Origin: Muribaculaceae bacterium Zag1
GTDB lineage: Bacteria; Bacteroidota; Bacteroidia; Bacteroidales; Muribaculaceae
Length of the DNA stretch: 64,000 nucleotides
NCBI GenBank assembly: GCA_002633115.1
Contig: NWBJ01000120.1
Location: 1-64,000, forward strand
Reading direction: 5' to 3'
Within the stretch, counting starts at the first letter, position 1, and each line of letters opens with the position of its first letter. Both the position numbers and the translations under genes were made by a program. The notes under the pieces are model-generated. The model was not told where the DNA came from and searched no databases. It worked only from the letters and a program-made list of their open reading frames with translations. Shown piece by piece: positions 1 to 64,000 of the stretch.

Positions 1-722
1 ACAGCAAGGGCCACATCATAATCATAGAGGTGCAGAACACCAGCGAGGCCGACTACATCCACCGCATCCTGTTCGGGGTGTCTCAGGCCGTGGTGCGCCA
101 CATCGACGAGGGCAAGCATTACGCCGAAATCCCCAAGGTGTACTCCATCTCCATCATATACTTCAAGCTCGGCAACGGCTCCGACTACGTTTACAGGGGC
201 AAATACGAGTTCACTGGCTTGCACAATCAAGAAGCGCTGACCTTTACAGAAAAGGATAAAAAAGCCCTTGGCCTTAACTCCCCCAGCGACCCGATGCCGG
301 AGACGTACTTCCTCATGGTTAAGGATTTCGACAAGGTTGCCAAGACTCCCTTGGAGGAATGGATGCGCTTCCTGAAGGACGGGGTGATTGACCCCGATAC
401 GAAGGACAAGGGCCTTAAGGCCGCTCGCCACAAGCTCGACTACATGAAGATGTCGCGCGACGAGCAGGACCGCTACATGCGATATTACTGCGACGCCAAC
501 AGCTTCACCTACACTCAGGCGCGCGAGAAGGAAATAGCCCGCGAGGAGGGCATAGCCATCGGCAAGGAGGAGGGCATAGCCATCGGCAAGGAAGAGGGTA
601 TAGCCATCGGCAATCAAAATGCGAAAAATGAAATAGCCCGAAATATGAAAGCCATGGGCCTTTCTGCTTCTGACATTGCCAAATGCACAGGGTTAACCGA
701 AGAGGAAATCACTAAACTATAG
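1..722 (+). CDS. Rpn-type PD-(D/E)XK nuclease / putative transposase, 5' truncated by window edge
   Basis: The reading frame is open from base 3, so the true start lies left of the window; an internal GTG at 30 is not the natural start. The visible end reads HIIIIEVQNTSEADY, and the E-x-Q pair fits the catalytic half of the PD-(D/E)XK motif in the Rpn (recombination-promoting nuclease) family, where it is normally preceded by an upstream Asp that is outside the window. The segment after it (YSISIIYF, then a charged region) also fits the family. The C-terminus carries three copies of EEGIAIGK followed by a helix-turn-helix-like tail (AMGLSASDIAKCTGLTEEEI), an arrangement common in these proteins. 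Known family members nick or cut DNA and promote RecA-independent recombination. Confident in the family, unsure of biological role. Confidence 0.8.
   Translation, partial: SKGHIIIIEVQNTSEADYIHRILFGVSQAVVRHIDEGKHYAEIPKVYSISIIYFKLGNGSDYVYRGKYEFTGLHNQEALTFTEKDKKALGLNSPSDPMPETYFLMVKDFDKVAKTPLEEWMRFLKDGVIDPDTKDKGLKAARHKLDYMKMSRDEQDRYMRYYCDANSFTYTQAREKEIAREEGIAIGKEEGIAIGKEEGIAIGNQNAKNEIARNMKAMGLSASDIAKCTGLTEEEITKL
543..614 (+). repeat. 24-bp in-frame tandem repeat (x3) inside the Rpn gene
   Basis: Three consecutive 24-bp units (543-566, 567-590, 591-614) encode EEGIAIGK, EEGIAIGK and EEGIAIGN. The first two are identical in DNA; the third has three changes. Because the unit is a multiple of three, copy number can change by slippage without a frameshift. 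Similar variable-length repeats are known in the C-terminal tails of this family. Confidence 0.85.
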
Positions 723-790
723 CGTCCCTACAGTGTTCCAACTTTGTGACCTATCCAGACATAACTTTGCGATGTCAGAAGAAAAAAGGA

Positions 791-885
791 GCAGCGCCGA
801 AGCTGGAGAGTCGGGGCAGACTGTAAATCTGTTGTTCAGAAGCTGAGCAGGTTCGTCATCGCGCAGCGCGTTCCTGAGAAAGAAT
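791..885. repeat. 95-bp direct repeat, copy 1 (tRNA-Tyr anticodon/variable-arm-like)
   Basis: This copy and 1674-1768 match without gaps at about 84 of 95 positions. On the plus strand the core contains GCAGACTGTAAATCTGT, a 5-bp stem with the loop CTGTAAA, which is the canonical anticodon loop of tRNA-Tyr(GUA). It is followed by a second stem-loop (GTTCAG-AAG-CTGAGC) like the long variable arm of class II tRNAs. No proper T-arm or acceptor stem is visible, so it is not a functional tRNA. The right end overlaps the last 30 bases of the PIN toxin gene. Confidence 0.8.
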
Positions 886-1278
886 ATCAAGAAATTCAGA
901 AGGGGTTACAACCTTAGGCTCAGAAGGAAAGTGCTTTTGATTGCCAGTAACCAAGTAAGAACCTTCTGTCAGAGACACTTCATAAAAGACTCTGTCTTTT
1001 GGATCGGGCATGGGATGGAGATAAGGCGTGGGGTGAGAACGCAGCCCCAAATTCTCTATTTCCTGAAGCAGAGAAGATATCCTTAAAGGGGATACATGGA
1101 ATTTGGGCCTGGACAATACTTCTATATACTCCTTAAGGATATCATCATTGTATACTGGTACGAAACCACCATCCCCAATCGCTTGAAGCACCTTCAATGT
1201 GGGTGATAAGGGGGTTTTAGTGATGATGGCCGAAACTATTACATTGGTATCAATGACGGCGTATATTGACCGGCTCAT
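856..1278 (-). CDS. PIN-domain toxin of a type II toxin-antitoxin pair
   Basis: A 140-residue protein opening YAVIDTNVIVSAII, the N-terminal PIN signature with its metal-binding Asp. It continues with an acidic helix (LKEYIEVL), a second acidic cluster (PDPKDRVFYEV) and LVTGNQKHFP, the pattern of the small PIN proteins annotated as putative toxin component. PIN toxins are Mg-dependent ribonucleases that cut tRNA, rRNA or mRNA. The last acidic position of the motif is Asn here (TGN), which is common in this subfamily. Its start overlaps the stop of the upstream antitoxin gene by four bases (ATGA), so the two are co-translated. The 3' end lies inside the 95-bp repeat, so its last residues may have been acquired with that repeat. 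The target RNA cannot be read from sequence. Confidence 0.85.
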   Translation of the reverse strand: MSRSIYAVIDTNVIVSAIITKTPLSPTLKVLQAIGDGGFVPVYNDDILKEYIEVLSRPKFHVSPLRISSLLQEIENLGLRSHPTPYLHPMPDPKDRVFYEVSLTEGSYLVTGNQKHFPSEPKVVTPSEFLDILSQERAAR

Positions 1279-1559
1279 TTTGAAGAACGGTAAGCATCTA
1301 TTTCAGCATTGATCTCGTCAAGGGACATCTCTGGAAGATTCTTGCATTCTTCCCGGATTTCAGAGAGAGCCTTTTTGAAGCGTTCACGAGCTTCGGAATC
1401 TTCCAGTTCTATCTTGAAAGGAATGCTGCGGGTGCGCACCACCGCTTTGGCAAATATGTTTATGGCAGTGTTGATGCTCATGCCCAACTCGCCACACAGG
1501 GCATCGAACCTTTGCTTAAGTTCGCTGTCCATACGTATTGTTGTCGCTACTTGTGCCAT
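1275..1559 (-). CDS. RelB/DinJ-family antitoxin
   Basis: A 94-residue protein beginning QVATTIRMDSELKQRFDALC, a ribbon-helix-helix N-terminus, followed by LGMSINTAINIFAKAVVR and IPFKIE, which are diagnostic of RelB/DinJ antitoxins. The C-terminal half is charged and probably wraps the toxin. It is encoded immediately before the PIN gene with a 4-base overlap. Known family members bind both the toxin and their own promoter, so autoregulation is expected. Pairing a DinJ-type antitoxin with a PIN toxin rather than YafQ/RelE is a mixed combination that occurs elsewhere. Confidence 0.88.
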   Translation of the reverse strand: MAQVATTIRMDSELKQRFDALCGELGMSINTAINIFAKAVVRTRSIPFKIELEDSEARERFKKALSEIREECKNLPEMSLDEINAEIDAYRSSK

Positions 1560-1576
1560 ATTATAATAATTTGATG

Positions 1577-1584
1577 CAAATATA
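1577..1584 (-). promoter_or_regulatory. Possible -7 element of the toxin-antitoxin promoter
   Basis: On the minus strand the sequence reads TATATTTG, matching the Bacteroidetes TAnnTTTG -7 element, 18 bases before the antitoxin ATG. No exact TTTG lies about 20 bp further upstream, so the call rests on the -7 element alone. The very short leader would put antitoxin binding sites over the promoter. Confidence 0.4.
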
Positions 1585-1673
1585 ACAAATAGATTTCAAT
1601 TTGACTTCATTTTGAAGACCGAATTAACACAAATTTAACCTTTTACCTACCTATTTCTTAGCCAGCCCACGGG

Positions 1674-1768
1674 GCAGTGCCTAAGCTGGAGAGTCGGGGC
1701 AGACTGTAAATCTGTTGCTCAGAGGCTGAGCAGGGACATCATCGCGCAGAGCTTTCCCAAGAAAGAAT
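1674..1768. repeat. 95-bp direct repeat, copy 2 (tRNA-Tyr-like)
   Basis: Second copy of the repeat at 791-885. The GTA anticodon-like stem-loop is unchanged. The second stem-loop reads GCTCAG-AGG-CTGAGC and is perfectly paired, whereas copy 1 has a G:U pair at the matching position, so the structure is kept while the sequence varies. The two copies bracket the toxin-antitoxin pair with about 790 bp between them. The rest of the gap 1560-1860 is AT-rich with nothing else recognisable. Confidence 0.8.
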
Positions 1769-1859
1769 CCTGTCTGTCCCACACAGGCCTAATTCAGATT
1801 TTGGCCTCACTGAGCCCAAAATCTTAGGCATCGTAGGGCGTGGGACGAGGGATAGACAG

Positions 1860-2360
1860 TTATTTGACTCGCTTCCCTCTAGCAGCATCCTCGAATAATC
1901 TCTCTTTTTTCCTTTTAGCTTCTTTGGCATCAGTCTTCGCGAAACGAGGGACATGCACATATAGACTGTCTTCGCGTCGGCTTGCGTCTACGTAGGGATA
2001 GATTCCGATGCCACGCTTTGGTGGCATCGAGTCACGAAGAGTTTCATCATATTGTTCTACCCATTCGGGTATTATTTGTGTATCTTGGATTCGTGAAGCA
2101 CACAATACACGATTTTCACGATCATAGATATTCTGAGCCCACAGGCTCATACGAGTTAGAGTAGCATAAGCGCCATTTGGACCCTCCCAGTCAATGTCTT
2201 CGGGAGAGATTTCATCCATGCAACCAAACAGCTCAAGATATACATTCAGACCAGGCACTTTAGTTATTGGACGGGATTCATCCAACTCTTCATCCTAGGT
2301 ACGGAGTAATGAAGAATCATAGTCCTTAGCGCGACTTTCAATGAGTTCTTTTACTGTCAT
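1860..2360 (-). pseudogene. Hypothetical protein gene interrupted by an in-frame TAG
   Basis: From an ATG at 2360 the frame reads MTVKELIESRAKDYDSSLLR T, then TAG at 2297-2295, then continues open in the same frame (DEELDESRPITKVPGLNVYL...) to a stop at 1860. The uninterrupted downstream part is 141 codons from a TTG at 2285. MTVKELIESRAKDYD looks like a natural N-terminus, so the simplest reading is one gene of about 166 codons with an amber stop at codon 22. Alternatives are a start at an internal codon or a sequencing error. The product has a Lys/Arg-rich C-terminus and no family I recognise. It lies between the toxin-antitoxin module and the zinc-ribbon gene. Confidence 0.55.
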
Positions 2361-2381
2361 CGGATGAGGGTTGGCATACTA

Positions 2382-2660
2382 TCAATCTACCATTATATAA
2401 TGGCCAGGAATTTCCTTCATGGTACCATTACACTTGGGGCATTTGCCATCAATTGGATTCCAAGTGGAGGTTACTTCTTCTCCACAATTAGGACATCTGA
2501 CCCAAAACCTTCTTTCAGCTATAAGCTGAGATACTATTTCTTTACAATGGTCGCACTTGAAATGGACCAATAATCCTGCCATGATGCCAGTGAAGCCAGT
2601 AGGATTGCATGCTATGGTATAGCCACAGTCTTTGCACTTAAATTTACTAAACTTTCCCAT
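2382..2660 (-). CDS. Small zinc-ribbon protein
   Basis: A 92-residue protein with four CxxC pairs: CKDC near the N-terminus, CDHC in the middle, then CPNC and CPKC toward the C-terminus. These would form two treble-clef or rubredoxin-like zinc sites. It starts MGKFSKFKCKDCGY and has no signal peptide, so it is probably cytoplasmic. It sits on the same strand as and downstream of hsdS, in the accessory region. No specific function can be assigned; such proteins often bind nucleic acid or act as adaptors. Confidence 0.7.
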   Translation of the reverse strand: MGKFSKFKCKDCGYTIACNPTGFTGIMAGLLVHFKCDHCKEIVSQLIAERRFWVRCPNCGEEVTSTWNPIDGKCPKCNGTMKEIPGHYIMVD

Positions 2661-2768
2661 TATTATTTTTTATTATCCATAATATTTGAAACTTTGCAAT
2701 GCTTCCCCAGGTTGCTCTCCCAGACATAAGTGTGGATGATGAATCCGGGCTTTTTATTATCCGTCCTT

Positions 2769-3953
2769 TCATATCAAGCGAATGCGGCCAGTGAGGAGCT
2801 GCTGCATCATGCCTTGCTTGATGAGTTGGTATCTGGATTTCTTTTGTTCCATGAAGAAAATTTCAGAATCCAAATCTGAGAGGATGGTTGCGATGGCTCG
2901 CTGCTCTGATAAGGACGGGAGTGAGATTTCTAATTCGCTTAAGTTACTTTGAGTAAGTACGGGTTGAGCATTACCTATGGCGTATTGACCCAGTTCCATA
3001 AAGGACAAGAGATAAGCAAGCCATGGAATATTTATAGGAATGGATGGGAAAAATATTAAAGCATGCTCAGTCGCTTGAAAGGGTCCAGCAGTTAAATGGA
3101 CGTTTCCACAAAGGGCGCCAACTCTACCTACGACAATTTTTACGCCATCATAATTATGGAAGGGAGTATAACCCCTCAACCCATTGCCTCCATAGCAAGG
3201 GAATAAAGATTCATTTTGATAAGAAGATATAAATTGGGGATTCGTGAAATCACCAGATTTAAAGTATCCAGCATTCTTTATCGTAAGATTTTCCCATGGG
3301 TCGGAGAAGCCGGGGAGGCGGGTGTGACCAGTGAGGAGCTGCTGCATGGCGCCTTGCTTGATGAGGCGCTTTTTGGCTATCAACTTATCCAATTCGGCAA
3401 TCAAGGCATCAACATCACTCAATGCCTCAGCAATTCTCTCCTGCTCATCAAAAGGAGGAAGAGGTATAATTATATTTTTAACTGATTCAGAGGCAATATG
3501 TACAACTGCATCCCCTTGTGCTGCTTCCGCTTTTTGTTTGTTGGTATTCGCCGTATTACATAGGTATCCCAAAAATTGAGAAGAACATTCTATCTTGGGA
3601 GTTAGAACAATGATGTCTCCTCCAACATATGCTTTTTCATTTCCCAGAAAGGCTACTGCCTTGGCTATATCTTCTTTGGTTTCTCCCGAACAGGTAAACA
3701 AAATCTGACCCATTGTTAAAGGTATGGATCTTGAAGCTACAGATTCTGATATAAAGGAGTGAAAGCTCTTAATATAATCATTATGGATTGTGTAAATTTC
3801 TCCATAGCGAATTGCAGGAATAGATCCTGTTTGTGCCTCTGCTCGTGATATACCTTTCCCTTTTGAAAATAGACCTAAATTTCCCAATTTATATACTTCC
3901 CAATCCTCAGGAATCGGTCCGATATCCGTATATTTGAATCTTGTTTCTTTCAT
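2769..3953 (-). CDS. hsdS: Type I restriction-modification specificity subunit HsdS
   Basis: A 394-residue protein with the two-fold layout of type I S subunits: target-recognition domain 1 (IGPIPEDWEVYKLGNLG...), a conserved helical region (ERIAEALSDVDALIAELDKL), target-recognition domain 2 (from about residue 215, LPGFSDPWENLTIKNAGYF), and a second conserved helical region (RAIATILSDLDSE). Each TRD reads one half of a bipartite DNA target, and the helices set the spacer and bind HsdM. The start overlaps the upstream DUF1016 gene by four bases (ATGA). The ends of the two helical regions share a 38-bp near-identical DNA repeat that could allow recombination between half-genes. Recognition sequence cannot be inferred. 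Confidence 0.93.
   Translation of the reverse strand: MKETRFKYTDIGPIPEDWEVYKLGNLGLFSKGKGISRAEAQTGSIPAIRYGEIYTIHNDYIKSFHSFISESVASRSIPLTMGQILFTCSGETKEDIAKAVAFLGNEKAYVGGDIIVLTPKIECSSQFLGYLCNTANTNKQKAEAAQGDAVVHIASESVKNIIIPLPPFDEQERIAEALSDVDALIAELDKLIAKKRLIKQGAMQQLLTGHTRLPGFSDPWENLTIKNAGYFKSGDFTNPQFISSYQNESLFPCYGGNGLRGYTPFHNYDGVKIVVGRVGALCGNVHLTAGPFQATEHALIFFPSIPINIPWLAYLLSFMELGQYAIGNAQPVLTQSNLSELEISLPSLSEQRAIATILSDLDSEIFFMEQKKSRYQLIKQGMMQQLLTGRIRLI
2788..2825. repeat. 38-bp intragenic hsdS repeat, copy 1
   Basis: This segment encodes the end of the second conserved helical region (LIKQGMMQQLLTG). It matches 3328-3365 at 35 of 38 bases. The copies lie 540 bp apart in the same orientation, bracketing TRD 2. 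Confidence 0.8.
3328..3365. repeat. 38-bp intragenic hsdS repeat, copy 2
   Basis: Encodes LIKQGAMQQLLTG at the end of the first conserved helical region. Recombination between this copy and 2788-2825, or with hsdS fragments elsewhere in the genome, would delete or swap TRD 2. No second hsdS fragment or invertase gene is visible in this window. Confidence 0.8.
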
Positions 3954-5083
3954 TCCTTGTCCTCCTCCTTTTGCAGTAGATAAAACATCTTTTGTCGTTC
4001 AATCTCTTCACGTAGTTGCTCCTTGGTGGGGAGATAGGTGAGGTACTTGGAGGCAAAGAGCTGCTCGTTGCCTTTGAGAACGGAGAAGCGTGCAATGTCA
4101 TCATCCGTGTCGGCGCAAAGCAAGATGCCGATAGTGGGGTTATCGCCCTCGACACGACGCAGTTCGTCAAACATGCGCACATACATATCCATCTGCCCGA
4201 CATCTTGATGAGTGACCACAGAAGTCTTGAGGTCCAGCAGCACATAGCATTTCAGATATATGTTATAAAACACCAGGTCGATGAAATAGTCACGTTTTTC
4301 AGTATGAATATGATGCTGGCGCCCCACAAACGCATACCCCTTGCCCATCTCCATCATGAATTGCTGGATATGGGATAGAATGGCAGATTCAAGAGTAGAC
4401 TCATGGTAATCGCATTGTTGACTCAATCCCAAGAATTCGGCCACAACGGGATTCTTGATGAATTCGAGCTTATCTTGCAGCGGAGCCGTAAGCCGTTGCA
4501 TCTCTTTTCGCACACCCTCCTTGTCCTGAGTTTTGAGCATCCGATAGTAGTATTGGGAAGAAATGTTGCGTTGGAGAGTGCGCACGCTCCAACCTTCTTT
4601 ATTGGCTGCTTCCATATACCATTCTCGGGCATTTTGGTCTTCTTCTTGCAACAATGTACGATAATGAGACCAACTGAGCAATGGTTTGTAGCCCGTATCC
4701 GTAATCAGTAAGTTATATTCAGTTAAGCCTTCAGAAAGTTCACATGCTGTGTGAACTTTTTCATCTGAAGATTTTCCACACAGTGTGTGGAAAATCTCAG
4801 GAAAGGTCTTAAAAAATTGTACATAAGAGTATAAGTTAGTTTTAGTAAACCCTTTCCCATACTCATCAGTAAGGATACGGCTAAGACCTTTTATTATTTC
4901 AGCGCCATATTCAGCACGGTCGGCTCCTTTGAGCTCTTCTTGGGCTATACGTTTACCCAGAAGCCAATTGCGGCGTACCAAAGTGAGGTCAGCGAGACGA
5001 TAAGCGGTTTCTTGAGCCCATTCGATTATCTGACGAGTATCATTGATTAACTCGGCAGAAACAATTTCTTCTTCTTTTTTCAT
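3950..5083 (-). CDS. DUF1016 / YhcG-type PD-(D/E)XK nuclease-domain protein in the type I R-M operon
   Basis: A 377-residue protein with the N-terminal DUF1016 domain (IIEWAQETAYRLADLTLVRR NWLLG, then LSRILTDEYGKGFTKTNLY) and a C-terminal PD-(D/E)XK-like nuclease domain (FVGRQHHIHTEKRDYFIDLV, then YVLLDLKTSVVTHQDVGQMD). The D...DLK residues are the probable catalytic set. The ATG at 5083 is chosen because it forms an ATGA overlap with the hsdM stop; an upstream in-frame start at 5116 would invade hsdM. It also overlaps hsdS by four bases. Genes of this family often sit between hsdM and hsdS, and their role there is not settled. It could be an accessory nuclease or a modulator of the complex. 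Confidence 0.85.
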   Translation of the reverse strand: MKKEEEIVSAELINDTRQIIEWAQETAYRLADLTLVRRNWLLGKRIAQEELKGADRAEYGAEIIKGLSRILTDEYGKGFTKTNLYSYVQFFKTFPEIFHTLCGKSSDEKVHTACELSEGLTEYNLLITDTGYKPLLSWSHYRTLLQEEDQNAREWYMEAANKEGWSVRTLQRNISSQYYYRMLKTQDKEGVRKEMQRLTAPLQDKLEFIKNPVVAEFLGLSQQCDYHESTLESAILSHIQQFMMEMGKGYAFVGRQHHIHTEKRDYFIDLVFYNIYLKCYVLLDLKTSVVTHQDVGQMDMYVRMFDELRRVEGDNPTIGILLCADTDDDIARFSVLKGNEQLFASKYLTYLPTKEQLREEIERQKMFYLLQKEEDKE

Positions 5084-7419
5084 AATGCAAAGCCCATTTC
5101 TTTGAGGTGAGACCATACTTTGTTTTCTAAGGAGGAGACCTTAGCCTCGATTTCGGGGAGTGGGGTAGAATAGCGGTCGGAGAGGGCATTGACCTCGGAG
5201 GAGAGGGCATGAGTCACAGACTGCATTAGGTCGAGAAGGCGGGCGCGAATGGCTGGAAGCCATTTGCGGTGAATAACCAATTTTTGAACCTCATCGAGAT
5301 GTTTGCCCAGATAGGTATATTTCTCAAAGATGGCATCAGTGAGCTGACGCTCTTTCTCTTTCACTTCATTGTCGATAGCTTTCTTTGCTTTCTCTAAGGC
5401 CTTATAATCTGGAGTCTTCTTGATGCGGGTAGTCTCTTGCTTGACTTCATCTTCATCATCAAGAGAGTCTGTGGCATCAGATATCAACTGCTGCATGGCA
5501 GTCGCCTTTTCTTCGCTCTTTTCCTTGAGGTCGAGGATGGCGGCATGGTCAGCAGAGAAGAACTCATCGATTACGATGGATACAGGCAGCAGATCACACT
5601 CCAAATCAGTGTAATTGGGATTTTTCTTTTTGGCATTCAGAATGAGCATCCACCCGTCGCGCGACACCATATAGCAGTCGTCCTGGAGAGTATCCTCCCA
5701 GTACTCCATCAGCTTTTGATAGGCATCGTAGCCATCCACGAGTCTACTATCTCGGAGCATGGTATTGAGCAAGGCTTGGCTCCAACGCTCAATCACCTGC
5801 TTGGGTTTGCAACCCTTGTTATACTCCTCCATGTCGGGAAGCACTTGAAATTCCCACTCTTCGATGGCTTGGGCATATCTCTCTTTTTGCTCTACAAAAC
5901 TCGGATCGTTTTCAATCGCCTCAGAGGGATTTTCGACCACAGAGAAATAACCCTCTCGCACGGGCATGGTTGAGAAAAGGGCATCGCGTAGCGAAGGACA
6001 AGCTTCCCAATAATGCCCCATTTGCTCTATGTCATGAGCGGGGATGCCTCCATGGAGGTGAGCATCGATGTCCTGCTGCACTTCGGTATCGGGAGCAGAG
6101 ACATAACGAGGGATGTTGAGATTGTAATCATTCTTTTCGCGTATCTCCTCAATTGTCACAAAACGAGCGTAATGTGCCACATCTTGGCGAGTATTCCAGG
6201 TATCGACAATGCGCTTGATGTCTTGTTCGCGCAGTCGATTCTTGGCCCCATCCTTGGTGTAGCCATTCTTAGCATCGATGAAGAATATCCCTCGGCGATT
6301 GGCTGCCCCCTTCTTGTTGAGAATGAGAATGGAGGCAGGAATGCCGGTGCCGAAGAAAACGTTGGCAGGAAGACCAATGATTCCCTCGATATAGCCATGG
6401 TCAACAATCCATTTGCGAATCACATATTCGGCATTGCCTCGGAAGAGCACACCATGAGGCAGAATGCAAGCCCCTCGGCCTGTCTCCGGCTTCATGGAAT
6501 GAATTAGGTGGAGCAAAAAGGCAAAGTCGCCGCATTTGGCTGGAGGACAAAGGTTGGAGTTCCAACGATGATACTGGTCCTCGATGCCAGCATCGCCGAG
6601 CCACTGCTTGGTTGAGAAGGGCGGATTGGCTACGCACACGTCGAAAGTATCAATGTTACCGCCAGTGACAAACTCGGGATGGTTGAGCGTATCGCCCTGC
6701 TCGATGGTGGCAAACTGCATGCCGTGGAGTAGCATGTTGAGTATGGCAAGAGAGGCTGTGGCATTATCCTTTTCTTGGCCATAGGGAGTAGCGCTATTGG
6801 GTGTCTCGTTGATTGCTCTGAGCAATAAGGAGCCAGAACCACATGTGGGGTCGTAGATAGTAGTGCTTGGCGAAGTGAACTCGTTTAGGTGAAGCACTTT
6901 AGCCATTACACGGCTCACTTCAGCGGGAGTATAAAATTGCCCCTTGCTTTTACCGCTTTGCTCAGCAAAATTCTTCATCAAATACTCGTATGCATCTCCA
7001 AGGATATCGTCATCAGCCGAACGATTTTGTGAGAAATCAAGATCGCTATCCTCGAATACTCCTATCAGTTTTGACAGGGTATCTGTCATCTGCTTTGGAC
7101 TGCCGAGCTTTGCTGGATCATTGAAATTGGGGATAGTAAGTTTCTTGAGCAGATCAATATTTTCAGTCTTAATCTGTTCTAACTTCTTGTTAATGTTTTC
7201 GCCAATTGACTGGTTTCCCTTAAGGGCAACAAAGTCCTTGAATCGGCAACCGTCAGGAATAATAAAGAGGCTATCGGGGTCGCTCTCCTTATCACTCAGG
7301 TACTTCACGAAGAGGAGAATCAATACATAATCCTTGTATTGACTGGCATCCATGGAGCCGCGAAGAGCATCGCAGGCGCTCCACAAGGTGCTGTATATTT
7401 GAGATTTCTTTACTGCCAT
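5080..7419 (-). CDS. hsdM: Type I restriction-modification DNA methyltransferase HsdM
   Basis: A 779-residue N6-adenine methyltransferase. An N-terminal helical domain (residues 1-150) is followed by the AdoMet-binding motif I (DPTCGSGSLLL, about 190-200) and the catalytic motif IV NPPF (265-268). PHGVLFRG and LPANVFFGTGIPASILIL are further conserved blocks. HsdM modifies adenine in the host target and, with HsdS, forms the recognition core of the R-M complex. At 779 residues it is longer than the common HsdM of about 500-550. The extra C-terminal part (about 480-779) is charged and helical (EKSEEKATAMQQLI...) and may be an extended S-subunit contact region. It is preceded by hsdR with a 9-base gap and followed by an ATGA overlap. 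Confidence 0.94.
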   Translation of the reverse strand: MAVKKSQIYSTLWSACDALRGSMDASQYKDYVLILLFVKYLSDKESDPDSLFIIPDGCRFKDFVALKGNQSIGENINKKLEQIKTENIDLLKKLTIPNFNDPAKLGSPKQMTDTLSKLIGVFEDSDLDFSQNRSADDDILGDAYEYLMKNFAEQSGKSKGQFYTPAEVSRVMAKVLHLNEFTSPSTTIYDPTCGSGSLLLRAINETPNSATPYGQEKDNATASLAILNMLLHGMQFATIEQGDTLNHPEFVTGGNIDTFDVCVANPPFSTKQWLGDAGIEDQYHRWNSNLCPPAKCGDFAFLLHLIHSMKPETGRGACILPHGVLFRGNAEYVIRKWIVDHGYIEGIIGLPANVFFGTGIPASILILNKKGAANRRGIFFIDAKNGYTKDGAKNRLREQDIKRIVDTWNTRQDVAHYARFVTIEEIREKNDYNLNIPRYVSAPDTEVQQDIDAHLHGGIPAHDIEQMGHYWEACPSLRDALFSTMPVREGYFSVVENPSEAIENDPSFVEQKERYAQAIEEWEFQVLPDMEEYNKGCKPKQVIERWSQALLNTMLRDSRLVDGYDAYQKLMEYWEDTLQDDCYMVSRDGWMLILNAKKKNPNYTDLECDLLPVSIVIDEFFSADHAAILDLKEKSEEKATAMQQLISDATDSLDDEDEVKQETTRIKKTPDYKALEKAKKAIDNEVKEKERQLTDAIFEKYTYLGKHLDEVQKLVIHRKWLPAIRARLLDLMQSVTHALSSEVNALSDRYSTPLPEIEAKVSSLENKVWSHLKEMGFAL

Positions 7420-7428
7420 TTTTTTCGG

Positions 7429-10400
7429 TTAAAGATTTGCTGAGGCAAGACGATGAATTTCGTTGATATGGTCGGCTGTGCAAGCATTGCCGCACAACTT
7501 CTTAAGGCCTTGGATGCAGGCAAAACGAGAACGAGGATTTTCACCTTTAAATCCCGCAAAGACCTTAGTGGCGAAGTAGACCTCCACTTTATTTATAAGT
7601 TCGACAGTCTCATTCTTATCGGTGAGTTTAGTCCAAGCCTTGCGATTGTTCCATAGCGACCGGGCAAAGGGGGTGGTAATTCCCTCGGGTGCCTTGTTGA
7701 CGCTCTTCATGACTTTGAGCAAGTCAATAAGGTCGCGGATGCGCTTGGCTGTCTCGTGAGTCTCCTGGTTGAGGTCATCGATAATCTTTTGCAAACGCGC
7801 GGCGAAGTTGAGGGCTTGCTCTGGGTCGCGAGCATTCCAGTCGTTGATGACCGCACGAGCACGAGCTTCGATTACTTCGGCTGCGGCCTTCTCTTTTCCG
7901 CCAGCGGCTTGGATTACCTTCTTTGTTTCCTCCTCGGTATCACTGTCAGCGGTAATGAGGTCGAGAAATGAGAAATCTGCCGTTGGGGGTATAATAGTCT
8001 CGGCATCATCGGCACGGATAAACCGATCAAGCAGCACGCGCATCTGCGGGTCGAATTGACGCACATCAAACAAATCGCCTGACGCTTGCTTGACGCGAGC
8101 ATTGAGATTAGCGGCCTCGGCCACAGTCTGGTGGATCTCTTTGGCTTGTTCTTCAGAATATCCGGCACGGAGTATGTAATCGCAGATGCTGGCGTAAGCG
8201 GCGCATAGTCCCTGGGTGATTTTGTAGAAAAGCTCTCGCTGGGCTTTTTGTTCGGCTTCCTTAGCCTTACGCTCCTCGGTGGTTAGGTCAAGAGGGATTT
8301 CTGGGCAGAAAAAACGCACAACGTCATCGGCATTGGAAATGCCTTGATTTTCCCAGTCCGCTTTCATATTTTGATAGGCTTGGAGCCAAAGATTGAGACG
8401 CTTCTTGTTTTTAGTGATTGCATCTGTGAGCAGTTCATCAATATCGGCAGGGTCATAGCCTCCGAGACCACCGTTGGCATCATTGAAGTTGGTGATGGCA
8501 TCTTCAATCTTGTCAAACAGATGCTTGAAGTCCACGATAAGGCCGAATTCCTTGTGTGAGAATATGGTCTGGCTTTCGGAGTCCTTAGGGTCCACCTTGA
8601 AATCCACACCAAGGCGATTGACACGACAGATGGCTTGGAACAGATTATGGTCGCGCATATCCTTGTCGATATAGAGATAGGTGGCACTTGGCGCGTCGAA
8701 TCCAGTAAGTAATTTGTCAACCACGATTAGCAGCTTCATACGCGAGGGCGATTGTATGAATTGGCGCTTGGCCCAAGCCTCGTATTCCTCGGCGGTCTTC
8801 ACCCCAGCATCATCATAGCTCTGCTTAGCCCATGCATTTTTGTATAGGAGAGCATTTTCTGCGCTTTCATCACCATCGCTAATCTTGCGCTTGTCATTAT
8901 CGCATGGGGTATAACTTGTGACAACTGCGCATTTGCCTTTCAAGAATTGGTTGCCACTGTTCTTGGTGAAAAATTCATAATAGCGGTAGGCCGATTGGAT
9001 GTCACCAGCTACGAGCATAGCATTGCACCAATCCTCACTGAGGGGATACTGCGCCATATCGTCGAGGATTGAATAGCCGATGCGCTCGATGCGTTCGCTG
9101 CAAGAATACACATTCTTTAGCGTGGCCCAACGGTCTTCAACTGCTTTCTTGTTCTCCTCGGTGACTCCACTCAGTAGTTGCTCTTTCTTCTCATTGAGCT
9201 TTTCTTGATTGGGTATCTGTTGCTCCACATCGCGAGCCTCGTATTGTAGGTCGAGAATTACCTTGTCATCGACCGCCTCCTTGTGGATATATTTGTGAAT
9301 GAACTCACCGAAGCGGTGACGGCTCTCGTTCTTGATAGAGGTGTACGACTGGTATCCTCGCTTCTTATCGTCATGAAGCAGGGGAGTGCCAGTGAAACCA
9401 ATGAACATCACATCTTCACCCATTATAGCTCGCATCGCCTCGTGTAGGCGACCCGACTGGGTGCGATGGCACTCATCCACAAATACGAATTTGTGGGTGC
9501 CTTTTGCCTCGAATTTGCCACCGAATTTGGAATTGACCAGCGAGGTGAGTTCCTTAAGATAGGTTTCGAGTGGTATGGGAGCATCGTCATCGCCAATTAC
9601 CTCTTTGCCAGTCTTCGGGTCGATATGGCGCCCGAATTTATGAATCAGTGAACAAATCAACCATTCGGTACCACCTTGCAACACATTGAGCAAGTCATCT
9701 GAGGATTTTGCTTGGTAGATAGCCCCAGAAGTCTTGGTGAATGTGTTGGCGATTTGCATATCAAGCTCAGTGCGGTCTGTGATGATCAGCACACGCGGAT
9801 TCTCAAAGTTGCGCTGGATGTACTTGGCCAGCCACACCATGGTGAGACTCTTGCCCGAGCCTTGGCTGTGCCAAATCACACCACTGGCCTTATCGGCTAA
9901 GCGCGGCATGGCAGCACGCAGAGCATGGAATTGGTGAGGACGCATCACCTTCTTGGTACCACCATCATCGATTACGCCATAGCGGAAAAACTGCATGAAA
10001 GTAGTTTTGTCGAAGAAATCAAGATAGCTCTCTCGGTCGGAGGGGAGACAGCCAACCTGGTGATTGTCTTTCTTCCATGGTGTCCAGAATTTGGCTGGAG
10101 TAAGTATGGTTGCATACTTGAATCCATTGAGGTCTTTGTCACCAGTGCCATTTGAGGGATTGGCGGCGATGGTGAATTGCACCGTGGTGAAGAACGATGG
10201 AATCAAGTCAATCTCATTTGACAGATGCTGCTTGATGCCCTCCGATAGCGAAACAGTGCTGCGCTTCAACTCTATGACTGCCAAGGCGATGCCATTGACG
10301 TACACCACGATGTCGGGACGGCTGTGCTTGCCGGTGAGAGGGTCGATATAACTTACCTCCTCGGCAATGGCGAAGCGGTTGGCCTGTGGATTGGCAAAGT

Positions 10401-10773
10401 CGAACAGCGCGACATTTTCGTGCGGCTTGTCAGGCGATGGCTGGATAGGAATATGGGTAATCGGTGTCTCGTAGAGGCTATTGTTGTTGTCAAGAAGCAC
10501 ACCCTTCTTGCTATCGGTAAGGAGGGCTTCTTTCTTAACCTGAGATATGGCCTCCTCGATCTGAGTAGGGGTGTATCTTTTGGCGTCAGTGAGGAAGTTA
10601 CGTAATTCCTCTTCGCAGATGGGAGAATTGACCTCACCGTTTTTACGGCATTTGTCCTCTTGGCCGTATTGCCATGAGCCAAGATAAGTGTAGCCAAGTT
10701 CCTCTTGAAACAGCTTGATAACCGAGGCTTGGTATTTGCGCTCTTTGTCGGATATGTATGGATTGTTGGTCAT
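7429..10773 (-). CDS. hsdR: Type I restriction endonuclease HsdR
   Basis: A 1114-residue translocase-nuclease. The N-terminal PD-(D/E)XK nuclease is visible as RPDIVVYVNGIALAVIELKR (Asp154, Glu168, Lys170). A superfamily 2 motor follows with Walker A SQGSGKS (303-309), motif II DECH (433-436) and GFTGTPL. Later motor motifs include LLIVVDKLLTGFDAP and ICRVNRLG. The C-terminal helical region contacts HsdM. The enzyme moves along unmethylated DNA and cuts far from the site. Its ATG overlaps the stop of the upstream peptidase gene by four bases. All key residues are present, so it should be active. Confidence 0.95.
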   Translation of the reverse strand: MTNNPYISDKERKYQASVIKLFQEELGYTYLGSWQYGQEDKCRKNGEVNSPICEEELRNFLTDAKRYTPTQIEEAISQVKKEALLTDSKKGVLLDNNNSLYETPITHIPIQPSPDKPHENVALFDFANPQANRFAIAEEVSYIDPLTGKHSRPDIVVYVNGIALAVIELKRSTVSLSEGIKQHLSNEIDLIPSFFTTVQFTIAANPSNGTGDKDLNGFKYATILTPAKFWTPWKKDNHQVGCLPSDRESYLDFFDKTTFMQFFRYGVIDDGGTKKVMRPHQFHALRAAMPRLADKASGVIWHSQGSGKSLTMVWLAKYIQRNFENPRVLIITDRTELDMQIANTFTKTSGAIYQAKSSDDLLNVLQGGTEWLICSLIHKFGRHIDPKTGKEVIGDDDAPIPLETYLKELTSLVNSKFGGKFEAKGTHKFVFVDECHRTQSGRLHEAMRAIMGEDVMFIGFTGTPLLHDDKKRGYQSYTSIKNESRHRFGEFIHKYIHKEAVDDKVILDLQYEARDVEQQIPNQEKLNEKKEQLLSGVTEENKKAVEDRWATLKNVYSCSERIERIGYSILDDMAQYPLSEDWCNAMLVAGDIQSAYRYYEFFTKNSGNQFLKGKCAVVTSYTPCDNDKRKISDGDESAENALLYKNAWAKQSYDDAGVKTAEEYEAWAKRQFIQSPSRMKLLIVVDKLLTGFDAPSATYLYIDKDMRDHNLFQAICRVNRLGVDFKVDPKDSESQTIFSHKEFGLIVDFKHLFDKIEDAITNFNDANGGLGGYDPADIDELLTDAITKNKKRLNLWLQAYQNMKADWENQGISNADDVVRFFCPEIPLDLTTEERKAKEAEQKAQRELFYKITQGLCAAYASICDYILRAGYSEEQAKEIHQTVAEAANLNARVKQASGDLFDVRQFDPQMRVLLDRFIRADDAETIIPPTADFSFLDLITADSDTEEETKKVIQAAGGKEKAAAEVIEARARAVINDWNARDPEQALNFAARLQKIIDDLNQETHETAKRIRDLIDLLKVMKSVNKAPEGITTPFARSLWNNRKAWTKLTDKNETVELINKVEVYFATKVFAGFKGENPRSRFACIQGLKKLCGNACTADHINEIHRLASANL

Positions 10774-11465
10774 ACTACGATAGGGAATTCGTTAAGTTCT
10801 TCTTTCAGTTTCTCCCAACCTGGCATATAGGTGTCGAGGAGGCGGTAAAAGCGGTCGGAATGGATTCGCTCTTTGAGGTGCATTACCTCGTGGGCGACTA
10901 TATACTCGATGCAGCAGACAGGCTTTTTGGCCAATTCGACATTGAATATAATGTGGGATTTGGCTTGGTTGCAACTACCCCAGCGCTGTGGCATGGACTT
11001 TACTTCCCATTGTGGGATGGGGAGGTTGAGCCTCCAACACCAACGCTCAACTAAATTGGGAAGCAGTTCCTGCAGTCGCTCTCGGTACCACTTCTTGAGC
11101 ACTGTTTCGATCTGGTTTTTGCGATTGCCGGCCACGACCAGGTAGTCGCCCTCGATGTAGGCTCGCGGGAATGCGTTGGGGTCAACAATCACTCGCAGAC
11201 GGTAGAGGTCGCCTTTGTAGTAATGCGCTTCGCCGCTTACATACTCACGGGGAGGCTGGATGTTGTGGCTCATTGAGGACTCACGCTTCTCAATCAGCCA
11301 TACCCATTTTGAGAGGATGAAGAGACGGATCTGCATCTCGCTCGAAGCCATGGGTGCGCTGAGATGTACACGGCCATCAGGAGGATACACCGACAGGTGC
11401 ATGTGCTTGATGGGCTTGCGCTCTATCTCGATCTGGAGGCCGTTGATTTCGATGGTATTTCCCAT
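10770..11465 (-). CDS. YgjP-like (DUF45) zinc metallopeptidase-domain protein
   Basis: A 231-residue protein with the conserved block RWGSC followed by the zinc motif HEVMH (His192, Glu193, His196) and LKERIHSDRFYRLLDTYMPGW, typical of YgjP / WSS1-SprT-related metallopeptidases. The ATG at 11465 (MGNTIEINGLQIEIERK) is chosen over an upstream one at 11498 because a -7 promoter element at 11496-11503 covers the latter. It is the first gene of the R-M operon and is coupled to hsdR by an ATGA overlap. Homologues are frequent in type I R-M loci, often just before or after hsdR. A role in proteolytic control of the nuclease (restriction alleviation) is plausible but inferred. Confidence 0.85.
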   Translation of the reverse strand: MGNTIEINGLQIEIERKPIKHMHLSVYPPDGRVHLSAPMASSEMQIRLFILSKWVWLIEKRESSMSHNIQPPREYVSGEAHYYKGDLYRLRVIVDPNAFPRAYIEGDYLVVAGNRKNQIETVLKKWYRERLQELLPNLVERWCWRLNLPIPQWEVKSMPQRWGSCNQAKSHIIFNVELAKKPVCCIEYIVAHEVMHLKERIHSDRFYRLLDTYMPGWEKLKEELNEFPIVV

Positions 11466-11495
11466 TGCTGTGTCTCTGCGTGAATGATTGTTGTG

Positions 11496-11503
11496 CAAAT
11501 CTA
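11496..11503 (-). promoter_or_regulatory. Possible -7 element of the R-M operon promoter
   Basis: The minus strand reads TAGATTTG, matching TAnnTTTG, 30 bases before the ATG at 11465. No exact TTTG lies 19-20 bp upstream, so the evidence is partial. It supports the downstream start of the peptidase gene. Confidence 0.45.
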
Positions 11504-11584
11504 CGAAAATTATTTAGAATAATGAGTAGATTTGAGGGAAAATTTTTAAATCGCCCCCCTTGGGGGCTCTGAGGGAAAATAAGA

Positions 11585-11609
11585 ATCCCCCAGCGGGAGG
11601 CTGGGGGAT
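11585..11609 (-). terminator. Rho-independent terminator after tRNA-Arg
   Basis: A 10-bp perfect stem (ATCCCCCAGC with GCTGGGGGAT) and a 5-base loop, followed on the minus strand by TCTTATTTT. It starts at the 3' end of the tRNA and overlaps its apparent CCA. Confidence 0.75.
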
Positions 11610-11611
11610 GG

Positions 11612-11683
11612 TACGCCCGTACGGAGTCGAACCGTAATCGATGGAACCGGAATCCATAATTCTATCCATTGAACTACGGGCGC
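11612..11683 (-). tRNA. tRNA-Arg (anticodon CCG)
   Basis: Read on the minus strand: acceptor GCGCCCG pairs with CGGGCGT (first pair G:U), D-stem GTTC/GAAT, anticodon stem ATGGA/TCCAT with loop TTCCGGT (anticodon CCG), T-arm TACGG-TTCGACT-CCGTA, discriminator A. All four arms close and the length is 72 nt. The genome continues CCA directly after the discriminator, so the 3' CCA may be encoded. It decodes CGG. Confidence 0.95.
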
Positions 11684-11784
11684 CTGTGAGAGTCGGTGCC
11701 CCTAAAGGCAGTGCAAAGTTACGATTTTATTTTGAATTATCCCATTAATATATTAAAAAAATTGATTGGGTATTGATTCTGGCT

Positions 11785-11880
11785 TGAGAGCCGTGCTACG
11801 CACTCTTATCAAATGGTAGGAAGTTACGAAAACCACACATTTCGTGCTTCGCACTCCATGTGTGGTTAACAGACAAGGGT
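11785..11880. repeat. Nested palindromic element with GTGCTACGCAC-type motif (copy A)
   Basis: It opens GAGCCGTGCTACGCACTC and contains an inverted repeat AACCACACAT (11831-11840) with ATGTGTGGTT (11858-11867). Inside the loop lies a smaller palindrome GTGCTTCGCAC. A very similar arrangement with different arm sequence occurs at 23827-23945. Arms that change while pairing is kept point to a structured repeat family. Confidence 0.7.
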
Positions 11881-12030
11881 CGTGCTACGCACTGCCATGC
11901 GGATGAATCTCTTTATAAATGTATTTGTAGATTAGGATGGATCGTGCTACGCACTGCCATGCGGATGAATCTCTTTATAAATGTATTTTTAAATTAGGAT
12001 GGATCGTGCTACGCACTGCCATGCGGAAGG
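11881..12030. repeat. 62-bp tandem direct repeat, 2.4 copies
   Basis: Units at 11881-11942 and 11943-12004 differ at only about three or four positions; a third, partial unit starts at 12005 and diverges after about 22 bases. Each unit begins CGTGCTACGCACTGCCATGC, sharing its first part with the palindromic element just upstream. Short ORFs through this region simply follow the repeat and are not genes. This fills most of the gap between tRNA-Arg and pgk. Confidence 0.85.
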
Positions 12031-12057
12031 AATCTATAGGGATTTGTCAATTGGGGA

Positions 12058-12090
12058 TAAAAAAGCAGCCGCCTGGGAGGGGCGGCTGCT
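12058..12090 (-). terminator. Rho-independent terminator of pgk
   Basis: A 9-bp perfect stem (GCAGCCGCC with GGCGGCTGC), a 7-base loop and, on the minus strand, a run of six T. It lies about 20 bases downstream of the pgk stop. Confidence 0.85.
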
Positions 12091-12109
12091 GTATGGGGAT
12101 GGGGGAGGA

Positions 12110-13360
12110 TTATTCGCCCTTGATGGCTGCTACGCCGGGGAGAACCTTGCCCTCGATGGCCTCGAGGAGGGCGCCACCGCCGGTGGATACGTAAGATACG
12201 CTGTCGGCCAGACCGAACTTGTTGACGCAAGCCACTGAGTCGCCACCGCCTACGAGCGAGAAGGCGCCATGGTTGGTAGCCTCAACGATGGCCTCAGCGA
12301 TAGCGCGGCTGCCAGCGGTGAAGTTGTCAAATTCGAATACGCCAGCAGGACCGTTCCAGAGGATAGTCTTGGCAGGGAGGATAACCTCGGTGAAGGCTGC
12401 TCGGGTAGCGGGACCTGCGTCGAGACCTTGCCATCCGTCAGGAATATCGTTGGCAGGGCATACCATGGTCTTGGCGTCGTTGCTGAAGCTGTCGGCTGCG
12501 ATGCAGTCGGTGCCGAGCACGAGGTTCACGCCTTTTTCCTTTGCCTTCTTGATGATGTCGAGAGCCAGGTCGAGTTTGTCTTCCTCGCAGAGCGAATCGC
12601 CAATCTTGCCGCCTTGAGCCTTAGCGAAGGTGTAGGTCATGCCGCCGCAGAGGATCAGGTTGTCAACCTTGTCCATGAGGTTCTCGATGATGCCAATCTT
12701 GGTCGAAACCTTAGAGCCACCCATGATAGCGGTGAACGGGCGCTTGATGTCGCTGAGGATGTTGTCGACAGCTTGAACTTCCTTGTCCATCAGGAAGCCG
12801 AGCATCTTCTGGTCGGGCTGGAAATAGTCGGCGATGACAGCGGTCGAAGCATGCTTGCGGTGAGCGGTGCCGAATGCGTCGTTGACATAAACGTCGGCGT
12901 AGCTGGCGAGCTTCTTTGAGAAGTCCTTCTGGCGAGCCTTCATTTCCTTCTTGGCAGCGTCGTAGCCGGGGTCGGTCTTCTCGATGCCAACGGGCTTGCC
13001 TTCCTCCTCGGGATGGAAGCGGAGGTTCTCGAGCAGAAGCACCTCGCCAGGCTTGAGTTCGGCAGCAGCCTCAGAAGCGTCGGCGCAGTCGGGAGCGAAT
13101 TTCACGTCGCGGCCAAGAGCCTTGGCAACGGCATCGCGGATCTGGCCGAGTGAATATTTCATGTTTACTTTGCCTTTGGGCTTGCCCATGTGCGACATGA
13201 TGATGAGAGCGCCACCGTCGTCAAGGATTTTCTTGAGGGTGGGGAGAGCGCCGCGGATGCGGGTGTCGTCGGTGATGTTGCCATTCTCGTCGAGGGGCAC
13301 ATTGAAGTCCACGCGAACGATGGCCTTCTTGCCAGCAAAGTTGTAATCGTTGATTTTCAT
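12110..13360 (-). CDS. pgk: Phosphoglycerate kinase
   Basis: A 416-residue glycolytic enzyme that transfers phosphate from 1,3-bisphosphoglycerate to ADP. The N-terminus [17 protein letters not shown] and [11 protein letters not shown] hold the substrate-binding Arg/Asp/His residues. The central [17 protein letters not shown] and the C-terminal GGGDSVA with FVSTGGG-like [10 protein letters not shown] form the nucleotide site. The start is placed at 13360 ([12 protein letters not shown]) because the family begins there; the frame is open 30 codons further upstream, but that stretch is basic and unlike the family. A TAnnTTTG element upstream supports this. It is a single-gene unit with its own terminator. 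Confidence 0.97.
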
Positions 13361-13454
13361 CGTAGATATGATTTGGTGTTTGGGTTTAGTTGCTACGGGT
13401 AAGTCGAAACGTTGGTTGGAGAGCGCTTTGCGGTTTCCTCTCCCTTTCAATTGG

Positions 13455-13462
13455 CAAAAGTA
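13455..13462 (-). promoter_or_regulatory. Possible -7 element of the pgk promoter
   Basis: The minus strand reads TACTTTTG, fitting TAnnTTTG. A TTTG sits 23 bp further upstream (13486-13489), slightly more than the usual 19-21 bp. It would give a leader of about 90 nt before the ATG at 13360. Confidence 0.45.
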
Positions 13463-13503
13463 GTGATTTTTTGTTAATTATCCCACAAAAATTCACATAA
13501 TTT

Positions 13504-14334
13504 TTAGATGATGCCTCTTTTTTTCAGCAATTCGGCCATTTCTTGAGCCAATGTGGCTGCGCTGGCATTGGCAGCGTAGGCAAAATCCTCGCCCTGCGAG
13601 GCAAAGATGATGCCGCGCGACGAGTTGACGAGCAGTCCGCAGTCATCAGTCATGCCATACTCGGCCACATCGCGCAGGCTGCCGCCTTGTGCGCCGACGC
13701 CCGGCACGAGAAAGAAACTGTCAGGAGCCGCATTGCGAGCCTCGCCGAGCAGAGCGCCCTGGGTAGCGCCAACGACAAACATCAGATTGCCGGGCGTGCC
13801 CCACAGCTGAGATTTCTTCATCACCGACTGGTAGAGAGGCTGACCCTCAGCATCGCGTATCATCTGGAAATCCTGGCTACCCTTGTTGGAGGTGAGAGCC
13901 AGCACAACTGCCCACTTGCCATCGTATTCGAGGAAAGGCTTGACGCTATCCTCGCCCATGTATGGAGCCACTGTCACGGCATCGGCGCCAGCGTGGTCAA
14001 AAAATGCGCGAGCATACATGCGGGCGGTGTTGCCAATGTCGCCGCGCTTAGCATCGGCGATGATGAAGAGGTCGGGATGCTTTCCCTTGATGTATTTGCA
14101 AGTACCCTCAAACGCCTCCCAGCCCTTGGTGCCGAGGCACTCGTAGAAGGCCACATTGGGCTTGTAGGCGACAGCCGAATCGGCGGTGGCATCGATGATG
14201 GCTTTGTTGAACTCGAGGATAGGATTCTCGGCTTCGAGCAGGTGCTTGGGCAATTTGTCGATGTCGGGATCGAGACCAACGCAGAGGAATGAACCTTTGC
14301 GCTTGATATTAGAGATTAGTTCTTGGCGTGTCAT
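13504..14334 (-). CDS. pyrF: Orotidine 5'-phosphate decarboxylase
   Basis: A 276-residue enzyme for the last step of UMP synthesis. It has [14 protein letters not shown] at the N-terminus and the catalytic charged network [14 protein letters not shown] (Asp-Lys-Arg-Gly-Asp). The phosphate-binding C-terminal part reads [11 protein letters not shown] and [12 protein letters not shown]. Its length and the [10 protein letters not shown] signature place it in the longer type 2 PyrF subfamily common in Bacteroidetes. It lies downstream of prfA on the same strand, separated by a tandem heptamer repeat. Confidence 0.96.
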
Positions 14335-14362
14335 GGTTGGTTTTTGGTTTTTGGTATTTGGA

Positions 14363-14407
14363 AGAGGGGACCGCCGGGCCGAAGGCCCGTGGCACTCGAC
14401 TGCCCTA
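14363..14407. repeat. GC-rich dispersed repeat flanking prfA, copy 1
   Basis: It reads GGGGACCGCCGG... ending GTGGCACTCGACTGCCCT. The same ending and a related palindromic centre occur at 15625-15673 on the other side of prfA. The centre of each copy is a small hairpin (GGGCC-GAA-GGCCC here) whose arms differ between copies. Each copy is followed by a simple-sequence tract. Confidence 0.7.
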
Positions 14408-14413
14408 CTGGTG

Positions 14414-14496
14414 ACTTTTGACTTTTGACTTGCGACTTTTGACTTTTGACTTTTGACTTTTGACTTTTGACTTGCGACTTTTGACTTTTGACTTGC
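14414..14496. repeat. Heptamer minisatellite (ACTTTTG, about 12 units)
   Basis: About twelve 7-bp units, mostly ACTTTTG with ACTTGCG variants at regular intervals, run up to the prfA stop codon. The period of seven means any copy-number change alters all reading frames, but it lies outside genes. Strand slippage is expected here. Confidence 0.9.
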
Positions 14497-15606
14497 TTAC
14501 AGCTCTGCGGCTTTGAGCTTTTCGGCGTTTTCGGCCACGATGAGGTGGTCGATGCAGTCTTGGATGTCGCCGTCGACAAAAGCCTGCAGGTTATAGATGG
14601 TATAGTTGATGCGGTGGTCGGTGATGCGCCCCTGGGGGTAATTGTAGGTACGAATCTTGGCTGAACGGTCGCCGGTTGAGACGAGGGTCTTGCGGCGCGA
14701 GGCGATGTCGTCGATGTATTTTTGGTGCTCCTTGTCGTAGATGAAGGTGCGCAGACGCGACAGGGCGCGCTCTTTGTTCTTGGGTTGGTCGCGGGTCTCG
14801 GTGCACTCGATCAGGATTTCCTCACTCACGCCAGTGATGGGATTTTTCCACATATAGCGCAAGCGTACGCCCGACTCGACCTTGTTGACGTTCTGGCCGC
14901 CAGCGCCGCCCGAGCGGAAGGTATCCCACTTGATTTCGCCCTCGTTGATTTCTACGTCAAATGCCTCAGCCTCGGGTAGCACAGCCACAGTTGCAGCTGA
15001 GGTATGCACACGGCCCTGGGTTTCGGTGGCTGGCACGCGCTGCACGCGGTGCACACCCGATTCGTATTTGAGAGTGCCGTAGACGTTGTCGCCGCTGACA
15101 AACATCACGATTTCCTTGAATCCGCCAGCCGCGCCCTCGCTGCATGAGGTCACTGAGACAGTCCAACCCTTGGATTCGCAATATTTGGTGTACATCTTGG
15201 CCAGGTCGCCAGCGAATAGAGCCGCCTCGTCGCCGCCAGTGCCGCCTCGTATTTCGAGTATGGCATTCTTTGCATCCTCGGGGTCGGCCGGAATGAGCAG
15301 CAGCTTGATTTCCTCTTCGAGACCGGGGATTTGCTCTTGGGCCTCGTCGAGTTGCTCCTTGGCCATCTCGCGCAGCTCGGGGTCGGACTCAGATTCAAGA
15401 GCCTGCTTGGCCTCGTCGACATTGCCGAGCAGGTCGCGGTAGCGACGCGTGGCTGAGACCAGGCGCTCCAGGTCCTTGTATTCTTTGGTGAGGCGCACGT
15501 AGCGCTTCATATCGGCAATCACCGCCGGGTCGGTGATGAGGGTTGAGACCTCTTGATATCGAGCCTCGATGCCGTCGAGACGCTCGAGCAGGGTGGTATC
15601 TGACAT
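14497..15606 (-). CDS. prfA: Peptide chain release factor 1
   Basis: A 369-residue class I release factor. It carries the stop-codon recognition tripeptide as PAT (192-194, in RVPATETQGRVHTS) and the universal GGQ (236-238, in SGGAGGQNVNKVES) that triggers peptidyl-tRNA hydrolysis. PAT/PxT identifies RF1 (reads UAA and UAG) rather than RF2, which has SPF. The GGQ glutamine is the usual methylation site. Its stop abuts the heptamer minisatellite, and both flanks carry copies of one GC-rich repeat. Confidence 0.97.
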   Translation of the reverse strand: MSDTTLLERLDGIEARYQEVSTLITDPAVIADMKRYVRLTKEYKDLERLVSATRRYRDLLGNVDEAKQALESESDPELREMAKEQLDEAQEQIPGLEEEIKLLLIPADPEDAKNAILEIRGGTGGDEAALFAGDLAKMYTKYCESKGWTVSVTSCSEGAAGGFKEIVMFVSGDNVYGTLKYESGVHRVQRVPATETQGRVHTSAATVAVLPEAEAFDVEINEGEIKWDTFRSGGAGGQNVNKVESGVRLRYMWKNPITGVSEEILIECTETRDQPKNKERALSRLRTFIYDKEHQKYIDDIASRRKTLVSTGDRSAKIRTYNYPQGRITDHRINYTIYNLQAFVDGDIQDCIDHLIVAENAEKLKAAEL

Positions 15607-15624
15607 ATATTATGGATAGAAGGG

Positions 15625-15673
15625 GGGAGGGGACCACCGCGGTGGAACCGCGTGGCACTCGACTGCCCTGGGG
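15625..15673. repeat. GC-rich dispersed repeat flanking prfA, copy 2
   Basis: It shares GGGGACC at the start and GTGGCACTCGACTGCCCT at the end with 14363-14407. The centre is CCGCGGT-GGAA-CCGCG, another short hairpin. A TTACTTATTACTT-type tract follows it. Confidence 0.7.
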
Positions 15674-15688
15674 TTTACTTATTACTTA

Positions 15689-16780
15689 TTACTCATTACT
15701 TATCGAGGGGATTTTCTTGGTGGCTTTGGCACCGAGGGCTTGGAGCTTTTCGGCGCGGCTGATGATTCCGCCACGGCCATTTAGCTTGATAAGCGCAGCC
15801 TCGTAGGCCTTTTGGGCCGATGAGAGGCTGGATTGTATCTTTTCGAGGTCGGCCACGAATCCGCACAGCTTGTCAATGAGCATGCCGCCTTCGCGGGCAA
15901 TCTCGAGGGCGTTGCGGTTTTGGCGGTCGTGCATCCAGGTCTGTTCTACCAGTTTTACTACCGACATCAGATGGGTTGGCGATACGATCACCACGCGATT
16001 GTCATAGGCGAATTGCCACAGAGCCGGATCGGCTTGCATAGCGGCAAGGTAGGCTCCCTCGTTGGGGATAAACATCAGCACGAAATCGATCTTGGCATCG
16101 CCGACGTAGGCTTGGTAATTCTTGTCACGCAGCTCGATGATATGATTCTTGACCGAAATCACATGGCTGCGGGCCAGCATCTTCTGTCGCGCCGGGTCGG
16201 GTGTTTCGGCCAGCTCCATATAAGCCTTGAGCGAAGTCTTGGCATCGACCACCAGCTTGCGGCCATCTGGAAAAGAAATCACTGCATCGGGCCTCAAGCG
16301 GTCGCCCTCAGCGTTGTTGGCCGCGGTTTGCAAGGCGTATTCCTCGCCTTCGCGCAGACCGCTGCGCTCGAGGATGTTTTGCAGTATCATTTCGCCCCAC
16401 TGGCCTTGCACTCGGGTATTGCCCTTGAGAGCGTTGGTCAGGTCGCGGGCCTCGCGGCCGATGGCATCGTTGAGTTCGATCAGCTGCCTGATATTTTCTT
16501 GCAGTGAATAGCGTTCACGGGCCTCGCGGCTGTAGCTCTCGTTGAAGGCACGGCGAAACTCGTTGAAATTCTCCTTGATTGGACCCAAGGCGTCGCTGAG
16601 GCGCTGCTCGTTGTCTTGCTGCATCTGGCGAGTGTTCTGAGAGAAAATCTCGGCAGCCATAGCACGGAATCGCTCCTCATCGCGCTCGGTGTTGCGCTGC
16701 GACATCTTGGCAATAATCAATGCCATCGCCGCGCCCATGGCGGCAATGACCAGAAAACATATTATGACAGTAGTATCCAA
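15689..16780 (-). CDS. rmuC: DNA recombination protein RmuC
   Basis: A 363-residue protein with an N-terminal membrane segment (VIICFLVIAAMGAAMALIIA), a coiled-coil stretch (about 30-130) and the RmuC nuclease-like domain. The domain shows LRPDAVISFPDGRKLVVDAK and FVLMFIPNEGAYLAAMQADP, the conserved PD-(D/E)XK-related core. RmuC limits inversions and other rearrangements in E. coli by an unresolved mechanism. It sits five bases after lepA on the same strand and is probably co-transcribed with it. Confidence 0.93.
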   Translation of the reverse strand: MDTTVIICFLVIAAMGAAMALIIAKMSQRNTERDEERFRAMAAEIFSQNTRQMQQDNEQRLSDALGPIKENFNEFRRAFNESYSREARERYSLQENIRQLIELNDAIGREARDLTNALKGNTRVQGQWGEMILQNILERSGLREGEEYALQTAANNAEGDRLRPDAVISFPDGRKLVVDAKTSLKAYMELAETPDPARQKMLARSHVISVKNHIIELRDKNYQAYVGDAKIDFVLMFIPNEGAYLAAMQADPALWQFAYDNRVVIVSPTHLMSVVKLVEQTWMHDRQNRNALEIAREGGMLIDKLCGFVADLEKIQSSLSSAQKAYEAALIKLNGRGGIISRAEKLQALGAKATKKIPSISNE

Positions 16781-16785
16781 ATCGA

Positions 16786-18573
16786 TCAGTCGAGCTTAAG
16801 CACTGCGAGGAAAGCTTTCTGCGGCACTTCGACCGAACCAATCTGCTTCATGCGCTTCTTGCCTTTTTTCTGCTTTTCGAGCAGCTTGCGCTTACGCGAG
16901 ATATCGCCGCCGTAGCACTTGGCAGTCACATCCTTGCGCACAGCCTTGATGGTCTCGCGGGCAATAATCTTAGCACCGATGGCAGCCTGGATGGCGATAT
17001 CGAATTGCTGGCGCGGAATCAACTCCTTGAGCTTCTCGCACATGCGGCGCCCAAATGTCACGGCATTGTCGACATGGGTGAGGGTCGACAGGGCATCGAC
17101 GCTCTCGCCGTTGAGCAGGATGTCGAGTTTGACCAGCTTTGACTCGCGGAAATCATGGATATGGTAGTCAAATGACGCGTAGCCCTTTGAAATGCTCTTG
17201 AGCTTGTCGTAGAAATCGATAACAATTTCGCCGAGGGGCATGTCAAAAGTCATCTCCATGCGGTTGCCAGAGATGTATTCCTGTTTGATCAGTTCGCCGC
17301 GCTTGCTGAGGCACAGGGTCATGATCGGACCGATGAAGTCGGCAGCGGTGATGATAGTAGCGCGGATGTACGGCTCCTCGATGTGGTCGATGAGTGTGAT
17401 GTCGGGGAGACCCGAAGGGTTGTGCACCTCGGTCATGTTGCCCTTTTTGTCATACACGCGATATGATACGTTGGGCACGGTGGTGATGACCTCCATGTCG
17501 AACTCGCGGCTGAGCCTCTCCTGGATAATCTCCATGTGGAGCAGGCCGAGGAATCCGCAACGGAAACCAAAACCGAGAGCGGCCGACGATTCAGGGGTAT
17601 AGGTGAGAGAGGCATCGTTGAGCTGGAGTTTCTCGAGCGACGAGCGCAGATTCTCAAAGTCCTCAGTCTCGATGGGGTAAACGCCAGCGAAGACCATGGG
17701 CTTTACCTCTTCAAAACCCTCGATAGCCTTGTCGCAAGGATTCTCGACATGGGTGATGGTGTCGCCCACGCGAACCTCCTTTGACGACTTGATACCCGAG
17801 ATGATGTAGCCTACGTTGCCAGCCGACAGCTCTTCGCGAGGCGACATGGTGAGCTTGAGCACACCGATCTCGTCGGCGTGGTATTCTTTGCCAGTCGATA
17901 CGAATTTCACGAAATCGTTTTTGCGGATGGTGCCGTTGACGATTTTGAAATATGCGATGATACCGCGGAAGGGGTTGAACACCGAGTCGAAAATCAGCGC
18001 TTGGAGCGGGGCCTCAGGGTCGCCCTCGGGGGCTGGGATGCGTTCGGCGATGGCCTTGAGGATCTCGGGGATGCCCTCGCCGGTGCGGCCGCTGGCACGG
18101 ATTATCTCATCGCGCTTGCAACCGAGCAGCTCTATGATTTCGTCTTCTACCTCGTCGGGCTTGGCCGAATCAAGGTCGATCTTGTTGATTACGGGGATGA
18201 TTTCGAGGTTGTTGTCGATGGCCATGTACAGGTTTGAGATTGTCTGGGCCTGTACGCCTTGCGAGGCATCGACAATAAGCAGTGCGCCCTCGCAGGCGGC
18301 AATGGAGCGCGACACTTCGTAAGAGAAGTCGACGTGTCCCGGGGTGTCAATCAGATTGAAAATGTAGCGGGTGCCATCTATTTCGTGCTCCATCTGTATG
18401 GCGTGGCTCTTGATGGTGATGCCGCGTTCGCGCTCGAGGTCCATATCGTCGAGCACCTGATCCTCCATATCGCTTGCCGCAACGGTGTGGGTGTATTCCA
18501 AAAGTCGGTCGGCAAGAGTGGATTTGCCGTGGTCAATGTGGGCAATGATGCAAAAATTGCGTATATTCTTCAT
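16786..18573 (-). CDS. lepA: Elongation factor 4 (LepA), ribosome back-translocase GTPase
   Basis: A 595-residue translational GTPase. The G domain begins [20 protein letters not shown] (P-loop AHIDHGKS), followed by DTPGHVDF and NKIDL. The C-terminal LepA-specific domain shows [17 protein letters not shown] and ends [13 protein letters not shown], which separates it from EF-G. It acts on stalled or misplaced ribosomes. A good Bacteroidetes promoter lies 31 bases upstream, and rmuC follows. Confidence 0.98.
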
Positions 18574-18603
18574 TATTGTTCCTTAGCTTCTGTAATTTCA
18601 GTG

Positions 18604-18634
18604 CAAAATTACAAAATTTTCCTCACTTTACAAA
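18604..18634 (-). promoter_or_regulatory. lepA promoter (TTTG-N19-TAATTTTG)
   Basis: On the minus strand TTTG (18634-18631), a 19-bp spacer and TAATTTTG (18611-18604) match the Bacteroidetes -33/-7 consensus exactly. The leader to the lepA ATG would be about 25 nt. Confidence 0.8.
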
Positions 18635-18686
18635 ATCCTTTGATAGGGAATGTTGAGCCTCTCCGAGGCTCGAGGGGAAAAACGCT

Positions 18687-18736
18687 GTTAACCCCATGCA
18701 AATCAGGCCTTTCGGCCCGATTTGCATGGGGTTAAC
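18687..18736. repeat. Long perfect intergenic hairpin between two AGCCTCTCCGAGGCT repeats
   Basis: An 18-bp perfect inverted repeat (GTTAACCCCATGCAAATC at 18687-18704, complement at 18719-18736) encloses a smaller palindrome GGCCTTTCGGCC. The same 15-mer AGCCTCTCCGAGGCT, itself a hairpin, lies on each side (near 18655 and 18743). GTTAACCCC-type arms also appear in the element near 23872, suggesting one family. There is no T-run, so it is not a simple terminator. Confidence 0.85.
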
Positions 18737-18800
18737 ATTGTCAAGCCTCTCCGAGGCTATTAGGTAAGTAAGGGCTCAATTAGAAGATAAATATGGAGGT

Positions 18801-18992
18801 CGCCCGGATGGCTACCCCGTAGGGGTTATTTCATCTAGCTATGGGTGCATATCCCTCTCCCTCCTACCCCGTAGGGGTTGTTTCACTAACCTTCTGAGCA
18901 CTAGAATGAAACAACCCCTACGGGGTAGCCATCCGGGTGTTAACCTATATGCTAGATGAAACAACCCCTACGGGGTAGCCATCCGGGTACAT
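18801..18992. repeat. Cluster of four inverted CCCGGATGGCTACCCCGTAGGGGTT repeats (two each way)
   Basis: Two forward copies (about 18802-18832, and a shortened one at 18863-18885) face two reverse copies (18905-18938 and 18956-18990). The shared core TACCCCGTAGGGG is itself palindromic, and it is followed outward by TTGTTTCAT. Within 190 bp the DNA could form several alternative hairpins. This fills most of the gap between the lepA promoter and the GH110 gene; no gene is seen in it. Confidence 0.85.
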
Positions 18993-19032
18993 CTGAGAAG
19001 GAAACTTAAATTTAAAATGACCCATTACTTAC

Positions 19033-20700
19033 TTATTGGCAATTGATGGAGGTGCAGGAGGTGAAGGAGTAGGGGGAGGGGACGGGACCGAGGATCTGGT
19101 TGTTGAGGATGGTGAGGTCTGAGGCATGACGGGCCGAGACGGCCAGAGAACCAGGCAGGAGGCGGAAGGTGTTATCGGTGATGGATATGCCGCTGTGCAC
19201 CGGAGAGGCGGGGACAGTAACCTCGGGCGCGATATTGATCACCGGACTGCCGCAATCGATGAATTGGCACCCGGCAATGCGCAGGTCACGCACTGGCCCC
19301 GACTCATACCAACCCCGAGCATCATCGGATACGAGTATGGCACTCATGGGAATGCGGTCGAATGTGCAATTCTCAATCACCGATGGGCGCCGAGTGGTAA
19401 TCAGCACTCCTCGCGTTGGCACCAAGGTGAAATAGCAATCTCGAATCTCCACCGCCGGCGTGGCGCTGATATTCTCTACTGCGTATTCTCCATTGGGGTC
19501 AAGAGCCGGAATGTCTTGGTCAAGCTCAAGTCGCCATTCATAGGGATTCTGTTCGGTCGATGAGATAACTCGACCAGCGTAATTGCCATTCAGGCTGCGG
19601 CAATCAACAATCTCAATCGAATCGCCATGGAAGAATGAATCGAATCCCCAGGTCTGGTCGTGCATATACCGAGCGATTAATACATTTGGCTCAGGATTAT
19701 CAACAATGCGCAAGTGTGTGCCATGCACATTGATGGCATCATCGTGTGCTCCGCTGAAATAACAGCCATTGACTGCGATCTTGCCTCGACAGCCAGAGAA
19801 TTGCAAGAAATCGGCAAACCCAGCGCAGGTGCGTCCGCTGTCCTCGGCTGGAGCGAATCGGCAATTGGTCACCTTGACGTCAGAAGAATTTTGCGAAACC
19901 ACACCAAAATTTCCAAGGAACTGGAAATTCATATCCTTCAACTCTACATTCTGGCTCAGAGATATGAGACCGCACACTTGATTGCGTATCGAGTGACGCA
20001 TCTGATAGGTCAATCCCTCATGGAATTGATGAGCATCGGGATAAGAAATCTTGACCACTCCCGGTTCAATCTCCACGGCTTTAGACCCTGGCGCAATCGG
20101 CGTGGCACAACGCAGGGTTTGGCCTGAGGCAGCGTCGTAACTCTGGGCTATGCCATGGCAGAAATCCCAATTGTGGCCCACCCAATGCAGAGTGCTATCA
20201 GCCGCAATCTCATACTGGCTCGATGGGTGCACACGAGCAGTGATGGACCGCTCATCGGCGCTGACCACAGTCATCTCCGGCACCGTGGGGTCTGCCGCAT
20301 CGATGGTGAGGCCGCTAATGGTAATGCCATCGCAATTCTCGATAGCGAATGGGGTAAGTTCGCCATGGGTGAGGAGAGTAGCCCCCTCGCCGCTGATGGT
20401 GACATCCGACAGCTCGTTGAGCCACAGAGCCACGCGCTTGGTGTGGTCAGGATTTTCTGATTCAGAGGTAGTATTAGAGATATGCCGATGCAGCGGAGTA
20501 GAGCTCTCGGCGTACACATTGTACACCCCCGGCTGAAGCCTAATCTCCACTGGGCCTTTGTGCCGAGCAGCTTGGTCGATAGCGCTCTGTAGAACGTGGG
20601 TGGCATCGCCCTCGATGGGCTCAACTTTGACTATTTTTGGCTCAGGGCCGCAAGAGCAAACCAGAGCACAGAGGAGGAGAGTGGAGACATAGGCTTTCAT
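19033..20700 (-). CDS. GH110-type alpha-1,3-galactosidase, lipoprotein, parallel beta-helix
   Basis: A 555-residue protein starting at 20700 (MKAYVSTLLLCALVCSCGPE), with a lipoprotein signal ending LVCSC, so it is probably anchored outside the cytoplasm. The body is a right-handed beta-helix (repeated NVTISGEGATLL, ITISGLTIDAADPTVPEMTV, IRDCYFTLVPTRGVLITTRR). HWVGHNWDFCHGIAQSYD and NVHGTHLRIVD resemble blocks of Bacteroides alpha-1,3-galactosidases GlaA/GlaB of family GH110, which remove terminal alpha-1,3-galactose from blood-group-B and linear glycans. It is slightly shorter than the usual length of about 600 residues. The next genes upstream on this strand are remnants of GH36 and GH95 enzymes. 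A generic pectate-lyase-like protein is the alternative. Confidence 0.75.
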   Translation of the reverse strand: MKAYVSTLLLCALVCSCGPEPKIVKVEPIEGDATHVLQSAIDQAARHKGPVEIRLQPGVYNVYAESSTPLHRHISNTTSESENPDHTKRVALWLNELSDVTISGEGATLLTHGELTPFAIENCDGITISGLTIDAADPTVPEMTVVSADERSITARVHPSSQYEIAADSTLHWVGHNWDFCHGIAQSYDAASGQTLRCATPIAPGSKAVEIEPGVVKISYPDAHQFHEGLTYQMRHSIRNQVCGLISLSQNVELKDMNFQFLGNFGVVSQNSSDVKVTNCRFAPAEDSGRTCAGFADFLQFSGCRGKIAVNGCYFSGAHDDAINVHGTHLRIVDNPEPNVLIARYMHDQTWGFDSFFHGDSIEIVDCRSLNGNYAGRVISSTEQNPYEWRLELDQDIPALDPNGEYAVENISATPAVEIRDCYFTLVPTRGVLITTRRPSVIENCTFDRIPMSAILVSDDARGWYESGPVRDLRIAGCQFIDCGSPVINIAPEVTVPASPVHSGISITDNTFRLLPGSLAVSARHASDLTILNNQILGPVPSPYSFTSCTSINCQ

Positions 20701-20728
20701 GGGGAGAAACGTGGGAATTATGAGTGAG

Positions 20729-20992
20729 TTAAATTTTCTGTAGATGCAGTACGCAAGAGGAATATTCTGACCACAGTGGGGCCTCAAAACCAGTATCCAT
20801 CAGCAGCGAGCCCTTGATAGTGGTGTCGTTGAGATAGCAAGGGCCATCGGCCTTGGGATTGAGTTCGGTGATGCGATAGGTGGCATCGGGGTCGATTCCG
20901 GCCATGAGCATACGCGGCATAGTCTGGCAGGAATAGTGGGCAGTCTTGTAGCAGAACATCACTGCTTCCGACAGATCCTCTGTTACATACAT
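20729..20992 (-). pseudogene. C-terminal remnant of a GH36 alpha-galactosidase
   Basis: An 87-codon open stretch (DLSEAVMFCYKTAHYSCQTM, GIDPDATYRITELNP, KGSLLMDTGFEAPLW, EYSSCVLHLQ) matches the C-terminal antiparallel domain of GH36 alpha-galactosidases. The catalytic TIM barrel, several hundred residues, is absent. Upstream it runs directly into the GH95 remnant in another frame. It ends 29 bases before the GH110 start. The reading is a deletion that left only the tail. Confidence 0.65.
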
Positions 20993-21011
20993 TAACGAAG
21001 CGCAACCCTTA

Positions 21012-21296
21012 TTATTGTATGGCGAGATTAGACGGTAGAGGTCGCATCTCCTTGCCGAACTCTGGATCTTGGTTTGGGTCAGGTTGCCCGCTCCAGAGGG
21101 TAGCCTCGTTGAGCCAGAGGGTTTCGCAATGCGGGTCGCCGAAGACGTTGAGGCCTAATCGGCCATTGCCAATAGGCAGACTTTGCATCCATTCTTTAGC
21201 TGGGGCATCATAGAGCAGGGTAGTGGGGTGACCGAATGCGGCTATCGGTATCACAGCCACAGACAGGAGTAGGGAAAAGAGATGTCGGATTGTCAT
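21012..21296 (-). pseudogene. N-terminal remnant of a GH95 alpha-L-fucosidase
   Basis: 94 codons: a signal peptide (MTIRHLFSLLLSVAVIPIAA FG) followed by TLLYDAPAKEWMQSLPIGNG RLGLNVFGD and LWLNEATLWSGQPD, the N-terminal signature of GH95 enzymes that cleave alpha-1,2-fucose. Family members have 750-850 residues, so about 85% is missing. The match ends after PDPNQDPEFGKEM, and a double stop follows. A deletion joining the start of a GH95 gene to the end of a GH36 gene would explain both fragments. Confidence 0.7.
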
Positions 21297-21421
21297 TGGG
21301 TATGAAATTTATGGGTGAGGAAAATTTACGGGGATTGGAAAGACGTTGCAAATTTCGTCATTCCCATCTCCACAGAGAGAAAAAATCACTCCAAAAATTT
21401 CATATTTCAGTTCAAATCCTC

Positions 21422-23767
21422 TTAATCGCGGAAATATATGCGTTTGACGCGGGGCGAGATTGAGGTGAGGATTTCGTAGGGGATGGTCGAGAGGGTGGCG
21501 GCGATGCACTCGACCGGCATCTGGTGGCCGAAGATTTCGACCTTGTCGCCAATGTGTGCATCGGCATCGGTGACATCAACCATACACTGGTCCATGCAGA
21601 TATTGCCTACGATTGGACATTCTTTGCCATTGATGACAACCTTGCCCTGTCCGCACGACAGATGGCGGTCCAGGCCGTCGGCGTATCCGATAGGGATGGT
21701 AGCGATTACTGACGGCTGGGTGACCTTGCCTCGCCGCCCATAACCGATGGTAGTGCCCGGGCCCCATTCCTTAATTGATATTATGGTTGTTGAGAGGGTA
21801 GCGACCACCTCGAGCGAATCATCGATTTGCGGCACTGGGCTCACGCCATACAGGCCAATGCCGAGGCGCACCATATCATAATGGTGCTCGGGATAACGCA
21901 TGATGCCGGCCGTGTTGAGTATATGGCGCATGGGCCTATAGGGCAGTGCTGCCATAATCTCGGTGCTCATCAAGCGGAATGCCTCGAGTTGGCTGTGTGT
22001 GTATTCGTCCTCGTCGAGGCAGTCGGCCGTGGCGAGGTGTGAGAAGATTGAACGCACCTTCACTTCGTCTTGCGCCTTGAGTGCTTCTATAAGTTCTGGT
22101 ATTTGTTGCTGAGTGAATCCAAGGCGGTGCATGCCGGTGTCGAGTTTGATATGCACCGGATAATCCTTGATGCCGAGGCGCCGGGCATTGTCGACAAGCA
22201 GGTCAAGTTCGCGTATCGAGAAAACAGATGGCTCCAAGCGATTTTCAAACAGCGCCTTGTAATTGGTGCCGATGGGATTCATCACGATAATCGGCATTGT
22301 GATGCCAGCGCGGCGCAACTCAGCGCCCTCGTCAACCACGGCCACAGCGAGATAGGCTGCACCTTGGCTTTGCAAGGTCTTGGCGAGTTCGACCGCGCCC
22401 ACGCCGTATCCAGCAGCCTTGACCATGGCCACCAACCCAGTGCCGGGTTTTACCTTTGAGCGGAAATAGTTGAAATTGCGAGTGATAGCCCCCAGATCGA
22501 CTTCCATTACCGTCTCATGGCGCGGGGCTTCGAGCAGCGTCTTTATTTCCTCGAATCCCTCAGTGCCATCTCCCTTGACCAGGATTGTCTCTTCTTGGAA
22601 ATCTGAGATGGTGTAGTTGGCCAGGAAGTCGGCGACCGTGCCGACCCATTGCGAATTGGGATAATCATACTCAGTCGGGAATCCGATGCCAATCAGTCGC
22701 TTTACGCCTTTGGCCTCGAGCACTCGTCGCAGTTCGTGCCAATCGGCGCTGCCAAAAGCGTGGCCCTCGCAGAGAGGGCAACCCAGAATCAGAGTGACGG
22801 GACGCTGTGCCGGAGCATGACGCTCGGTGAAATTGAGAGCATCGCCTACCGAACGCAGGTCGTTGGTAAATCCATCGTAAACGATCAAGCAATCCTTGAG
22901 CGTCTCGCACACATCGATGCGTGGCGAGATTTTTTCGCTGAGGCTGGTAGCCATTTCTTCGGGGATGACGTAGCCGAGCACATATTGAGCCGCGGCCAGT
23001 GCCATCTGCCGATTGTCGCCCTCGACAGTATGGATGCGAGCATCAGGCGACTGTGCGCGCACCGCGCTCTCTATGATAGGCTGGTCGACAGGAATGAATA
23101 TGTCGGTGCAATCCTTAAATAGTATGGCTTTTTCTTGGGCTTTTTGTTGCAATGACTCAAAGCCCTCGGCATGCTCATCGGTGAGCGAGGTGAAGATGCC
23201 TATGGTGGGTTGGATCATGGCTTGCAACTTTTGCATTTCTCCGGGTTGGGAGATGCCAGCCTCTATGATGGCGAGGGTAGTCTCGGGCGAGAGGCCCCAA
23301 ATCGACATCGGCACTCCTATCTGAGAATTGTAGCTGCGGGGCGAACGGGCCGTAAGGCGGTCGGCGCGCACTATGCGGTACAGCAATTCCTTGACCACCG
23401 TCTTGCCTCGGCTGCCGGTGATGCCGACTACTGGCAGGTCAGGGAACATCTCGCGCACCTTGGTGGCAATCTGTTGCAATGCCGCAAGCACATCAGCGAC
23501 GACCCAGAATTGGCAGTCCTCGGGCGCGTCGTCGGGTTTGCGCTCGACCACAAAATGCTTCACGCCGCGCTCGATGAGCTGTGAGATGAAGCGGTGTCCA
23601 TCGTTGCCCGAAGTGCGCAGCGCGAAGAAAAGGCTTTCTGCCGGGAATGTCAAGTCGCGGCTATCTGTAAGGAGGGTAGATATCAGTGTCTCGTCAGATG
23701 ACTGGATTCCAATCATCTTGGCTATGGCGTAAGCAGGCAGTATCATTTCATCTGTATTAAGTGTCAA
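21422..23767 (-). CDS. Bifunctional MurF (UDP-MurNAc-tripeptide:D-Ala-D-Ala ligase) / alanine racemase
   Basis: A 781-residue fusion. The N-terminal MurF half has VVGITGSRGKTVVKELLYR (ATP loop), SPRSYNSQIGVP and IIEAGISQPGEM. From about residue 410 the alanine racemase half has LVAMVKAAGYGVGAVELAKT (PLP lysine), LDTGMHRLGF, VRLGIGLYGV and the catalytic-Tyr region TIGYGRRGKV. One protein thus makes D-Ala and joins the dipeptide to the peptidoglycan precursor. The fusion is typical of Bacteroidetes. In the MurF half some substrate residues may be divergent, so the activity of that half is inferred. MILPAYAIAKMIG at 23746 is an alternative start. Confidence 0.93.
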   Translation of the reverse strand: MTLNTDEMILPAYAIAKMIGIQSSDETLISTLLTDSRDLTFPAESLFFALRTSGNDGHRFISQLIERGVKHFVVERKPDDAPEDCQFWVVADVLAALQQIATKVREMFPDLPVVGITGSRGKTVVKELLYRIVRADRLTARSPRSYNSQIGVPMSIWGLSPETTLAIIEAGISQPGEMQKLQAMIQPTIGIFTSLTDEHAEGFESLQQKAQEKAILFKDCTDIFIPVDQPIIESAVRAQSPDARIHTVEGDNRQMALAAAQYVLGYVIPEEMATSLSEKISPRIDVCETLKDCLIVYDGFTNDLRSVGDALNFTERHAPAQRPVTLILGCPLCEGHAFGSADWHELRRVLEAKGVKRLIGIGFPTEYDYPNSQWVGTVADFLANYTISDFQEETILVKGDGTEGFEEIKTLLEAPRHETVMEVDLGAITRNFNYFRSKVKPGTGLVAMVKAAGYGVGAVELAKTLQSQGAAYLAVAVVDEGAELRRAGITMPIIVMNPIGTNYKALFENRLEPSVFSIRELDLLVDNARRLGIKDYPVHIKLDTGMHRLGFTQQQIPELIEALKAQDEVKVRSIFSHLATADCLDEDEYTHSQLEAFRLMSTEIMAALPYRPMRHILNTAGIMRYPEHHYDMVRLGIGLYGVSPVPQIDDSLEVVATLSTTIISIKEWGPGTTIGYGRRGKVTQPSVIATIPIGYADGLDRHLSCGQGKVVINGKECPIVGNICMDQCMVDVTDADAHIGDKVEIFGHQMPVECIAATLSTIPYEILTSISPRVKRIYFRD

Positions 23768-23826
23768 AACGTGTATCTAACAATAACACATTACAGATAG
23801 AATAAGTTTATTAGATACCTTCGTCT

Positions 23827-23945
23827 CTTAAGAGCCGTGCTACGCACTCATAGATACAGGGAATCGCAGTCATTAACCCCGCATTTCGTGCTACCGCACT
23901 CCATGTGGGGTTAACAGACAAGTATCGTGTTACGCACTGATAAAT
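23827..23945. repeat. Nested palindromic element with GTGCTACGCAC-type motif (copy B)
   Basis: It opens AGAGCCGTGCTACGCACTC like the copy at 11785. Arms TTAACCCCGCAT (23872-23883) and ATGTGGGGTTAA (23902-23913) pair at 11 of 12 positions around CGTGCTACCGCACTCC. It ends TAACAGACAAGTATCGTG, close to TAACAGACAAGGGTCGTG in copy A. Both copies lie between convergent or tandem housekeeping genes. Confidence 0.75.
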
Positions 23946-23961
23946 GTAGAGTTTCAGAAGG

Positions 23962-26430
23962 TTATGGCTGGAGACCTCGCGAGGCGAGAAAGGTGGCGAT
24001 GTCGGCCATGGCTGCGGCCTCGCGATCGCTGAGGCGCACTCTCGACTTCTGCGCTCCTCGATACCATAAGTAGAGCGATGGGCGCGAGGTCTGTGTTGGC
24101 TTTTCACCATATTTCTCAACAAATTCCTTGTAATGTGTGCAACGCAGCAAGAATATGTATTCGCGCGAGGTGATCAGATATCGCTGACGCTTGGCCAGCT
24201 CGCGGTCATATTGCTCGCGCTCGTGGGGCTGGAGTGAGATGTGCGAGTTTTGCACATTGTTGTACCAGCGGTACAGTGCCACCTCGTCATTATCCCCAGC
24301 CGAACTCGGCAAATGCTTGCGCGAGTCGAGATAGCGGAGCAATTCCTTGAATCTCTCCTTGAAATTTTTCTTGGCGTGGGGATTGCCAGTGCGCATCGAG
24401 AATTCCTCAGGATATTCCTTGTCAGCCAAACCGATCAGGCCGCCCTCGAATTTCTGGTACGACCGCTTGGTGTCAGAGCCAATCGTGGCGTGCACGCTGT
24501 TGGGGTTTGTCGGGCGTCCGATTTCGGCCAGCCGCTTTGTTATTTCCTCTGACGATAGCGGCACTGGACTCTCCTCGAGTATCTGCGCTATCAATTCGCG
24601 TATGGTCAGCGTATTGTAATCCCAATGCGACAGGCTGTAGGTAGCAGTCTTGCCAATGGGCTTGATGCGCTCAGATGAGAATAGGTGCAACTTGAGGCTG
24701 GTGCGCGGCTTATGCGAATAGTCGGGGTTGCGGCGGTAGAACTCCTTGAACAAATCCTCGAGGCCCATAGGTTGGCCTTTTTCTTCCAGGATTTGGTACA
24801 GCTCATGCTCAAAGTCGATGGCATTGCTCGGCAGTGTCACCATGTGCTCCTTGTCTGACTTCAGGCCGTAGAGCTGGCGCGACATGTGGCTGAGCACGCC
24901 CAAGCTGTCGCGATACAATTCGTGGGTCGGCGCCATCTGCTCCTGGATTACATCCTCGAGGCAAATGCGGCGAGTCTGGGCCGAGCGCGAGCGGTGGTGC
25001 TTGTCGATTGATGCCAGGGCGTCGGTCCAGTTGATGGCCTTGCCCAGTTGGGCTGGCACGGCGAAATAGTGGTCATGAAATCTCACAATCTCTATGCCTT
25101 GTCTCAGGCCCAATATTCCCGATATGGCATTGAGGTTGATTTTGAGGCCGTGAGGGGTGAATTCCTCTTTGGCTATGGCATTGACAATGGCGTTGATATG
25201 CACCACTTGGCCGCTCAGTTCCTTGTAGGTCTTTGAGGTTATCTTGTCGATAGTGCCTCGCAGGTCGGCCGGGGTGATGAAGTCGCGAAGTATCTGGCGA
25301 ATGCGCTCTGATGTCACCCGCGTGGTGTCGGCTATCTGCCTGAGATTCTTGCGCTCGACGGTGATGCCCTGGTAGGCGTCGTACATCGATGCTTGCCTAT
25401 CCTCGGTGTTGAGGAAATAGAAATAAGCGATCAAGAAATAGGGATAATGATTCAGTTTGAGGCGGTCGAGCAGCGCCATCTGCAGTTGGCCCGGTGTAAG
25501 GAAAGGGAAGATTGTGCGAGCCGACATGGCTTCGGCTTCCTCTTTGTTGGCCTCGGCCAGCTCGAGCAGATACTGGCGGAAGTTGCGGAAATTCTTTTGT
25601 ATCTCTTCAGATGTGCGACGTCCGCACTGCGAGATATTGCAAGCCTCGACCGAGAGGCGTTGGCAAAATTCGAGCACGTTGGCGTAATTGATTTCTTCGC
25701 GGCCCAGCACATTGATGGCTCGCCGACTCATTTGTCCCACGATTTCTGAGAACCTTTTCTCAATCACCGGGGTGAGGTTGGCCGGAATGTAAGTGTATAA
25801 CATCGCGTTGAGGCGAGAGTCAAATTGGCGCGTCACTTCGCGCAGGGTGGCGTTGGCGCGTTCCAAATAAGCCTTCTCCTCCACGCCGCCCTTTGTCAGC
25901 AACGACACGGCGCTCAATATCTCTTTGCCTAATTGCCATACCCCCTCCATCGTAGCGTACGACACAGTTTTGTCAAATGTGAATAGCTGCGAGGGGTGGC
26001 CGAGCACAGTGTTGAAAAACGCCGACGGGGTAGGGTAAATCTTCAAGAAGACCGCCCTTACCTCTGGCGCTGCGCTATCGGCATGCATTTGGAAAGCTTC
26101 GGTCGTCTGAGGCTGGAACGACTTGGGCACACTGTAGATGTATGGGTACGCCTCTTGGTTCTTTGCCTTTTCGCTTTTTTCTTTTCGTGATGTGAGGGAT
26201 TTGTTGAGCTTTGCGACGCGGTTGGCTCGATAATCCTTGATGACGCGTTCTAATTCGAGCGTAGTTTTTTTACCGCAATTCTTAATTGATGTGATGTCGT
26301 TGGCCTCAACATAGCGGATGAGGCTTACAATGTCGGTGATGCCAATGGCGCGGCAGCAATTTTTTGCGCGAGCCGACAGTGAATCAATCGTAGCGTCAAA
26401 TATCTGTTCTGTACTGGCCGTTGTATCCAT
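23962..26430 (-). CDS. Large protein with alpha-CTD-like, sigma-region-4-like and winged-helix-like modules
   Basis: An 822-residue cytoplasmic protein with no signal peptide or membrane segment. Residues 17-66 (LSARAKNCCRAIGITDIVSL, then SIKNCGKKTTLELERVI) match the helix-hairpin-helix fold of the RNA polymerase alpha C-terminal domain; a second copy is at 234-285 (MSRRAINVLGREEI..., ISQCGRRTSEEIQKN). Residues 362-384 (NLRQIADTTRVTSERIRQIL) look like sigma region 4.2. Segments 540-602 and 608-672 look like winged helices (HARE-HTH-like). The C-terminus has two related blocks with LYRWYNNVQNS and LYLWYRGAQKS, like helicase-associated DNA-binding repeats. No catalytic motif is visible. It probably binds DNA and perhaps RNA polymerase; this is inference. 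It is transcribed alone, divergent from ileS. Confidence 0.7.
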   Translation of the reverse strand: MDTTASTEQIFDATIDSLSARAKNCCRAIGITDIVSLIRYVEANDITSIKNCGKKTTLELERVIKDYRANRVAKLNKSLTSRKEKSEKAKNQEAYPYIYSVPKSFQPQTTEAFQMHADSAAPEVRAVFLKIYPTPSAFFNTVLGHPSQLFTFDKTVSYATMEGVWQLGKEILSAVSLLTKGGVEEKAYLERANATLREVTRQFDSRLNAMLYTYIPANLTPVIEKRFSEIVGQMSRRAINVLGREEINYANVLEFCQRLSVEACNISQCGRRTSEEIQKNFRNFRQYLLELAEANKEEAEAMSARTIFPFLTPGQLQMALLDRLKLNHYPYFLIAYFYFLNTEDRQASMYDAYQGITVERKNLRQIADTTRVTSERIRQILRDFITPADLRGTIDKITSKTYKELSGQVVHINAIVNAIAKEEFTPHGLKINLNAISGILGLRQGIEIVRFHDHYFAVPAQLGKAINWTDALASIDKHHRSRSAQTRRICLEDVIQEQMAPTHELYRDSLGVLSHMSRQLYGLKSDKEHMVTLPSNAIDFEHELYQILEEKGQPMGLEDLFKEFYRRNPDYSHKPRTSLKLHLFSSERIKPIGKTATYSLSHWDYNTLTIRELIAQILEESPVPLSSEEITKRLAEIGRPTNPNSVHATIGSDTKRSYQKFEGGLIGLADKEYPEEFSMRTGNPHAKKNFKERFKELLRYLDSRKHLPSSAGDNDEVALYRWYNNVQNSHISLQPHEREQYDRELAKRQRYLITSREYIFLLRCTHYKEFVEKYGEKPTQTSRPSLYLWYRGAQKSRVRLSDREAAAMADIATFLASRGLQP

Positions 26431-26484
26431 GATTCAAGGTAATAAATTATTCTCACAAATCTTCGGTAGGATGAGATTATACGG

Positions 26485-26492
26485 CAAAGATA
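26485..26492 (-). promoter_or_regulatory. Possible -7 element for the 822-residue protein gene
   Basis: The minus strand reads TATCTTTG, matching TAnnTTTG, 55 bases before the ATG at 26430. No exact -33 TTTG is present at the usual distance. The remaining 180 bases up to the ileS promoter are AT-rich without other recognisable features. Confidence 0.4.
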
Positions 26493-26672
26493 CAAATTAT
26501 ATTGAATAAAAGTAAAGATTTTGCCATTAATTTGTCACTTATATTAGATTTTTAGCATAATTTAAGTAGATGTTTACTAAAAGTTATAAATTCACGAGCC
26601 GATGATTTTTAGATGCTTACCAAAAATTACTCCTCCTCGAGGCGAGAAAAATGCTCCGGAGATTAAGATTAG

Positions 26673-26704
26673 TTTGTATATGTCCCATAAAATTAGTAAT
26701 TTTG
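26673..26704 (+). promoter_or_regulatory. ileS promoter (TTTG-N20-TAATTTTG)
   Basis: TTTG at 26673-26676, a 20-bp spacer and TAATTTTG at 26697-26704 match the Bacteroidetes consensus. The ATG of ileS is 40 bases downstream. The leader is too short for a T-box. Confidence 0.8.
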
Positions 26705-26743
26705 CACCGCAAATATTGTAACTTATAAAGCTGAATTATCTAT

Positions 26744-29700
26744 ATGAAGAAATTCCATGAATACTCAGGCCTCAACCTTTCTGATGTGAATAGAGAAGTG
26801 CTGAAGCAATGGAATGAAAGCTCGCTCTTTGAGCAGAGCCTCAAGGAGAGGGAGGGTTGCCCCTCGTTTGTGTTCTACGAAGGACCCCCTTCGGCCAACG
26901 GCATGCCCGGCATACACCATGTGCTGGCTCGCACCATCAAGGACATCTTCTGTCGCTACAAGACCATGAAAGGATTCCACGTAAAGCGCAAAGCTGGCTG
27001 GGACACCCATGGTCTGCCCGTCGAACTCGGCGTGGAGAAAGCCCTCGGAATCACTAAGGAAGACATCGGCAAGAAGATTTCGGTAGACGAGTACAACGCT
27101 GCTTGCCGCCGCGAGGTCATGAAATACACCCGCGAATGGGAGAACCTGACCAACTCGATGGGCTACTGGGTCGACATGTCAGACCCCTACATCACTTATG
27201 ACAATCGCTACATCGAGAGCGTGTGGTGGCTGCTGGCCCAGATGCACAAAAAGGGTTACCTCTACAAAGGATATACCATACAGCCGTATTCTCCGGCTGC
27301 CGGCACCGGCTTGAGTTCGCACGAGCTCAATCAGCCTGGCTGCTATCGCGATGTCAAGGACACCACTTGCATCGCCCAGTTTGCCATGAAAGATCCCAAG
27401 CCGTCGATGACCGGCTGGGGCAAGCCTTATTTCTTGGCTTGGACCACTACTCCCTGGACCTTGCCCTCGAATACCGCTCTGGCAGTAGGTCCCTCTATTA
27501 AATATAATGTGGTGCGCACCTATAATCCATATTCTTGCAATCCCATCACCGTGATCATCGCCGACGCGCTGATGGATAGCGTGCTCAATCCCAAGGCTAA
27601 GGATATCGCCCTGGCCGACTACAAGCCCGGCGACAAGCTGGTGCCCTACGAGGTGGTCGACAGCCTGATGGGCATCGACCTGGTGGGCATGCGCTACGAG
27701 CAACTGATGCCTTGGGTCAATCCCGGCGAGGGCGCTTTCCGCGTGATTGCTGGCGATTTCGTAAGCACCGAGGATGGCACCGGCATCGTGCATATCGCCG
27801 GCACATTCGGCGCTGACGACTTCAGGGTGTCAAAGCAGAATGGCGTGCCACCGTTGCACATGACCGACCTCAACGGCAATATCCGACCGATGGTCGACCA
27901 GAAGGGACGCTTCTACGCTATCGAAGACCTCGACCCGGCCTTTGTTGAGCAAATGGTCAATGTCGAGGAGTACAAGCCTTGGGCTGGCAAATATGTCAAG
28001 AATGCTTACAATCCTGAAGCCACCGAGGACACTGAAACTCTCGATGTCGAGCTGTGCATGTATCTCAAGCAGAGAGACATGGTATTCAAGATCGAGAAGC
28101 ATGTGCACAGCTATCCGCATTGCTGGCGCACCGACAAGCCCGTGCTTTACTACCCGCTCGACAGCTGGTTTATCAAGACCCCCGATGCTCGCGAGCGCCT
28201 GATGGAACTCAACACCACTATCAATTGGAAACCGGCCTCGACCGGTACTGGCCGCTTTGGCAAGTGGCTTGAGAATCTGCAGGACTGGAACCTGTCGCGC
28301 AGCCGCTATTGGGGCACCCCGCTGCCCATCTGGCGCACTGAGGACGGCCAAGAAGAAATCTGCATCGACTCGGTCGAGACATTATATAAGGAGATTGACA
28401 AGGCCGTCAAGGCTGGAGTGATGGAAAAGAATCCTCTGGCCGAGGCTGGATTCGTGCCCGGCGTCTACACCAAGGAGAATTACGAGAAGATTGACCTGCA
28501 TCGTCCTTATGTCGACGACATCGTGCTGGTTTCGCCTTCAGGCAAGCCTATGCGCCGCGAACTCGACCTGATCGACGTGTGGTTCGACTCTGGTTCGATG
28601 CCTTACGCTCAGATACACTATCCGTTTGAGAACAAAGAAGCATTTGACCGTGGCGACCTCTATCCGGCAGACTTCATCGCCGAGGGCGTAGACCAAACTC
28701 GCGGTTGGTTCTTCACCCTCCATGCAATCGCTGGCATGGTGTTCGACTCTGTGTCATACAAGGCTGTAGTATCCAACGGCTTGGTGCTCGACAAATTCGG
28801 CAACAAGATGTCAAAGCGTCTTGGCAACGCCGTCAATCCTTTTGAGGCTATTGAGAAATACGGCTCCGACCCTCTTCGCTGGTACATGATTGCCAACTCC
28901 TCGCCATGGGACAACCTGAAATTTGACGAGGCCGGTGTGCAAGAGGTTGCTCGCAAACTCTTTGCTACGCTTTACAACACCTACTCATTCTTTGCCCTCT
29001 ATGCCAATGTCGACGGCTTTACTGGCAAGGAGCCTCAAGTGCCAGTGAGCGAGCGCCCCGAGATTGACCGTTGGATCCTCTCGCTGCTCAATTCGCTCAT
29101 TGCCGAGGTCGATGCCGACTTGGCCGACTATGAGCCCACCAAGGCCGCTCGCGCCATCAACGAGTTTGTCAACGACAACCTCTCGAACTGGTACGTGCGC
29201 CTCAATCGCAAGCGCTTCTGGGGCGGCGAGATGGACAAGGACAAACTCTCGGCTTACCAGACTCTCTACACTTGCCTTGAGACTTTGGCTCTGCTTATCG
29301 CTCCAATTTCGCCCTTCTATGCCGACCAGCTGTATCAAGACCTCGAGGCTCCAAGGGTGGAAGAGACCAAGTCGGTGCACCTGGCTCACTTCCCCGTGGC
29401 TGATCAGGCTCTAATCGACAAGGCTCTCGAGCAGCGCATGGCTCTGGCACAGACCATCACTTCGCTCGTGCTGTCGCTGCGCCGCAAGGCCAACCTCAAG
29501 GTGCGCCAGCCGCTGTCAGAGCTCATGGTGCCAGCTATCGACGATGAGCAGCACCGCATGATCGAGGCAATGAAGCAGCTGATCCTCACCGAGGTGAATG
29601 TCAAGGAGATGAAGATAGTGGGCAGCGACGAGGGCGTGCTTGTCAAAAAAGTCAAGCCTGACTTCAAGAAGCTCGGCCCGAAGCACGGCAAGCAGATGAA

Positions 29701-30163
29701 GGCTGTGGCTGCAGCCATCGCCGCTCTGACCCAGCAGCAAATCGCACAGCTCGAGCGCGAGGGCAGCTTGGCAATAGCCTTGACCCAAGGCGAGGCTGTA
29801 ATCGATGCCGCTGATGTCGAGATTATCTCAGAGGACATCCCCGGTTGGCTCGTGGCCAACGAGGGCAATGTGACCGTAGCTTTGGATATTACCCTCACGC
29901 CTGAACTCAAGAAGGAGGGCCTGGCACGCGACATCGTGAACCGTGTGCAAAACCTGCGCAAGAGCCGCGATTACCAGATCACCGACCGCATCAACCTGGT
30001 GTTTGGCCACAATCCCGAGACCGACGAGGCCATCGCCGACTTCAGTGAATACATCGCTTCGCAAGTGCTCGCCACATCGGTGGTTGTCACTGACCTGGCC
30101 GAGCCGCAAGAAGTGCTCGATATCGACGGTGTGAAACTCCCCGTGAGCATCACACTCGCCTGA
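26744..30163 (+). CDS. ileS: Isoleucyl-tRNA synthetase
   Basis: A 1139-residue class I synthetase. The ATP-binding HIGH motif appears as GIHH (56-59, in SANGMPGIHHVL) and KMSKS as KMSKR (688-692, in FGNKMSKRLGN). Between them lies the CP1 editing domain (WTTTPWTLPSNTALAVGP), which hydrolyses Val-tRNA(Ile). The C-terminal anticodon-binding region runs from about 800 to the end. The large size and absence of a C-terminal zinc-knuckle Cys set resemble the eukaryote-like IleRS class often found in Bacteroidetes (inferred); that class tends to tolerate mupirocin. It begins a run of five plus-strand genes. Confidence 0.97.
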   Translation: MKKFHEYSGLNLSDVNREVLKQWNESSLFEQSLKEREGCPSFVFYEGPPSANGMPGIHHVLARTIKDIFCRYKTMKGFHVKRKAGWDTHGLPVELGVEKALGITKEDIGKKISVDEYNAACRREVMKYTREWENLTNSMGYWVDMSDPYITYDNRYIESVWWLLAQMHKKGYLYKGYTIQPYSPAAGTGLSSHELNQPGCYRDVKDTTCIAQFAMKDPKPSMTGWGKPYFLAWTTTPWTLPSNTALAVGPSIKYNVVRTYNPYSCNPITVIIADALMDSVLNPKAKDIALADYKPGDKLVPYEVVDSLMGIDLVGMRYEQLMPWVNPGEGAFRVIAGDFVSTEDGTGIVHIAGTFGADDFRVSKQNGVPPLHMTDLNGNIRPMVDQKGRFYAIEDLDPAFVEQMVNVEEYKPWAGKYVKNAYNPEATEDTETLDVELCMYLKQRDMVFKIEKHVHSYPHCWRTDKPVLYYPLDSWFIKTPDARERLMELNTTINWKPASTGTGRFGKWLENLQDWNLSRSRYWGTPLPIWRTEDGQEEICIDSVETLYKEIDKAVKAGVMEKNPLAEAGFVPGVYTKENYEKIDLHRPYVDDIVLVSPSGKPMRRELDLIDVWFDSGSMPYAQIHYPFENKEAFDRGDLYPADFIAEGVDQTRGWFFTLHAIAGMVFDSVSYKAVVSNGLVLDKFGNKMSKRLGNAVNPFEAIEKYGSDPLRWYMIANSSPWDNLKFDEAGVQEVARKLFATLYNTYSFFALYANVDGFTGKEPQVPVSERPEIDRWILSLLNSLIAEVDADLADYEPTKAARAINEFVNDNLSNWYVRLNRKRFWGGEMDKDKLSAYQTLYTCLETLALLIAPISPFYADQLYQDLEAPRVEETKSVHLAHFPVADQALIDKALEQRMALAQTITSLVLSLRRKANLKVRQPLSELMVPAIDDEQHRMIEAMKQLILTEVNVKEMKIVGSDEGVLVKKVKPDFKKLGPKHGKQMKAVAAAIAALTQQQIAQLEREGSLAIALTQGEAVIDAADVEIISEDIPGWLVANEGNVTVALDITLTPELKKEGLARDIVNRVQNLRKSRDYQITDRINLVFGHNPETDEAIADFSEYIASQVLATSVVVTDLAEPQEVLDIDGVKLPVSITLA

Positions 30164-30211
30164 ACAATACCTTATTTATAATGGGGCACTCCCCGCAAAT
30201 TGATTACGCTT

Positions 30212-30586
30212 ATGGCTGAAAAGACACGCTACACCGACGAAGAGCTGCAAGAGTTCAAGGAGCTGATTCTTGCCAAGCTCGAAAAGGCCCAGAAAGAAAA
30301 CGAGCGGTTGCGTGAAACCGTCAACAACGGCGACGGCAACGATGTGGCTGACACGTCACCCACATTCAAAGTGCTCGAGGAGGGCGCCGGCACTCTCGAG
30401 AAGGAGCATGCTGCCCGCATGGCCGAGCGCCAGCGCCAATTCATACAGCATCTGCAGGCAGCGCTGGTGAGAATAGAGAACAAGACCTACGGCATCTGCC
30501 GCGTCACTGGCCAACTGATCCCCAAAGAGAGGCTGAGAGCCGTGCCCCACGCCACTCTCAGCGTCGATGCCAAAAAGAACAAATAA
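30212..30586 (+). CDS. TraR/DksA-family regulator without the C4 zinc finger
   Basis: A 124-residue protein starting at 30212 (MAEKTRYTDEELQEF). A long coiled-coil (about 10-85) is followed by the DksA/TraR-type tail IENKTYGICRVTGQLIPKER LRAVPHATLS. DksA proteins enter the RNA polymerase secondary channel. Only one Cys remains where classic members have four, so zinc is probably not bound; this form is common in Bacteroidetes. It lies 48 bases after ileS and just before lspA. Its regulatory targets are unknown. Confidence 0.85.
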   Translation: MAEKTRYTDEELQEFKELILAKLEKAQKENERLRETVNNGDGNDVADTSPTFKVLEEGAGTLEKEHAARMAERQRQFIQHLQAALVRIENKTYGICRVTGQLIPKERLRAVPHATLSVDAKKNK

Positions 30587-30604
30587 AAAAGCAACCTCAG
30601 ATTG

Positions 30605-31276
30605 ATGAAATTGCATCGAGGCGCAGTGGCGCTCATCATCATCTTGGTAGTAGTGGCGCTTGACCAGTGGCTCAAAATCTGGGTCAAGACCCACTTCTAC
30701 CTGGGTGAACATGTTGATATTCTTCCCTTTTTTCAGTTGCGATTTGTCGAGAATCCCGGCATGGCATTTGGCTGGGAACTCGGCAGCAAGCTATTTTTGA
30801 CCATATTCAGAATCATTGTGGTGGTGCTGCTGTCGATATACCTGTATCGATTGCGGCGCGTTACGCTGGCCCCGATGGGATATGTGGTGTGCGTGGCCCT
30901 GATCATAGCCGGGGCGGCCGGCAACATATTCGACTGCGTATTCTACGGCGAGATATTCACCGACCCATACCCGCCTCGGGTGGCCCATTTCGTGCCTTGG
31001 GGCGATGGCTATGCTCCGCTATTCCATGGCAAGGTGGTCGACATGCTGTATTTCCCGCTTTTCGCCTTCCAGTGGCCCGAGTGGATGCCCTGGGTCGGCG
31101 GCAAGGTCTTCTCATTCTTCGACCCGGTGTTCAACCTGGCTGATGCGGCCATTTCGGTTGGCATGATTGTGCTGCTATTGTTTTATTCGCGCTATGTGAT
31201 GGTGAGCAGCAACGCAGATGTTGAAAAAATCCATGCACGGCATGATGAAAAAGAAAAAGACGATAAAGAAGCATAA
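30605..31276 (+). CDS. lspA: Lipoprotein signal peptidase (signal peptidase II)
   Basis: A 223-residue inner-membrane aspartyl protease that removes signal peptides from prolipoproteins. Four hydrophobic segments are visible (about 5-25, 60-80, 85-105, 180-200). Catalytic aspartates lie in AGAAGNIFDCVFYG and VFNLADAAISVG, and VENPGMAFG is the first conserved block. An insertion with several Pro and Trp residues (EIFTDPYPPRVAHF...WPEWMPWVGG) makes it longer than the E. coli enzyme of 164 residues, as in other Bacteroidetes. ATG at 30605 is preferred over TTG at 30602. Its end overlaps the next gene. Confidence 0.95.
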   Translation: MKLHRGAVALIIILVVVALDQWLKIWVKTHFYLGEHVDILPFFQLRFVENPGMAFGWELGSKLFLTIFRIIVVVLLSIYLYRLRRVTLAPMGYVVCVALIIAGAAGNIFDCVFYGEIFTDPYPPRVAHFVPWGDGYAPLFHGKVVDMLYFPLFAFQWPEWMPWVGGKVFSFFDPVFNLADAAISVGMIVLLLFYSRYVMVSSNADVEKIHARHDEKEKDDKEA

Positions 31277-32090
31277 CCCCTTGACGCCGAGCGGCCTCAC
31301 CGCTCGGCGCTTGCGGTTTTGCGCCATTGCTATGCTGCTCCTATGCTTGGCTTCATGCAATGGCATACCGAGCTATGTGGTCGGGCCGAAGAAAATGTCG
31401 GAGGTGTTGGCCGATATGCACACGGCCGAGGCTGTGATCGATATGCGCCACAATCAGTATCCCAACGATTCGACCAAGTTGGCCCTCAAGCAGTCGGTGT
31501 TTGAGGCCAATGGCATCACGCAGCGTGATTTCGACACTTCGCTTGTGTGGTATGCCCATCACATGGACAAATACATCGACCTGTACCAGCGCACAATCGA
31601 AATCCTCGAGAAGCGCAGCGCGCAGGCCGGCAGCTTGGCCATGGCGGTGTCGATGTCGATGGCTGGCGACTCGGTCAATGTGTGGGGCGCCTCGCCTTTT
31701 ATCCTGCTCACCGACAAGTTGCCTTCGCGAATGGTGACTTTTGATATTTCGGCTGATGAGAACTGGGAGCCGGGTGACTCGTATGTGTGGCGTATCAAGC
31801 TGATCGATGGCGAAGGCTCGAATGTCAACTGGAACATCACAGCCAATTACACCGACAGCATTGTCGAGTTTATCAGCCTCAACACTACTATGCAGGGCTG
31901 GAATGAAATCACATTCATCTCAGACAGCACAAAACAGATGCAGCGGCTGCGTGGAGCCTTCGAGGCCACCAACGACAACAAGCCCATGCTCTGGGTTGAC
32001 AGCATACAGCTGTTGCGCAAGCGCCTCAACCCCCAGACCTATCGCCTGCGTCATCGCCAACGCGCCTATCCCGACCTCACCACCTATTAA
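31218..32090 (+). CDS. DUF4296-domain lipoprotein
   Basis: A 290-residue protein whose N-terminus overlaps lspA by 59 bases; a start at 31242 or 31245 (MKKKKTIKKHN) would shorten the overlap. A lipoprotein signal ends LLLCLASC, so the mature Cys is at about residue 47. The DUF4296 domain follows (KKMSEVLADMHTAEAVIDMR), and the C-terminal part looks beta-rich (SYVWRIKLIDGEGSNVNWNI). The gene regularly follows lspA in Bacteroidales. Its function is unknown; an envelope lipoprotein matured by the adjacent peptidase is likely. Confidence 0.85.
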   Translation: MLKKSMHGMMKKKKTIKKHNPLTPSGLTARRLRFCAIAMLLLCLASCNGIPSYVVGPKKMSEVLADMHTAEAVIDMRHNQYPNDSTKLALKQSVFEANGITQRDFDTSLVWYAHHMDKYIDLYQRTIEILEKRSAQAGSLAMAVSMSMAGDSVNVWGASPFILLTDKLPSRMVTFDISADENWEPGDSYVWRIKLIDGEGSNVNWNITANYTDSIVEFISLNTTMQGWNEITFISDSTKQMQRLRGAFEATNDNKPMLWVDSIQLLRKRLNPQTYRLRHRQRAYPDLTTY

Positions 32091-32091
32091 T

Positions 32092-32307
32092 ATGCCCAAA
32101 ATCCCCTATAAAAAAGTATTGGCCCACCGAATCCTCCACGAGGGCAAAACCTACGTCATGTCAATCGCCGAGATTTCCCCCGATGGCAAGAACGTGAAGG
32201 TTTATCCTTATACAGAGGAAACCCCTGGAACAGCATTTATAAACGGAGCCATCGAAATCATGAAGGATTCCGATGGCAAAATTATAATAATGAAAAATGA
32301 AAAATGA
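32092..32307 (+). CDS. Small conserved hypothetical protein
   Basis: A 71-residue protein, MPKIPYKKVLAHRILHEGKT..., beginning two bases after the stop of the DUF4296 gene. It has a beta-rich pattern (YVMSIAEISPDGKNVKVYPY) and no signal peptide. Tight spacing and the same strand suggest it is the last gene of the ileS run. Its stop lies in the palindrome that forms the terminator. Function unknown. Confidence 0.7.
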   Translation: MPKIPYKKVLAHRILHEGKTYVMSIAEISPDGKNVKVYPYTEETPGTAFINGAIEIMKDSDGKIIIMKNEK

Positions 32308-32347
32308 AGAATGAAAAATACCATCCGGATGGTATTTTTCATTCTTC
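32306..32347. terminator. Perfect 21-bp palindrome, bidirectional terminator
   Basis: Arms 32306-32326 and 32327-32347 are exact complements with no spacer (centre ATCC-GGAT) and end in A-rich/T-rich tracts on the two sides. It separates the ileS run (plus) from the convergent aminotransferase gene (minus). The AATGAAAAATGAAGAATG-type tract also occurs near 43330 and 63700. Confidence 0.8.
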
Positions 32348-32359
32348 ATTCTTCATTCT

Positions 32360-33565
32360 TCATTTTTCACTTTTCATTTTATTATACGCCTCCAGGGCAT
32401 GCCCCAGTATCTCCAGTGCCCGCTTCAGGTCATCCTTATTAAGCACGTAGGCGAGGCGCACCTCATCACGGCCCTTTGACGGGTCGGAGTAGAAGCCCGA
32501 TGCCGGGGCCATCATGACTGTTGCCCCCTCGTATTCAAAGTCGGATAGGCACCAAGCGCAGAACTCCTCAGCATCCTCCACCGGCAGTTTTGCCACGGTG
32601 TAGAATGCTCCCATTGGGATAGGGGAGTACACCCCCGGGATGCGGTTGAGGCCGTCGACTAGGCATTTCCTGCGCTCTACATATTCGTCATACATCTCGC
32701 GCTGATACTCGATCGGCGCATCGATGCTGGCCTCGGCCACGATTTGGCCTATCAATGGGGGCGACAGGCGAGCCTGGCAGAATTTCAGCACGGTCTGCAG
32801 CACCTTCTTATTCTTAGTGCACAGTGTGCCGATGCGGATGCCGCACTCGCTGTAGCGTTTCGACACCGAGTCAATCAGTATCACATTCTGGTCGATGTCG
32901 GGCAGGTGGCATGCGCTGATGTAGGGCGACCCGGTATAGATAAACTCGCGATACACCTCATCGCTGAATAGGTACAGGTCATATTTCTGCACCAGATGGC
33001 GTATCTGCTCCATCTCGCGCCGGGTGTACAGGTAGCCCGTGGGGTTGTTGGGGTTGCAAATCAAGATTGCGCGGGTGCGCTCGGTGATCAGGTCCTCAAA
33101 TTTGTCGATGTCGGGCAGCGCGAAGCCGTCTTCGATCGACGAAGTGATAGGTTTGATTACCGCGCCGGCGCTGATGGCAAATGCCATGTAGTTGGCATAC
33201 GCCGGTTCCGGCACTATTATTTCATCACCGGGGTTGAGACAGCTCATGAATGCGAACAGCACTGCTTCGCTGCCGCCGTTGGTCACGATGATGTCCTCAG
33301 GGGTGAGATTGATTGAATATTTGGCATAGTATTCAGCCAGTTTCTTGCGCAGGCTGAGGAAGCCCTGGCTCGGGCTGTATTCGAGTACTTTCAGGTCGAT
33401 ATGCTTCAGAGCCTCCAAGCCGCACTGCGGGCTCGGCAGGTCTGGCTGACCGATGTTGAGGCGGTACACCTTGATGCCGCGCTGTTCGGCCGCGTAGGCC
33501 AAGGGGGCCAGTTTGCGAATCGGTGATTCGGGCATTTCTGCGCCTCTGATTGAAATTTGTGGCAT
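32360..33565 (-). CDS. Class I/II PLP-dependent aminotransferase
   Basis: A 401-residue fold-type I aminotransferase. The start at 33565 (MPQISIRGAEMPESPIRKLA) is chosen because the 50 preceding codons are AT-rich and lack family similarity. Seen: YRLNIGQPDLPSPQ, VTNGGSEAV, NPNNPTGYLY, and the PLP lysine in LIDSVSKRYSECGIRIG. C-terminal FYSDPSKGRDEVRLAYVLN holds the carboxylate-binding Arg. Such enzymes in Bacteroides are usually labelled aspartate aminotransferase-like; the exact substrate cannot be decided here. Single gene, ending at the bidirectional terminator. Confidence 0.9.
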   Translation of the reverse strand: MPQISIRGAEMPESPIRKLAPLAYAAEQRGIKVYRLNIGQPDLPSPQCGLEALKHIDLKVLEYSPSQGFLSLRKKLAEYYAKYSINLTPEDIIVTNGGSEAVLFAFMSCLNPGDEIIVPEPAYANYMAFAISAGAVIKPITSSIEDGFALPDIDKFEDLITERTRAILICNPNNPTGYLYTRREMEQIRHLVQKYDLYLFSDEVYREFIYTGSPYISACHLPDIDQNVILIDSVSKRYSECGIRIGTLCTKNKKVLQTVLKFCQARLSPPLIGQIVAEASIDAPIEYQREMYDEYVERRKCLVDGLNRIPGVYSPIPMGAFYTVAKLPVEDAEEFCAWCLSDFEYEGATVMMAPASGFYSDPSKGRDEVRLAYVLNKDDLKRALEILGHALEAYNKMKSEK

Positions 33566-33670
33566 GCTTTTGTAGCGTTTTCTTAAAGTTTGTGCAAAGT
33601 TACGAATTTTTGTCCTAATTTGACGAATATTTACCGTGTTGTTGTAAAGTTTTATTCGTAAATTTGTAAA

Positions 33671-33731
33671 GTAAGTAACAAACTTACACCTTAAACCATA
33701 AAATGTAAGTAACAAACCTACACCTTAAACC
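33671..33731. repeat. 27-bp direct repeat upstream of the beta-galactosidase gene
   Basis: GTAAGTAACAAAC(T/C)TACACC TTAAACC occurs at 33671-33697 and 33705-33731 with one mismatch and a 34-bp period, three helical turns. It ends 33 bases before the ATG. Same-face spacing would suit two copies of a regulator site, but no regulator gene is adjacent. Confidence 0.7.
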
Positions 33732-33742
33732 GCTTTATGTAA

Positions 33743-36838
<3,096 letters not shown>

Positions 36839-36846
36839 TCCTCATA

Positions 36847-37085
36847 ACGTAAGCACGAAAAACGTAAGCACATAAAACGTAAGCACGTAAGCTTAACGTA
36901 AGCACAAAAATAATGGATTCGGTATTTTTATCGAATCCATTTTTTTATTCCATTAATTTTTATCCCCTTATTTTTTATCTCCATTAATTTTTATCTTCTT
37001 TAATTTTTTATCTCCATTAATTTTTTATCCCCATCGGTGTGCTTACGTTAAACTTACGTGCTTACGTTTTTCGTGCTTATGTTTT
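36847..37085. repeat. Large inverted repeat of ACGTAAGCAC units around a T-rich tandem core
   Basis: The left arm (36847-36905) contains several ACGTAAGCAC units, and the right arm (37038-37085) reads as its imperfect complement (GTGCTTACGTTAAACTTACG...). Between them, from about 36944 to 37032, are four to five degenerate copies of TTTTTTATCTCCATTAA, and a hairpin ATTCGGTATTTTTATCGAAT lies near 36917. It follows the GH2 stop directly and probably ends its transcript, but is far more elaborate than a terminator. No gene is seen in it. Confidence 0.85.
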
Positions 37086-37090
37086 GACAT

Positions 37091-37116
37091 AAAAAAGGCT
37101 TGCCTACGGCAAGCCT
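37091..37116 (-). terminator. Rho-independent terminator after initiator tRNA
   Basis: Stem AGGCTTGCC (37096-37104) with GGCAAGCCT (37108-37116), loop of three, and a run of six T on the minus strand. It lies eight bases after the tRNA 3' end. Confidence 0.9.
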
Positions 37117-37124
37117 CTCTGTTG

Positions 37125-37196
<72 letters not shown>

Positions 37197-37285
37197 ATAT
37201 TTTGATAGTGCAAAGGTACGAACTTTATTTGAATTGACAATAGCCTTTAACACTCTTTAACTATAATTTTTCTCATGAATGGACC

Positions 37286-37741
37286 TCATCTTAGGTAATA
37301 ATCCACGCAAACGCTTATCTGATAGGGAGTTGCGCCGCTGCTCACTCGCGCTGGGGCCGACCGCTCGTAATACCATACTTTCTGTTTATCCCAGCTCGCA
37401 AACCTCAATTGGCGCGTCTGGCCCGGAGGAATCACCTCGCGCGCCTCGACCTGGCGCTGATGCAGCTGCCTCCCTGAGGCATCCATATATTCAATCGTAA
37501 GCCCTACGCCCTTTATTGTGTCAGCCGCGCAGAGATTTGTGGCAAAGAGCGTCTCGTAGCTCGACCGCAGGGTCTTTTCATATCCGCTCAGCCGCAACGA
37601 ATCGGTGCAATCCCTCACGGTATCGCCCACAGCCACCCCGTAAGAGCCGTCGCCAAGTCGCAGTCCCGGCCGCGTGGTGCGCTGCCCCATGGCCATACCA
37701 GCCCACCCCAAAAGGCATAAATAGACAACGATACGTTTCAT
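37286..37741 (-). CDS. Secreted hypothetical protein
   Basis: A 151-residue protein from the ATG at 37741 (MKRIVVYLCLLGWAGMAMGQ), which gives a clean signal peptide. This ATG overlaps the stop of the upstream gene (37738) by four bases, so I prefer it over an upstream in-frame start at 37852. The mature part is a small beta-rich domain ending KVWYYERSAPARVSSGATPY QISVCVDYYLR. I do not recognise the family. It is co-translated with the gene at 37738 and probably works with it in the periplasm or outer membrane. Confidence 0.65.
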   Translation of the reverse strand: MKRIVVYLCLLGWAGMAMGQRTTRPGLRLGDGSYGVAVGDTVRDCTDSLRLSGYEKTLRSSYETLFATNLCAADTIKGVGLTIEYMDASGRQLHQRQVEAREVIPPGQTRQLRFASWDKQKVWYYERSAPARVSSGATPYQISVCVDYYLR

Positions 37742-38274
37742 AGGCATGGCTTGAAATTGTCCGTATCGATGGGATACACTCGCTTTGCCCCGATCAGCCC
37801 ATCGGGATTGTCGGGCTTGGTGATGGTCATACGCATGAAATAGGGGAGCCATCGCCTGAACGACACGCTCGAGCGGTCGGAATATGGCTTGAACCGCAGA
37901 TACCCGTCAGCCACATCCACCACTGCCCGCGATTTCTTGATCTTGGAGTTGGATATCTTGCTGGCATCGAGACTGGCGTCATACCGTCCTTTGGTAGGGG
38001 TGTCGGTCAGCTCTCCCACCTTTGTCCCGGCCGGGATATCCAATCGCGGCGAGTCAAGCAGATGAATATCGTAGGTCGATTCCGTAGCGCGCACGATGCA
38101 TAGCGTGGCCCCGTCGGCCGGGAATTGCCAGATGCCCTCGACCGGCTCCAGGGCGTGCTGCGCCAGCCGGCACTCCACGCTGTCGCGATGCCACTGCTGC
38201 CCAAAAGACACGCTTGGCACCATGACAATGCACAGTGCCAAGCAACCTATAGAAAAAATGAAACGTCTTCTCAT
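37738..38274 (-). CDS. Secreted hypothetical protein
   Basis: A 178-residue protein with a signal peptide (MRRRFIFSIGCLALCIVMVP, cleavage near SFGQ). The mature part contains GIWQFPADGATLCIVRATES and RWLPYFMRMTITKPDNPDG, which looks like a lipocalin- or avidin-like beta-barrel start (GIW...), though this is only a pattern. It sits 12 bases after the DUF3078 gene and overlaps the next gene by four bases, so the three are one transcription unit. No function assigned. Confidence 0.65.
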   Translation of the reverse strand: MRRRFIFSIGCLALCIVMVPSVSFGQQWHRDSVECRLAQHALEPVEGIWQFPADGATLCIVRATESTYDIHLLDSPRLDIPAGTKVGELTDTPTKGRYDASLDASKISNSKIKKSRAVVDVADGYLRFKPYSDRSSVSFRRWLPYFMRMTITKPDNPDGLIGAKRVYPIDTDNFKPCL

Positions 38275-38286
38275 TTAGCCAATGGG

Positions 38287-39660
38287 TCAGATAGTGCTGA
38301 AGGTGTAAGCGAAGCCGAGCGAGAGGATTTCCTTGATCTGGAGTTTCTTCCAATGCCCGTATTCGGCATAGTACGGCGTCTCGGTGTCGTAGCGGAAATG
38401 CACAAACAGCTGCGTGGTCAGGAAGCGGTTGATCTCAAAAACCACAGTGTTTTCCCAATCGGCGTAGGCCGACTTATAATCGGTAAAAGCGAACAGCCGC
38501 GAACTCAGCTTGATATTGTACGCTATGGTCCAAGCCAGTTTGCACTCCACGCTGCTACCAAACGAGTGCTTGAAATGCTTGCCCTCGTCGATGCTGTACG
38601 ATGTCTCATCCACCCGCTTGTTGGTGCAAATGTCGAGGTTGTAGCTCAATGGGGCTATCGAGGCATCGAACGTGTACTTCGGTCCGGTGGTGTTGTATGT
38701 GACACCAAGACCGAGGGTCAGTGTGGCTGGCGACATGAATGCGGCGTTGAGCACATTCGAGTTTTTGGCATAGTTGTTGAGGAACTGCGTCTTAAACTGC
38801 CCCGTCACCGAATAATACCATTTGTCGCGAGCCTTGATACCGAACACAGTGTTGATTTGGAATATGTCTTGCGAGATGTTGTAGTTGCGCAGCGAATCGT
38901 CGGGAGCGTTGTTGATGCCGAGTTTGTACTGGAATGTGTTCTCAAACAGGAGCTTCGGATGGTACTTCTGGTTGAGCTTGACATTGTAGTACAGGTTGAG
39001 CAGCGCATTCAGGTTGTTGTTGCCGCCCTGGTACCAGTTGGGCGAGATGTAGGCCTCAGAGAATTGCAGCGAGGCATTGAATGTGCGCATCCAGTGCTTC
39101 TTCTTGATGATTACGGGCCCGAAGGTTGTCTGGTCGGCCTTCTCCACGTCGCTCAGGTCGCGTATCACAATCGAGTGCTCGTCGGGGTTGACCTCGACCA
39201 CCCATTCCTTGGGCGATTCGGGCAGAAACTCTACATTGTAGGGCGCGGCCGAGGGGTTGCGGATTACCATCCTCTGTAAGATGGCTCGCGAGCGGCGGCT
39301 GACAGATGCGTCATCCTCCATCCAGCGCAGGGCTGGATTGCCCGAATATTCAGGGGTGAATATCGATGTGGTGTCGGGCATCTGGTAGGATGAGAATACC
39401 GCCGGCAAGAAGAAACTCCTCGGCAGGGGCTTGGTGCTCATCAGGGTGTCGGGTGCGTAGCACTCAATAATAAAAGAATCAGCCAATGATTCGTAGAACA
39501 CGGGAATTTCTTCTGCCATGACCGAATCATTCAGGGCTTGGAGGTTGTCGATGGCCACTGAATCAGGTTCGGAAGCCGAGTTGAAATACATGGCTTGCCC
39601 TCGGGCCCAGAGGGCCGTCAGCAGGCATGCGGCAGATAGAATGGCAATTTTGATGTTCAT
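38287..39660 (-). CDS. DUF3078-domain outer-membrane-like protein
   Basis: A 457-residue protein with a signal peptide (MNIKIAILSAACLLTALWARG). The C-terminal half is rich in alternating aromatic/polar beta strands (QFSEAYISPNWYQGGNNNLN, NLYYNVKLNQKYHPKLLFEN, LFVHFRYDTETPYYAEYGHW) as in outer-membrane beta-barrels, and it ends ILSLGFAYTFSTI with a terminal hydrophobic strand. NWYQGGNNN is typical of DUF3078 proteins in Bacteroidetes. Function unknown; it leads the two small secreted genes and follows menG by 40 bases. Confidence 0.85.
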   Translation of the reverse strand: MNIKIAILSAACLLTALWARGQAMYFNSASEPDSVAIDNLQALNDSVMAEEIPVFYESLADSFIIECYAPDTLMSTKPLPRSFFLPAVFSSYQMPDTTSIFTPEYSGNPALRWMEDDASVSRRSRAILQRMVIRNPSAAPYNVEFLPESPKEWVVEVNPDEHSIVIRDLSDVEKADQTTFGPVIIKKKHWMRTFNASLQFSEAYISPNWYQGGNNNLNALLNLYYNVKLNQKYHPKLLFENTFQYKLGINNAPDDSLRNYNISQDIFQINTVFGIKARDKWYYSVTGQFKTQFLNNYAKNSNVLNAAFMSPATLTLGLGVTYNTTGPKYTFDASIAPLSYNLDICTNKRVDETSYSIDEGKHFKHSFGSSVECKLAWTIAYNIKLSSRLFAFTDYKSAYADWENTVVFEINRFLTTQLFVHFRYDTETPYYAEYGHWKKLQIKEILSLGFAYTFSTI

Positions 39661-39700
39661 ACTTATATAAGAATGTGAATGATTAGTCGGGTGGGGGCTT

Positions 39701-40462
39701 TCAGCCCTTGAGGGCGGTATATATGGTGCATACGCCGAATGTCAGAGGCTTGTACTGGGCTTGTCTGAACCCCGCCTCCTCGATTAGGGCGGTCATCTGC
39801 TGCCCTTGCGCCACGGCGGCGATGCTCTCGGGCAGGTAGGCGTAGGCGCGAGTGTCGTGCGACACCAGCCGACCCGCAGACGGGATGACATGCTTGGTGT
39901 AAAATCCGTAGAGAGGCTTGGCCCATGCCGAGGTGGGGGTCGACAGCTCGATCACGCACAGCATGCCGCCGGGCTTGAGCACCCTCAGCATCTCGCGGTA
40001 GCCCTGGCTGAGCTTCTCGAAATTCCTGACGCCGTAGGCGACCGTGACACAGTGGAAGGTGTCGTCGGCGAACGGCAACGCCAGGCAGTCGGCCACGCCG
40101 ACGGCTATGCGATGGCTCAGCCCCTGCTTCTCCACCTTTTTGCGGCCCACCTCGATCATGCCTGTCGACAGGTCGATGCCAGTGATGCGGCTCTCCTTGA
40201 TGCTCTTGGCCAGCAGGATTGCCAGGTCGGCGGTGCCGGTGGCCACGTCGAGGATCTCGGGCGTCTTAGCCTCCATGGCCGACAAGTGGCGCCGTATCAG
40301 GCCTACGGCCCGGCGGCGCCATAGCTTGTCGATGCCGAGGGTCATGGCTCGGTTCATGAAATCGTAGGCGGGAGCGATGTTGTCAAACATCTCTCTCACC
40401 TGTTCTCCCTTGTGGCGCTTATCGCCCTGGTATGGATTCACTCTCTCAGCTCCCTCGGACAT
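39701..40462 (-). CDS. menG: Demethylmenaquinone methyltransferase
   Basis: A 253-residue AdoMet-dependent methyltransferase (UbiE/MenG family). It has the family start VREMFDNIAPAYDFMNRAMT LGID, motif I ILDVATGTADLAI, and the family signature DCLALPFADDTFHCVTVAYG VRNF. It makes menaquinone from demethylmenaquinone, the last step of the respiratory quinone pathway; Bacteroidales use menaquinone only. It lies 107 bases after purC. Confidence 0.95.
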   Translation of the reverse strand: MSEGAERVNPYQGDKRHKGEQVREMFDNIAPAYDFMNRAMTLGIDKLWRRRAVGLIRRHLSAMEAKTPEILDVATGTADLAILLAKSIKESRITGIDLSTGMIEVGRKKVEKQGLSHRIAVGVADCLALPFADDTFHCVTVAYGVRNFEKLSQGYREMLRVLKPGGMLCVIELSTPTSAWAKPLYGFYTKHVIPSAGRLVSHDTRAYAYLPESIAAVAQGQQMTALIEEAGFRQAQYKPLTFGVCTIYTALKG

Positions 40463-40569
40463 AACACATATTTATATTTAGGTAGGAACCGCGGATTTGC
40501 ACAGATTTACAAAGATGCCCGACGGGAATCCGTGCCAATCCGTGGTTTTTTCATTATAAATTATCCTTG

Positions 40570-41520
40570 TTATAGGGTCAAGGTGGCGAGGAAGTCGAGC
40601 ACGTTTTTGGCGATGCGGTCCTCGAGGTGCTCCTCCGGAGCCTTGACGAATTTCTCGCCGGTGATGTGCTCATACAGCTCGATGTAGCGGTCAGAGACGC
40701 TCTCGCAGAACTCGTCGGTCATCTCCGGCACCTGCTGCCCGGCCTTGCCCATGAATCCATGGTCCATCAGCCACTGGCGCACAAATTCCTTTGACAGCTG
40801 GCGCTGTGGCTTGCCCTCCTCAAACAGTTTCTGGTATGTGTCGGCGTAGAAATAGCGCGACGAGTCGGGGGTGTGGATCTCGTCGATAAGGATGACCTTG
40901 CCGTCGCGCTTGCCAAGCTCATACTTGGTGTCGACCAGGATCAAGCCCTTGTCGGCTGCCATCTTGGTGCCGATGTCAAATAGTGTGCGGGTGTACTGCT
41001 CCATCTGCTCATAGTCGGCCTTGTCGACCAGCCCTTGGGCTATGATTTGCTCCCGGGAGATGTTCTCATCGTGTCCGGCCTCGGCCTTGGTGGTGGGGGT
41101 GATGATGGGCTCGGGGAATTTCTGGTTCTCCTTCATGCCGTCGGGGAGCTTGACGCCGCATATCTCGCGGGCGCCGGCTGCGTATTCGCGCCAGGCGCTG
41201 CCGGTCAGGTAGCCGCGTATGATCATCTCAACCTTGAATCCCTCGCATTTCATGCCCACGGTGACCATGGGGTCGGGGGTAGAGATTTTCCAGTTGGGCA
41301 CGGCGTGGGCGGTGGCATCGAGGAATTGCGAAGCAATCTGGTTAAGCACTTGGCCCTTGTAGGGGATTCCCTTGGGCAGGATTACGTCAAATGCTGAGAT
41401 GCGGTCGGTAGCGACCATCACAAGCAGCTCATCGTTGATGTCGTAGACATCGCGCACCTTGCCATGGTACACGCTCATTTGCTTCGGGAAATGGAAGTCA
41501 GTTTTTGTCAGTGTAATCAT
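40570..41520 (-). CDS. purC: SAICAR synthetase
   Basis: A 316-residue ligase of the purine pathway joining aspartate to CAIR with ATP. Seen: [26 protein letters not shown] at the N-terminus, [14 protein letters not shown], the glycine-poor ATP site [12 protein letters not shown], and [11 protein letters not shown]. Length and ending fit the longer single-domain form seen in Bacteroidetes. Located between phoH and menG on the same strand. Confidence 0.97.
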
Positions 41521-41653
41521 TGTATCTTTGATTTAAATTTTTGGTAACAATTATTGTCGTGGCCGCTCGTGGCAATCGTGGCCGCTCGAGTTGGTCCGAG
41601 GGAGGTCGAGTGGGGCTCCCCCAGCAGGCGGTAACCTCCCCCCCCTTAAGGGG

Positions 41654-42613
41654 TTAGGGGGCTGGCTGCTCGTTGGTTTCGGCATCATACGCCTCATACG
41701 CCTCGACGATGCGCTGCACCAGCTGGTGGCGGATAATATCCTTTTTGCCAAACTCCACGCGCCCGATGCCTTGCACATCGCGCAGCACCCTCAGGGCTTG
41801 CACCAAGCCCGAGGTCATCGAGCGCGGCAGGTCGATCTGGGTGATATCGCCCGTGATGATCATCTTGCCGTTCATGCCCAGGCGCGTCAAGAACATCTTG
41901 ATTTGATGCGTGGTGGTATTCTGCGCCTCGTCGAGGATGATTACGGCGTCGTTGAGGGTGCGGCCGCGCATGAAGGCGAGGGGAGCGATCTGTATCACCT
42001 TAGAATCCATGTATTCCTTGAGCTTGACGGCTGGAATCATATCCTCGAGGGCGTCGTATAGCGGCTGCAGGTAGGGGTCGATCTTGTCCTTCATGTCGCC
42101 GGGCAGGAAGCCGAGCTTCTCGCCGGCCTCGACAGCCGGGCGCGAGAGTATGATTTTCCGGATTTCGCGATTCTTGAGCATGCGCACAGCCATGGCAATG
42201 GCCACGTAGGTCTTGCCGGTGCCGGCAGGACCCAGCGCGAAGGTCAGGTCATATTTGTTGATTTGTTCTACCAGCTTCTGCTGGTTGGGGGTGCGGCCCA
42301 CGATGGGTTTGCCGTTCACGCCGTAGATGATCACATCGTCGCGCTTCATGTCGCGCGGGGGCTCTCCGTGCACGATGTCGAGGATAGAATCCTCTGAGAG
42401 CTTGTTGTATTCGGCAGCGTGTGCCTCAAGCTCCTTCATCTTCTTTTCAAACTCGGCAGTCTCGCCCTCCTCGCCAATCACCTTGATCACCGAGCCCCGG
42501 GCTGCGATGCGCAGCTTGGGGTAGAGGTTGCGTATCAGGTGCATGTTGCTGTTGTTCACGCCATAAAAGGTGAGCGGGTCAACCTTGTCAATTATAACTA
42601 TTCGTTCAATCAT
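41654..42613 (-). CDS. PhoH-family ATPase
   Basis: A 319-residue protein. The N-terminal KH-like part (RIAARGSVIKVIGEEGETAEFEKK) precedes the PhoH ATPase with Walker A GPAGTGKTYVAIAMAV (about 125-140), IILSRPAVEAGEKLGFLPGD and Walker B VIILDEAQNTT, then RLGMNGKMIITGDITQIDLP. This arrangement matches PhoL/YbeZ, which partners the rRNA endonuclease YbeY in 16S rRNA maturation. The ybeY gene is not adjacent here. Cytoplasmic. Confidence 0.93.
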   Translation of the reverse strand: MIERIVIIDKVDPLTFYGVNNSNMHLIRNLYPKLRIAARGSVIKVIGEEGETAEFEKKMKELEAHAAEYNKLSEDSILDIVHGEPPRDMKRDDVIIYGVNGKPIVGRTPNQQKLVEQINKYDLTFALGPAGTGKTYVAIAMAVRMLKNREIRKIILSRPAVEAGEKLGFLPGDMKDKIDPYLQPLYDALEDMIPAVKLKEYMDSKVIQIAPLAFMRGRTLNDAVIILDEAQNTTTHQIKMFLTRLGMNGKMIITGDITQIDLPRSMTSGLVQALRVLRDVQGIGRVEFGKKDIIRHQLVQRIVEAYEAYDAETNEQPAP

Positions 42614-42739
42614 GCCTAAAAGTTGAAATCTGCTGCAAAGTTAGTGAATTTTTAGGTCAAAACGGCAATCTCAGTGAGATATATTCCACTTGTTGGTCTA
42701 TTTTTTTGTAATTTCATTCTTAATTCGTAATTTTGCGGT

Positions 42740-43327
42740 ATGATTTATCTTACAAGCGACACCCACGCCGGGCATGTCAACGTCATCAACTTTTGCAAGC
42801 GCCCCTTTGCCACCGTAGCCGAAATGAATCAGGCGATGATCGACCGCTGGAACTCAGTGGTCGGTCCCGACGACGATGTATATCATTTGGGCGACTTCGC
42901 TTTCGGCCCCGCCGTGGTGCGAGAATTTGCCGGCGCCCTCAACGGGCGCATACACCTGTGCCTCGGCAACCATGACTATAAGAATATCGTCAAGCCCAAG
43001 CTGCAGCATCTGTTTTGCGAGGTGGCGCACGCTTATGTGATCGAGTATCAGGGGGTGAAATGCTACCTGTCGCATTATCCCTATCTGTGCTGGATGGGGC
43101 GTTATCGGTTCGACCCGCAGTTTCATGGCCATGTGCATCTGCGCAAGGGCTACGATGGCCTCGACCTGGCACCGATGCGCGACATGGCGCATCCCATGCA
43201 ATACGATGTCGGCGTCGACCTCAACAACTTCACTCCCATCTCCCTCCCCGACGCCATCTCCCGCGTACGCCTCCAGCACTCCACCGGCAAAAACTGCTAC
43301 CAACTCTGGTGCCAAGACAATGAATAA
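42740..43327 (+). CDS. Calcineurin-like metallophosphoesterase
   Basis: A 195-residue protein with metal ligands in YLTSDTHAGHVNVINF (D-x-H), DDDVYHLGDFAF (GD-x), IHLCLGNHDY (GNHD) and LSHYPY...FHGHVHL (GHVH). It has no signal peptide and is short, so it is a stand-alone soluble phosphoesterase of the YfcE/UDP-diacylglucosamine hydrolase-like class. The substrate is unknown. It starts a short plus-strand stretch before tmRNA. Confidence 0.9.
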   Translation: MIYLTSDTHAGHVNVINFCKRPFATVAEMNQAMIDRWNSVVGPDDDVYHLGDFAFGPAVVREFAGALNGRIHLCLGNHDYKNIVKPKLQHLFCEVAHAYVIEYQGVKCYLSHYPYLCWMGRYRFDPQFHGHVHLRKGYDGLDLAPMRDMAHPMQYDVGVDLNNFTPISLPDAISRVRLQHSTGKNCYQLWCQDNE

Positions 43328-43422
43328 TGAAAAAATGAAAAATGAATAATGAAAAATGCCCCTACCCACCGAGCCTCGGAGATGCTCAAAAACATTAATA
43401 ATTGTTAAAAATGATGTGTTTA

Positions 43423-43454
43423 TTTGGTGGATTCGGGGATTGTGCGTACCTTTG
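43423..43454 (+). promoter_or_regulatory. tmRNA promoter (TTTG-N20-TACCTTTG)
   Basis: TTTG (43423-43426), a 20-bp spacer and TACCTTTG (43447-43454) match the Bacteroidetes consensus, 14 bases before the mature 5' end of the tmRNA. The short intervening leader would be removed by RNase P. Confidence 0.85.
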
Positions 43455-43468
43455 CAGTCCGCAACTAT

Positions 43469-43864
43469 GGGGCTGACTGGCTTTGACAGCGTGTAGAAGC
43501 GGTGCGTAAGCGTGCAGAGCGATGATGGCTTGCTCTATAATCTCGACATCAAAAAATTCAAATGGCGAAAACAACTACGCTCTCGCTGCTTGATTGAAGT
43601 ATAGTAGATCAGCTTTATCCCCGCAACAGTTGCGGAGGACGAGACATCGCCCGATTGTCAACGTTCCGAGACTAATCGATCAGCGGTGCAGCTAAATCGG
43701 AAATAGGGGAGGCTTCGCCTCGCGGCCGCCCCGAAGTTCACAGAGGCTAAGGTTGCGGTTGGTAGTCCCGGCCTGCCACAACTCGAAAACCAAGCGGTGC
43801 ACTACGCACGTAGAAAGCGCATTGATTCCGCGTTTGGACGAGGGTTCAAACCCCTCCAGCTCCA
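43469..43864 (+). ncRNA. ssrA: Transfer-messenger RNA (tmRNA)
   Basis: The 5' end GGGGCTGA and the 3' end GGTTCAAACCCCTCCAGCTCC ACC pair as an alanine-tRNA-like acceptor and T-arm. The tag frame at 43564-43593 reads GENNYALAA followed by TGA, the Bacteroidetes-type degradation tag ending in ALAA. Tagged proteins from stalled ribosomes go to ClpXP-type proteases. Length is 396 nt, a one-piece tmRNA. CCA beyond the first two C residues is not encoded. Confidence 0.96.
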
Positions 43865-43871
43865 CCCCTTC

Positions 43872-43901
43872 GGCCTTGGCTACCCCGCCAAGGCCTTTTT
43901 T
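43872..43901 (+). terminator. Rho-independent terminator of tmRNA
   Basis: Stem GGCCTTGGC / GCCAAGGCC with a loop of six to seven bases and a run of six T, starting eight bases after the tmRNA 3' end. Confidence 0.9.
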
Positions 43902-44146
43902 GCCTTAGTGTAGCCGCGCCGCCCGGTGTCCTCGCGGGCCCATTCCGCCGATGCATTTATTATCGAGTTGGGGAAAGGGCTATGATAGGCAGTGGGGAGA
44001 TAGAAATCATCGAAATTGCGTTGGCCTTGCATGCGTATGCCAAGTTTTTCCTTATCGGCATTATAGAAATCTTAGGAGGAGGCGTTGAGTCATATCAGCT
44101 GACCCTGGGCAAGGGGTCAAAACTGGAATTGATGTCAAGGTCCGGT

Positions 44147-44185
44147 ATGACAAATGGCAAAGCCGAGGACTTTGCCATTTGTCAT
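44147..44185. repeat. 16-bp perfect intergenic hairpin
   Basis: ATGACAAATGGCAAAG (44147-44162) and its exact complement (44170-44185) flank a 7-base loop. It lies about 60 bases after the stop of the convergent cupin gene and has no T-run. Of the 380-bp gap between tmRNA and the cupin gene, the rest (43902-44146) holds only a 64-codon open stretch on the minus strand that may be a gene remnant (see findings). Confidence 0.8.
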
Positions 44186-44243
44186 TAAGTGTGGGCCGCA
44201 TAGAGGCCGAAGATGTAATGACGAAGAAGTTGCACCAAGAGAG

Positions 44244-44582
44244 TTATCCTTCTTTTCCCTTTATCTTTATCAGCATCAACTTCGTATTAGCTTTTGCTAC
44301 GACGCTGTGGGGCACTCCGTAGCCCATGAGCAAGAATTCATTCTTGCCTATGTGGTGAAGGACACCGTTCATGGTGAATTCGATTTCACCATCCATCACA
44401 TATACCATTATGTCAGCAGGAGCCAGATGTTCTGCTAGTTCTTGGCCGGCTTGAAATGTCAAAACTGATACGCCACCATTGTCATTGCTCCATAAATTTA
44501 TAAAGCTCACCTTCTGAGGGTCGCTCACAGAGAACTTATCCACAGGATACACTTCTCCAAATTTCAAATCTGTCTTTATCAT
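44244..44582 (-). CDS. Cupin-domain protein
   Basis: A 112-residue single cupin. Motif 1 is GQELAEHLAPADIMVYVMDG E and motif 2 HIGKNEFLLMGYGVPHSVVA. The metal ligand pattern is reduced (one His in motif 1 with Glu, and PHS in motif 2). Soluble, no signal peptide. Members of this group often bind small ligands or are isomerases/regulators; function cannot be assigned. Single gene on the minus strand. Confidence 0.85.
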   Translation of the reverse strand: MIKTDLKFGEVYPVDKFSVSDPQKVSFINLWSNDNGGVSVLTFQAGQELAEHLAPADIMVYVMDGEIEFTMNGVLHHIGKNEFLLMGYGVPHSVVAKANTKLMLIKIKGKEG

Positions 44583-44786
44583 ATTTAGAAAATTGAGATA
44601 ACACTAAATATAAAAACATCAGAATCAATAGATAAGTTCAATATCTATCCATATCAATGGTCATCATAGTGACCACCGCCTTTGAAAACAAACACAGTGA
44701 TTCTCTCTTCATAAATATCATATTAACATGGTTAACCAAATGATAGATTTTTGGTCTCAAGGTAACAAATAATCCAGAATTATTTG

Positions 44787-44794
44787 TAACTTTG
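44787..44794 (+). promoter_or_regulatory. Possible -7 element for the small acidic membrane protein
   Basis: TAACTTTG matches TAnnTTTG, 46 bases before the ATG at 44840. No TTTG lies at the expected distance upstream, so confidence is limited. Confidence 0.4.
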
Positions 44795-44839
44795 CAAGAC
44801 AGAAATTAATGAAATATGAATCCTTAAACTATTTCAGCT

Positions 44840-45076
44840 ATGGGAAGAAGCGGCAAGAATGAAATGCCACTGGCGATTGGGTGTGTGGCGGCTCTGGTGT
44901 TCATGGGGTTGTGCAATGGCAACTATTTGGTGCTGTGGTTGATACCACTTTTCACTATTATCTTATGGGGAGGCAGTAAATTGTCAAGCAAAGATACTGA
45001 AGGTGAGTCATCAGGATACGATTCATGCAACGATGACGATGATGACGATATGGATTTCGATTTCGATGGCGATTGA
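44840..45076 (+). CDS. Small membrane protein with Asp-rich tail
   Basis: 78 residues: a short basic N-terminus, two adjacent hydrophobic segments (about 9-24 and 28-44, MPLAIGCVAALVFMGLCNG and YLVLWLIPLFTIILWGG), then a polar tail ending in DDDDDDMDFDFDGD. The tail has six consecutive Asp and could bind divalent cations. No family is recognised. A tandem of two tiny open frames follows (45094-45251, see findings). Confidence 0.6.
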   Translation: MGRSGKNEMPLAIGCVAALVFMGLCNGNYLVLWLIPLFTIILWGGSKLSSKDTEGESSGYDSCNDDDDDDMDFDFDGD

Positions 45077-45288
45077 TAAAAGCCGAGGTTTGTATGACTA
45101 CTCTGGGAAAATATAAAAAATACTCCATCCAGTACCGAGGATTAAGTTGCGATGACATTAAAGCAGAAGAAAGATGAGACGGTTTAAGCCGGCGCTTCCC
45201 CGGGAGGAGTGCTTTGAGATATCTCCCAAATCACTGGCAAGCAAGCCATAGAATTGACACATTAAAATATACACATTAAAATATTGGA

Positions 45289-46623
45289 ATGATAGAGATA
45301 CTTTTATCCTTGATGATTGGAGGGATGGCGCCAGATGCCCCAGTGCCACCCACAAATAGATGGATTGAGAATGATTCGGCCGAGGCTATACGAGGGAGGA
45401 CAGCCAGGGATTTCTCCTTGCCTTATGAGCAAGGGGCAAAGCAGATAATGGAGGAGCATCCAGAGCTTAGCCGCAAGAGCATCGATTCGTTGGTCCGCTG
45501 TCATCGCATCGAGGCTATGGAGATTGACGGGGAGAAGCGGATGTTTCGCAAGGCTCAGCGCAATCTCAACCTGCTCGATCCACGGTACAACAATGGATGG
45601 AGCAACCGAGGCAGCAAGGCATCAGAGCGAAGAATGGCCTTTGCCGATTCGGTGGTGCAATGGAGCCGAGGCGCGATGGCTGATGGCGGCGCTCATCGAG
45701 TCAAGTATAAGTTCACCATCGATGTGCCATACTTGCCCGAACTCAAAGACGATACATTGCGAGTGTGGATGCCATTCCCACGCGAGACAGAGCGACAGAA
45801 AGACATCAAACTGATTTCGGCCTATCCAGCTGAGTATGTATTGTCTGCTCCCGAGCAGTCGGTGCACTCAACCCTCTATATGGAGAAGCCAGTAGAGGAG
45901 GGGGAGACCGCGCATTTTGAATACGTAGTGGAATTTACCGGCATGGGCAAGTATGTGGAGCCCGAATATATCATGTCGCATATTCAGCCTTACGACCGGG
46001 GGAGCGAACTGTATCAGAAATACACAGCCATGGAATCACCTCATATCGTGAGGATGGATTCATTGGCTAAAGCTATAGTAGGAGATGAAAGCAATCCTTA
46101 TAGGCAGAGCGAACTGGTCTATGACTACATAGTCGGCACCTATCCCTGGGCTGGCGCGAGAGAATACAGCACCATCCCTTGCATCCCGGAGTATGTGGTT
46201 GAGACTGGCCATGGCGATTGCGGCCAAGTGGCCCTGCTATACATATCGCTGATGCGCACCCTGGGCGTGCCAGCGCGATGGGAAAGCGGCTGGATGCTAC
46301 ATCCCGGAGAAAAGAATCTGCACGACTGGGCCGAGGTATATTTCGAGGGCGTAGGCTGGGTGCCCATTGATGCATCTTTCGGCCGATACGCCGCAAGCGC
46401 CGACCCTTCCATCCGTAACTTCTACTCGACCGGCATCGATTCCCATCGCCTGATATGCAACCAAGGCATCGGGGACGAGTTCTTTCCAAAGAAGCGTTAC
46501 ATCCGCAGCGAAACCGTCGATTCGCAGATGGGCGAAGTCGAATGCTCCCAGGGCAACCTCTTCTATCCCCTCTGGGACCAACACCTCGAAATCCTCTCCC
46601 AATCACCAATTGATACCCAATAA
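45289..46623 (+). CDS. Transglutaminase-like (papain-fold) protein
   Basis: A 444-residue protein. After a short possible signal (IEILLSLMIGGMAPDAPVP) comes a region of unknown fold and then a transglutaminase core in the last third: the catalytic Cys in TGHGDCGQVALLYISLMRTL G, His in LHDWAEVYF and Asp in VPIDASFG, with GVPARWESGWM between. DCGQVA departs from the common RGxCxxxA form. Bacterial members are mostly proteases or amidases acting on peptides or peptidoglycan, or non-crosslinking hydrolases. An export signal is uncertain. It precedes a secreted repeat protein by 28 bases. Confidence 0.85.
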   Translation: MIEILLSLMIGGMAPDAPVPPTNRWIENDSAEAIRGRTARDFSLPYEQGAKQIMEEHPELSRKSIDSLVRCHRIEAMEIDGEKRMFRKAQRNLNLLDPRYNNGWSNRGSKASERRMAFADSVVQWSRGAMADGGAHRVKYKFTIDVPYLPELKDDTLRVWMPFPRETERQKDIKLISAYPAEYVLSAPEQSVHSTLYMEKPVEEGETAHFEYVVEFTGMGKYVEPEYIMSHIQPYDRGSELYQKYTAMESPHIVRMDSLAKAIVGDESNPYRQSELVYDYIVGTYPWAGAREYSTIPCIPEYVVETGHGDCGQVALLYISLMRTLGVPARWESGWMLHPGEKNLHDWAEVYFEGVGWVPIDASFGRYAASADPSIRNFYSTGIDSHRLICNQGIGDEFFPKKRYIRSETVDSQMGEVECSQGNLFYPLWDQHLEILSQSPIDTQ

Positions 46624-46651
46624 CTTAAGTCTAATTATAAACTAAATTTTA

Positions 46652-48037
46652 ATGAAAAGATTTCTTTACTCAATTGCCGCTTTGGTTCTGTCGTACGCAG
46701 GAGCCAATGCCGCCTACTACGCTTATGGCTCGATAGGCGGCGAAGAACTCACCTTCCACGAACTGGAAGAGGTGACTGAGGGCTACGTGCTCCGCAATGC
46801 AGAAATGGTAGCCTATACTGACGCAGTAGAAGGCGTGGAGGGTGCTGCTTATCTGCTCTTCACTGATGGAACCGACATGAATTCCTATACCCTGGGGATC
46901 TGGGGCCCGAAGAACGGCGAGTCAGTGGGCGTGATGCTTGAGGAAGGCAATACCTACTCGCTGACCCGCAAGTCGGTATTCATGTACAATGCGCTGGCTG
47001 TGGCCCCCGGCTCTTATGACATTCTCTTCAACCCTAATGACCTGACTGTCACCCTCTACGCCGACGGTACATTCGAGGGACAAGCCATCGATAAGAGCAT
47101 TCTCTACGTGGCTGGCACCATCGATGGCGGAACCTTCGAGGCTCTAAAATTCTATGCCATGGAGGAGATTCCGGCTGGCAGCGGCGTATGGTATCTTGAC
47201 GGCGTGAACATGACCGCAAATCAGGGCGAAGCTCCTACCGTCTTCTTCACATTTGACAGCTCAAAGGCTGGCCAATCTTATATTGGCAACATTGCCGGAT
47301 ATGGCGCATTGAGTTATGCCGCTCAGGAGCCCATATATGCAACTGAGGATAATCCTGAGGCCGTAAACGAAATGGCTTACTACAACAATGGCATCATAGA
47401 GTTCACCCCCTCGGTAGGAACCTACGACCTGGTGGTTGATATCAACAACAATTGGGTGCGCTTCGTAGGCGAGGGTTCGAACCAAGGCAGCAAGGAAGAC
47501 CCCGTGCAGGGCGATGACGAAGGCGACATGTTTGTTTACTACAGCAACGGCCAAGAGAGCTACTATCGTCGCGCCATGACCGAAGACACCGAGGGCATCT
47601 ACAGCATCAATTCGGTCGAGGTTGAGAATTACTACAGCCTCTGGTCGGAATACACTGGCGGTATTGTCGAGTTCTCGGCTGTCAAGATTACCGACTTTGA
47701 CATTGTTGACTCATCGTGGGGCAATATCTTCTATGGCGCTCCCAGCACTCTGATCGATACCGGCGTAGTGTACGGCGCTGAAGGCAATCCGTGCATTATG
47801 GGCGACTATCTGGTTAACCCCTATAATGTAAATGCTGGCACCTATGATATCACTCTCGATACCGTGAATATGAAAGCCTATTTCACAGAGCCTGGCACTG
47901 TAGGCATCAAGAGCATAGCCGCAGACGCAAAGGCTGATGGTTGGTACACCATCCAGGGCATACGCGTTGCCACTCCGCAGGCTGGCAACATCTATATCCG
48001 CGTCAATGGCGGGAAGGCAGAGAAGGTAGCTTTCTAA
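46652..48037 (+). CDS. Secreted repeat protein with Bacteroidales-type C-terminal tail
   Basis: A 461-residue protein with a signal peptide (MKRFLYSIAALVLSYAGANA). Three similar units each end with a GTYD-type strand: GSYDILFNPNDLTVTLY, GTYDLVVDINNNWVRFV and GTYDITLDTVNMKAYFT. The units resemble the SusE/SusF-like beta-sandwich repeats of glycan-binding lipoproteins, but there is no lipobox. The tail WYTIQGIRVATPQAGNIYIR VNG is typical of secreted Bacteroidales proteins (YxIxGxRV...GxYI.NGKK) and may be a sorting or surface-attachment signal. Binding specificity unknown. A terminator follows. Confidence 0.7.
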   Translation: MKRFLYSIAALVLSYAGANAAYYAYGSIGGEELTFHELEEVTEGYVLRNAEMVAYTDAVEGVEGAAYLLFTDGTDMNSYTLGIWGPKNGESVGVMLEEGNTYSLTRKSVFMYNALAVAPGSYDILFNPNDLTVTLYADGTFEGQAIDKSILYVAGTIDGGTFEALKFYAMEEIPAGSGVWYLDGVNMTANQGEAPTVFFTFDSSKAGQSYIGNIAGYGALSYAAQEPIYATEDNPEAVNEMAYYNNGIIEFTPSVGTYDLVVDINNNWVRFVGEGSNQGSKEDPVQGDDEGDMFVYYSNGQESYYRRAMTEDTEGIYSINSVEVENYYSLWSEYTGGIVEFSAVKITDFDIVDSSWGNIFYGAPSTLIDTGVVYGAEGNPCIMGDYLVNPYNVNAGTYDITLDTVNMKAYFTEPGTVGIKSIAADAKADGWYTIQGIRVATPQAGNIYIRVNGGKAEKVAF

Positions 48038-48063
48038 CCTCTCAATAACGCAAAAATAAAAAG

Positions 48064-48101
48064 GCGCTCGGTGACCATAAGGGCACACCGAGCGCTTTTT
48101 T
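48064..48101 (+). terminator. Rho-independent terminator
   Basis: Stem GCGCTCGGTG (48064-48073) with CACCGAGCGC (48086-48095), a 12-base loop and six T (48096-48101), 26 bases after the stop of the secreted repeat protein. Confidence 0.9.
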
Positions 48102-48246
48102 ATTTTATGGTTTGAAAAAATTTGGGGGGAAATGGGGAGAAGTTTGGAAAAAAGTTGTAACTTTGCGCAAATGTGTAAGGGAATGATGACCTCCATTCAA
48201 TTGCATTGCAAGAATACCATGGAATATAGATGACGCTGGATAGCCA

Positions 48247-49092
48247 ATGAATCCATGGACTGTAATAATCCGTCCTCATCGCAGATTGCTTGACATCGAT
48301 TTGCGGGAGCTGTGGGAATATCGCGACCTGTACTGGATGTATGTCAAGCGCGATGTGACCGTGGCCTACAAGCAGACAGTGTTGGGCCCATTGTGGTATC
48401 TGTTGCAACCAATGCTGACTACGGTGATGCTGATGTTTATATTCGGCGGAATAGCCGGAATAAGTACTGAGGGATTGCCGCAGCCGCTATTCTACCTGTC
48501 GGGGCTGCTGATTTGGAATTATTTCAGCACCGTGTTGACCGACACTTCGCAATCCCTCATCAAGAATGCGCATCTATTGGGCAAGGTGTATTTCCCTCGC
48601 GTTGTGATTCCCCTGTCGATAGCTACCAGCAATTTGCTTAAGGTGGGAATCCAAACATTACTCCTTATGGGCCTAATACTATATTATATGGTGGCATTGG
48701 GCCTCAATCCGGTAATATTGTCATGGAGATTGACTTTAGTGCCCATCATAATATTGGCCACCGGACTGTTGGCGATGGGTTGGGGAATGATAATCGCGGC
48801 TCTGACCGCGAAATACCGCGACTTGGCATTGCTGGTCAGTTTTGGCGTGCAATTGTTGATGCTTGCTTCGCCGGTTGCATATCCCATAGGCGCCATGCCC
48901 GAGAGATGGCAATCTTATGCCATGCTCAATCCTTTGGCCTCGATGATTGAGGGGTTGAGATATTCTTTGTATGGATTGGGCAGCGCAGATATCGGATGGA
49001 TTTTCTATAGCGCGATATTTGTGCTTATGGCTTTGGCGATGGGGTTAATTGCATTTGCCAAGGCAGAACGAAATTTCATAGACCACGCATGA
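48247..49092 (+). CDS. Polysaccharide ABC exporter, membrane subunit (Wzm-like)
   Basis: A 281-residue ABC-2-type permease with six hydrophobic segments, beginning RDLYWMYVKRDVTVAYKQTV LGP and containing FYLSGLLIWNYFSTVLTDTS, the family signatures. With the ATPase at 49089 it would export a lipid-linked polysaccharide across the inner membrane. Its stop overlaps the ATPase start (ATGA). It is the first gene of a 12-gene overlapping operon; the 140 bp before it contain a TAACTTTG (-7-like) at 48158 but no properly spaced -33. Confidence 0.92.
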   Translation: MNPWTVIIRPHRRLLDIDLRELWEYRDLYWMYVKRDVTVAYKQTVLGPLWYLLQPMLTTVMLMFIFGGIAGISTEGLPQPLFYLSGLLIWNYFSTVLTDTSQSLIKNAHLLGKVYFPRVVIPLSIATSNLLKVGIQTLLLMGLILYYMVALGLNPVILSWRLTLVPIIILATGLLAMGWGMIIAALTAKYRDLALLVSFGVQLLMLASPVAYPIGAMPERWQSYAMLNPLASMIEGLRYSLYGLGSADIGWIFYSAIFVLMALAMGLIAFAKAERNFIDHA

Positions 49093-50399
49093 GCGATTGC
49101 GCAGTCAGGTTTGAAGAGGTTGGGAAGATGTACCGCTTGGGGCAGGTAGGCACTGGCACACTTTGCCATGACCTGAACCAATGGTGGCAAACCAGAATCA
49201 TGGGCCGCGAGAATCCCTACCTCAAAGTTGGCAGCCTGAGCAATCAGGCTGCGATGAATCAGGGCGAATGCGTTTGGGCCTTGAGGGATGTCACATTGGA
49301 TATCGCACAAGGCGAAACAGTAGGGATAATTGGCAAGAACGGAGCCGGGAAGTCAACCCTGCTTAAGCTATTGTCGCGCATCACAGCGCCTACCACCGGT
49401 TGCATAAAGGCACGCGGCCGAATTGCTTCAATGCTGGAGGTTGGCACGGGTTTTCATCCCGAGATGACGGGAAGAGAGAATATCTACATGAATGGCTCTA
49501 TAATGGGAATGAAGCGAAGAGAGATAGCTCAGCGGTTTGACGAGATAGTGGATTTTGCCGGAATAGAACGCTATGTCGATACTCCTGTCAAGCGTTATTC
49601 TTCGGGCATGTGGGTGAGGCTCGGTTTTGCCGTAGCGGCATTTTTGGAGTCAGAGATTTTGGTAGTCGATGAGGTATTGGCAGTCGGCGATGCAGAATTC
49701 CAACGCAAAGCCATTGGCAAATTAGAATACGCCACGCAGGGGCAAGGGCGAACAGTGCTATTCGTAAGCCACAACATGGGTGCAGTGTCGCAATTGTGCC
49801 GTCGCGGCCTCGTGATTGACCATGGGCAAATCATGGCCGATGGAGAGATAAGCCGAGCCATCGGCGCGTATTTGGCGAGCATTGAAGATGAGCAAGTTGG
49901 GGAGATAAAAGAGGCGATAAAGAAAATCCATAAGTCATTGGCAGTTAATCAAATAAAGATAAACGATACGGTGTCGCGACAAAGCACACTGTCGCCCAAC
50001 CAAGAAACACTGAGAGTGGAGATTAGGGGAAGCTCCAAACAAGAAATGAAGGGCAGCGTGAAACTAATCTTTAAGACCATGGCCGGACTGCCAGTGGCAT
50101 CAATGGTCGAGGGGAGGGTAACGGGAGAAACCTTCCAAATCCGACCAGGCGACTTTGAGATTGAGTGCGAAGTGAAACTCCCCCGATACCTCGCCAAAGG
50201 CGATTTCTTGATTGACCTGTATCTGCATCAGCCCGCAGTGCAAGATTTCTTCTTCGCTCCTAATTGCGCCATATTGCACAGCTATGGAGGGTATCAAGAA
50301 TACTGCGCGCCTGCGGTCCTGGCAGATGAGGGATTTATGAGTCTGGAATGTGAAAGGATTCTGATTAAGCAGAATTTTAAGGGGGTGACTGTATGCTGA
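49089..50399 (+). CDS. Polysaccharide ABC exporter ATPase with C-terminal extension (Wzt-like)
   Basis: A 436-residue protein. ATPase domain (about 1-245): Walker A GIIGKNGAGKSTLLK, signature YSSGMWVRL, Walker B ILVVDEVLAVGD, H-loop FVSHNMG. The extension (about 290-436) is a beta-sandwich-like region (ETLRVEIRGSSKQEMKGSVK) comparable to the Wzt C-terminal domain, which recognises a terminal cap on the polymer. That supports export of a full-length, chain-capped glycan rather than a Wzx/Wzy system; no flippase or polymerase is present in the locus. Confidence 0.93.
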   Translation: MSDCAVRFEEVGKMYRLGQVGTGTLCHDLNQWWQTRIMGRENPYLKVGSLSNQAAMNQGECVWALRDVTLDIAQGETVGIIGKNGAGKSTLLKLLSRITAPTTGCIKARGRIASMLEVGTGFHPEMTGRENIYMNGSIMGMKRREIAQRFDEIVDFAGIERYVDTPVKRYSSGMWVRLGFAVAAFLESEILVVDEVLAVGDAEFQRKAIGKLEYATQGQGRTVLFVSHNMGAVSQLCRRGLVIDHGQIMADGEISRAIGAYLASIEDEQVGEIKEAIKKIHKSLAVNQIKINDTVSRQSTLSPNQETLRVEIRGSSKQEMKGSVKLIFKTMAGLPVASMVEGRVTGETFQIRPGDFEIECEVKLPRYLAKGDFLIDLYLHQPAVQDFFFAPNCAILHSYGGYQEYCAPAVLADEGFMSLECERILIKQNFKGVTVC

Positions 50400-51256
50400 C
50401 CAAGATTGTGTATTCTTTGAGCAGCGATGCCCAAGACTATTATCTGGAGCAGTTGGCGGTCAGCGGGGCTACACTCTTGGAGCGCAATCCTGGGGCTATG
50501 GTTGAAATAGTTTGCGACAGAGCGACTTATGAATCCCTTAAGGGTCCAAGGAGTAAGGCTTTGGGTTCTGCCAAAACATGGCGCGTGGTGGATTTGGATT
50601 CACAGCTCAGCAAGAAAGAACGGAGCCGATGGCTGAAGACCTCGCTCAGAGAGATAGTGGAGGGGGATTTTATCTATATTGACACCGACACCGTAATAAC
50701 CGGAAATCTGAGTGCTATAGATAAGCAGCGCGGAATAGTTGGGGCTGTAAAAGATATGCACCAAAAAGATAAGGGATACAATGGAGGAGTGATATGGATG
50801 CGTGATTGTGAGGAGGCGCATGCTTTTTGCGCTGATTGGCATCAGCAATGGGAAAAGAGTCGGACACCGAGCGATTGCTCAGATCAACCATCTTTAGCAA
50901 GAGTGGCAGCCCAGAGAAAAGGGATTATGTCAGAATTGGACTCAAGCTGGAATTACCAAATCGGACACATCGGCGTCATAAAGCAGCCAATCAGAATTAT
51001 GCATTACTATTATGGCGCGGCAAAATCAGTGCAAAAGCAGATGGACAGAGCGCTGGAATGGGTGAGGAAGTCGGACTACGATCCTGAATTTATGCGAGTT
51101 GCAGCCTCTATGTTAGTAAGCATCAAAATAGGAACTTTTGGCAAAGAATTAGACTGGATGTCCTCCAAATCTTTTTATGCTTTTATAGCATCAAGGAGAT
51201 GCTTTGGGGTCTTGGAGAAGATGACAGAGATTTATTGCGCAGCCTCAAAGTTATGA
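50393..51256 (+). CDS. Glycosyltransferase with DxD motif
   Basis: A 287-residue soluble protein. IVEGDFIYIDTDTVITGNLS contains the DxD metal motif, and KDKGYNGGVIWMRDCEEA and WHQQWEKS resemble GT8-like nucleotide-diphospho-sugar transferases. It overlaps the wzt gene by seven bases and the next gene by four. A sugar transfer step in the glycan repeat unit is inferred. Confidence 0.8.
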   Translation: MLTKIVYSLSSDAQDYYLEQLAVSGATLLERNPGAMVEIVCDRATYESLKGPRSKALGSAKTWRVVDLDSQLSKKERSRWLKTSLREIVEGDFIYIDTDTVITGNLSAIDKQRGIVGAVKDMHQKDKGYNGGVIWMRDCEEAHAFCADWHQQWEKSRTPSDCSDQPSLARVAAQRKGIMSELDSSWNYQIGHIGVIKQPIRIMHYYYGAAKSVQKQMDRALEWVRKSDYDPEFMRVAASMLVSIKIGTFGKELDWMSSKSFYAFIASRRCFGVLEKMTEIYCAASKL

Positions 51257-52188
51257 CACCTCTATTATCCATCATCACGCCGGTGAGAAACACAGCGTTG
51301 TTTCTTCGAGATTGCATCGACAGCATACTGGCGCAAGATTTTCAGGATTGGGAACTGATATTGATTGATGATGGCAGTACAGACAACAGCCCAGAGATTT
51401 GCAAGGGTTATGCAAAGGCAGATACCCGCATAAAGCATTTGCGCCAATCTCACCAGGGTCAAGGAATAGCCCGCAACAAAGGCATAAGCATGAGCCAGGG
51501 GCGGTATCTGACATTCGTCGATTCAGATGATATGGTAAGGAAGGATACTTACCGTTTGAACCTCGAAATTATGGAGAAAAGGCCGCAATTGGAAATCTTG
51601 CAGTATCCAATTGTAAAGTTCGTGGATTCTATTGCTCAATCCTGTGAGGATGGGAATGACATTGAGATTATCTGCGATATCGAACCCTTGCTCAGGTGTT
51701 GGCTGGTAGAGAAAAAGATTTCCTCATATTTCTGTAATAAGATATTTCGGTGTACGGCGTTTGATGGACTGCTGTTCCCCGGAGGATGCTACGAAGACAG
51801 ATACTTGATGGCTAAAGTATTAAAACGGACAAAGACTATGGGCATCTCCAAGCGAGGGTGTTATCATTACCGCCAGCACTCGGCGCAAACCACACGGCAG
51901 CCCGACAATATTGAGATGTCAAGATGTTTGCTTGGCGCTGAAGCGAGTATTCTCAGGGTAATCCGACCTTACGATAGTTTGAATTCGATAAGATTGGAAA
52001 GATTTCTCAATTGCTTGGCCCATGCCAAATCGTTGAGTAAAGCCTTGCGAAAAGAAGAAATTTTACTTCTCAATTCCGTGATGCCATCAATTAAACACGG
52101 GGTATGGTTGAGCGAAAAGCCTCAAATCTCTTTGAGATGTTTGCTTTGGAATATATTGGGCATTGAGAGATATCTGAAAATTTTCTGA
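51253..52188 (+). CDS. GT2-family glycosyltransferase
   Basis: A 311-residue GT-A enzyme. N-terminal PLLSIITPVRNTALFLRDCI DSIL, ELILIDDGSTDNSPEIC, and LTFVDSDDMV (DxD). It starts at 51253 inside an ATGA overlap with the previous gene; the frame extends 18 codons further upstream but that would lie in the preceding gene. The acceptor sugar is unknown. Neighbouring gene 52188 is a paralogue. Confidence 0.9.
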   Translation: MTPLLSIITPVRNTALFLRDCIDSILAQDFQDWELILIDDGSTDNSPEICKGYAKADTRIKHLRQSHQGQGIARNKGISMSQGRYLTFVDSDDMVRKDTYRLNLEIMEKRPQLEILQYPIVKFVDSIAQSCEDGNDIEIICDIEPLLRCWLVEKKISSYFCNKIFRCTAFDGLLFPGGCYEDRYLMAKVLKRTKTMGISKRGCYHYRQHSAQTTRQPDNIEMSRCLLGAEASILRVIRPYDSLNSIRLERFLNCLAHAKSLSKALRKEEILLLNSVMPSIKHGVWLSEKPQISLRCLLWNILGIERYLKIF

Positions 52189-53195
52189 TGGGGAATCCCT
52201 TGGTTAGCGTGATAATTCCAGCCTACAATGTCGAGTGTTATATCCGACAATGCCTTGATTCTGTAATGAGTCAGAGCTATCCGCATACTGAGATTATTGT
52301 GATTGATGACGGATCAACGGATAAGACCTCTGATATTATTCAAGAATACCAGGGCAGGTATCCTGAAATCAAAACTTATAAGCAATCAAATTCGAGATTG
52401 TCTGAGGCAAGGAATCAAGGCATGAGGATGGCCACGGGCGACTATCTCTTTTTCATTGATTCTGATGATTGGATAGCCACAGAAATCATAGAACTGTTGG
52501 TGACTTCCGCTCGGCAATATGATTGTGAAATGGTGCAAGGTGATTTCTATTACGCCTACGCTGATAGACTGATGTGGGATTGCCGAGAACATAAGCGCCA
52601 CAACCACCATAAGATTTTGAATACGAGCGAGGCTATGGGCCAATTGGTCAGACAACAGAAGATTAAGAATTTCGCTTGGGGAAAACTTTGGCGTCGTCAG
52701 AAAATCGAAGGGCTATTATTTCCCAAGGGCAAGAGGTTTGAAGACTCCTTTTGGACCCATCAGGCCATCGCGCGATGCAGAACTGTAGGCCTACTGCATA
52801 CGCCATTGTATTATTACCGCCAACGCTCGGATAGCATCTCTGGCAAATTCTCTTCGAGCCATTTTGACCTAATCGAGGGCAATCTGCTGAGGTATGAATT
52901 CATTAAAAACAATTTTCCAGAATACACCCAAGATATGGCCTATAGCCTATGGAAATCGATTGAAGCATTTACTGAAAATGCCAAGCCTTATGCAGCTAAT
53001 TCGCTTATGGCTGAGGCAATCAATCGCTGCAATCAGCTGGAGCAATCCTTAGCGCAAGAATTTGAGACTCAACTAAGGGAAAGAATTGAATATCGGCTCA
53101 AGAGAAAGTCTAAATGGTTGGCTTGGTCCTACGATTTATATCTGCGAGCAGTAGAGAGATGGAGGGCAAGGAAGATGAAAGTTTATCGGATATGA
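52188..53195 (+). CDS. GT2-family glycosyltransferase
   Basis: A 335-residue GT-A enzyme: PLVSVIIPAYNVECYIRQCL DSVMSQSYPHTE, IIVIDDGSTDKTS, NQGMRMATGDYLFFIDSDDW (DxD). The C-terminus is long and basic (KRKSKWLAWSYDLYLRAVER), perhaps membrane-associated. Start and stop share TGATG with its neighbour. Similar in domain to the gene at 51253. Confidence 0.92.
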   Translation: MGNPLVSVIIPAYNVECYIRQCLDSVMSQSYPHTEIIVIDDGSTDKTSDIIQEYQGRYPEIKTYKQSNSRLSEARNQGMRMATGDYLFFIDSDDWIATEIIELLVTSARQYDCEMVQGDFYYAYADRLMWDCREHKRHNHHKILNTSEAMGQLVRQQKIKNFAWGKLWRRQKIEGLLFPKGKRFEDSFWTHQAIARCRTVGLLHTPLYYYRQRSDSISGKFSSSHFDLIEGNLLRYEFIKNNFPEYTQDMAYSLWKSIEAFTENAKPYAANSLMAEAINRCNQLEQSLAQEFETQLRERIEYRLKRKSKWLAWSYDLYLRAVERWRARKMKVYRI

Positions 53196-54310
53196 AGATT
53201 AAGGAAGCCCTGCGCAGAGGAATAGGCTGGTTGATGCGTGGTCTTACCAAGATTGATAGGCGCAAATTGCTATTTATGGACTATTACGGGTGCCATTACG
53301 GGGATTCACCTCGCGCTATCAGCGAAAAGATATCGGAATTATCGGCCGACAATAAGATCGTATGGGCATTCACGCTGCCAGAGAGGCATAAGGCAAATGG
53401 CAAGAAAGTCAGAGTGGGGAGCTTGGCATATTATTATCATCTGTATACAAGTCGAGTGATTGTGACTAATTATCGCATGACTGAGGATTTCAAAAAGAGA
53501 AAGGGCCAACTCTATATGCAAACCTGGCATAGCGCCTTGCGCCTTAAGATGATTGAGCGTGATGCTATCAGTAGGCTTACATTTCAATATATTGATATGG
53601 CTATCCATGATTCCCGACAGATTGACTTTTTGCTCTCAGGGTGTGGAATGAGCAAAGATATCTTCAAGAGGGCCTTTTGGTTAGATGACAAGGCAAAAAT
53701 CCAGCCTTTGGGATGTCCACGCACAGATATCCTACTCACCGCAACTGATGACTTTAAGGCTGAAATCAAGCGACACATAGGATTGAATCCTAATCATAAG
53801 ATTGCACTATACGCTCCTACTTTTCGCAACTATGGGTACAACATACTGGATAATTTTCCCTTTGAGGAAGTCAGCAATAGCCTTGGGGAGAATTGGCAAT
53901 TGTTAGTGCGGCTCCATCCTCATGAACAAACGCGAATCATCGATCATCCTGGTTTTGTTGATGTCACCAATTACGATGATGCGACAGAACTAATGGTAAT
54001 CGCCGACTTGCTGATTACGGATTATTCGGCGTTGATATTCGACTTTATGCTGACTCGCCGTCCGCTATTTCTCTTTATACCCGACTTGGATGATTATCTA
54101 AATTACGAGAGAGGAATATATTTCGATATTCCACAACTGCCAGTTATAATTTGTCGAAATGAGAGCGAATTGACTCATCGATTAAGGCATATCGATTCAG
54201 AATGGGCAAGACCAAGCGCTGCGCTTGATAAATTACTCAATGAAATGGATTTTTATAATCTCGGCCATAGCGCTGAAGCAGTGGCCAAATTTCTGATTGA
54301 CCAACTATGA
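53192..54310 (+). CDS. CDP-glycerol:glycerophosphotransferase-family protein (TagB/TagF-like)
   Basis: A 372-residue protein from the ATG at 53192 (MKIKEALRRGIGWLMRGLTK), overlapping the previous stop. It contains the family blocks MQTWHSALRLKMIERD (His of the TW-H motif), LGCPRTDILL, IALYAPTFRNYGYN and LLITDYSALIFDFMLTRRPL FLFIPDLDDY (SS-type SALIFDF). In Gram-positives such enzymes transfer glycerol phosphate from CDP-glycerol for teichoic acid. The CDP-glycerol synthase gene follows immediately, so glycerol phosphate is probably added to this glycan. Confidence 0.88.
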   Translation: MKIKEALRRGIGWLMRGLTKIDRRKLLFMDYYGCHYGDSPRAISEKISELSADNKIVWAFTLPERHKANGKKVRVGSLAYYYHLYTSRVIVTNYRMTEDFKKRKGQLYMQTWHSALRLKMIERDAISRLTFQYIDMAIHDSRQIDFLLSGCGMSKDIFKRAFWLDDKAKIQPLGCPRTDILLTATDDFKAEIKRHIGLNPNHKIALYAPTFRNYGYNILDNFPFEEVSNSLGENWQLLVRLHPHEQTRIIDHPGFVDVTNYDDATELMVIADLLITDYSALIFDFMLTRRPLFLFIPDLDDYLNYERGIYFDIPQLPVIICRNESELTHRLRHIDSEWARPSAALDKLLNEMDFYNLGHSAEAVAKFLIDQL

Positions 54311-54720
54311 TAATCGGTTATACGTCAGGAGTTTTTGACATGCTCCATATTGGGCATTTGAATTTGCTGAGGCTTGCCCGAGAGCAATGCGACTATCTGA
54401 TTGTGGGAGTAAGCACTGACGAACTATGTCTTTCGTACAAGGGGAAACTCCCAGTGATACCATACCCTGAAAGAAAAGCCATAGTAGAGGCATTGAGGTG
54501 CGTAGACCGTGTGATTCCGCAAACCGACAGAAACAAATGCGCAGTATGGCCCGAATTGCATTACCATAAGCTATTTGTGGGTGATGATTGGAGGGGTTCG
54601 CAATTGTTTAGTGAGGCAGAGGCTTGGCTTGCGCCTCGAGGGGCGAAGGTAGTGTATTTGCCTTATACCCACCATGTTTCATCATCAAAATTGCGCGATA
54701 AGATATTGCAAAATGACTGA
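54307..54720 (+). CDS. Glycerol-3-phosphate cytidylyltransferase (TagD-like)
   Basis: A 137-residue nucleotidyltransferase: IIGYTSGVFDMLHIGHLNLL contains the HxGH motif (HIGH), LPVIPYPERKAIVEALRCVD RVI is the central block and HHVSSSKLRDKI corresponds to the RTEGISTT-type loop. It makes CDP-glycerol from CTP and glycerol 3-phosphate. Its gene overlaps the TagB/F gene by four bases and the next gene by eight. The combination implies glycerol phosphate donor synthesis within the operon. An ethanolamine-phosphate or FAD-type cytidylyltransferase is a weaker alternative. Confidence 0.88.
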   Translation: MIIGYTSGVFDMLHIGHLNLLRLAREQCDYLIVGVSTDELCLSYKGKLPVIPYPERKAIVEALRCVDRVIPQTDRNKCAVWPELHYHKLFVGDDWRGSQLFSEAEAWLAPRGAKVVYLPYTHHVSSSKLRDKILQND

Positions 54721-55606
54721 ACCATTTCTCACAATCTTCACTCCCACATACAATCGAGCGCATACGCTTGAGCGACTCTATCGCAGCCTGTGTTGGCAAA
54801 GTTGCCAAGACTTTGAGTGGCTGGTAATAGATGATGGCAGTACCGATGGGACACAGGGCCTTATTGATAAATTTTCACACGAGGGTCTATTGGACATTAG
54901 ATACTTCAGAAAAGAAAATGGAGGGCTCTACACTGGCTATAATTTGGCTTACAGCGAAGCGCAAGGCGAACTGAGTATGTGCGTGGATAGCGATGGTTTT
55001 TTGCCAGTGACTGCAGTCGAAATAGTTAAGCATAGATGGAAGGGACGCCCCGAGGGAAATTACGCTGGGGTATTGGGCTTAGACTTTGATGCTAAGACGT
55101 GGCATCCAATAGGGGGATGGTTTCCTGAGCATCTTAAAGAGTGCTTTCTGCCCGATCTCATTGCCAAGCGCCTCCATACTCATGATTGTAAACAAGCCAT
55201 GCTCACATCACTGATGAAATCAGTGAGCCCTATGCGGGGATTTCCTGGGGAGAAAAATTTCAACCCGGCATACCTTTTGCTCAAAGCCGGTGACAAATAT
55301 CCGATGCTCGTGGTCAACGAAAACCTTTGTTACGTAGACTATCAAGCCAGCGATAGCATGTCGGCGCGGATTATGGAGCAGTATGTAGACAGTCCTCGCA
55401 GTTTTGCCGAATTGAGGCTATTGGAACTGAGTCTCAGACATAGCCATTGGTTGCATCGTCTGCGCCTCACTGTGCACTACGTGGCTGAGAGCCGACTTGC
55501 TAAGGCGGATGATTGGATAGTGCGGCATCCTGTCAAAACTATGGCTATTGCCTGTTGGCCATTAGGGATGCTGCTCTATTGGTATATAAAACAGAGGAAC
55601 AGATGA
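54713..55606 (+). CDS. GT2-family glycosyltransferase
   Basis: A 297-residue GT-A enzyme starting at 54713 (MTEPFLTIFTPTYNRAHTLE): WLVIDDGSTDGTQGLIDKF, YTGYNLAYSEAQGELSMCVD SDGF (DSD). The C-terminal part has a hydrophobic segment (TMAIACWPLGMLLYWYI) that could anchor it to the membrane. It is distinct from the two previous GT2 enzymes and probably has a different acceptor. Confidence 0.9.
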   Translation: MTEPFLTIFTPTYNRAHTLERLYRSLCWQSCQDFEWLVIDDGSTDGTQGLIDKFSHEGLLDIRYFRKENGGLYTGYNLAYSEAQGELSMCVDSDGFLPVTAVEIVKHRWKGRPEGNYAGVLGLDFDAKTWHPIGGWFPEHLKECFLPDLIAKRLHTHDCKQAMLTSLMKSVSPMRGFPGEKNFNPAYLLLKAGDKYPMLVVNENLCYVDYQASDSMSARIMEQYVDSPRSFAELRLLELSLRHSHWLHRLRLTVHYVAESRLAKADDWIVRHPVKTMAIACWPLGMLLYWYIKQRNR

Positions 55607-56718
55607 GAGCGCTGCATGTGATAACCTCGCTGAAATGCGGTGGAGCAGAAAGATTGATGACATCATTGCTGCCAAAGCTAAATACAATGGGGTGTCAGAC
55701 AGATTTGGCAGTGATGGATGGGACGATGACACCCTTTATGGAAGACCTTTTGAAAAGAGGGATAAAAATCCACAGGTTGTCAACTGGCGCCCTGGCTATG
55801 CGTAATCCATTGCTGAGCCTTAAGCTTAGGGGGCTTTTGACAAACTACGACATTGCGCATTCACACAATACCCCTGCCCAAATCATATTGGCATTGGCAT
55901 CAAAAAAGAATACCAAGTTGATTACTACTGAGCACTCGGTCAACAACCGAAGGCGCTCTTTATCGATTCTGAAAACCTTTGATCGGTGGCTGTACTCTCA
56001 TTACGACAAGACGGTAGGCGTAAGCCAAGATGTCGCTGATTCATTGGCCAAATGGATAGGAATGGAGGATAAGATTGAAGTCATTCCCAATGGCGTTGAT
56101 TTGGATATCTTTAATCCTCGGCGGCGAGCCTCAAGAGAGGGAGTGGAGGTGAGAGTGGCAATGGCAGCATCTTTCTGCTATCCCAAGGATCAAGCCACTC
56201 TGATTCGAGCATTGAGCCTGTTGCCAGAGAATTATCATCTTTCATTGGCTGGCGATGGGCCAAATTTAATTGTTTGCAAAGACTTGGCTCAGAAATCAAG
56301 AGTAGACCATAGAATTGACTTCAACGGCAGAATTGAAAACATGCCCGACTTCTTGTCGACTGCTGACATCGCAGTGTTGTCAACCCGCTACGAAGGGATG
56401 CCAATGGCGGCATTAGAGGCAATGGCTATAGGTTTGCCTATGGTTTGCACCGATACTCCGGGCGTGAAGGCTGCGGTTGGCAATGCTGCACTGTTAGTGC
56501 CCATATCAGATGCGCCCTCGATGGCCCAAGCCATAATGCGATTGGGAGAGAATGGAGCGCTGAGGAAAAAGAAAGCGAGTGAAAGCATAGCGCGAGCCAA
56601 GGAATACAGCATCGAGGCTTGCGCCGACAGATATATGAATCTATACCAAGAAATAATTTCATCACCAAAAACTAATACCTTATGGCCAAATACTTATTCG
56701 ATAGAAGCATGGCGTTGA
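55603..56718 (+). CDS. GT4-family glycosyltransferase
   Basis: A 371-residue GT-B enzyme from the ATG at 55603 (MRALHVITSLKCGGAERLMT): retaining-type signatures in ITTEHSVNNRRRSL, IEVIPNGVDLDIFNPRR, and the E-x7-E donor region VLSTRYEGMPMAALEAMAIG LPMV. A four-base overlap with the previous gene sets the start. Its end overlaps the sugar transferase gene by 37 bases. Confidence 0.93.
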   Translation: MRALHVITSLKCGGAERLMTSLLPKLNTMGCQTDLAVMDGTMTPFMEDLLKRGIKIHRLSTGALAMRNPLLSLKLRGLLTNYDIAHSHNTPAQIILALASKKNTKLITTEHSVNNRRRSLSILKTFDRWLYSHYDKTVGVSQDVADSLAKWIGMEDKIEVIPNGVDLDIFNPRRRASREGVEVRVAMAASFCYPKDQATLIRALSLLPENYHLSLAGDGPNLIVCKDLAQKSRVDHRIDFNGRIENMPDFLSTADIAVLSTRYEGMPMAALEAMAIGLPMVCTDTPGVKAAVGNAALLVPISDAPSMAQAIMRLGENGALRKKKASESIARAKEYSIEACADRYMNLYQEIISSPKTNTLWPNTYSIEAWR

Positions 56719-57293
56719 TCGGACTGATTTTCATCTCGCCTGTGATGATATTCATCTACATGCTTGTCAAATTGGAACAACCAGCTTTTCCGGGCCTTTT
56801 CTCCCAAGTAAGAGTAGGCCGAGGCGGGGAACTTTTCAGAATTTACAAATTTCGTACTCTCGATGAGACCCATCACCGATGCCAGTCAGCCGCAACTCCT
56901 CAGGAATTCAGGCCGACGCCCTTGGGCAAGTTCTTGCGGTGGACCAAACTCAACGAATTGCCTCAGCTGTGGAACGTCTTGATAGGGGATATGAGCTTTG
57001 TAGGTCCAAGGCCTGACGTGCCAGGATACGCCGACGCTTTGGAAGGGGCTGACCGCGAATTGCTTAAGTTGCGTCCCGGCTTGACTGGGCCAGCCACGCT
57101 AAAATATCGAGATGAAGAGAGACTGCTCGCAGAGCAGACCGACCCATTGGCCTACAACGACTTGGTAATTTTCCCCGACAAGGTGCGCCTCAATCTGCAT
57201 TATCTTTACAATTACAGTTTCTGGATGGACCTCAAGATTTTGGCTTGCACCATTTCCAATAGCCGCATGCTGTATAATGGCGAAAGAATCTGA
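56682..57293 (+). CDS. Undecaprenyl-phosphate sugar phosphotransferase (PglC/PssY type)
   Basis: A 203-residue monotopic phosphoglycosyl transferase with only the catalytic core: an N-terminal re-entrant hydrophobic segment (ALIGLIFISPVMIFIYMLV), SQVRVGRGGELFRIYKFRTL D and LRWTKLNELPQLWNVLIGDM SFVGPRPD. It would load the first sugar phosphate onto the lipid carrier, so starting the glycan. Position near the end of the operon is unusual but common in Bacteroidetes loci. ABC-exporter systems need such an initiator. Confidence 0.93.
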   Translation: MAKYLFDRSMALIGLIFISPVMIFIYMLVKLEQPAFPGLFSQVRVGRGGELFRIYKFRTLDETHHRCQSAATPQEFRPTPLGKFLRWTKLNELPQLWNVLIGDMSFVGPRPDVPGYADALEGADRELLKLRPGLTGPATLKYRDEERLLAEQTDPLAYNDLVIFPDKVRLNLHYLYNYSFWMDLKILACTISNSRMLYNGERI

Positions 57294-57296
57294 GAG

Positions 57297-57992
57297 ATGA
57301 TCCCCAAGATTATACATTACTGTTGGTTTGGACAGAAACCGATGAATAGAGTGGGGCTTCGCTGCTTGCGCAGTTGGGAACTGCTGTGTCCCGACTATGA
57401 GATTAGGCGTTGGGACGAATCCAACTTTGACCTGGACGCACACCCTTTTCTTAAGTGGTGCCATGAGCAAGGATTGTGGGCCTATCTTAGCGATATTGCT
57501 CGGCTGATGGTGGTACATGATTATGGAGGAATATATTTCGACACAGATGTAGAATTGATCAAACGCCCTGATGCCTATCTGGGGCATGAGGCTTTCTTTG
57601 GTTTTGAAACACCGCAATACGTTGCCACAGGATTAGGATTTGGCGCTGTGCCTCGCCATATAGCAGTTAAGGCAATGCTCGAAGAATATTATTCCTTGAG
57701 GCCAGCTGCTGATGGCAGTTGGCCCACAATCGGGTGCCCGAGACTAAATACCTTGGCGCTGGAGAAGTTAGGAATGGTGCCTAATGGCCAACTGCAACGA
57801 GTGAGCGGAGTCCTGATTTTGCCACAAAGCAGTATGAATCCCTTTGACCCGATTACGGGCCGGTTGAAGATTCAATCCGACACAATTTCGATCCATTGGT
57901 ATTCGATGTCGGCCTTATCTCCCTGGCTAAGGATTAGGAATAGGTTGGGGAGACCTTGGCATAGACTGCTTGCCACATTCAAGAAATGCTGA
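57297..57992 (+). CDS. GT32-like / capsular polysaccharide glycosyltransferase
   Basis: A 231-residue enzyme opening MIPKIIHYCWFGQKPM, typical of the GT32-type Gly_transf_sug proteins. DxD is in HDYGGIYFDTDVELIKRP. Downstream ETPQYVATGLGFGAVPRHIA is also conserved. It starts three bases after the previous stop and overlaps the last GT by seven bases. Sugar donor unknown. Confidence 0.88.
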   Translation: MIPKIIHYCWFGQKPMNRVGLRCLRSWELLCPDYEIRRWDESNFDLDAHPFLKWCHEQGLWAYLSDIARLMVVHDYGGIYFDTDVELIKRPDAYLGHEAFFGFETPQYVATGLGFGAVPRHIAVKAMLEEYYSLRPAADGSWPTIGCPRLNTLALEKLGMVPNGQLQRVSGVLILPQSSMNPFDPITGRLKIQSDTISIHWYSMSALSPWLRIRNRLGRPWHRLLATFKKC

Positions 57993-59134
57993 GGATTCTA
58001 ATTCATATCCATTATATGGAACTTGGAGGCGCTGAGACCAGCCTACTCGGATTGCTTGAGGCGCTTGAGGGTGAGAATATCTCTGTAGATTTATGGGTAA
58101 GCGATCCTCGGGGACCGCTTATGGCATATTTGCCTGATTGGGTGAATGTGATTGAGAGTCCAAAGCCCTATCAGGTATTGGAGAGACCAATCCTGACAGC
58201 GATTAAGCGAGGAGGTGGGAAGGTGGCAATAGCTCGGCTTATGGCGAAGATTGAGTTTTGGAGGTATTCAAGACACAATAAGTGCCGCGACGGAAGCGGC
58301 ATTTTCCCTTTTGTAGATAAATGGGCACCGAGGGTTTTGCCAGACAGGTATAGCCTGGGGACTTATGATATAGCAATTTCTTATTGCGGTTTCCCGAGGA
58401 TGGTGCTTGACAAAGTAGATGCCAAATTGAAATGCGCTTGGATTCATACCGACTATTCTGCCATAGATGTTTGCAAAGAATTAGAGAGGAGAGTTTGGGA
58501 ACGTTATGATACAATAGTATGTGTGAGCGCGTTGGCTCGTGAGAATTTCTTGAAGGTATTTCCTCAACTGGAAGACAAAACAGTAGTGATAGAAAATTGG
58601 CTCCCGCTCAGATATATCAGTACCTTGTCGGCTTGTCAAATAGGAGAGGTCGTAGATGTGGCCAATGGCAGAATCAAATTCTTGACCATTGGTCGCTATT
58701 GCGCCGCAAAGAGATTGGAAGTCATCCCAGAAATTTGCCATCGGCTTATAGAGATGGGCATAGATTTGGAGTGGTGGATTATAGGGTATGGGGCATCTGA
58801 CCAATATATCCGTGATTCCATAGAGGCTAATGGCATGGAAGCGAGAGTAAAACTATTGGGCAAGAAAGAGAATCCTTATCCCTATATCAAGGCTTGCGAT
58901 TGGTATGTACAACCGTCTCTATATGAAGGCCGATCAGTGACTGTGCAAGAGGCGCAAGCTCTTGGGTGTCCAGTCATAATCACAGATTTCCCTACTGCTA
59001 AGTCGCAACTCAGCGATGGCCACGAGGGTTGGATTGTGCCTATGGCACCAAGGCAATGCGTTGAGGCGATTGCCCAGATACTTGCACAATATAGAAGTCA
59101 TAAGGCAATGAGTAACGATTCTCGCCAATGCTAA
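57986..59134 (+). CDS. GT4-family glycosyltransferase
   Basis: A 382-residue GT-B enzyme: RILIHIHYMELGGAETSLLG LLEAL, ILTAIKRGGGK, RIKFLTIGRYCAAKRLEVIP EI, and the donor-side E-x7-E region CDWYVQPSLYEGRSVTVQEA QALG. It closes the operon; a 187-bp gap follows. Codon and base composition in this operon look AT-richer than the flanking housekeeping genes, which may reflect horizontal acquisition (by eye only). Confidence 0.92.
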   Translation: MLRILIHIHYMELGGAETSLLGLLEALEGENISVDLWVSDPRGPLMAYLPDWVNVIESPKPYQVLERPILTAIKRGGGKVAIARLMAKIEFWRYSRHNKCRDGSGIFPFVDKWAPRVLPDRYSLGTYDIAISYCGFPRMVLDKVDAKLKCAWIHTDYSAIDVCKELERRVWERYDTIVCVSALARENFLKVFPQLEDKTVVIENWLPLRYISTLSACQIGEVVDVANGRIKFLTIGRYCAAKRLEVIPEICHRLIEMGIDLEWWIIGYGASDQYIRDSIEANGMEARVKLLGKKENPYPYIKACDWYVQPSLYEGRSVTVQEAQALGCPVIITDFPTAKSQLSDGHEGWIVPMAPRQCVEAIAQILAQYRSHKAMSNDSRQC

Positions 59135-59262
59135 CCTTGACCTGTTGCTGTCGGACAAGATGAGAAATTCCAATGCTATTGCAGTGCTTATGGAGTGGAA
59201 AAACGGTGGTCTCATAAGGGAAAAACTTTATGCAAAGTTACGAAATATTGAGTAAATTTCCG

Positions 59263-59270
59263 TAACTTTG
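59263..59270 (+). promoter_or_regulatory. Possible -7 element of the DUF4236 promoter
   Basis: TAACTTTG fits TAnnTTTG, 51 bases before the ATG at 59321. A -33 TTTG at the right distance is not seen. Confidence 0.4.
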
Positions 59271-59320
59271 CGTATTAACAAATCCTATCAATCGTAATTA
59301 TCAACAAAGTAATCAATATT

Positions 59321-59650
59321 ATGGGCATCAGCTACAGAAAAAGAGTGAAACTCATGCCAGGGGTAACTCTCAACTTCAGCAAAAGCGGCATGAGCACCAC
59401 TATAGGCGGAAAAGGGGCCAGTGTCAACATTGGCAAGAAAGGCACCTATCTCAATACAGGCATACCGGGCACTGGCATTTACAGTCGCCAAAAAATCGGA
59501 GGCACCTCTTCCTCATCCTCGCGCCGCTCTTCTTACTCATCCAGTTCAAACCAATACTCGGGCCAATCGACCTCATCCGGCTCGGGTGCAAGTTGGCTTT
59601 GGATCCTGGCTGTTTTAGCCATAGGCATTCTGATTGGCTCAATGCTATAG
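59321..59650 (+). CDS. DUF4236-domain protein
   Basis: A 109-residue protein beginning GISYRKRVKLMPGVTLNFSK SGMSTTIGGKGASVNIGKKG TYLNTGIPGTGIYSRQKI, which is the complete DUF4236 motif of repeated glycine-rich short strands. A Ser-rich linker (SSSSRRSSYSSSSNQ) leads to a C-terminal membrane helix (WLWILAVLAIGILIGSML). Family function is unknown. It sits between the polysaccharide operon and the S9 peptidase gene. Confidence 0.9.
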   Translation: MGISYRKRVKLMPGVTLNFSKSGMSTTIGGKGASVNIGKKGTYLNTGIPGTGIYSRQKIGGTSSSSSRRSSYSSSSNQYSGQSTSSGSGASWLWILAVLAIGILIGSML

Positions 59651-59659
59651 ACCATAAAA

Positions 59660-62137
59660 ATGATTAAAATAAAAAGGAATCACATGGAAAACATTTGTCT
59701 CAAGCCCATCTTGGTGCTTGGCGCTTTGGCCGGAATAACAGCTACTAATCTTTTGGCCGAGGACATCTCGATACAGAGATTCCGTCATTATTCTGCCAAA
59801 TATCCGACACCAGTGGCTATAGGAGATACTTCGTGCCTAAAGGCCAAAGCTCTCGAGTGTCAATTTCCGCCTCTGACATCATCCACACCTGTGACAGAAA
59901 TTGATGTAGTGGCTCCCGGCAGTGACCAAGAAGTCGAAATCCACGCTCTTGGATTTGAGTTTGAGAATCGAGATTTCTGCAAAGCGCAAATTAGCATCGA
60001 GGGCCTGAGCGAATATGAGGCCACTGTAGATGGCAAACCAATTTCTTCGGGCTCGCAATCCTTCACTCCGGCTACGCACCGAGGCCTGATAAAATATGTG
60101 AGCCGTCCGGGACGTACAGATTCACTCAAAGTGACCATTAAGGCCGAAGGTGATGGACGCATCAGGGAGGTGACTGATGGCACACGTATGTTTACCCTTA
60201 GCGATGTGTTATACGGTACTCGCATAAATGGCGCACAGATTTCGCCCGATGGCGCTTATGTGATGGCGAGCTATTCAGATACTGACGATGAGGGCACAAC
60301 CCGGCATTGGCAACGCATATATGATGCCAATACTGGAGCCTTGGTCAAGACCCTATATGAATATGCTGCTTGGATGCCAACTGGCCATCAGTATTATAGC
60401 ATCCGTAAAAATTATGAGCATAAGCGCCATATCGTAACCAGCGATCCTGTCACAGGTACTGAGAAAATCTTCGCTCATCATATTCCTGATGGCAATTTTG
60501 CTATTTCGCCAAAGCAAGACTATCTGCTCTACCTGCTTACTCGCGAGGGAGACAAGGAGGATTCTCAGGTTTATCAAGTGCTCGAACCTGACGACCGACA
60601 ACCCGGCTGGCGCGATCGCTCTTATCCTGCCCTGTATCGGCTTGACCAGCCATCAGCGCTTCTGCCCTTGACTACTGGGTCGGAGCAATGCAACATATCT
60701 GACATCTCTGCTGATGGCAGCCAGATTCTGTTGTTGACCCAAAGGAATCGCATGGGCCAGAGACCTACGCTGGTGTACTCATTGTTGCTATTGGACATCA
60801 ATACCATGCGGGCTGATACTCTGGTGCGAGACGATGGGTTCATCTCTCTTGCCAAGTTTTCGCCTGATGGCAAGCAGGCAGTAGTGATGGGTACTCCTGA
60901 GGCTTTTGGCCGAACTGGTTGTTCGCTCCCTCAGGAGACCACCCCAAGTATGATTCAGACCGAACTCTACTTGCTCGACTTGACCACTCACAATGTAAAG
61001 TGGATTACCCAGGAGATGGATCAGAATCCTGATCAGGTGGCTTGGAGCCAGGCTGATGGCAAAATCTATGCCATGGCTGAAAAGCGCGACATGTACGCTT
61101 TGTACCAAATCGACCCCAAATCGGGCAAGATAACCGAGATCTCGACCCCGGAAAATCTGGTAAAGGGCTTTGACCTGGCCAAGACACAGCCAACCATGGC
61201 ATGGTGGGGCCAGAGCGATAGCAATCCCGACCGCCTCTATGTCACCGACCGCAAGGGCAAGCACATAGTGCTTGATGAGCCATCTGCTACCCGATTGGCA
61301 GATACCCGCTTGGGGATGATGCAAGATTGGAATTTCGTAAACGCTAAAGGCGACACAATCTATGGCCGCTATTATGTGCCAGATGATTTCGACCCATCGA
61401 AGAAATATCCAGTGATAGTTGACTATTACGGAGGTTGTAGTCCCTCCTCAAGAAATTTTGAGAGCCGCTATCCATGCCATGTATATGCTCAGCAAGGTTA
61501 TGTGATGTATGTGGTGCAACCAAGCGGAGCCACAGGCTTTGGCCAAGAATTCTCATCGCGCCATGTCAACACAGCCGGACAAGGTCCAGCCGAAGACATC
61601 ATAGAGGGCACCAAGAGATTCTGCCGCGAGCATGAATTTGCCGATTCTACTCGCATCGGTTGTATTGGCGCAAGCTATGGAGGATTTATGACGCAGTATC
61701 TTCAGACAGTAACGGATATCTTCGCCGCGGCCATTTCTCATGCCGGCATTAGCGATCACACCAGCTATTGGGGCGAGGGATACTGGGGGTATTCTTACAG
61801 CGAAGTCTCGATGGCCAATAGCTATCCTTGGACTCGCAAAGACCTGTTTGTAGAACAGAGTCCGCTTTTCCGCGCCGACAAGATAAACACTCCTATACTG
61901 TTCCTGCACGGCGACGCTGACCACAATGTGCCAGTAGGCGAGAGCATCCAGATGTTCACTGCCTTGAAACTGCTGGGAGTGCCAACTGCTTTGGTATTGG
62001 TCAAGGATCAAGACCACCATATCCTCGATATCGAAAAGCGCAAGAAATGGCAAGACACAATATTTGCCTGGTTTGCCAAATATCTCAAGGACGAGCCCGA
62101 ATGGTGGAATGAGATGTACCCAGACAAAGGACTCTGA
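59660..62137 (+). CDS. S9-family prolyl oligopeptidase-like peptidase (DPP4 type), secreted
   Basis: An 825-residue protein; either the ATG at 59660 or the one at 59684 (MENICLKPILVLGALAGITA) gives an N-terminal signal. The beta-propeller covers roughly residues 170-560, and the C-terminal alpha/beta hydrolase has Ser in GCIGASYGGFMTQ (Ser672), Asp in LHGDADHNVPV and His in KDQDHHILDIE. It releases dipeptides after proline in the periplasm and would serve peptide uptake. SIRKNYEHKRHIV and EHKR-type blocks are in the propeller. No operon partner apparent apart from the 10-base gap after DUF4236. Confidence 0.93.
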   Translation: MIKIKRNHMENICLKPILVLGALAGITATNLLAEDISIQRFRHYSAKYPTPVAIGDTSCLKAKALECQFPPLTSSTPVTEIDVVAPGSDQEVEIHALGFEFENRDFCKAQISIEGLSEYEATVDGKPISSGSQSFTPATHRGLIKYVSRPGRTDSLKVTIKAEGDGRIREVTDGTRMFTLSDVLYGTRINGAQISPDGAYVMASYSDTDDEGTTRHWQRIYDANTGALVKTLYEYAAWMPTGHQYYSIRKNYEHKRHIVTSDPVTGTEKIFAHHIPDGNFAISPKQDYLLYLLTREGDKEDSQVYQVLEPDDRQPGWRDRSYPALYRLDQPSALLPLTTGSEQCNISDISADGSQILLLTQRNRMGQRPTLVYSLLLLDINTMRADTLVRDDGFISLAKFSPDGKQAVVMGTPEAFGRTGCSLPQETTPSMIQTELYLLDLTTHNVKWITQEMDQNPDQVAWSQADGKIYAMAEKRDMYALYQIDPKSGKITEISTPENLVKGFDLAKTQPTMAWWGQSDSNPDRLYVTDRKGKHIVLDEPSATRLADTRLGMMQDWNFVNAKGDTIYGRYYVPDDFDPSKKYPVIVDYYGGCSPSSRNFESRYPCHVYAQQGYVMYVVQPSGATGFGQEFSSRHVNTAGQGPAEDIIEGTKRFCREHEFADSTRIGCIGASYGGFMTQYLQTVTDIFAAAISHAGISDHTSYWGEGYWGYSYSEVSMANSYPWTRKDLFVEQSPLFRADKINTPILFLHGDADHNVPVGESIQMFTALKLLGVPTALVLVKDQDHHILDIEKRKKWQDTIFAWFAKYLKDEPEWWNEMYPDKGL

Positions 62138-62178
62138 CAGGGATAAAGTATAAGTGATAAACTATAAGTGATTAGGTG

Positions 62179-62817
62179 ATGGATACAGCCGAATTGATTA
62201 TAAAAGAGTTCCCTGAATTGTCGGTCAAACAAATTGAGCAATTCCAAGCTCTTGGCGCCCTCTATGGCGATTGGAACTCAAAGATCAATGTCATCTCGCG
62301 CAAGGACATTGACAATCTATATGCCAATCATGTGCTCCACTCGTTGGCTATCGCCAAATTCCTCGGTCCGCTCGCAGCTGGCACCACGATGCTTGATGTG
62401 GGTACGGGCGGAGGATTCCCTGGCGTGCCTTTGGCTATCTACTATCCTGAGTGCAGATTTCACATGATTGACCGCATAGGCAAAAAAATCCGCGTGGCCC
62501 AAGATGTGGCCTATCAGATAGGACTGGACAATGTGACATTTCAGCATGGCGATGTGGGAGAGTGCCGCGAGCGGTACGACTATGTGGTGAGCCGTGCCGT
62601 GATGCCACTCAATGCTCTAGTCAAGCTGGTGAGAAAGAATGTAGCGAGCAAGGGCAAGCCTGGCAATCTTTACAGTCCGGGCTTGGTATGCCTCAAAGGG
62701 GGAGACTTGGCTGAGGAGAGCCAAGGAATCGGCCCAACAGTGATAGAGGTGCCTCTGGGCGAATTGCTCCACACTCATCAATACGAAGACAAATGCGTGG
62801 TGTATGTACCGCTCTAA
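62179..62817 (+). CDS. rsmG: 16S rRNA (guanine-527-N7)-methyltransferase RsmG
   Basis: A 212-residue methyltransferase from the ATG at 62179 (a GTG at 62176 is just upstream). AdoMet motif TMLDVGTGGGFPGVPLAIYY P, HMIDRIGKKIRVAQDVAYQI and YDYVVSRAVMPLNALVKLVR K are the family blocks. It methylates G527 of 16S rRNA; its loss causes low-level streptomycin resistance in other bacteria. Located between the S9 peptidase and fabG, with its own strand direction shared. Confidence 0.95.
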   Translation: MDTAELIIKEFPELSVKQIEQFQALGALYGDWNSKINVISRKDIDNLYANHVLHSLAIAKFLGPLAAGTTMLDVGTGGGFPGVPLAIYYPECRFHMIDRIGKKIRVAQDVAYQIGLDNVTFQHGDVGECRERYDYVVSRAVMPLNALVKLVRKNVASKGKPGNLYSPGLVCLKGGDLAEESQGIGPTVIEVPLGELLHTHQYEDKCVVYVPL

Positions 62818-62897
62818 GTATTGAGTAAAGAGTAATAAGCAATGTGCTTAGCCTTAAGTAATCGGCTACAAATGTAGAGAATATCAAAATTTATTCG

Positions 62898-62905
62898 TAA
62901 ATTTG
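62898..62905 (+). promoter_or_regulatory. Possible -7 element of the fabG promoter
   Basis: TAAATTTG matches TAnnTTTG, 37 bases before the fabG ATG. No exact TTTG lies 19-21 bp upstream. Confidence 0.45.
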
Positions 62906-62941
62906 CGCTCATAAATTGCAAAGCAAAATAAACGTATCAAC

Positions 62942-63688
62942 ATGAAGTTACTCGAAGGAAAAACCGCCCTCATTACGGGCGCTGCTCGAGGCATTGGCAA
63001 GGCACTGGCCTTGAAATTCGCCCAAGAGGGAGCAAATATCGCATTTACCGACCTCGTAATTGATGAGAATGGCAAAGCCACTGAGGATGAAATAGCCGCT
63101 CTTGGCGTAAAGGTCAAGGGTTATGCCTCAAACGCTGCCAAATTTGACGACACTCAAGCAGTCGTTGCCGAGGTGGTCAAGGATTTTGGCCGCATCGATG
63201 TGCTGGTCAACAACGCCGGTATCACAAAAGACAAACTCATGCTGCACATGACCGAGGCCGACTGGGATGCAGTAATCGCTGTCAACCTGAAGAGCGCATT
63301 CAATTTCATCAACGCAGTGCTGCCCGTGATGATGCGTCAGCGCAGCGGCAGCATCATCAATATGGCTTCTGTAGTGGGTGTGCACGGCAACGCCGGCCAG
63401 GCCAACTACGCAGCCTCAAAGGCTGGCCTCATTGCTCTGGCCAAGAGCATCGCTCAGGAGGTTGGTTCTCGCGGCATCCGCGCCAATGCTATCGCTCCCG
63501 GATTCATTGAGACTGCTATGACAGCTCAGCTTCCTGATGAAGTGCGCGCCGAGTGGGCCAAGAAGATTCCACTACGCCGCGGTGGCAAGGTCGAGGATAT
63601 CGCAGATGTGGCTACATTCCTCGCCAGCGATATGTCGAGCTACGTCACCGGCCAAGTAATCCAAGTGGATGGCGGCATGAACATGTAA
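62942..63688 (+). CDS. fabG: 3-oxoacyl-[acyl-carrier-protein] reductase
   Basis: A 248-residue short-chain dehydrogenase: cofactor motif TGAARGIGKALA (12-23), NNAG, catalytic Ser in INMASVVGVHGNAGQ and YAASK. RANAIAPGFIETAMTAQLPD and the ending GQVIQVDGGMNM are strongly FabG-like. It reduces the 3-keto group in fatty acid elongation with NADPH. No other fab gene is adjacent. Confidence 0.95.
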   Translation: MKLLEGKTALITGAARGIGKALALKFAQEGANIAFTDLVIDENGKATEDEIAALGVKVKGYASNAAKFDDTQAVVAEVVKDFGRIDVLVNNAGITKDKLMLHMTEADWDAVIAVNLKSAFNFINAVLPVMMRQRSGSIINMASVVGVHGNAGQANYAASKAGLIALAKSIAQEVGSRGIRANAIAPGFIETAMTAQLPDEVRAEWAKKIPLRRGGKVEDIADVATFLASDMSSYVTGQVIQVDGGMNM

Positions 63689-63701
63689 TAAATGAAAAAT
63701 G

Positions 63702-63800
63702 AAAAATGAAAAATGAAGAATGAAAAATTCCGTTTGTAGGAATATTCTTCATTTTTCACTTTTAATTAAAATGGCTACCCATCTGGATAGCCATTTTTCA
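63702..63800. terminator. Two consecutive hairpins between fabG and the ompA-like gene
   Basis: A long imperfect AT-rich hairpin (GAAGAATGAAAAATTCC pairing with GGAATATTCTTCATTTTTC) and a second stem AAAATGGCTA / TAGCCATTTT near 63770-63797 flanked by A and T tracts. They lie between two convergent genes and can serve both directions. The first shares the AATGAAAAATG motif with the palindrome at 32306. Confidence 0.75.
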
Positions 63801-63823
63801 TTTTTTAGTTTTTAATTTTTCAT

Positions 63824-64000
63824 TTAAGAGAGGGTTCCGTTTTCGGCCTTCTGGATCATCTCGGGGCTAGCGTAGATGTATATCTCGACGCGGCGATTCT
63901 GAGCGCGGCCCTCGGCTGTGTCATTGCTGGCGATGTAGTCAGCCATAGGCACACCCTGAGCAATGAGGCGTGAGGGTGATACTCCACAATTCACCAGCCA
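63824..64000 (-). CDS. OmpA-family C-terminal domain protein, cut by window edge
   Basis: The last 58 codons are visible on the minus strand, entering from the right edge: GVSPSRLIAQGVPMADYIAS, then AEGRAQNRRVEIYIYASPEM and a stop at 63826-63824. NRRVEIYI is the peptidoglycan-binding OmpA C-terminal motif. The N-terminal part, and therefore whether it is a lipoprotein or a barrel, lies outside the window. Confidence 0.85.
   Translation of the reverse strand, partial: WLVNCGVSPSRLIAQGVPMADYIASNDTAEGRAQNRRVEIYIYASPEMIQKAENGTLS

Follow-up and report, generated by a model that had tools for sequence, protein, structure and literature searches.

What is the role of a protein in which the promoter-reading modules of RNA polymerase (RNAP) are assembled without the rest of the polymerase, and whose relatives are encoded in some cases close to housekeeping genes and in others within defence-type gene runs? 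The question is raised by P0001, a long ORF in a 64,000-nucleotide stretch of DNA from Muribaculaceae bacterium Zag1 (hereafter the window, meaning the whole stretch that was analysed). The original prediction, made from these letters alone, had read it as an 822-residue mosaic of pieces mimicking RNAP parts, encoded next to ileS, and had suggested a multi-site DNA-binding transcription or nucleoid factor. Genomes are denoted below by G-numbers, with G000 being the one that carries P0001.

A conserved gene divergent from ileS

The gene and the promoter-like element upstream of it are placed as follows:

23962-26430, minus strand: P0001, an 822-aa ORF with an ATG start (ORF list; dN/dS 0.045 against the G006 orthologue)
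26485-26516, minus strand: promoter-like TTTA-N20-TATCTTTG, 54 bases 5' of the P0001 ATG (pattern match)

The P0001 gene is real, conserved and under purifying selection. Its G006 orthologue is 96% identical with a dN/dS of 0.045, the values for other genes in the same comparison being 0.005 (lepA), 0.038 (an alr/murF-like gene) and 0.024 (ileS). A chance or spurious ORF is ruled out by this ratio together with the domain matches given below. P0001 is present as a single copy in its own genome, and its GC content is 53.5%, against 54.8-55.6% in three neighbouring genes. As predicted, ileS (26744-30163, plus strand) is its neighbour, in divergent orientation, and the alr/murF-like gene (21422-23767) follows 194 bases downstream on the same strand as P0001; both gene names were assigned by eye. 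We fetched 30 ileS loci out of 40 genomes of the genus with an ileS match: apart from G000 and G006, the remaining 28 showed neither any part of P0001 nor any of the alr/murF-like gene in the ileS flank, which extended to at most 1.5 kb; in 18 of these 28 an rpsP-like gene, named by eye, lies upstream of ileS.

Bacteroidota promoters follow the consensus TTTG/TAnnTTTG. The element upstream of P0001 has 2 matches in the window against 0.36 expected, with at least two matches in 5 of 100 shuffles; these statistics are post hoc, as the pattern with TTTA was chosen after the site had already been seen. The interval between P0001 and the alr/murF-like gene (23768-23965) has a folding z of -2.12, with 5 of 200 shuffles as good, and contains a hairpin, GUUAACCCC...GGGGUUAA, with no T run after it.

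Domain architecture of P0001

From the N-terminus to the C-terminus the following modules were identified:

26233-26382, minus strand: alpha-CTD 1, residues 17-66 (Pfam E 3.1e-8; hhalign 96.9%)
25561-25755, minus strand: alpha-CTD 2, residues about 226-290 (hhalign 93.7%, E 1.9e-7; internal repeat)
25279-25413, minus strand: sigma region 4 (4.1 and 4.2), residues about 340-384 (hhalign 98.8%; family profile against PDB)
24613-24843, minus strand: winged-helix domain 1, HARE-like, residues about 530-606 (HARE-HTH 18.2 bits, below the cut-off of 25.9)
24391-24621, minus strand: winged-helix domain 2, residues about 604-680 (hhalign 96.8% to winged helix 1)
24175-24384, minus strand: HA repeat 1 (LYRWYNNVQNS), residues about 683-752 (Pfam HA 14.8 bits)
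23965-24174, minus strand: HA repeat 2 (LYLWYRGAQKS), residues about 753-822 (alignment to repeat 1)

The RNAP-derived modules were recognized by Pfam searches and by profile-profile comparisons (hhalign) with 7 RpoA CTDs and 24 RpoD regions 4 drawn from related genomes. The Pfam model RNA_pol_A_CTD matches residues 17-64 above its cut-off (E 3.1e-8), and the surrounding segment 1-80 aligns with the RpoA CTDs at 96.9% (E 1.6e-10). The second alpha-CTD has no separate Pfam match in P0001; its segment 222-300 aligns with the RpoA CTDs at 93.7% (E 1.9e-7), none of 1000 shuffles reaches the score of the alignment between the two copies, and in the homologue from G252 the Pfam alpha-CTD model has its best stretch in the second copy (127-176). 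Region 4 scores below the Pfam cut-off in P0001 alone (15.5 vs 24.1), segment 320-400 aligns with RpoD region 4 at 98.8% (E 7.5e-17), and the top PDB matches of the family profile are primary sigma factors (E 1.5e-9). The remaining six segments of the protein score under 3% each against either set of references.

The two winged helices form a related pair (96.8%, E 2.7e-10), with 1 of 1000 shuffles matching the score of their alignment. The first is weakly similar to HARE-HTH proteins (Aravind and Iyer 2012), below the cut-off, and the HARE-HTH model (PF05066) reaches its cut-off in none of the 21 members scanned, P0001 included; a HARE-like winged-helix fold is possible despite the sub-cut-off score. 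The C-terminal repeats align to each other with a score of 47, as high as which none of 1000 shuffles comes, and resemble the "helicase associated" (HA) domain PF03457, which in P0001 scores 14.8 bits against a cut-off of 28.4. This domain is above the cut-off in the homologues from G584 (41.6) and G299 (31.8); it passes in 2/10 members of one scan and 0/10 of another. Residues about 67-225 and 400-520 gave no module match. Scans of P0001 that included Pfam, NCBIfam and PADLOC gave no kinase, nuclease or ATPase domain above the cut-off, and an NCBIfam D-erythronate dehydrogenase model matches far below its cut-off.

The original prediction had thus described the protein well: its two alpha-CTD-like segments, its sigma-4.2-like helix-turn-helix (now joined by region 4.1 and closest to primary sigma factors), its two possible winged helices and its two C-terminal LYxWYxxxQxS repeats (now likened to the HA domain) were all recovered, and its statement that kinase, nuclease and ATPase motifs are lacking agrees with the family scans. 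The mimicry of RNAP parts that it proposed is right in the sense of homology. Structure prediction, which it had suggested as a check, gave an unusable full-length AF2 model (2 sequences, pLDDT 38, pTM 0.24).

Whereas P0001 shares homologous alpha-CTD and sigma region 4 modules with the RNAP alpha subunit and the primary sigma factor, and retains most of their DNA contacts, neither the N-terminal assembly domain of RNAP alpha nor sigma region 2 (core and -10 binding) has a Pfam match in it up to E 1. Judged by sequence, it is not a polymerase subunit, the polymerase-building parts being absent.

Conservation of the promoter-contact residues

We examined the equivalents of the DNA-contact residues over 40 aligned members of the family, using the E. 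coli numbering for alpha-CTD and sigma region 4. In alpha-CTD 1 of P0001, R265, N268, C269, G296, K298, S299 and E302 correspond to R21, N24, C25, G53, K55, T56 and E59. Across the family, with gap rows excluded, this copy has R265 in 30/36, N268 in 26/35, G296 in 31/36 and E302 in 30/36 members, with K or R at 298 in 31/36 and S or T at 299 in 30/36; C269 is found in only 3/35. In alpha-CTD 2 the equivalents of R265, N268, G296, K298, S299 and E302 are R237, N240, G270, R272, T273 and E276, and the family counts are 19/23 (R265), 14/22 (N268), 18/22 (G296), 19/23 (E302), 12/22 (K or R at 298) and 14/22 (S or T at 299). C269 is hence no general feature of the family, and conservation is less strict in the second copy. 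In sigma region 4, P0001 retains the equivalents of E585, R586, R588 and Q589 (E375, R376, R378 and Q379), which are kept in 39/40, 38/40, 38/40 and 38/40 members, respectively; the place of R584 is taken by Ser in P0001 and by Arg in 27/40 members. By these alignments, most of the promoter-DNA contact residues of alpha-CTD 1 and sigma region 4 are kept.

Within RNAP, alpha-CTDs bind the AT-rich minor groove and sigma region 4 binds the -35 element. Given the homology of these modules and the contacts kept in alpha-CTD 1 and sigma region 4, the activity most to be expected of P0001 is multi-site DNA binding, and from what the modules are known to bind in RNAP it should prefer promoter-like DNA. 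The same two modules also make protein contacts within RNAP, and region 4.1 is present in P0001 besides 4.2, both of which would suit a regulator whose sigma4 and alpha-CTD surfaces bind the polymerase or activators rather than DNA. The retention of the DNA-contact residues argues mildly against such an RNAP-directed protein, which we consider very improbable.

Phyletic distribution of the family

We examined 44 members of the P0001 family, which is patchily distributed in Bacteroidota. Its spread was counted with a family profile of 28 rows (A2), most of them from the same sample of the order that was later counted. At E<=1e-70, 5/49 genomes of the genus have a member, the other matches being short and read as sigma factors. 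In Bacteroidales, the spread across which the original prediction had proposed to follow, a member is present in 31/295 genomes at E<=1e-40, a patchy pattern; the 266/295 genomes matched at 1e-8 reflect mostly sigma-factor matches of about 55 residues. The count is 9/395 for the class at 1e-20 (G000 included), and 6/395 for the phylum at 1e-18, including G000 and two genomes of the class set. Within one genus, the long members differ widely in sequence and occupy different loci.

A quick tree built from 40 members leaves 20 of 37 inner branches open and has 12 long end branches. It recovers a group of 14 short forms (support 100), one of 13 members that includes the 4 then-known members linked to Dnd genes (96) and one of 8 members with P0001 (97). 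P0001 and its G006 orthologue pair with the member from G328 (SH-aLRT 98), the nearest relative of P0001 outside the genus; the placement of G022 and G334 is unsure owing to long branches that meet each other. The tree omits two short forms (G215, G094), a fragment (G143) and the later additions G893, G928, G848 and a plasmid copy from Segatella.

A viral or phage gene was also considered and rejected, since no relative was found either in viral_contigs, where five queries were run and only close relatives are detectable, or in a phage search. A single, weak relative was found on plasmids: Segatella copri plasmid NZ_CP085933.1 (L193 8158-10119) encodes a 653-aa protein, in the vicinity of which DEAD/DEAH box helicase, DprA and phosphoribosyltransferase genes are annotated.

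Genomic neighbourhoods of the relatives

Several long relatives are encoded in runs with DNA-handling genes. At 5 loci in 5 genomes (G252, G299, G433, G584 and G928), a member is followed by a small ORF, a DndD-type ATPase and a DndE-HerA fusion; the DndD and DndE-HerA assignments are by Pfam and PADLOC in G584, by PADLOC in G252 and by eye in the other three. The small ORF, of about 60 residues, overlaps both the member and dndD in all five loci (L046, L049, L137, L138 and L195). The 167-180-base gap before dndD had been entertained as an RNA element, a candidate rejected because the gap contains this ORF. DndD in general is likewise rejected as the partner of the family: 13 of the 15 genomes of the class with DndD (E<=1e-40) have no member within 1.5 kb, and the two that do are those with the closest DndD, namely G433 (48%) and G584 (the source of the query itself). 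Just upstream of the Dnd-linked member in G928 (L195 7646-8323) lies a gene for a 225-aa protein that by eye resembles HKD/phospholipase-D-type nucleases.

In G394 (L141 9360-15288), the type I restriction protein HsdR, a YgjP-like peptidase and then a member abut on one strand. The run in G328 (L043 486-11103) comprises a 434-aa protein, a HerA-like ATPase, an Hsp90-like ATPase, a radical-SAM-like protein and the member, and is flanked by tyrosine recombinase genes (by eye). The 434-aa protein has no Pfam or PADLOC match; the Hsp90-like ATPase is above the cut-off and the radical-SAM-like protein below it. An insertion element at 2277-3563 splits the HerA-like gene, whose larger piece matches PADLOC mad8 (E 7e-7) and HerA (E 4e-4), with no Pfam match. 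This run is a candidate defence system. Its first two genes recur in G310 (59% and 66-67%), where they run to the end of a contig; the G310 member starts at another contig end, separate from that one, and no match to the Hsp90-like gene was found in that genome.

Such partners are not seen beside most of the other long members, P0001 included, where no partner gene was recognized nearby by eye. Searches at E<=1e-5 with the Hsp90-like and HerA-like genes of G328 found nothing in G000, G006, G022, G013 or G334, DndD is unmatched at E<=1e-40 in G000, and neither DndD nor DndE was seen by eye among the ORFs beside P0001.

Because alpha-CTD and sigma region 4 are parts of RNAP targeted by phages, the defence-type neighbours of some relatives also bring to mind a decoy, in which these modules bait phage proteins that seize the host RNAP (e.g., anti-sigma4 factors and alpha-CTD modifiers) and binding triggers a response. 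A pure bait would not need the DNA-contact residues that are kept here; the winged-helix and HA modules also suggest DNA, and no effector domain was recognized in P0001 or adjacent to it. We regard a decoy as improbable.

The short forms, of about 490 aa, have an alpha-CTD, sigma region 4 and two winged helices (L047, L048 and L125-L136). At 10 of 14 loci, from several families, the short member is preceded by an rplI-like and an RNA-methyltransferase-like gene (names by eye); of the other four, two are without all or part of the upstream sequence and two differ. By eye, no defence gene is seen among up to five nearest ORFs of the 14 short forms in the tree. The short form is possibly a core gene of some Bacteroidales families; we located no described function for it.

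This proximity to ribosomal-protein genes fits a cellular role, and the family might serve the cell alone, as a transcription or nucleoid factor that organizes or represses promoters of the chromosome, with the defence-type neighbourhoods being side branches that borrowed the protein. P0001 itself is in keeping with this in being solitary, conserved and close to its neighbours in GC content. On the other hand, a cellular factor accords poorly with the patchy presence in the genus and the order, with the strong divergence and different loci of the long members of one genus, and with the occurrence of the nearest relative outside the genus, that of G328, in a gene run among mobile-type genes. 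We consider this explanation possible, if doubtful.

Proposed function of P0001

The reading that we favour, at about even chances, is that P0001, from a partly defence-linked Bacteroidota family, recognizes DNA as a stand-alone protein and reads promoter-like DNA as an orphan regulator or sensor. DNA binding, its target and the recruitment of partners by the family are what we infer, along the following lines. The family would have arisen when two alpha-CTDs and a single region 4 of the primary-sigma type were joined to HA repeats and tandem winged helices. The alpha-CTDs would hold the AT-rich, UP-like minor groove, sigma region 4 would read a -35/-33-like motif, and the winged helices and HA repeats would make additional contacts, which together would settle the protein on promoter-like DNA. 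To go by their neighbours, some relatives, which begin or end a gene run that also encodes DNA-handling ATPases or a restriction subunit, may place these on target DNA. Since the partners searched for were not found in its genome, P0001 most likely works by itself, either occluding promoters as a regulator or silencer or serving as an orphan sensor.

Of the original interpretation, the mosaic of RNAP modules stands, upheld by homology and kept contacts; the defence-type runs of some long relatives had gone unseen by it. Counting against the reading favoured here are the lack of recognized partners at most long members and of defence genes beside the short forms, the missing matches in G000 to DndD and to the Hsp90-like and HerA-like genes of G328 and, in the alignments, the weaker conservation of alpha-CTD 2, the presence of C269 in only 3/35 first copies and the Ser in the place of R584. 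A broader proposal, which we think unlikely, is that the whole family is an immune recognition class that reuses promoter readers to place HerA-, DndD- or HsdR-type machines on incoming promoters or to bait phage takeover factors, with P0001 being a chromosomally settled orphan. Were the promoter-reading part of our inference true, it would represent an unexpected route for DNA recognition by defence machines.

Comparison with known systems

The pairing of DndE-HerA with a DndD-like ATPase is already known, since a subset of Dnd systems is reported to have DndE fused to HerA beside such an ATPase (PMC10853773); in the parts of that source available to us an alpha-CTD/sigma4 protein is not mentioned. 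The likeness to PbeABCD and to the CxC-DndE and DndD-DndE systems lies in the DndD/PbeC-like ATPase and DndE-HerA beside the five relatives. Component A of PbeABCD is described as an HKD nuclease fused to a helicase (PMC10853773); in contrast, the first gene in the five loci is the module mosaic, and P0001 is without such neighbours. If PbeABCD is named in the order of its genes, the small ORF would correspond in position to PbeB and the member to PbeA.

Searching by titles and the beginnings of abstracts, we found no description of the module architecture of P0001, though papers or their supplements may still contain one. It is a variation on the multi-module proteins for DNA recognition that occur in defence systems, and its main interest is the reuse of promoter readers. 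The nearest known architecture among those found is the C-terminal half of PglW from type 2 BREX, described, in the portion of the source that we drew on, as an alpha-CTD-like domain with three winged-helix modules after it (PMC12839542). Both proteins thus combine an alpha-CTD with winged helices; the NERD nuclease, kinase and iSTAND domains that the same portion reports for PglW are not found in P0001, whereas sigma region 4 and the HA repeats are additions of P0001. This partial likeness is also seen in profile searches: the NCBIfam PglW model matches P0001 with E 8.4e-6 over the alpha-CTD (best stretch 17-111), far below its cut-off (23.8 vs 990 bits), and the PADLOC PglW model with E 1.2e-4 (best stretch 17-93).
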